Source of the DNA: a virus | Reading direction: 5' to 3' (one strand) | IMG/VR virus record: IMGVR_UViG_3300025310_000024 | Span: 1 to 21,203 of that record | DNA: 21,203 bases | In this document: positions 1-21,203 of the stretch, piece after piece | Layout: each line of letters opens with the position of its first letter | How positions within the stretch are numbered: position 1 is the stretch's first letter | Made by a program: the position numbers and the translations under genes | Notes under the pieces: model-generated | What the model was told of the DNA's origin: nothing | Database searches by the model: none | Seen by the model: only the letters and a program-made list of their open reading frames with translations

Positions 1-6
1 GCAGAA

Positions 7-2967
7 TCATCCGAGCCTCTTCCCTTCCTCGCCGTTGCTAAATGCGCCGGTCGACTCGTCACAGAGATAGCCGCGCAGCTTCCCCCTGGAGTCCGCAGCG
101 GTCCACGAAGCGGCGTGCGCCGTCTCGTCGCCAAGGATGAAGGTCGTCGAATAGAGCCGCCATACATCGATGGCGTCCCAGGTGACTTGGAACTTTCCGG
201 GGTTGACCGCGAAGCGCTGGATGCGCAAAGGCCGACCGACCCACCCGTTCGCGCCGCCTCCCTCGATCGTCGTCACGCGAACGATGTCGCCCAACTCGTT
301 CTTGAGCCCCTTGACCGTGGTGGCCAGACGGACCGGCGTCGGCGGTTCCTTGTAATATTTCATCCGGCGGCGCGCGATATCCTCCGCGACCGCATCATCA
401 CGCACGCCCCACAATTCGAGCCGCGGGCCGCGCCGCGTCTCGCGGAGCAGCGCGATCGACTCGGCGTCCTTGACCGTCTTCTCCTTCAGCCACTCGGCGG
501 CCTGGTAGCCGCCAGTCGACGTCTGAATTGTGGTGGTCGCGTAGCGCCGCCCCCATACGAACTCAATCTCGTTCTCGACCTTCTCCGTCTCGGCCTCGAC
601 ATCCATCGACGCCTTGAGAATGTCATCGACCTGGGTGTAGAGGTTCGCGTTGTCGACCAGGGCGACGGACTCGTCAAAGATGGTCACGAAGAATTGCGAG
701 TGCCGGTTGAACCCGCACTGGCAATCGCACGACAGGTTCAACTGCGCTAGGGCCTCGTTCAGCAGGACGGAACGGCTCGTGGTGGCCCCGAACATAATGG
801 CTCCGGGGTAGCCGCCGGCCAGGCGCCGCTGGTGAACCGCGCGCATCCGATCGAAGCTGGCAAGATCGATCTGGGCCTTCTGCTGTCCAACGGGGTCGAG
901 GCCCGCGGCCCAGATCGGCTCGGTAAGCCACCCGCCGCTCTGCCATTCCTGGAACACGAAGTTGACAGCAAAGTGCTTATAGATGTCCGCGAGCTGGTCG
1001 ATGAGCGCGCCGGTCCCGTCGGCCGCGAACTCGATGCCCTCGATGTTTACGGTGATCGGCGCGGTGCCGTCCAGATGGTGTTGGACGATCGGGCCGACTG
1101 TTGGCTCGACAACGGAGTCTGCCACCAGGAAGATGCTCGCGTAGCGCCGACTGTTGTATTCGACATAGAGCTTGGGCGTGCCGAACCGATCATGGAATGC
1201 CTTGTAGCCCGGAACGAGCCACGTCTGCTCCGGCCGGTCAAGCTCGTCGGCCGGCGCGGTCGGCTGACGCACGCCGCCCAGATACCAACCGAGGATCTTC
1301 CTGACCGCGTGACCGGCAATGACGAACTCGTGGAACGACGAGGACCCGATCGTCCGCTTGCCGACGTAAATGACCGGCACGATGCCGCGGCCGGAATCGA
1401 TCTTGATCTTGGTCCCAGCCGCGTGCGGGTCGCCCTCGAAGTGGACGTTGTTGCCAGGCGGACTCGACTGCGGCGCTCGCGGCGGCCGCATGTCGTCGTC
1501 CCACTGGTTCTTCGCGCCCTGCGGGCCGAGCCCGACGAGAAGCTGCTGCGGCCCGTCGACTGTTCGCCCGTAGACCCGGCTGGTGGCGGCCGGCGGGCCG
1601 CCCGGCAGGTGGACGCCGTTATACCACCACGCCTCGCGCTGCTGCTCGCCGACGTTGTTCCACTTGATCCTGATGTATCGGTTCGGCCCCCATTCCTGCG
1701 GGGAAGGGCCGTTGGTGATAAGCACCTGGCCCCATATGAATTCCTGATAATGGTTGTTATCCTCAGCCGGGTTCGTCGGGTCGACCCCGTCGGCGCCGCT
1801 CGTGCCGTAGAAGCCCTTGAAGCCGGTCGGCAGTATCGCGTTCCAATACTGACGCGCGAGATCCATCTTGCCCCAGGTGCTCATGTTGGCCCCGGTGTAG
1901 CCGGGAACAACGGCTTTGAGCGCTGGGTCCGCCACGTTCTGCTCGTCAACCACGAGCAAGTCGGGGCTGTCGTATGGGATGTTGTTGTGAAGGAACCAAT
2001 TCCCGAGCGTCAGTGCGTATGACCCGGCCCCGCGCAGCGCCGTGACCGTGTAGAGGTAGGTCGTGGTTCCGGGCTCGCCTACGATCTCGTAGGTCACGTT
2101 CTCACTCCACTGCACATCGGACACGGTGACCTCGGTGATCGCCTCGTCGGAGAGCTTGCCGTAGCAGATCGGCACTGGCAGCCCGGACACGGACTCAGGC
2201 AGGTCCGGGAAGTCCTCGCGCGTGAATTTGCGGCTCGGGATCTCCTTCTGCGTCGCGCCGCCACCGATGAGCGACGAGAGCTGGTCGCGCGCCACGAACT
2301 CAAAGTGCAGCGGCGACCGCGGCCGGTAGTCACGAATAACGCCGCGCACCAGCAGGTATGGCGTGAGCAGGCCACGCCGGCTCTCGTCGTCAATCAGCCG
2401 AATGATGACCATCCGGTTCTGGAAAACCTTGGCGAACTTGCTATCCAGGAGTGTCCGGATCAGCCGGTCCGTATCGGCGACGACGAACGTGAACTCCGTG
2501 CTCTCGAAGATGCCGCGCTCGTCGGACAGGCCGCGGCCAACGTCGCCCCACGACACGACGCGCCCTTCCTTGTAACCCCCGTAGTAGCTGCCAGGGTCAG
2601 CGAGGTCGACCGAGGACCACAAGTAGTTCTTCGCGGCACCAAGGGCGTCGACGTGATACAGCTCCACCCATTGCAGCCCGATCTTGCCGTCGCCCAGGTT
2701 GCTGATATCGAGCGGCGACGCGTTGACGGTCCACGTGAACGGAACGCTCGACGCCTCGAACGGGTCCTGCGCGCTCTTGACGAAGCAGGTGGACCCGTAA
2801 TCGCCGTTGGCGTAACCGGCGATCGTGCCGGTCACGCGGCTCGTGGTCGAGTCCATCGTCAAGCCAGGCGGCAGTCCGGCGGCCGTGAAGCTCAAGCCGC
2901 CGATGTGGAACTGGTTGATGCGCTTCCGCTTGATTTGCGGCGGGCCGAGGTTGGGGAGATAGGCCAT
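7..2967 (-). CDS. Large tail-tip (hub-like) protein with an N-terminal Ig-like domain
   Basis: The 986-residue protein is the last gene of the window. Residues 19-82 contain FTAAGLPPGLTMDS, SRVTGTIAGYA and the closing FTWTVN, the standard pattern of a putative Ig (He_PIG) domain. Residues 88-240 have GKIGLQWVELYHVDALG, DRLIRTLLDSKFAKVFQNR and RSPLHFEFVARDQLSSLI, like hub N-terminal barrels. Residues 800-945 have a helical-strand segment (EKVENEIEFVWGRRYATT, ARRRMKYYKEP, ELGDIVRVTTIEGG) like the hub D-region. A C-x-C-x-C cluster lies at 747-751. It plausibly forms the tail tip together with the distal-tail candidate. Baseplate hub, tip-attachment and large adhesion protein are all possible names. 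A GAGG site lies 9 bases upstream. Confidence 0.65.
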   Translation of the reverse strand: MAYLPNLGPPQIKRKRINQFHIGGLSFTAAGLPPGLTMDSTTSRVTGTIAGYANGDYGSTCFVKSAQDPFEASSVPFTWTVNASPLDISNLGDGKIGLQWVELYHVDALGAAKNYLWSSVDLADPGSYYGGYKEGRVVSWGDVGRGLSDERGIFESTEFTFVVADTDRLIRTLLDSKFAKVFQNRMVIIRLIDDESRRGLLTPYLLVRGVIRDYRPRSPLHFEFVARDQLSSLIGGGATQKEIPSRKFTREDFPDLPESVSGLPVPICYGKLSDEAITEVTVSDVQWSENVTYEIVGEPGTTTYLYTVTALRGAGSYALTLGNWFLHNNIPYDSPDLLVVDEQNVADPALKAVVPGYTGANMSTWGKMDLARQYWNAILPTGFKGFYGTSGADGVDPTNPAEDNNHYQEFIWGQVLITNGPSPQEWGPNRYIRIKWNNVGEQQREAWWYNGVHLPGGPPAATSRVYGRTVDGPQQLLVGLGPQGAKNQWDDDMRPPRAPQSSPPGNNVHFEGDPHAAGTKIKIDSGRGIVPVIYVGKRTIGSSSFHEFVIAGHAVRKILGWYLGGVRQPTAPADELDRPEQTWLVPGYKAFHDRFGTPKLYVEYNSRRYASIFLVADSVVEPTVGPIVQHHLDGTAPITVNIEGIEFAADGTGALIDQLADIYKHFAVNFVFQEWQSGGWLTEPIWAAGLDPVGQQKAQIDLASFDRMRAVHQRRLAGGYPGAIMFGATTSRSVLLNEALAQLNLSCDCQCGFNRHSQFFVTIFDESVALVDNANLYTQVDDILKASMDVEAETEKVENEIEFVWGRRYATTTIQTSTGGYQAAEWLKEKTVKDAESIALLRETRRGPRLELWGVRDDAVAEDIARRRMKYYKEPPTPVRLATTVKGLKNELGDIVRVTTIEGGGANGWVGRPLRIQRFAVNPGKFQVTWDAIDVWRLYSTTFILGDETAHAASWTAADSRGKLRGYLCDESTGAFSNGEEGKRLG

Positions 2968-2971
2968 CTCA

Positions 2972-4315
2972 CTACGCCTCGGGGTCGATGATCAGAGTGT
3001 TCACGACATCCCCAGCGTTGTTTGTCCGGTTCAGCGCGGTGGACTTCGTCGGGGTCGGGCGGTAGCGGAGTCGGCGCGTCTTCTTTATCTGCTTAGCGCT
3101 CTGGCTCGGATGCTGGAGAGCCGCCGGTGCTGACTGCGTCGCCAGCACGATGTAGCTAACGTGCCGAGCGACCCCGTCGGTCGCCGTCCAGTTCAGCGTG
3201 AAACCGTCAGAGTCGAAGGACGCGAGGTCGGCCGCGCCATTAACAACCAGGCTGTTCGGCTCGATCAGCTTGATGACCTTCGTCTGGTCGAGGTCCGAGT
3301 CTGCGACGCTCGGGCTCTGCCCGTCGTCGCCGAACCAGCAGCATGCGCGCTCCGTCGGCCCGGACGCGGCCCCGAGGGAGATGGACGCCTTTGACGTGTT
3401 GACGCCGGAGGCGTTGTTCGTGTTCGCGCTCACCAAGATCAGCGCCCCAGGCTTAAAGCCAAGGCCGGTGATCGCCTGGACGCCAATGCCGCTCGGCTGC
3501 TGGAGCGTGCCGACCTTCGCATAGGTCTCCCCGCCGATGGCGACCCACGCGAAATGGTGCGTCCCGAGAGTCGCCGAGAAGTTCACGGTGAACCCGTTCG
3601 ACTTCAACGCCTGCATGACGGCCTTTACGCCGGGGGTCGTAGCGCCTTCGTTCGGCGTGCCCATGTAGGCGATGCACGCGTCGTTGAACCAGACTCGCGC
3701 GGAGTCCGACGGCGTCCGGTTGTCGCGGATGCGCCAATGGCAGCACCGGTCCTTGCCCGGCCCGGCCGAGAAGCCGATGAACCCCGGAGAGTCGCCGTTC
3801 GCCGAGTCCGACGGGGCGGCCGTCGTCAAGCCGGAACTCAGAAACAGGACGTAGGACGGGGCGAAGGTCAGCGTCGACACGCTCACCGGGCCAGGGCTGG
3901 CGGGCGCCTGGAACGTGCCGACGTCGAAGTTGACGCCGCTGAAGGCAAGGACCATGAACAGACGCACGATCGCGTCGGCGCTCTGGAAGAGAAGCGTGAA
4001 GCCGTCGGGGTCGAACGACTGTATGTCGGCCTGCACCAGGTCCGTCAGTGTGACGGTCGAGATGTTCCAGAGGCGCGAGAACCGCTTCCAGGCGACGTTC
4101 GACGGCGACACGTTGTCCGGGGCGATGATGAAGATGTCCCGGCCGGCGCCGTCGCTGGCCCCGGCGGCGAGCACCGCGTCGGTATGACTGCCGTCCGCGG
4201 TGCGGTTGTTGCCGAAGCCGAAGACGCCGGTCGGCTGGAACCCGAACCCGGTATAAGCCTGCGTGCCTATCGAGGTCCTTTGCGTGATCGACTTCAGTTT
4301 GAACTTGGCTGGCAT
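2972..4315 (-). CDS. Three-repeat tail protein
   Basis: This 447-residue protein consists of three tandem copies of one domain, about residues 14-126, 131-261 and 268-392. Each copy begins with a VGT or GTQ turn and a GFGFQPTG or GLGFKPGA strand (TFAPSYVL in copy 2), and has a middle region with IIAPDN, CCHWRIRDN or CCWFGDD. Each ends with a DGFTL strand (FDPDGFTLLF, SNGFTVNF, FDSDGFTLNW) followed by a hydrophobic strand (IVRLFMVLAF, HHFAWVAIGG, HVSYIVLATQ). The remaining C-terminal 55 residues are basic (KQIKKTRRLRYRP) and probably flexible. Repeats of this kind fit a trimer-like or stacked adhesion or fibre domain. The start has AAGGA at a good distance. Confidence 0.6.
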   Translation of the reverse strand: MPAKFKLKSITQRTSIGTQAYTGFGFQPTGVFGFGNNRTADGSHTDAVLAAGASDGAGRDIFIIAPDNVSPSNVAWKRFSRLWNISTVTLTDLVQADIQSFDPDGFTLLFQSADAIVRLFMVLAFSGVNFDVGTFQAPASPGPVSVSTLTFAPSYVLFLSSGLTTAAPSDSANGDSPGFIGFSAGPGKDRCCHWRIRDNRTPSDSARVWFNDACIAYMGTPNEGATTPGVKAVMQALKSNGFTVNFSATLGTHHFAWVAIGGETYAKVGTLQQPSGIGVQAITGLGFKPGALILVSANTNNASGVNTSKASISLGAASGPTERACCWFGDDGQSPSVADSDLDQTKVIKLIEPNSLVVNGAADLASFDSDGFTLNWTATDGVARHVSYIVLATQSAPAALQHPSQSAKQIKKTRRLRYRPTPTKSTALNRTNNAGDVVNTLIIDPEA

Positions 4316-4327
4316 GATGGAGGGTCC

Positions 4328-5245
4328 TTATGGGTCGTAGCGCACGAGCAGCGACACGCCGGTATTAGTGCCGCCCGGCACTGGCCCGCCCTTGGCGAGC
4401 GAAGTCGTCGTATTCGTCCCGGCGAACCCGAGGCCGAGCGGGTAGTATTCGTGGGTCGTCCCGTAGACGGTGACAAGAAGCGTCACGTTCACTGGCATCG
4501 ACGTCACGATGTAACCGAGCTGGTTGAGGCCGGCCGGCTTGAAGGTGTTGTGGGCGTGATACTGCGGGAACACGCCGACGTTCGCACCGTCGGCCCCGTT
4601 GCCGATGCGCGGCGCCAGTATCCCGAAGTCGGTCTCGACACCGGCGCCACCGATCGTCCCGTTCCAGTATTCCTGGAAGTCGCCCTGGTTTGAGTCATAC
4701 CAGGAGATGTAGGCGCCGCCGGCGATGCGCGCCCCGAGCGAGTTGACCTCGCGCTCGACGCTGACGAAGAACGTATTAGCCACGAGACCGGGAGCGGAGT
4801 TCGGGTTGTAGAACGCCCAGGCGATCGTGAAACGGTCAAGCTCGCCGGAGAAGAGATGGAAATGATTCCCGGTCGCCGATCCGCTCGCCCTGACCTGCCG
4901 CCTCGCGCTCGGCGCGCCAGTCAGGGCTCCGCTGCCGTTGGACCCGCTGCTGACTTGGAGCCAGACGGCGGGGTTCGTCGCCGCGTTGCCGGTGCCGTAT
5001 TCGATCTTGAAGAAAATCGGCGCAGCCGCCTGGTGGGTGTCGGCGAACCGCCAGATCTCGTAGCCAGCCACGGTGTTGGCGGCCACCGGCTTGGTGACCG
5101 TGGTCAGGTTGATCTGGCCGGTGTCGGCGGTCTGCACGAGCCCCATCGCGGCGAGCGCGTCGTGGATAGCCTGCGCAAAGGCGCGGAACTCCGTGTCGTT
5201 GTTAACCAGCGCGGGCAGGTCGTTTCGGACGTTTCGATAGGCCAT
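4328..5245 (-). CDS. Tail tip / adhesion protein, paralogue B
   Basis: At 305 residues it is the partner of the upstream gene, co-linear over its whole length: NDTEFRAFAQAIHDALAAMGL, DTGQINLTTV, ANTVAGYEIWRFAD, the strand IFFKIEYGT, RIGNGADGANVGVFPQYHAH, GLNQLGYIVTSMPVN, and VTVYGTTHEYYPLGLGF. The fixed segments (YEIWRFAD, PQYHA, GLNQ-GY) are probably fold-determining; the diverged ones (around residues 125-175 and the C-terminal 25) may be exposed. The stop is 12 bases before the next gene. Tandem gene duplication with surface divergence suggests adaptation of host recognition, but the function is inferred from position and pattern. Confidence 0.6.
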   Translation of the reverse strand: MAYRNVRNDLPALVNNDTEFRAFAQAIHDALAAMGLVQTADTGQINLTTVTKPVAANTVAGYEIWRFADTHQAAAPIFFKIEYGTGNAATNPAVWLQVSSGSNGSGALTGAPSARRQVRASGSATGNHFHLFSGELDRFTIAWAFYNPNSAPGLVANTFFVSVEREVNSLGARIAGGAYISWYDSNQGDFQEYWNGTIGGAGVETDFGILAPRIGNGADGANVGVFPQYHAHNTFKPAGLNQLGYIVTSMPVNVTLLVTVYGTTHEYYPLGLGFAGTNTTTSLAKGGPVPGGTNTGVSLLVRYDP

Positions 5246-5255
5246 TGGTTGAACC

Positions 5256-6164
5256 TCAGTCCCAGCGGATGGCGAACGACGTGTTCAGCGTGCCGCGCGA
5301 CGCGTTCGCGTTCGCCGTGGTGGTGACGAACGTGCTGCCGAGCGTCCGAAAGGTGTGCGCGGCGCCGTAGACGGTCACCGGGATCTCCGAGTTGACCGCG
5401 ATCGCAGAGACGCTGTATCCCATCTGGTTCAGGCCGAACGGGAGGAATACCCCGTTGGCGTGATACTGCGGGTAGAGGGAGACGTCGGCTCCGCTCGTGC
5501 CGTTGCCGATGCCGGGAGCGTGGATGCCAGGGTCGTCTTCGAGGCCGAGGCCGCCGGCAGCGCGCGAGAAGTATTCCTGCATGATCTCGTCGCCGAGATC
5601 GTCGGTCCCGGAATTCCCGGACACCGTGATGTAGACGCCGGTCCCGACGTCGTTCCCGTTGATGTCCTTCTCGCGCTCGATGCTGAAGAAAATCACGTTG
5701 GCCGCGGCCTGGTTGCCGAGCGAGTCGTAGAACCAGAGCGCGACCGTCAGGCGGTTCGTGTCGCCGGAGAACGCACAGAGGGCGGTGTTGGTGTTGTTAA
5801 GCTCCTGGCCGCACTGGTTGCGGGTTGACTTCGCGCCGATCAGGTTGCCGGCGCCGTCGGTCGCGACACCGACCTGAACCCAGATGGCTGCGCGCGTCGA
5901 CCCGCCGGAGGTCCCGTATTCCAGCTTGATGTAGATCGGGTTGGCCGTCTGGAGCGAGTCGGCGAACCGCCAGATCTCGTAGCCTGCGACAGTGTTTGCT
6001 AGGGTCGGCTTGAGGACGGTCGTCCAGTCGATCTGCCCCGTGTCGAGGGTCCGCACGAGGCCCATGTTGGTCAACTCGGTGCGGATGGTCGATCCCCAGG
6101 TGCGAAACTCCGCGTCAGTCGTAAACCCCATCGGCAGGGTGCTGACGATGTTCTTGTAGGCCAT
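5256..6164 (-). CDS. Tail tip / adhesion protein, paralogue A
   Basis: This 302-residue protein is clearly paralogous to the next gene. Shared segments occur from end to end: DAEFRTWGSTIRTELTNMGL with TDTGQ-type DTGQIDWTTV, ANTVAGYEIWRFAD, the strand IYIKLEYGT, SIEREKD, GIGNGTSGADVSLYPQYHAN and GLNQMGYSVSAIAVN. The N-terminal helix followed by repeated beta strands is typical of tail-tip or fibre-associated proteins. There are no signal or membrane segments. It begins at ATG 6164, directly after the upstream TAA. It is probably part of the receptor-binding apparatus, but no catalytic or sugar-binding motif is visible. Confidence 0.6.
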   Translation of the reverse strand: MAYKNIVSTLPMGFTTDAEFRTWGSTIRTELTNMGLVRTLDTGQIDWTTVLKPTLANTVAGYEIWRFADSLQTANPIYIKLEYGTSGGSTRAAIWVQVGVATDGAGNLIGAKSTRNQCGQELNNTNTALCAFSGDTNRLTVALWFYDSLGNQAAANVIFFSIEREKDINGNDVGTGVYITVSGNSGTDDLGDEIMQEYFSRAAGGLGLEDDPGIHAPGIGNGTSGADVSLYPQYHANGVFLPFGLNQMGYSVSAIAVNSEIPVTVYGAAHTFRTLGSTFVTTTANANASRGTLNTSFAIRWD

Positions 6165-6959
6165 TTAGAGCACCAATCCCCTACTCACCTCGCGCCATGC
6201 GAGGTCGAGCATGTTGACGTTCTTGAACTCGCGCTTGTCCACGCGGCGCATCTCGGCCCAGCGGACGAGCATCGCTGGGTCGGTCGCCGGGTCCGGAACA
6301 ATGAGCGTCGACAACACGCGGCCCTTGCACGCATCCCACCACTCTCGGATGGCGGTGAGCCCGGCGTCCGAAGTCTCAACCTCGCCCGCGAGGGTCCTGA
6401 CCTTGACGCCAAGGTCGTAGATCGTCGAGACGTAGTAGTCAGTCTCGTGCTCGATGAGCGTCCGCTCGATCCCCTCCTGAAAGCCCCACGAAATGTTGTG
6501 AACCAGCGACCGCTTCGTGCCGCCGAACCACACATCGCCAATCGCCACGTTCGCGGCATTCGCGCCAACCACAATCAGCCGCCAGTAGCGGTAGGTCCTG
6601 CTGCCGATGCCCGTCAGATCCTTCCAAGGGTTCGGCCGGAAGCCATCCTTATCCGCTGCACCGATGGTGATCAGTTCGTTGAGTGGCGGCGTGGCCCAGC
6701 TGTCCGCAGAGTTGCCCTGAAGCCGAACTTCAAGACCAGCGGTCAGGTTGTGGTTGATGATCGCGAACACGTCCACCTGCTTCGCGGTCCCAAAGTCGAA
6801 GACAATGTTTCCGGTCGTCGCCGTGAACTTAAACGGCTTGGCAGGATTGCTGTCGAACAGATTGGCAATCGGGTAAGCGGTGTCCGCCGTCGACGGCGTT
6901 GCCACCGTGCCGGGCACGGCAATGTTGTCTGATGGCCACTGGTAAAGGAGCCTCGCCAT
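6165..6959 (-). CDS. Distal-tail candidate with an N-terminal discoidin-like domain
   Basis: This 264-residue protein follows the tape measure by two bases, the usual place of the distal tail protein. Residues 27-147 have the look of an F5/8 type C (discoidin) beta-sandwich: TAYPIANLFDSNPAKPFKFT, then IVFDFGTAKQVDVFAIINHN, and the closing YRYWRLIVVGAN. Such domains often bind carbohydrates. The C-terminal 115 residues (SWGFQEGIERTLIEHETDYY to LDLAWREVSRGLVL) end with the aromatic, strand-rich W-x-E-V-S-R-G pattern seen in many distal tail proteins. A fusion of a Dit-like barrel and a carbohydrate-binding domain is therefore likely. An ordinary tail-tip accessory protein is the alternative. 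Confidence 0.6.
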   Translation of the reverse strand: MARLLYQWPSDNIAVPGTVATPSTADTAYPIANLFDSNPAKPFKFTATTGNIVFDFGTAKQVDVFAIINHNLTAGLEVRLQGNSADSWATPPLNELITIGAADKDGFRPNPWKDLTGIGSRTYRYWRLIVVGANAANVAIGDVWFGGTKRSLVHNISWGFQEGIERTLIEHETDYYVSTIYDLGVKVRTLAGEVETSDAGLTAIREWWDACKGRVLSTLIVPDPATDPAMLVRWAEMRRVDKREFKNVNMLDLAWREVSRGLVL

Positions 6960-6961
6960 CG

Positions 6962-9900
6962 TTACCTCGTCGCGATGCCGAGCGCCAACTGCATGCGCGT
7001 GCGACCGCCGCTCTTATTGCCCTCGATCCAGTCGATGAAGATCGGGCCGATCTCGTCGTAGACCATCTGCCGAATGGTGTCGACGGTGGCAATCGGCGTG
7101 GTGAGGTTGAACGTCACACCGCCGCCAGCCCCGGCTTTTGTCCCGAACCCAACCCGCTGCATCGCTTGTGCGAGGGCGGACACGATCGTGTTGGCGTCAC
7201 CGACGATCTCAGGGCTGCGCTCGGCGATCACACGCATGGCGGGTTTCGTATACACGCCACCGCCAGCGGCGCCGTATATCTTCGCGGCGCGGTCCCAATC
7301 GCCAGGGTTGGACCGCATGAACGCCTCAAGCTCTTGCCACTTGTCGCGCTTCGCGGCGATGTAGGCGAGGACCCGGTTGCGGCTTTCGGTCTGCCGGATC
7401 TCGCGGTTCTCGTCGCTCGTATCACCGCGGCGATGTGCCTCTTCGGCCTCGCGGATGCGGTCGGACTCGGAGCGGGAACCACCACCCGACGACCCTCCAC
7501 CGCCGGACGGCGGCGAAGGCGCATTCTCCACGTCGTAGCGAACGGGAATGATGATCGGCTGACCCAGCTCGTCGCGCCCAACTTCGATCACTCGCCAGGT
7601 TTCCTGCGCTTCCGCCTGGATGCGATCGAATCCGGCGACAGAGGCAGCAGTCATGCTTTGTTGCGCGGCCTTCGCCTGATCCATGACCCGGCGGATTTCC
7701 TCGATGACCCGCCGCACGGCGTCGCCGCCCTGCTTCTCCGCGCGCCACAGCCGGTCCGCGATCTCAAGGGCCTCCTCTCCAGACCTGCCCATCGCGATGT
7801 AGGCGTCGCGGATGGCGATGACCGTCGCCGCCCCGGCCTCGTTGCCCTTCCACGCGCCCTGCGCGGCCTCCTGGACTTCTTTCATTTGCTCCGGGCTGAG
7901 CGCGTCAAGGAGCCCCTGCCGAAAGGCGCCGGCAACCTCGCGGCCCTCGCGTTCGGCCTTGTCTGGGCCGCCAAAAAGGTCCTTGAAGAAGCCGCCAACC
8001 TTTCCGAGGGCGTCCTTGACCCAGCCGGCGATCTTCGCGGCGGCCGGGCCGAGCAGCGACCCGAGCGCCGCGCCAACCGGGCCAGCGAACATTCCGATCA
8101 TCGAGGACACGTTCATGCCGAGACCGCTGAGAATTTGCGGAGAGAACTTGTTGAACAGGTCCGTGATGGCCTTTTGTCCGAAGTCCGCACCAAGCCCGGA
8201 CACCATTGCCTGGATGCCGCCGGCCAACCCGCCGCCACCAGTCAGGGCCTTCTGAATGAGACCGGGCAGCCCCGAGAGCGCGTCGCGGAAGAAACCGACG
8301 TAACTCCCGGTTGCGGACTGCATGTGCCCGATCTCGGCGTTGTGGGCTTGGCGCGCAGCGGCCATCTTTTGCGCGGTTTCCTGCTCGATGGCCGCCATCG
8401 CCTCTTTGTAGAAGGCGCCGTATTTATCGAGCTTCGCTTTCTTCTCATCGGCCTCCCGCTGAATCTGGAAGAGCTGGAAGTCGATCGCGGACATCGTCAT
8501 GCGGGCGCGCTCTTCCTCGGCGTTGCGCGTCGCCGACGTCCACGATTCGAGATTCGATTGCATCGCGGCGACGGAACGCTTGTGCGCTTCCTCAGCCTGC
8601 TTGGAGATCTCTTCGGAGATGCGAGCGGCTTCCTTCGCCATCTCCTTGTTGTTCTCAGAGAGCCATTCGGCGATGCGAATCTTCGTGAGACGTTCGAGAC
8701 CTTGACGAATTGCCTCGGGCACCTTCGTGCCCGTGACGCCGAACTTCTCCATCTCGCGACGGGCATCGTCGAGCTTCGTGCCGAACTCCCTCAAGAAGTC
8801 GGCATCGGACAGCGTCTTCAACCCGCGAGCGACGTCGCGGCTCAAGAGCGTGATGTTCTTATTGAAGTTCTTCGCGGCGTTGTCGGCGACGGTGAACGAA
8901 CTGCCAAGTCCATCGACGGGCGGCTTCGCGCCGCGAGCGGCGGTCGCTACTTCCTCAGTTGCCGTTTTGGTCGTGCGGAGATTCGCGGAGGCCGCGCCGA
9001 GCACGGCGTGGATACCGCTCATCGTCTTGCCAAACGCGTCGTTTCCGGCCGCCGCGGCTTCCGCGCCTTTGCGGGCGTTCCAGAACTCGTTCGTCAACGT
9101 CCGCATGAAAGCGACGTTTTCCCGGCCGGCCTGCGCCCACTTGGCGAGCGTCCCGGTCGGGTCCGCTTTCGCGGCGATCTCCAGCACCTTAACGGTGCCT
9201 TCGGCAACCTTCGTGATCGTTTCGAGAATGATGGCCGCGATGCCAATGACACCGGTGCGCAGGAATTGGAAGGTCTGATACGTGCCTTGGACGACCGTCA
9301 CGGCTGTCTGGCCGAACGACAGCAGGCCGGCAGCCAGGGATCGCACCGTCGCCTGCGAGTCGTTGCCGAAGGCGCCAGCGACCGAGGTCTTGAAGGACTC
9401 CATCGCCTTCTGCACACCCTCGGAGCCCATCGCCTCGTTGATCAGGCCGAGGCCATCGCGGACGATCTCGAAAAATGGCTTGAACGTGTCGGCGAGAAGG
9501 ATGCTGACCGTGTCCTTGAAGGTCGACACGACACCCTGCCAGGTGCCGGCCTGCTGCTCCATCGCGCCGTTGAATTTGCCGAGGGAATCCTGAAAGACCT
9601 TAAAGACCTGGCTGGCGCTCGCCCCAGACTTCTGGAGCTTCTCCATCTCGTCGCGCGTGCGCGGCGACAGGACGGCAAGCTCCTGGAGACGCATGGCGGC
9701 CTCTCCGAAGGGCTTCCCGCCCTGGAGCATCGCATACATGCGACCGACCCAGAACCCGAGCTGGTCGATCGGCGCGCCCGTCGCCGCCGATGCGTCACCG
9801 AGCAGGATGATGTTCTGTTTGGTGTTCAGCGCGGCGCCGCCGAACGTTTCCATCATTCGGCTGGCTTCGATGATTGGACCGGTTTCGAACGGAGTCTTTT

Positions 9901-10246
9901 TGGCGATCTCGAACAACTCACGCACGTGCGCGCGGGCCTTGTCCGCATCGCCCATCAACGTGGTGAACTGAAGGGTGGTCGTCTCGAGAGTCGCGTTCAT
10001 CCCGAAGACGGCATCCTTCGCAAACGAAAACGCAGCGCCGACGCCGCGCATGATGGTCTGCGCGGATACAAAGCCGGCGACGGTGCCGGCAGCGGTCGAG
10101 AGAGCATTCCCCAGGAGGCTCGTGCTCTGCGCAGTCCTCTTGGTGTTCCCCTCGATCTCAGAGAGGAACTGGTTGATTTGCTTTTGAGCGTCGCCGAGTA
10201 GCGCCTTTGCGCGTATCTCGAATTCGACGTTGTTGCCGGCGCCCAT
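6962..10246 (-). CDS. Tape measure protein
   Basis: The 1094-residue protein is the largest in the window and has the tape measure profile. Residues 1-50 are a charged helix (RAKALLGDAQKQINQFLSEI). There are hydrophobic stretches at about 48-82 (TAAGTVAGFVSAQTIMRGVG), 325-345 (LRTGVIGIAAIILETIT) and 714-740 (MFAGPVGAALGSLLGPAAAK). Long charged coiled-coil segments lie between them. Residues around 85-230 (TTTLQFTTLMGD, FETGPIIEASRMMETFGG) match the common tape-measure N-domain. A Gly/Ser-rich linker lies near 911-920, and the C-terminal segment is a probable tip-binding domain. At about 0.15 nm per residue this predicts a tail of roughly 150-165 nm. The ATG abuts the chaperone stop (TAGATG). 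The long open frame opposite is a composition artefact. Confidence 0.95.
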   Translation of the reverse strand: MGAGNNVEFEIRAKALLGDAQKQINQFLSEIEGNTKRTAQSTSLLGNALSTAAGTVAGFVSAQTIMRGVGAAFSFAKDAVFGMNATLETTTLQFTTLMGDADKARAHVRELFEIAKKTPFETGPIIEASRMMETFGGAALNTKQNIILLGDASAATGAPIDQLGFWVGRMYAMLQGGKPFGEAAMRLQELAVLSPRTRDEMEKLQKSGASASQVFKVFQDSLGKFNGAMEQQAGTWQGVVSTFKDTVSILLADTFKPFFEIVRDGLGLINEAMGSEGVQKAMESFKTSVAGAFGNDSQATVRSLAAGLLSFGQTAVTVVQGTYQTFQFLRTGVIGIAAIILETITKVAEGTVKVLEIAAKADPTGTLAKWAQAGRENVAFMRTLTNEFWNARKGAEAAAAGNDAFGKTMSGIHAVLGAASANLRTTKTATEEVATAARGAKPPVDGLGSSFTVADNAAKNFNKNITLLSRDVARGLKTLSDADFLREFGTKLDDARREMEKFGVTGTKVPEAIRQGLERLTKIRIAEWLSENNKEMAKEAARISEEISKQAEEAHKRSVAAMQSNLESWTSATRNAEEERARMTMSAIDFQLFQIQREADEKKAKLDKYGAFYKEAMAAIEQETAQKMAAARQAHNAEIGHMQSATGSYVGFFRDALSGLPGLIQKALTGGGGLAGGIQAMVSGLGADFGQKAITDLFNKFSPQILSGLGMNVSSMIGMFAGPVGAALGSLLGPAAAKIAGWVKDALGKVGGFFKDLFGGPDKAEREGREVAGAFRQGLLDALSPEQMKEVQEAAQGAWKGNEAGAATVIAIRDAYIAMGRSGEEALEIADRLWRAEKQGGDAVRRVIEEIRRVMDQAKAAQQSMTAASVAGFDRIQAEAQETWRVIEVGRDELGQPIIIPVRYDVENAPSPPSGGGGSSGGGSRSESDRIREAEEAHRRGDTSDENREIRQTESRNRVLAYIAAKRDKWQELEAFMRSNPGDWDRAAKIYGAAGGGVYTKPAMRVIAERSPEIVGDANTIVSALAQAMQRVGFGTKAGAGGGVTFNLTTPIATVDTIRQMVYDEIGPIFIDWIEGNKSGGRTRMQLALGIATR

Positions 10247-11082
10247 CTACCCTTGCCTCTTCTCCCGCTGCCGCTTCAGCGCCTCTCGCTTCCGCCGCTT
10301 CTCGATGTCCGTCACCAGTTCCTGGTGCAACGTGGCGACGTAATCAAGTCCGTTCATCAACCAGGCGTCTTGTTCGGCCACACCTCCGGCCGCCGGCAGC
10401 GCTACTCGCCGCCAAACGGCCGCGCCTTGTGGTGTGAATTCGAGGTCGTAGCAGTGGACAAACCACCGCATCACGTCCTCAACGTCCCTATCCCTGAGCG
10501 ATAGGACAGGGCAGACCGTCGTCTCTACACGTTCATCTCGCCAGACGGCCTCTCCGTCGAAACTGCCCCCAGGTCGACAGCCTCGGTCGGCGCAAAGGTT
10601 TCGCTCTTTGCACTTCCCGCAATCGGCTCCGGTGTCGGCCCAGGAAGTTCCGGGCGTAGCTCGTCGGAGGTAGTCGCTGAACCGGACAGCGACCGCAACT
10701 TTTTTCGCACCTCCTCACCGAACCGGTTGTGCGACCAGATCTGGTTCATCACGTCGATTTTCACGTCCAGTTGTCCGGCCGCCAGATCGTGGAATGCCTC
10801 ACCGGTTGTCACCGGTGTGCCTTCGTCATCGATCTCGCCTTGAGGCACGCGCACGTATTTCGTGAACGACGCCTGCAGCCACGCGAGCATGTCGTTCTTC
10901 CGCTTTTCGATTTCCTCGGCTGGCGCCTCGAAGCCACCCGGCATCGGCCGGGCGTAGGTGAAGTATTCGGATTCGAATGCGAGAAATTCGCCGAGCGTCT
11001 GTCGCTTCACTTCGATGTTCACCGACTCGCCTTCAAACAGGACAACAGCCGGCAGCCATCGTTTGACCAGGACTTTGGCCAT
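10247..11082 (-). CDS. Tail assembly chaperone, -1 frameshift (gpGT-like) form
   Basis: Slipping back one base at A AAA AAG (10699-10705) leads into a frame that I traced without a stop to TAG 10247, giving a 278-residue fusion: 128 common residues plus 150 unique ones. The unique part starts VAVAVRFSDYLRR, has a cysteine cluster C155, C158, C164, C169 and later C191-P, then a helical domain with RWFVHCYDLEF, GGVAEQDAWLMNGLDYVATL, and a very basic end. The last 76 codons from GTG 10474 could look like a separate gene, but that GTG has no convincing separate role once the shift is recognised. In lambda the shifted form recruits the tube protein to the tape measure. The stop abuts the tape measure ATG. 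Confidence 0.85.
10525..11082 (-). CDS. Tail assembly chaperone, short (unshifted) form
   Basis: The 185-residue product is the equivalent of lambda gpG, which coats the tape measure during tail assembly. Residues 1-128 form the folded part, with strands MAKVLVKRWLPAVVLFEG and VNIEVKRQTLGEFLAFESEY, then helices EEIEKRKNDMLAWLQASFTK and LDVKIDVMNQIWSHNRFGEE. After the slippery site at residues 126-128 the unshifted frame continues into a Ser/Pro/Glu-rich tail of 57 residues that looks disordered. Location immediately before the tape measure gene, plus the frameshift signal, is the family hallmark. Sequence identity between such chaperones is low, so context carries much of the call. Confidence 0.8.
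   Translation of the reverse strand: MAKVLVKRWLPAVVLFEGESVNIEVKRQTLGEFLAFESEYFTYARPMPGGFEAPAEEIEKRKNDMLAWLQASFTKYVRVPQGEIDDEGTPVTTGEAFHDLAAGQLDVKIDVMNQIWSHNRFGEEVRKKLRSLSGSATTSDELRPELPGPTPEPIAGSAKSETFAPTEAVDLGAVSTERPSGEMNV
10673..10705 (-). promoter_or_regulatory. Programmed -1 ribosomal frameshift signal
   Basis: The slippery heptamer A AAA AAG (10705 to 10699) is in the correct register with the upstream gene: AAG is codon 128. A 5-base spacer TTGCG follows, then GTCGCTG (10693-10687), a 7-base loop, and CAGCGAC (10679-10673), a perfect 7-bp stem. Heptamer, spacing and stem are all within the range known for bacterial -1 sites. A AAA AAG is one of the most slippery sequences in bacteria. 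Confidence 0.9.
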
Positions 11083-11091
11083 ACAAATGGG

Positions 11092-11100
11092 TCCTCCTCC
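11092..11100 (-). promoter_or_regulatory. Unusually strong ribosome-binding site for the chaperone gene
   Basis: GGAGGAGGA lies about 9 bases before the ATG at 11082. It is nearly a double anti-Shine-Dalgarno match and is the strongest such site noticed in the window. It follows the hairpin region, suggesting that this gene is initiated independently and not by coupling to the tail tube gene. Confidence 0.7.
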
Positions 11101-11160
11101 AAGTTGGATGTAGGTGTTGCGTTCCGAACTGTCGAAGGTCCGCCGCTCGCGGGGATCGTT

Positions 11161-11189
11161 CGAACCGCGGCGAAGGTGGCCGCGGTTCG
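11161..11189 (-). other. Strong 11-bp hairpin between tail tube and chaperone genes
   Basis: CGAACCGCGGC and GCCGCGGTTCG pair perfectly over 11 bp with a 7-base loop. It is the strongest structure in the gap between tail tube and chaperone. Sequence after it on the minus strand (AACGATCCCC) lacks a U-run. A role in lowering expression from the abundant tube protein to the less abundant chaperone and tape measure is plausible but not shown. Confidence 0.45.
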
Positions 11190-11202
11190 TTCGACGGGGC
11201 GA

Positions 11203-11225
11203 CGGTAAAGGATGATGGTTTACCG
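11203..11225 (-). other. Small hairpin after the tail tube gene
   Basis: CGGTAAA and TTTACCG pair over 7 bp around a 9-base loop, starting three bases after the tail tube TAA. It is in the 146-base gap before the chaperone gene. No U-run follows, so it is more likely an mRNA 3'-end stabiliser or pause site than a terminator. Confidence 0.4.
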
Positions 11226-11228
11226 GTC

Positions 11229-12368
11229 TTACGCGATCGCGAGTATCAACTCGTCGTTCTCGCCGTCCGCCGATTCGAGAGCCATCCCCTCGAACGCCCA
11301 GCGGACTTCGTCCTCGCCATCGCTCGTCTCTGCGGGCTTGAATTCCACCCTCGGAGCGTAGATGGCGACAATGTTGCCCTCCGTGCGACCGTTCTGCCGA
11401 AGCACCACGAGGTTCGCACCGGTCTCGGTCTGGTCGTAGATCGCAGTCTCGTCCTCGGCGAACGCATCGAGCTTGATCTTGACTTCGCGTCGATCCTTGC
11501 GGAACAACTCGGTCGGCCGATCGGTGCCAGCCTCGCTGTGCCGAACCTCCAGGCCGTTGCTGATCTCGGCGACGAAGTTCGTGTGCTTATAGGCGTTGGC
11601 CCCGACGCGAAGATCACCGACCATCCCGGTCGGTGGGTTGCCTCCCACCTCCGTCGCGGCACCCGGAGTCGCCTGGCCAGGGGTGAGCTGTTCCTTCGCT
11701 GGACCGTTGGCGGTGAAGCGCGCCGCCTCGGTGCCGTCGAATTCCAGGTTCAGGGAATCGATGCCGGTGCCGAGCAGTTCCCGCTTGAACGCCGGATAGG
11801 CGTGCAGGATGTCGAGCGAGATCGCCAAGTCGGTCGTCAGCAGATAGGTGATGCAGCCCTTGACCGCGGCGCCATCGGCAGGGGCTGACGGCAGCGCGGG
11901 CGCCCACGTCACGACGTTGCCAACGACCGACGTCAGAAACCGGACGTGCTTGGTGCCGCCAGCCGTGATCAGGACCGCGTCCTTCTTCGCCAAGCCGGCC
12001 GCCGAGGCGAGCGTCGCGCCGTTCACCGTGCCGGTGCCGACGCTGACAGTCGTCGACAGGGTCACGTTGCGGACCGACCCGAACCCGGCCTTGAGAACCG
12101 GCGAGCATTCCGGCAGCGTGTTGAGCGTGCCGGACGGCCGGATCAGCCCTTCGAGGGTCTTGAGCGACGCGTCGCTGCGCCGATCGAAGCGGTTCACCGG
12201 GCCAGGTGACTCCTTGCGCTCGGGCGACGTCACTCGCGCAAACGGGTCCCATCCGAAATTGACATTGATGTGCCGCATGAAATTCGTCGCCGCAAGCACT
12301 TCGGCAACGCCATAGACGGCCTCCTCCTTGAGGAAGACCTTCCCCCTACGTCCGCTCTGAATCGACAT
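11229..12368 (-). CDS. Tail tube protein
   Basis: This 379-residue protein lies directly upstream of the assembly chaperones and tape measure, where siphophage tube genes are found. The N-terminus, GRRGKVFLKEEAVYGV, then TNFMRHINVNFGWDPF, is typical of large tube proteins that begin with a short arm and strand. The rest is beta-rich, including SLNLEFDGTEAARFTANGPA (about 204-223), REVKIKLDAFAEDETAIYDQ and the C-terminal VRWAFEGMALESADGENDEL. Hexameric rings of such proteins stack to make the tube. The large size suggests an extra inserted domain around residues 105-180, GTGTVNGATLASAAGLAKKD, which resembles an Ig-like or RIFT-type insert. The start has GAGGAG 6 bases upstream. The family is inferred, not matched. 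Confidence 0.75.
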   Translation of the reverse strand: MSIQSGRRGKVFLKEEAVYGVAEVLAATNFMRHINVNFGWDPFARVTSPERKESPGPVNRFDRRSDASLKTLEGLIRPSGTLNTLPECSPVLKAGFGSVRNVTLSTTVSVGTGTVNGATLASAAGLAKKDAVLITAGGTKHVRFLTSVVGNVVTWAPALPSAPADGAAVKGCITYLLTTDLAISLDILHAYPAFKRELLGTGIDSLNLEFDGTEAARFTANGPAKEQLTPGQATPGAATEVGGNPPTGMVGDLRVGANAYKHTNFVAEISNGLEVRHSEAGTDRPTELFRKDRREVKIKLDAFAEDETAIYDQTETGANLVVLRQNGRTEGNIVAIYAPRVEFKPAETSDGEDEVRWAFEGMALESADGENDELILAIA

Positions 12369-12371
12369 GTC

Positions 12372-12593
12372 CTACTCCTCGTCCTGTTCCGGTTCGTCCT
12401 GCGGCGGCACAAACGCCGGCTCGGTCGGCCCGATTTCCTCGTAGTGGCCCTCGTCCACGCACCCGTTTTCGATCAGGAACTTGAGCGTCTTGCCGTCGCC
12501 GAGGTTGTCATCCATGCCGACCACCTTGCCGGCGCCGATCGACACGCCCCAATCCTGTCCCCTGACCTGCAGATCCACCTTGAACTTGAACAT
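12372..12593 (-). CDS. Small acidic protein upstream of the tail tube
   Basis: I do not recognise this 73-residue protein. It begins with short strands MFKFKVDLQVRGQDWGV, has a helix-like GDGKTLKFLIENGCV, and ends in a very acidic, proline-rich tail (PPQDEPEQDEE) that is likely disordered. It sits two bases after the tail-terminator-like gene. Its last codons, GACGAGGAGTAG, provide the Shine-Dalgarno site for the tail tube gene that starts 3 bases later, so the two are probably translated together. A tail-associated role is likely from context only. Confidence 0.7.
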   Translation of the reverse strand: MFKFKVDLQVRGQDWGVSIGAGKVVGMDDNLGDGKTLKFLIENGCVDEGHYEEIGPTEPAFVPPQDEPEQDEE

Positions 12594-12595
12594 CG

Positions 12596-13069
12596 CTATG
12601 GCTCCCCGTATGTGCGATGGAACCGCGCCTCAAACGGCACGACCACCATCACGACGTCGGTTCCAACACCTACAAACGGCGCGGGTGGCATTAGCCGCAG
12701 GTCGTAAAGCAACCCGCCGAGAGTCACGTCAACGGCGTATGCCTTCTCCAGATCCGCCGCCATCTTTTCCCACGCCGCTGCCCGCGCCCGCGGATCCACT
12801 ACGTCTGCGACATCCATGCGGCCGGTAATCGTGCCGCGCATGGTCTCGCGTATCTGCATCGCCGGATGGAAGTCGCGCTGCGACTCCGGTTCCGGCTCGA
12901 TCACGTAGAGCGGCAAATCCACACCCGTCGCGATCATCACGTTGAACGTCGGGTCGAGCGTGACGCTCTTCGGGTTGACCACCGGGAAGTGGTAGCTCGC
13001 TCCAGTAATCCCTCGCGCGACCGTCGCCATCGCATCGAGCACTGCCAGCCGCTTCGGGTCAGCAGGCAT
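12596..13069 (-). CDS. Probable tail terminator (minor tail) protein
   Basis: This 157-residue protein lies between the gp10-like gene and the tail tube gene, where siphophages encode the tail terminator that caps the tube and joins the head. The fold looks right: an N-terminal helix DPKRLAVLDAMATVARGI, a strand region around ATGVDLPLYVIEPEPE (47-62), the repeated RGTITGRMDVADVV strand, a helix AAAWEKMAADLEKAYAV, and a final strand VVMVVVPFEARFHRTYG. In this family the last segment is typically a strand with an aromatic-rich end, as seen here. No diagnostic motif is present, so the call rests on order, size and pattern. Confidence 0.6.
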   Translation of the reverse strand: MPADPKRLAVLDAMATVARGITGASYHFPVVNPKSVTLDPTFNVMIATGVDLPLYVIEPEPESQRDFHPAMQIRETMRGTITGRMDVADVVDPRARAAAWEKMAADLEKAYAVDVTLGGLLYDLRLMPPAPFVGVGTDVVMVVVPFEARFHRTYGEP

Positions 13070-13263
13070 TACCGGAACACCGCCTTGAGCGCCTCGATGA
13101 TCGCGAGCACCACAGGCGTCAGCCAGGTCACATGCAGCGCGGTCTTCTTCACATGAACCGCGCGTTGCCCGAGCAGGCGATCGACCTTGCTTTCAACCCT
13201 GTCGACCTTTGCCTCCAGCCGTCCCATACGGCTCTCAAATTCGCGGGCCGTGATGTATTCCAT
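13069..13263 (-). CDS. Small coiled-coil protein with a C-terminal membrane helix
   Basis: This protein has 64 residues from ATG 13263, preceded by GGGTGA at 4 bases spacing; an extension to 13353 would overlap the upstream gene. Residues 8-33 (FESRMGRLEAKVDRVESKVD onward) form a heptad-like coiled coil. Residues 44-63 (HVTWLTPVVLAIIEALKAVF) form a hydrophobic segment long enough to cross a membrane. This coil-then-helix layout recalls XhlA-type and other small phage membrane proteins, but it sits between head-tail joining genes rather than in a lysis cassette. Its stop overlaps the next start (TAATG). Function unknown; a membrane-associated or small structural role are both possible. Confidence 0.65.
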   Translation of the reverse strand: MEYITAREFESRMGRLEAKVDRVESKVDRLLGQRAVHVKKTALHVTWLTPVVLAIIEALKAVFR

Positions 13264-13267
13264 CTCG

Positions 13268-13873
13268 TCACCCGAAAATGCTCTTGAGAGCCTTGGCGAC
13301 AACCCTGCCAAGTTCCCCGAGCGCCCACGGCCGCCGTTCCTCGATCGATCCACTGATGTATCCGGTCCCCTTGATCGCTACTTGCGGCTTGAGCACGAAC
13401 AGCGGAACCGGCCGGCGATTGCGATTTGCAAACAGCACGTTCTTCCTGAAGAACGCGCCCGTATATCCGAACGCGCGCGGGTTGCTCACCAGTTGGTGCG
13501 CCGTAAACCGCGCCATCCCGCCCTGCGTCTTCGCCTCGCCAATCGGGATCGTCAACTTCGACGCCCGCCGTGGCCGGATAATCCCGCCCACTTCGTGAAT
13601 CCGACCGTGCGGCGCCTTGGTCGAATCCACACCGACGACGACAACCACGTCGCCGTCCCCTACGGCCTGCGCGCGGCTGAACACCGCTCGGCTTAAATTG
13701 CCGGTGCGCCGCTTGAGCACCTGGCCTCCGAGCTTGCTCTTGATGTGCGCTTGGACACCGAGGCCGATGCGCCGCATGCCGTCCAACAGCGATGGCTGGA
13801 GCAGCTGCGGTCCGTGATCAAGCACCGACTTGAGCCGGCTAACGCTGGACTGATCGAGCTTGATATCCAGCAT
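13268..13873 (-). CDS. HK97 gp10-like head-tail/tail completion protein
   Basis: This is a 201-residue protein when started at ATG 13873, which overlaps the connector stop; a longer in-frame extension to 14290 lies entirely inside the connector gene and is rejected. It has RRTGNLSRAVFSR (55-67) and HGRIHEVGGIIRPR (89-102), the arrangement typical of the HK97 gp10 family, whose members act at the head-tail joint or tail end. The C-terminal part is basic, with FFRKNVLFANRNRRPVPLFVLKPQV and a final amphipathic helix. Such genes normally lie between the connector and the tail terminator, exactly as here. Exact position in the virion cannot be told from sequence. Confidence 0.75.
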   Translation of the reverse strand: MLDIKLDQSSVSRLKSVLDHGPQLLQPSLLDGMRRIGLGVQAHIKSKLGGQVLKRRTGNLSRAVFSRAQAVGDGDVVVVVGVDSTKAPHGRIHEVGGIIRPRRASKLTIPIGEAKTQGGMARFTAHQLVSNPRAFGYTGAFFRKNVLFANRNRRPVPLFVLKPQVAIKGTGYISGSIEERRPWALGELGRVVAKALKSIFG

Positions 13874-14457
13874 CAGAGCCTGACCTTCCGATACGCCAGC
13901 ACCGCGTTCAGGATGTCCTTCGGTGGTTCCGGCACGACGACCGTCGATCGGCCACCTTCGGACACCGAACTCACCAGAAGCAGATTGTTCCCCTGCCGCG
14001 TGAACGCGAACTTGACCCAGTCCAGGGCCTCTTGAAACAGCGGCAACGTCGCCGCGTCCTGCGCGCCGAAGCCGGCCGTAAACACCACCTCCGTCGTCAG
14101 CGGCCCCGAGTAAAAAGACCCCACTCCCGACTTGAGGTAAAGAACACCAAGCCGAGCATCCACCTCGTAGTTGGCCGGATCGAGTGCCGTTTCCCACGAA
14201 GAACTGACATCCTGTCGGCGCCGGACACTCGTGATGGCCACCACCGGGTAATCCCGCAAGGCCAGGGAGTCGGCGCCTTTGGCGTCGCACACCTGAGTGA
14301 TGCTGCGGGTGACGAACTTTCGACCGGTCAGCAATTCGATCCGTTCGCTGACACCATCCGCCACGTCGGTGATGACCTGGTCCTTGTCGGTCTGCGTGGC
14401 GCCCAGATATGCCTTCACCCTCGCGAGCGAAAACATCGTGGTGGCTTTGGTCGGCAT
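13873..14457 (-). CDS. Head-tail connector, HK97 gp6-like
   Basis: This 194-residue protein resembles the gp6/gp15 adaptor family that forms a ring beneath the portal. The N-terminal part has the usual SLARVKAYLGAT followed by QVITDVADGVSERIELLTGR (27-46), a helix preceding the conserved LTGR(K/R)F turn. The middle, LRDYPVVAITSVRRR (67-81) then YEVDARLGVLYLKSG (97-111), and the C-terminal helix FQEALDWVKFAFTRQ also match the family layout. It is longer than the shortest members (about 100 residues) because it includes a beta-rich insert. Its stop overlaps the next ATG (TGATG). The start at 14457 was chosen as the first ATG; a second ATG at codon 8 is possible. Confidence 0.75.
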   Translation of the reverse strand: MPTKATTMFSLARVKAYLGATQTDKDQVITDVADGVSERIELLTGRKFVTRSITQVCDAKGADSLALRDYPVVAITSVRRRQDVSSSWETALDPANYEVDARLGVLYLKSGVGSFYSGPLTTEVVFTAGFGAQDAATLPLFQEALDWVKFAFTRQGNNLLLVSSVSEGGRSTVVVPEPPKDILNAVLAYRKVRL

Positions 14458-14477
14458 CTTCGGCGCCCTATGAACGA

Positions 14478-14508
14478 AGGGCCGGCAGGCGATATCGCCG
14501 CCGGCCCT
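14478..14508 (-). terminator. Long GC-rich hairpin after the decoration gene, possible attenuator
   Basis: AGGGCCGGC and GCCGGCCCT form a perfect 9-bp stem, and between them lies the self-complementary GGCGATATCGCC, so the whole element can fold as one long stem of about 15 bp. A further 5-bp pair (TGAAC at 14471-14475 with GTTCA at 14510-14514) extends it. It sits 25 bases after the decoration stop and about 20 bases before the connector start. No U-run follows, so it may be a pausing, mRNA-stabilising or processing element rather than a true terminator. Confidence 0.5.
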
Positions 14509-14533
14509 GGTTCACCCTTCAGTGTTCGGCGAA

Positions 14534-14932
14534 TTACGCCGCGGGGTTGTGACGCGCGAAGCCGCGGATCACGTTCGCGGCATACATTGCGCCCGTGGTT
14601 GCGCCCGCGCCGGTGACAACCGCGCGCACCCAGCGCTTGCTGCCCTTGTAGCCGACCGACTGCGGGGTGCTCGCCGCGAGGTTGGCCAGCGTGCCTTCCT
14701 GATCAGCCGCCGCAACGTCGGTCCAGGTGCCGTCGGTGCCGTTCGTCGAATCGCTCGACTCCTGGAGTTTCGGCGTGTGGGTGCCGTCCGTGATGGTGCC
14801 AACCGAGAAGTCGACCCGAGCGCCCTCGTATCCGGTCAAGTCGACGCCCGCGCCGTTCTGCGCGCCGTTGCCGCGGTTGCCGGCGGGGTTGAGCGACTGC
14901 TTCGTGCTGAAGCGGTTCTTCATGTCCTTCAT
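14534..14932 (-). CDS. Probable head decoration or minor structural protein
   Basis: This 132-residue protein follows the capsid gene after a 118-base gap. The region from VDLTGYEGARVDFSVG through TPKLQESSDS, TWTDVAAADQEGTL and KRWVRAVVTGAG alternates polar and hydrophobic residues like a small beta-sandwich. Proteins of this type are common directly after HK97-type capsid genes and are usually regarded as head decoration proteins or called hypothetical. The N-terminal 25 residues are basic and Asn/Gly-rich and may be flexible. A second ATG at codon 4 is also possible as the start. The structural role is inferred from position and fold style. Confidence 0.6.
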   Translation of the reverse strand: MKDMKNRFSTKQSLNPAGNRGNGAQNGAGVDLTGYEGARVDFSVGTITDGTHTPKLQESSDSTNGTDGTWTDVAAADQEGTLANLAASTPQSVGYKGSKRWVRAVVTGAGATTGAMYAANVIRGFARHNPAA

Positions 14933-15010
14933 CGGTGTCTCGTTTCTCCACCCGCCACATTCAGTCGACGCCGGTTACGGGTATCGCCGGCCGCCGCCCT
15001 CACTACGAGG

Positions 15011-15044
15011 AAGGAAAAGGAAGGGGCGGGCAACCGCCCGCCCC
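15011..15044 (-). terminator. Intrinsic-type terminator after the capsid gene
   Basis: Reading the minus strand, GGGGCGGGC and GCCCGCCCC form a perfect 9-bp GC-only stem with a 4-base GGTT loop, followed by TTCCTTTTCCTT. The stem begins 6 bases after the capsid TAA. The pyrimidine tail is less pure than a classical U-run, so termination may be partial; that would let some transcripts continue into the decoration and tail genes while capsid mRNA accumulates. Confidence 0.7.
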
Positions 15045-15050
15045 GGTGAA

Positions 15051-16217
15051 TTACGCGGCGACCTTCTGCTTGACTAGGGCTTCGGCGAGGATCACCTGGC
15101 CGCCCACGCGCCGCGTGGTGTAGAACTCGACGAACGGCTTGGCCGAATACGGATCGCGCAGGACCCTGATGCCCAGCCGGTCGACGATCGCGTAACCCGC
15201 CTTGAAGTCGCCGAAGAGGATCGGGAAGGCGTTCGCGGCCACCGCCGGCATGTCGATCGCCTCGCGATACGGCTGGCCGAGAATCGTCGGCGGCGCCTTC
15301 TCGCCGAGCGCCGGCTGCCAGAGATACTGGCCCTGCGTGTCCTTGAACAGGCGGATCGCCTGCACCGTTCCGCGCCGCATCAGCCAGGTGCCGTTCGCGG
15401 CATACGGCTCGGGCAGCGCGTAATACAGCTTGACGATGCCGTCGGCCGTCAGGAGGTTGGCGTCGCCGGAATTCACGATGGCGATGTCCGCGTTCGTGAG
15501 CAGGCCCTCGGGCTGCGTCACGCCGTTGCCGCTGACGAACGCCGTGCCCTCGCGCTTGCCGAACCGCTGCTGCACCTTGCGGGAGATCCAGCCCTCGACG
15601 TCGAACGTCATGTCGTCGAGCATCTTCTGCGTCGCCCGCGGCTTCGCATACTGCTCGTGCGTCGGGATCTGGTCGAGCGCGAACGTTCCGGTCGTGGTCT
15701 CGGGACGATCCTGGCGCTCGGCCACCCAGCCGTCGTCGAAGTTCGTCGAGCCTTCCTTCGGCACGTCGAGCGAATCGCCGACGCCGATCGTCTCGATCGT
15801 CGCCAGGGCGCGAACCGGCGAGATCTCGACCAACTTCTCGACGATGCCGGCGCGCACGTTGCGCGGCAGGAGGAATCCGCCATCGGGGTCGGAGTCCGTC
15901 GCCAGGGCTTTGAACTGAACCTCGTTCAGACCTTTTTCGCCCTTGCGGAAATAGGTGTTGAACGCGGCCTTGTATTCCCGGTCCTGCGGCGTTTCCTCAC
16001 GGCCACCGCCATTCGCCGCGGCGAAGTGCCCGCGCTGGAGCTTGACGTCCAGTTCGTCGATGCGCGTGTTGATCGCATCGATCTTGGCCTTGGTCTCACC
16101 GAGCATCTCGCCGTATTTCCGCTGCTCCTCGGCGCCGCGGCCTTCGAGAAGGGCCTTCATCGCGTTGAACTCACGGTTCATCGCGTCGATCGCGTCTTTC
16201 ATCTCCTTCAGTTCCAT
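15051..16217 (-). CDS. Major capsid protein, HK97 fold
   Basis: The protein has 388 residues. The first hundred or so are a charged coiled coil (from MELKEMKDAIDAMNREFNAM), the delta domain that serves as an internal scaffold and is removed by the protease. The likely cleavage is near KALAT (103-107), just before DPDGGFLLP, where the mature HK97 fold begins; this predicts a mature subunit of about 285 residues. Family landmarks include LVEISPVRALATIETI, the E-loop region with DDGWVAERQDRPET, and the C-terminal FKAGYAIVDRLGIRVLRDPY. The start has a strong site, AAGGAG and GGGAG, in the preceding 17 bases. A hairpin terminator lies 7 bases after the stop. The cleavage site is inferred by comparison with HK97. 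Confidence 0.95.
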   Translation of the reverse strand: MELKEMKDAIDAMNREFNAMKALLEGRGAEEQRKYGEMLGETKAKIDAINTRIDELDVKLQRGHFAAANGGGREETPQDREYKAAFNTYFRKGEKGLNEVQFKALATDSDPDGGFLLPRNVRAGIVEKLVEISPVRALATIETIGVGDSLDVPKEGSTNFDDGWVAERQDRPETTTGTFALDQIPTHEQYAKPRATQKMLDDMTFDVEGWISRKVQQRFGKREGTAFVSGNGVTQPEGLLTNADIAIVNSGDANLLTADGIVKLYYALPEPYAANGTWLMRRGTVQAIRLFKDTQGQYLWQPALGEKAPPTILGQPYREAIDMPAVAANAFPILFGDFKAGYAIVDRLGIRVLRDPYSAKPFVEFYTTRRVGGQVILAEALVKQKVAA

Positions 16218-16224
16218 GTCTCCC

Positions 16225-16929
16225 TTACTCCTTCGCCGCAGCGGTCAAGCTGCGCATCGTGGTGAGCAGTTGCTGCGCCGAAGACAGCAGCTCCTTCCGT
16301 GCTTTTTCGTCGTCCTGGGGTTTCGCACTGGCCAACAGGTCCTGAAGCATCGACACGATGTCGGCCAGCTTTTGGTAATTGGCGGCGCTCAGAACTCGAC
16401 CCGCCTTCACGTCGGGAAGAACCTGCAGCACCAGATAGGCAAGACGGTCATCAGCGACGCTGGCGAGCGCCGCCTTCACATCCGTCACGCGAGCAAACGT
16501 GTTCGCGGGGAACGTGACGAGAGAAACTTCGTGAAGCTTGATCTCGTTCAGCTGCCGGACACCCGCGGTGTAGGTGTCGCCGCCCGGAGGCACCTCGTAA
16601 CCGATTGACAAGCCGCTCAGCAGACCGTGCTGCAGCCGGATGTAGTCCTCCTTCGCAGCGGCAAGGTCCAACACCAGCCGCCCGTCAACGAGCAGCGCGG
16701 TATCGGAGTCCTGGAGCTTGGCTTTGCCGATGGAAACGCGAGTGTCGTGCTGACTCAGAAGAACGACTTCACTGCCGTTCTCTTCGAGCGTCTTCTTGAA
16801 GGCGCCCGGCATGACGACATCGCCGTAGTAGTCCTTGACGCCATAAACGCTCGCGCGCCCGGTGAAGCGACCGGGCTGCTCGGCGTCGGCCTTGATGTCG
16901 AACCGGAAGGTCTTGGTCAGCGGCGCCAC
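16225..16929 (-). CDS. Prohead protease, HK97 family
   Basis: This 234-residue protein starts at GTG 16929; an in-frame TGA a short way upstream excludes an earlier start. It shows the family core: RFTGRASVYGVKDYYGDVVM (21-40), LLSQHD with the likely catalytic H61, GLLSGLSIGYE with the likely nucleophile S108, and LHEVSLVTFPAN with E134. The enzyme cleaves the capsid delta domain and then itself during head maturation. The C-terminal 80 residues are helical and charged and may act as a targeting segment that enters the prohead with the scaffold domain. The capsid gene follows 7 bases later. Confidence 0.92.
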   Translation of the reverse strand: MAPLTKTFRFDIKADAEQPGRFTGRASVYGVKDYYGDVVMPGAFKKTLEENGSEVVLLSQHDTRVSIGKAKLQDSDTALLVDGRLVLDLAAAKEDYIRLQHGLLSGLSIGYEVPPGGDTYTAGVRQLNEIKLHEVSLVTFPANTFARVTDVKAALASVADDRLAYLVLQVLPDVKAGRVLSAANYQKLADIVSMLQDLLASAKPQDDEKARKELLSSAQQLLTTMRSLTAAAKE

Positions 16930-16932
16930 GAA

Positions 16933-16955
16933 GACGACCCTATGGGTGGGTCGTC
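16933..16955 (-). promoter_or_regulatory. Hairpin covering the protease ribosome-binding site
   Basis: GACGACCC and GGGTCGTC form an 8-bp perfect stem with a 7-base loop. It ends four bases before the GTG start of the prohead protease. The only Shine-Dalgarno-like sequence for that start, AGGG about 8 bases upstream, lies at the loop/stem junction with its GGG in the stem. Folding would reduce initiation and keep protease levels low relative to capsid protein. Confidence 0.45.
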
Positions 16956-16957
16956 AG

Positions 16958-16971
16958 AGCGTGGCCACGCT
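16958..16971. promoter_or_regulatory. Perfect 14-bp palindrome, candidate operator
   Basis: The sequence AGCGTGGCCACGCT is its own reverse complement. It lies in the 47-base gap between the ribbon-helix-helix gene and the prohead protease. Proteins of that class bind such inverted repeats close to their own genes, so this is a reasonable candidate binding site. It could equally act in the RNA as a small hairpin. The palindrome is seen; the function is inferred. Confidence 0.4.
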
Positions 16972-16976
16972 TTCTG

Positions 16977-17156
16977 CTAGGCGGCGGGCTTGCGGCGCAG
17001 TTTCATTATTGCCGTGTCATCTTGGCAATCGGCCGCGATCTCGTTAATGGCCTCACGAACGAAGTCGGAGATCGTTTTTCCATTCTGCTCGGCCAGCTGC
17101 TGCAGCCGACGCTTCTCGTAAGGCGACACGCGGATCTTGAGAAGTTGCGCGCTCAT
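16977..17156 (-). CDS. Ribbon-helix-helix (Arc/CopG-like) protein, 59 residues
   Basis: This small gene begins at ATG 17156, overlapping the MuF stop by four bases, and ends at TAG 16977. The layout is that of a ribbon-helix-helix DNA-binding protein: a strand LLKIRVS (5-11), a first helix PYEKRRLQQLAEQNG (12-26), and a second helix ISDFVREAINEI (29-40). A short basic tail KLRRKPAA follows. Such proteins dimerise through the strand and bind palindromic DNA. A perfect 14-bp palindrome sits 5 bases after its stop codon. Regulators of this class are uncommon inside a head gene cluster. Role here (autoregulation, late-gene control or DNA packaging) is unknown. Confidence 0.8.
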   Translation of the reverse strand: MSAQLLKIRVSPYEKRRLQQLAEQNGKTISDFVREAINEIAADCQDDTAIMKLRRKPAA

Positions 17157-17746
17157 TCGTCTTCGAGAACGGGTTCGAAATCCCGCTTACACCCCGGATG
17201 CCCGATCGGGTTGGCCAGGGCTTCCTCGATCGTCCAGATTTGACCGTGGGCCTTGCGGCAGATTTCGTCGGCGTCGGCGGCATCGTTGTCGATGACCTTG
17301 ACCTTCTTCACGCCGGCTTGCCGATACCCGAGCACGTTGCCGTAGTTATAGGCGATGGCCGTTTCGGCCCGCGCGATGCGGTCGGCCCGCCAGTCCGCGT
17401 AGTCGGTGAACTTATCACGCACCTTCTCGGCGATGAGGTCGCCGATCTGCTGGGTCGTGCCGCCGTCCTTCCCGATGATCGACCGCACCAGGTCCGAGAC
17501 TTCCGTCCGCGTGGTCTTGTCGAGACTCACGATGCGCTCACCGACGTAACCGGTGAGCTGCTTCTTCACGAACGGGTCGTCGACGTCGAACGCGATCGAG
17601 ACGCCAGCCCGGAGCATCGCTCGCTTCCCCTGGATCTCCAGGATCTGCATAAAGGACTTGTTCAGCGGCTCGGTGATCGTCTCGTGATACGCCTCCCAAT
17701 CGAAGCTGTCGACGAGCGCGATCACTTCCGCGGGCGTCAGGGGCAT
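17153..17746 (-). CDS. MuF-like minor head protein
   Basis: This 197-residue protein has the C-terminal signature of the Mu F family: DWRADRIARAETAIAYNYGN (118-137), a helix with the conserved ARAET core, followed by C163, H167, H183 and C186 in DEICRKAHGQIW and NPIGHPGCKRDF, probably a metal-binding cluster. The N-terminal 110 residues are helical. MuF proteins are minor head components, usually encoded beside the portal and thought to associate with it. Position directly after the portal agrees. It is short compared with fused MuF proteins that carry toxin or enzyme domains, and no such extension is present. Its stop forms ATGA with the next gene. Confidence 0.85.
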   Translation of the reverse strand: MPLTPAEVIALVDSFDWEAYHETITEPLNKSFMQILEIQGKRAMLRAGVSIAFDVDDPFVKKQLTGYVGERIVSLDKTTRTEVSDLVRSIIGKDGGTTQQIGDLIAEKVRDKFTDYADWRADRIARAETAIAYNYGNVLGYRQAGVKKVKVIDNDAADADEICRKAHGQIWTIEEALANPIGHPGCKRDFEPVLEDE

Positions 17747-19317
17747 CAGGCGATCTTGCGAAGTTCGCGCTGGAGGTAATTGGCGAGATCGGCGCCCTGA
17801 TTCTTGAAGTGCCGGCTCATCGCTTTGCGCAGGACGTTCTCTAACCTCGTTTGCCGGGCATTGAAGTTCTGCTCCTTGCTGTCGAGATCATCGAGCACCG
17901 CGAGCGCGACCGCCTTGTGCTCGGGAATCATCTCCGGGTCGTTCTGGATTTGTTCACGCAGCCATGACCGCAGCGACGTCACCGTGCCTTCGGGGAACCC
18001 CGGCTCCCTTCCGGTGGCACCAGGCGTCGGGTTGAGGATGCTCTCGGGCGTGTCGGCGATGCCCTCGCCGTCGTCATACGTTTCGTAACCGGCCGCGACG
18101 CGTTTTTCGTTCGTCGACAGGAACCGCGTGCGATTCAGCTTGTCCCAGACCTTGCCCTGGTCTTCCTGAATGGCGTCGATCTGGTCGCGGTCATAATCCA
18201 CGAAGATGCGCTCGCCGAAGAGCGGCGCCACGCGCTGGTTGTAGCTATCACGCAGCCGATCGAGCAGCGGAAGGCACGCCTCGTGCCACATCGCCTTGCG
18301 CGCTTCGGCCAGGGAGTTGTAAGTCTTGGCGTCGGGAACGCCGATGATCTCGGGCGCCAGGTGGTAGACGCGGCAAATGCGGATCGCCGCGTCCCTCATG
18401 CCGTCGAGGAAGTCCAGCTCCATCGGCGTGAGGCCCATCGGCTCCCACTTGATGCCACCTTCGAGGAACATCGGCGTGCCGGCGTTCTTCGCCCCGACGT
18501 AACTTTCCTGAATTTCCCTCTTCAGCCGCTCGTAGACGTCGTCGGCAACCGTCGTGGCCGCAACGAGCGCACCCGAGGTTCGGCCGGCGTTGTTCAGGAG
18601 GGCGTAGTTCCAGTCCGCGCCGATGTTCTCCGTTTGCCAGGCGCGAATCGCCGCCTGCAGGGGCGACATGCCGTAGAAGTCGTCGACCGGATGGAAGAAC
18701 TTGTGATGAATGACCGACTTCGGATCGAACGGGTCCTCTTTCTTCCCGTTCACCGTGTATTCATATCCACCAACGATGCCGACCGCTGGGTTGGTCGACG
18801 GCATGATGCTGACGCGGTCCGGCCGAAGGTTCCACATCTCGATCGGCCGACCGCGGTTCGGCCCGCCAGTTGGCGCGAGGAATTTCTCGTAAGCGTTGCC
18901 CGAGATCAGCCAATACGAGATCAGCTGCTCAACATAATCGCCCTGCGCCTGGCTCTCGTTCGGCCGTTCGAGCAACTTGAGCAGCGGATGATCGGTGATT
19001 TCCGTCTGTTCCAAGGCGCGGCGCAGCCGCGGGTAGCGCGCGGTGTCCTGGCTACGGAGGAACGCCTTCTGGTGCGTCGACAGCGACATGATCCGGCGCG
19101 CCTTCGACTGGCTCGTGCGGCCGAACTCGTAGACGACCCACGGCACCGTCGCGCACGCCTGGGCGATGGTGCTCACGCATCCGTAGACGGTCGGGTTTCG
19201 CAGGTAGCTCACCCGCGCCAACGCCTCGAAGTTGTCGTGATGCACCGGGCTGTTGATGTTCAGCCCGAGCAGAATCATGCGCGAGGCAGGGTTGGCCTTG
19301 CGAGAGAACGGCCACAT
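17746..19317 (-). CDS. Portal protein, HK97 family
   Basis: This is a 523-residue protein with the typical features of HK97-type portals. The N-terminal stretch has NPTVYGCVSTIAQACATVPW (41-60), a first-domain helix. It is followed by HPLLKLLERPN (110-120), LISGNAYEKFL (137-147), NLRPDRVSI (163-171) and FYGMSPLQAAI (214-224), a hallmark of the family. The portal is the dodecameric ring at the unique head vertex through which DNA is packaged and to which the tail is joined. There is a basic insertion at about 67-108 and a long helical, charged C-terminal region. Its stop overlaps the MuF-like start (TGATG). An AAGGAG lies 14 bases before the ATG, somewhat distant. Confidence 0.95.
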   Translation of the reverse strand: MWPFSRKANPASRMILLGLNINSPVHHDNFEALARVSYLRNPTVYGCVSTIAQACATVPWVVYEFGRTSQSKARRIMSLSTHQKAFLRSQDTARYPRLRRALEQTEITDHPLLKLLERPNESQAQGDYVEQLISYWLISGNAYEKFLAPTGGPNRGRPIEMWNLRPDRVSIMPSTNPAVGIVGGYEYTVNGKKEDPFDPKSVIHHKFFHPVDDFYGMSPLQAAIRAWQTENIGADWNYALLNNAGRTSGALVAATTVADDVYERLKREIQESYVGAKNAGTPMFLEGGIKWEPMGLTPMELDFLDGMRDAAIRICRVYHLAPEIIGVPDAKTYNSLAEARKAMWHEACLPLLDRLRDSYNQRVAPLFGERIFVDYDRDQIDAIQEDQGKVWDKLNRTRFLSTNEKRVAAGYETYDDGEGIADTPESILNPTPGATGREPGFPEGTVTSLRSWLREQIQNDPEMIPEHKAVALAVLDDLDSKEQNFNARQTRLENVLRKAMSRHFKNQGADLANYLQRELRKIA

Positions 19318-19319
19318 TT

Positions 19320-19496
19320 TTAGAACTCGGACTCCTTGGCGGTTTCGAGGAAGTGCTTACGTGCGGGCGGCACAACGACCTTCACGGCGTCCATCCGGCC
19401 GCCGCACTGCCCGCACGGACGTGGCTCTTTACCGATTACCGCATGGCGGGTGCCTCCACAACTGACGCATCGCACAAGCTGAGTGCGCTCGATCAT
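19320..19496 (-). CDS. Small zinc-ribbon protein, 58 residues
   Basis: This short gene reads from ATG 19496 to TAA 19320, two bases before the portal start. It has two CxxC knuckles: C10 and C13 (RCVSCGG) and C28 and C31 (PCGQCGG), a rubredoxin/zinc-ribbon arrangement. The rest is a short charged C-terminal tail. A purine-rich GGGTGG lies about 6 bases before the ATG. The ATGA overlap with the upstream disrupted zinc-ribbon gene and the tight spacing to the portal support it being translated. Zinc ribbons commonly bind nucleic acid or stabilise protein contacts; no specific role can be given. Confidence 0.7.
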   Translation of the reverse strand: MIERTQLVRCVSCGGTRHAVIGKEPRPCGQCGGRMDAVKVVVPPARKHFLETAKESEF

Positions 19497-19667
19497 TCGA
19501 AACCCACCCTGCCAGAACGCCGATCGGTTGTCGAGGATGAATTATTGCCGTGTGAGTTATTGCCGTGGCATTCCGCGCAGGCTTTGCCGATGGGTTCCTT
19601 CACCCACCCGGCGGCACCGCGGGCAGCGCCACCGGTGAACCTTGTCTAGTTGACGCTCTTGCAACAC
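19493..19667 (-). pseudogene. Small zinc-ribbon gene with an apparent one-base frame break
   Basis: Two frames each hold half of a zinc ribbon. From GTG 19667 the first frame encodes VHRWRCPRCRR, then runs into unrelated residues and a TAA. The second frame encodes WVKEPIGKACAECHGN and ends at TGA 19493, forming an ATGA overlap with the next gene. Omitting one G of the GGG at 19607-19609 joins them into a 57-residue protein with CPRC and CAEC, a normal four-cysteine zinc ribbon. The ATGA overlap and the complementary halves argue that this was one gene. The break may be a real mutation, a +1 recoding site or a sequence error; the sequence alone cannot decide. Small zinc ribbons of this type often sit upstream of phage portals, and their function is unknown. 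Confidence 0.6.
19538..19567 (-). repeat. 15-bp tandem duplication in the zinc-ribbon gene
   Basis: Two adjacent 15-base units, TGAATTATTGCCGTG and TGAGTTATTGCCGTG on the plus strand, differ at one position. In the minus-strand reading frame each encodes HGNNS, so the protein has HGNNSHGNNS directly after the CAEC half-ribbon. The unit length is a multiple of three and preserves the frame. It looks like a recent slippage duplication. Confidence 0.85.
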
Positions 19668-19858
19668 TGTTCGTCGAAGGACAACCGGTAAGAGACCAGC
19701 AACTGCAACGATTCATCGTCGAGGACTTCGACGTGTTCGCGTTGCCCGAGCCACACGAGGTATTGATTCGACCGTCGAATCAGGAACAAGTGGCCGTCGA
19801 TGATCCGAACGTAGAACGCCTCGCAACCAACCTGCGGCATGAATGGGACGAAGGTCAA
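19646..19858 (-). CDS. Small hypothetical protein, 64-70 residues
   Basis: I do not recognise this protein. From TTG 19858 it is 70 residues; from ATG 19840 it is 64. Neither start has a good ribosome site, so the start is uncertain. The sequence looks like a compact beta-rich fold, with alternating hydrophobic stretches FYVRIIDGHLFLIRR and NQYLVWLGQ, then an acidic helix-like segment EVLDDESLQLLVSYRL and a C-terminal CC pair. It lies between the HNH gene and the small zinc-ribbon genes. The opposite strand also has an open frame, but that reads as a poor protein and runs against the operon. No function is proposed. Confidence 0.5.
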   Translation of the reverse strand: MTFVPFMPQVGCEAFYVRIIDGHLFLIRRSNQYLVWLGQREHVEVLDDESLQLLVSYRLSFDEQCCKSVN

Positions 19859-19958
19859 AGCTCTGTGGTCTCGCGGGTTATGCGTCTACGCGCGGCGAGT
19901 GTGCCGGCCTCGACCTTCGTGAGTCCGACCCTGCCATGAATTCCGACGAAGTCAAGTC
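19855..19958 (-). other. Short spacer with two tiny overlapping reading frames
   Basis: This 104-base gap follows the HNH stop. An ATG at 19937 opens a 19-codon frame ending at TAA 19878. A different frame, one base out of register, reads GRVGLTKVEAGTLAARRRI and onward to a TGA at 19855, overlapping the possible TTG start of the next gene. That second frame looks more protein-like but has no ATG, GTG or TTG start. It could be a micro-gene with a one-base break near 19930, or simply non-coding sequence. I see no terminator or promoter here. Confidence 0.25.
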
Positions 19959-20408
19959 CTAAGCAACCGCCTTCGCCGCCGATTGATGACGCTCAAGATA
20001 TTTCGCGGCTTCACGGAGCCGATCAGGATCATCAGTGGCCATGCCGAGCACCGTATTGCAATTCGAACAAAGCAACTCCCGAAGTTTCCCGGTGCAATGA
20101 TCGTGATCCGGCACAAGTTGCTCCGGCTTCTCACCGCAAATGGCGCACGCTCCATCCTGCGCGGCGACCATCTCCTCATACTTCTCAAGCGTTAGACCAT
20201 ATTTCCGAAGCGTCTGACGGCGGCGCTGCCGCATCACTAGGTCAGGGTTCTTCTCACGCCATGTGCGGGTGTTGGCCTTCAGCCGATCGCGGTTTCCCGT
20301 GTTCCACCGATTCGACTTGTCGAGTCTCTTCCGGCGCTGCTCTGGCGTGAGCTGCGAATACCACCACTTCATGTAACCCGGATCGCTACGCTTCGGACGA
20401 TCGCTCAC
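19959..20408 (-). CDS. HNH endonuclease, recombination endonuclease VII-like
   Basis: This is a 149-residue protein starting at GTG 20408, chosen because its first bases form a GTGA overlap with the terminase stop; an in-frame extension to 20465 would sit inside the terminase gene. The N-terminal half is very basic and helical. The C-terminal half carries CAIC (residues 88-91), DHDHC (101-105) and CSNCN (114-118), the zinc-bound beta-beta-alpha-metal fold of the endonuclease VII/HNH family; H102 and H104 are candidate catalytic or metal residues. HNH proteins next to terminases are known to assist terminase cutting at cos sites in several HK97-like phages, so a packaging role is likely. A free-standing homing-type nuclease is the alternative. 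The family is clear; the role is inferred from position. Confidence 0.85.
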   Translation of the reverse strand: MSDRPKRSDPGYMKWWYSQLTPEQRRKRLDKSNRWNTGNRDRLKANTRTWREKNPDLVMRQRRRQTLRKYGLTLEKYEEMVAAQDGACAICGEKPEQLVPDHDHCTGKLRELLCSNCNTVLGMATDDPDRLREAAKYLERHQSAAKAVA

Positions 20409-21203
20409 GCTGCTCGCACCTCGGTCGCGCGTCCATCTGACCGTGCATCCTCGCCTCCGACGCACCGCACCCGATACTTGACGCTGGACGACCCGCTGAC
20501 TAGGGCTCCTGCCGCTGCATTTATGAGATCGTCATGACCATTTTTCGGATGATCGATCACGTCCTTGCCGCCTCGCCCGGTCTTGCGTTCGAGAGTCTGC
20601 ATCTGCACCACCATGCGCTTGTTGGTCACCAGGTCGACGCGCCGCCCATTCACGAGCGGCAACAGCGTCCGATAAATTTCGTTCTTCGTGCGCTCGCTGA
20701 TCTCGTATTCGACGCCGTGGCTGCGGAACCGCTCCCGCGGCCACTCACCCGCGTAGCGGTCACCCTTGACGCTGTTCACGCGGTAGGTCTTGAGCAGCTC
20801 GCAGAATTCCTTGGTCGTGTCGTCGGGGTTGAACGGCGGCTTTCGTTCCCGCACGCAATCGAGCACCTCGATCGTCATGCCCAGCATCTCGGCCGGCACC
20901 CCGGCCGCGTCGGTCGGGATCGTTTCCGTATGCGCGATGCCAAGGGTCATCGAGTCCTGGCCGCTGCCGCCCGCGGGGTCGACGAACGCGCGATAACTCA
21001 CGCCATCGCGCGGAGGCCGCTCAGCTTCCTCGGACAGCACGTCCGCGATGACCTTCGAATCGAACAGCGCCTGGACGTCGCTCCTGAAGTTCGCGCCATA
21101 CTCAGCATCTGCCGCGGCGTGATCTTCCTCGTAAGCCGCGTCGACGTCCTCCTGTGGGAACGTGGGATTCATGACCCACGTGGGCGCCTTCCAGACGAGC
21201 ACC
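20405..21203 (-). CDS. Terminase large subunit, C-terminal part (5' end outside window)
   Basis: The frame is open to the window edge, so only the last 265 or so residues are visible. They match the C-terminal part of phage large terminases. The segment beginning WKAPTWVMNPTFPQ, with later EYGANFRSDV, is the usual end of the ATPase/linker region. An RNase H-like nuclease follows, with acidic residues in FVDPAGG (visible residue 75), GDRYAGEW (about 148) and GHDDLINAA (224-225), the spacing expected for a two-metal nuclease that cuts concatemeric DNA during packaging. The missing upstream part should hold the Walker ATPase motor. The stop codon overlaps the downstream HNH start (GTGA), indicating translational coupling. 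The GTG at 21202 is an internal valine codon, not a start. Confidence 0.9.
   Translation of the reverse strand, partial: VLVWKAPTWVMNPTFPQEDVDAAYEEDHAAADAEYGANFRSDVQALFDSKVIADVLSEEAERPPRDGVSYRAFVDPAGGSGQDSMTLGIAHTETIPTDAAGVPAEMLGMTIEVLDCVRERKPPFNPDDTTKEFCELLKTYRVNSVKGDRYAGEWPRERFRSHGVEYEISERTKNEIYRTLLPLVNGRRVDLVTNKRMVVQMQTLERKTGRGGKDVIDHPKNGHDDLINAAAGALVSGSSSVKYRVRCVGGEDARSDGRATEVRAA

Follow-up and report, generated by a model that had tools for sequence, protein, structure and literature searches.

The slippery heptamer of the phage lambda gpG/gpGT pair is G_GGA_AAG, which differs from the A_AAA_AAG of the locus described here. In gene layout the two agree: lambda has the order major tail protein, G, T and tape measure, with a -1 shift near the 3′ end of G and a fused T domain that ends beside the tape measure gene (PMC5009743). 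In the lambda fusion, contact with the tape measure is made by the G part and contact with the major tail protein by the T part; long-tailed phages widely conserve this -1 shift arrangement (PMC5009743). A_AAA_AAG itself is the dnaX site, which is highly shift-prone in E. coli (PMC5009743); how far this applies here would depend on the lysine tRNA of the phage host. E. coli dnaX and IS911 resemble our locus in combining A_AAA_AAG with a stem-loop after it and an SD-like element before it, but their genes and purpose are unrelated (PMC5009743, PMC4066793).

We analyzed IMG/VR virus record IMGVR_UViG_3300025310_000024 over 21,203 bases (hereafter, the window). Its minus strand carries a row of tailed-phage structural genes, including Pfam matches to a portal, a prohead protease and an HK97-type major capsid, as well as a head–tail adaptor. 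Two overlapping frames sit between a major tail protein, assigned by position, and the tape measure, as they do in both related loci described below. We read these frames as a probable programmed -1 ribosomal frameshift of the lambda gpG/gpGT type, located in the tail assembly chaperone gene of a long-tailed phage, and put the probability of this reading at about 0.93. The features concerned are:

6962 to 10246, minus strand: tape measure protein, 1,094 aa (phrog_973, E 5.9e-6; tblastn matches to Arthrobacter phage tape measures)
10247 to 10474, minus strand: 75-codon open reading frame listed by a start-codon-based caller, beginning at the first ATG, GTG or TTG of the -1 frame (10474)
10250 to 10699, minus strand: -1 frame extension (T-like domain), 150 codons, open from the slip
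10525 to 11082, minus strand: 0-frame putative chaperone gene (G-like), 185 aa, under purifying selection upstream of the slip
10577 to 10621, minus strand: four-cysteine motif C-x2-C-x5-C-x4-C (C27, C30, C36 and C41 of the -1 frame)
10672 to 10694, minus strand: hairpin with a 7-nt loop, seven Watson–Crick pairs (10693–10673) and a closing G-U pair (10694/10672)
10699 to 10705, minus strand: slippery heptamer A_AAA_AAG, in the register of the G-like gene and invariant in three loci
10710 to 10715, minus strand: SD-like AGGAGG, invariant in both relatives, a candidate 5′ stimulator
11229 to 12368, minus strand: probable major tail protein, 379 aa, by gene order and position

The G-like gene runs from an ATG at 11082 to a stop ending at 10525, and its first 128 codons are common to the fusion. 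At the heptamer the codons are CGA AAA AAG, followed by a 5-nt spacer (TTGCG) and the stem GTCGCTG/CAGCGAC. The -1 frame ends in a stop (10249–10247) that abuts the tape measure ATG at 10246, for a fusion length of 128 + 150 = 278 aa. An earlier note on this DNA had described the A AAA AAG in register, the 5-base spacer and a perfect 7-bp stem, all reproduced here to the base, and we likewise recovered its 278-residue fusion and its 150-codon open -1 frame, which reaches the base before the tape measure ATG. It had missed the upstream SD-like AGGAGG, which falls within codons GAG GAG GTG and is kept in both relatives.

These relatives are two IMG/VR contigs (L001 and L002) that encode the pair in the same gene order; in both, the heptamer occupies the identical codon position and the -1 frame is kept. 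The earlier note had proposed conservation of the heptamer as a check, and had named as contrary evidence relatives without a slippery site and with an independently started T; the heptamer is retained in both contigs and neither shows the contrary pattern. The probable major tail protein, which has no family match in Pfam, PHROGs or NCBIfam, is 84–88% identical to that of both relatives. Profile scans with the -1 frame and the major tail protein across IMG/VR and 84,980 bacterial and archaeal genomes returned the same two contigs alone, and tblastn of G or T against annotated phages gave no match. An exact AGGAGGTGCGAAAAAAG is found in IMG/VR in both relatives and in two more contigs; the latter were rejected as relatives, being unrelated chance sites.

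Among these three sequences, all fairly close (80–90% identical), the DNA hardly varies from GAGGAGG through the end of the hairpin. The heptamer, AGGAGG and hairpin are identical in both relatives while the DNA elsewhere differs, with 5/55 variable sites from the heptamer to 55 nt downstream versus 39/120 across the remaining overlap (Fisher p 0.0007). Covariation was absent from the hairpin among the three sequences because no position in it varies.

We asked whether coincidence could explain the cassette, with an accidental A-run in a gene pair whose long -1 frame is accidental too. Open -1 frames of at least 150 codons begin at 16% of codon positions and are not rare in GC-rich window DNA, and the hairpin is of modest stability, with 13/200 shuffles folding as well. 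Because frame length and hairpin alone are unremarkable, the case rests on conservation and the substitution pattern, and this evidence is strong. Coincidence has to contend with conservation of the heptamer in relatives, with strong codon-level selection in the -1 frame and with the rarity of the heptamer: an in-register A_AAA_AAG occurs a single time in about 6,300 window codons, against 0.09 expected from codon usage in the whole window and 0.003 in the G-like gene. We regard such an accident as scarcely credible. Minority codons of the window include CGA for arginine (26/384) and AAA for lysine (34/270). The only other in-register slippery-type site in the window (Y = A or T) is a G_GGA_AAC at 20298, which leads into just 12 codons in the -1 frame and looks like chance.

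To determine which frame is under selection, we sorted the substitutions between the window and each relative by frame and compared them with the same changes placed at random (3,000 simulations). Upstream of the slip, substitutions follow the 0 frame, with purifying selection, and downstream they follow the -1 frame. Between 10474 and 10699, substitutions at the three -1 codon positions number 8/8/24 and 7/5/19 in the two relatives. Nonsynonymous -1 codons in this region number 10 and 8 versus 25.2 and 20.0 expected, and 0 of 3,000 simulations were as low; this null is without phylogeny and both comparisons share the window sequence, yet they agree with a wide margin. In the overlap (10525–10698), nonsynonymous codons of the 0 frame number 20 and 15 versus 18.2 and 16.8 expected, with no detectable constraint; the 0-frame tail evolves as if unconstrained. 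The -1 frame is constrained over the 16 codons from the 0-frame stop to 10474 as well (P 0.0007 and 0.016), a stretch that would be noncoding if G and T were two separate genes. What the analysis shows is the layout of the cassette, its retention in the relatives and selection on the -1 frame.

The -1 frame opens at 10714 in the window, 9 nt before the heptamer (likewise 9 nt in L002), and from there to 10474 ATG, GTG, TTG, CTG and ATH are all absent. The first possible start in the -1 frame of L002 is an ATA 177 nt past the heptamer. In L001 the opening lies 93 nt before the heptamer, and the stretch between holds an ATT and a CTG. Since the window offers no start in the -1 frame before 10474 and the 75 codons upstream are constrained, the frame would be reached by frameshifting rather than from a gene at 10474, making a shift the parsimonious route to the constrained -1 protein. 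The second frame is a selected protein domain whose first half, in the window, would be reached solely by shifting.

An independent T gene starting at 10474 (GTG) or 10471 (ATG), beside an incidental slippery site, would suit the GAGG found 5 nt before the ATG at 10471 and the ORF that a start-codon-based caller lists from 10474. It would also suit the presence of an ATG or TTG at the same place in the relatives, where the codons at 10474/10471 are GTC-ATG and GTA-TTG (GTG-ATG in the window). Such a gene, however, does not explain the 75 codons upstream of 10474, which are under -1 purifying selection, including the 16 past the 0-frame stop, and hold half a conserved domain and four invariant cysteines. 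The heptamer and hairpin are invariant. We consider it very improbable. An additional internal start at 10474/10471 is possible; it is unneeded and cannot account for the upstream 75 codons. With frameshifting as the preferred reading, the ORF at 10247–10474 is most plausibly the latter half of the shifted domain. Both the claim that the frame from 10474 is the end of a fusion and the prediction that annotation would miss the 75 shifted codons (10474–10699) are supported by the -1 selection upstream and a first ATG, GTG or TTG at 10474.

The frame could also be changed by RNA polymerase rather than the ribosome, through slippage on the A-run. The pivot is a homopolymer run of six A, and Thermus dnaX and some IS elements are among the bacterial genes that use this mechanism, but the efficient bacterial case was described for 9 A or T (PMC5009743). 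The conserved codon register, final G, hairpin 5 nt on and SD-like element are instead those of ribosomal shifting, and polymerase slippage seems to us highly unlikely.

Both elements flanking the heptamer are placed as expected of ribosomal stimulators. GAGG, AGGA and GGAG within GAGGAGG end 4–7 nt before the heptamer, which fits the positional criterion for stimulatory SD-like sequences (PMC4066793), and the stem begins 5 nt past the heptamer, where the usual range is 5–8 nt (PMC4066793). An Rfam search gave no match. A pseudoknot between the loop (TCCGG) and CCGGA at 10653–10649, both invariant, is not claimed, as the region is coding-constrained and the loop has no spare base to bridge the second stem.

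Neither G nor T has a family match in Pfam, PHROGs or NCBIfam, and T has no match by sequence to solved structures. A medium-confidence AlphaFold model of G, with a mean pLDDT of 63 and higher values in the first 130 residues, gave weak Foldseek matches, several of them named tail assembly chaperone (E 0.06 for the best of that name); the model of the T domain was too uncertain (pLDDT 49) and was set aside. Together, position and these weak fold matches point to a chaperone role. The four cysteines of T are invariant in the three sequences, and their motif lies wholly within the shifted segment and entirely upstream of the start a gene caller would pick. Their spacing is suggestive of zinc binding. 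More speculatively, and in our view unlikely, T may be a zinc-binding domain whose cysteines are encoded solely in the shifted segment, such that the shift would add a metal-dependent module recruiting the tail tube; such a module, if real, has no described counterpart among lambda-type chaperones.

The tape measures of the window (6962–10246) and L001 (4829–7444) are mosaic. They have in common about 25 N-terminal residues and the C-terminal 380 residues (60% identity), and the remainder is unrelated, whereas the adjoining chaperone and major tail genes are about 80–88% identical. The N-terminal part of the window tape measure instead matches tape measures of Arthrobacter, Rhizobium and Bacteroides phages. 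Because the tape measures are mosaic while the chaperones are about 80% identical, the common parts may be regarded as candidate chaperone contacts.

Elsewhere in the window, two adjoining ORFs of 305 and 302 aa (4328–6164) look by eye like tandem paralogues, both starting MAY.N and having in common DTGQI...NTVAGYEIWRFAD. The end of a terminase-like ORF (19959–20465) overlaps an ORF at 20405–21202 (CAICGEK...DHDHCTG...LCSNCN) that resembles, by eye, an HNH protein of the recombination endonuclease VII type.

That ribosomes shift here, how often they would do so and that the products act as chaperones are inferences from this evidence, and we suggest how the locus would work. Most ribosomes would read the 185-aa protein through to the stop at 10525, while a minority would pause at the hairpin, perhaps also through pairing of AGGAGG with 16S rRNA. 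Paused ribosomes would slip one base back on A_AAA_AAG, with two lysine tRNAs re-pairing, and read 150 more codons to yield the 278-aa fusion. On the lambda model, the part common to both products would bind the tape measure, and recruitment of the major tail protein would fall to the shifted domain.

Overall, the cassette is real, was correctly interpreted by the earlier note and is ordinary in kind. The general phenomenon is textbook, and the interest lies mainly in annotation: codon-level selection shows that the shifted frame is a real protein, and start-codon-based annotation would lose 75 codons of it, among them a highly conserved stretch of the cassette and the four-cysteine motif. With this locus, a widely conserved mechanism gains a divergent and unannotated chaperone pair. 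The locus is modestly new in that G and T are without matches in Pfam, PHROGs, NCBIfam and annotated phages and that the conserved four-cysteine motif falls entirely within the shifted segment.

Among annotated phages, Burkholderia phage Bcep176, whose major capsid is about 40% identical to that of the window, has A_AAA_AAG in a joined G/GT CDS (gp69/gp69′) with the same gene order and a purine-rich SD-like stretch upstream of the heptamer. This joined CDS is annotated as the lambda T equivalent. In Bcep176, however, 11 codons separate the shift from the 0-frame stop, versus 57 in the window, and T is without the four-cysteine motif; the proteins of the two pairs are not alignable. Arthrobacter phage Cyan, whose tape measure is about 27% identical to part of ours, also has a joined chaperone CDS (gp14/gp15) directly before the tape measure, but its G is shorter and an in-register G_GGA_AAC, rather than A_AAA_AAG, lies just before the 0-frame stop. 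Compared with lambda, the window pair has a hairpin and an SD-like element, and its G and T show no detectable sequence similarity to any family. Defined at the level of genes, the locus belongs to the lambda G/GT type, and it would work in the same way.
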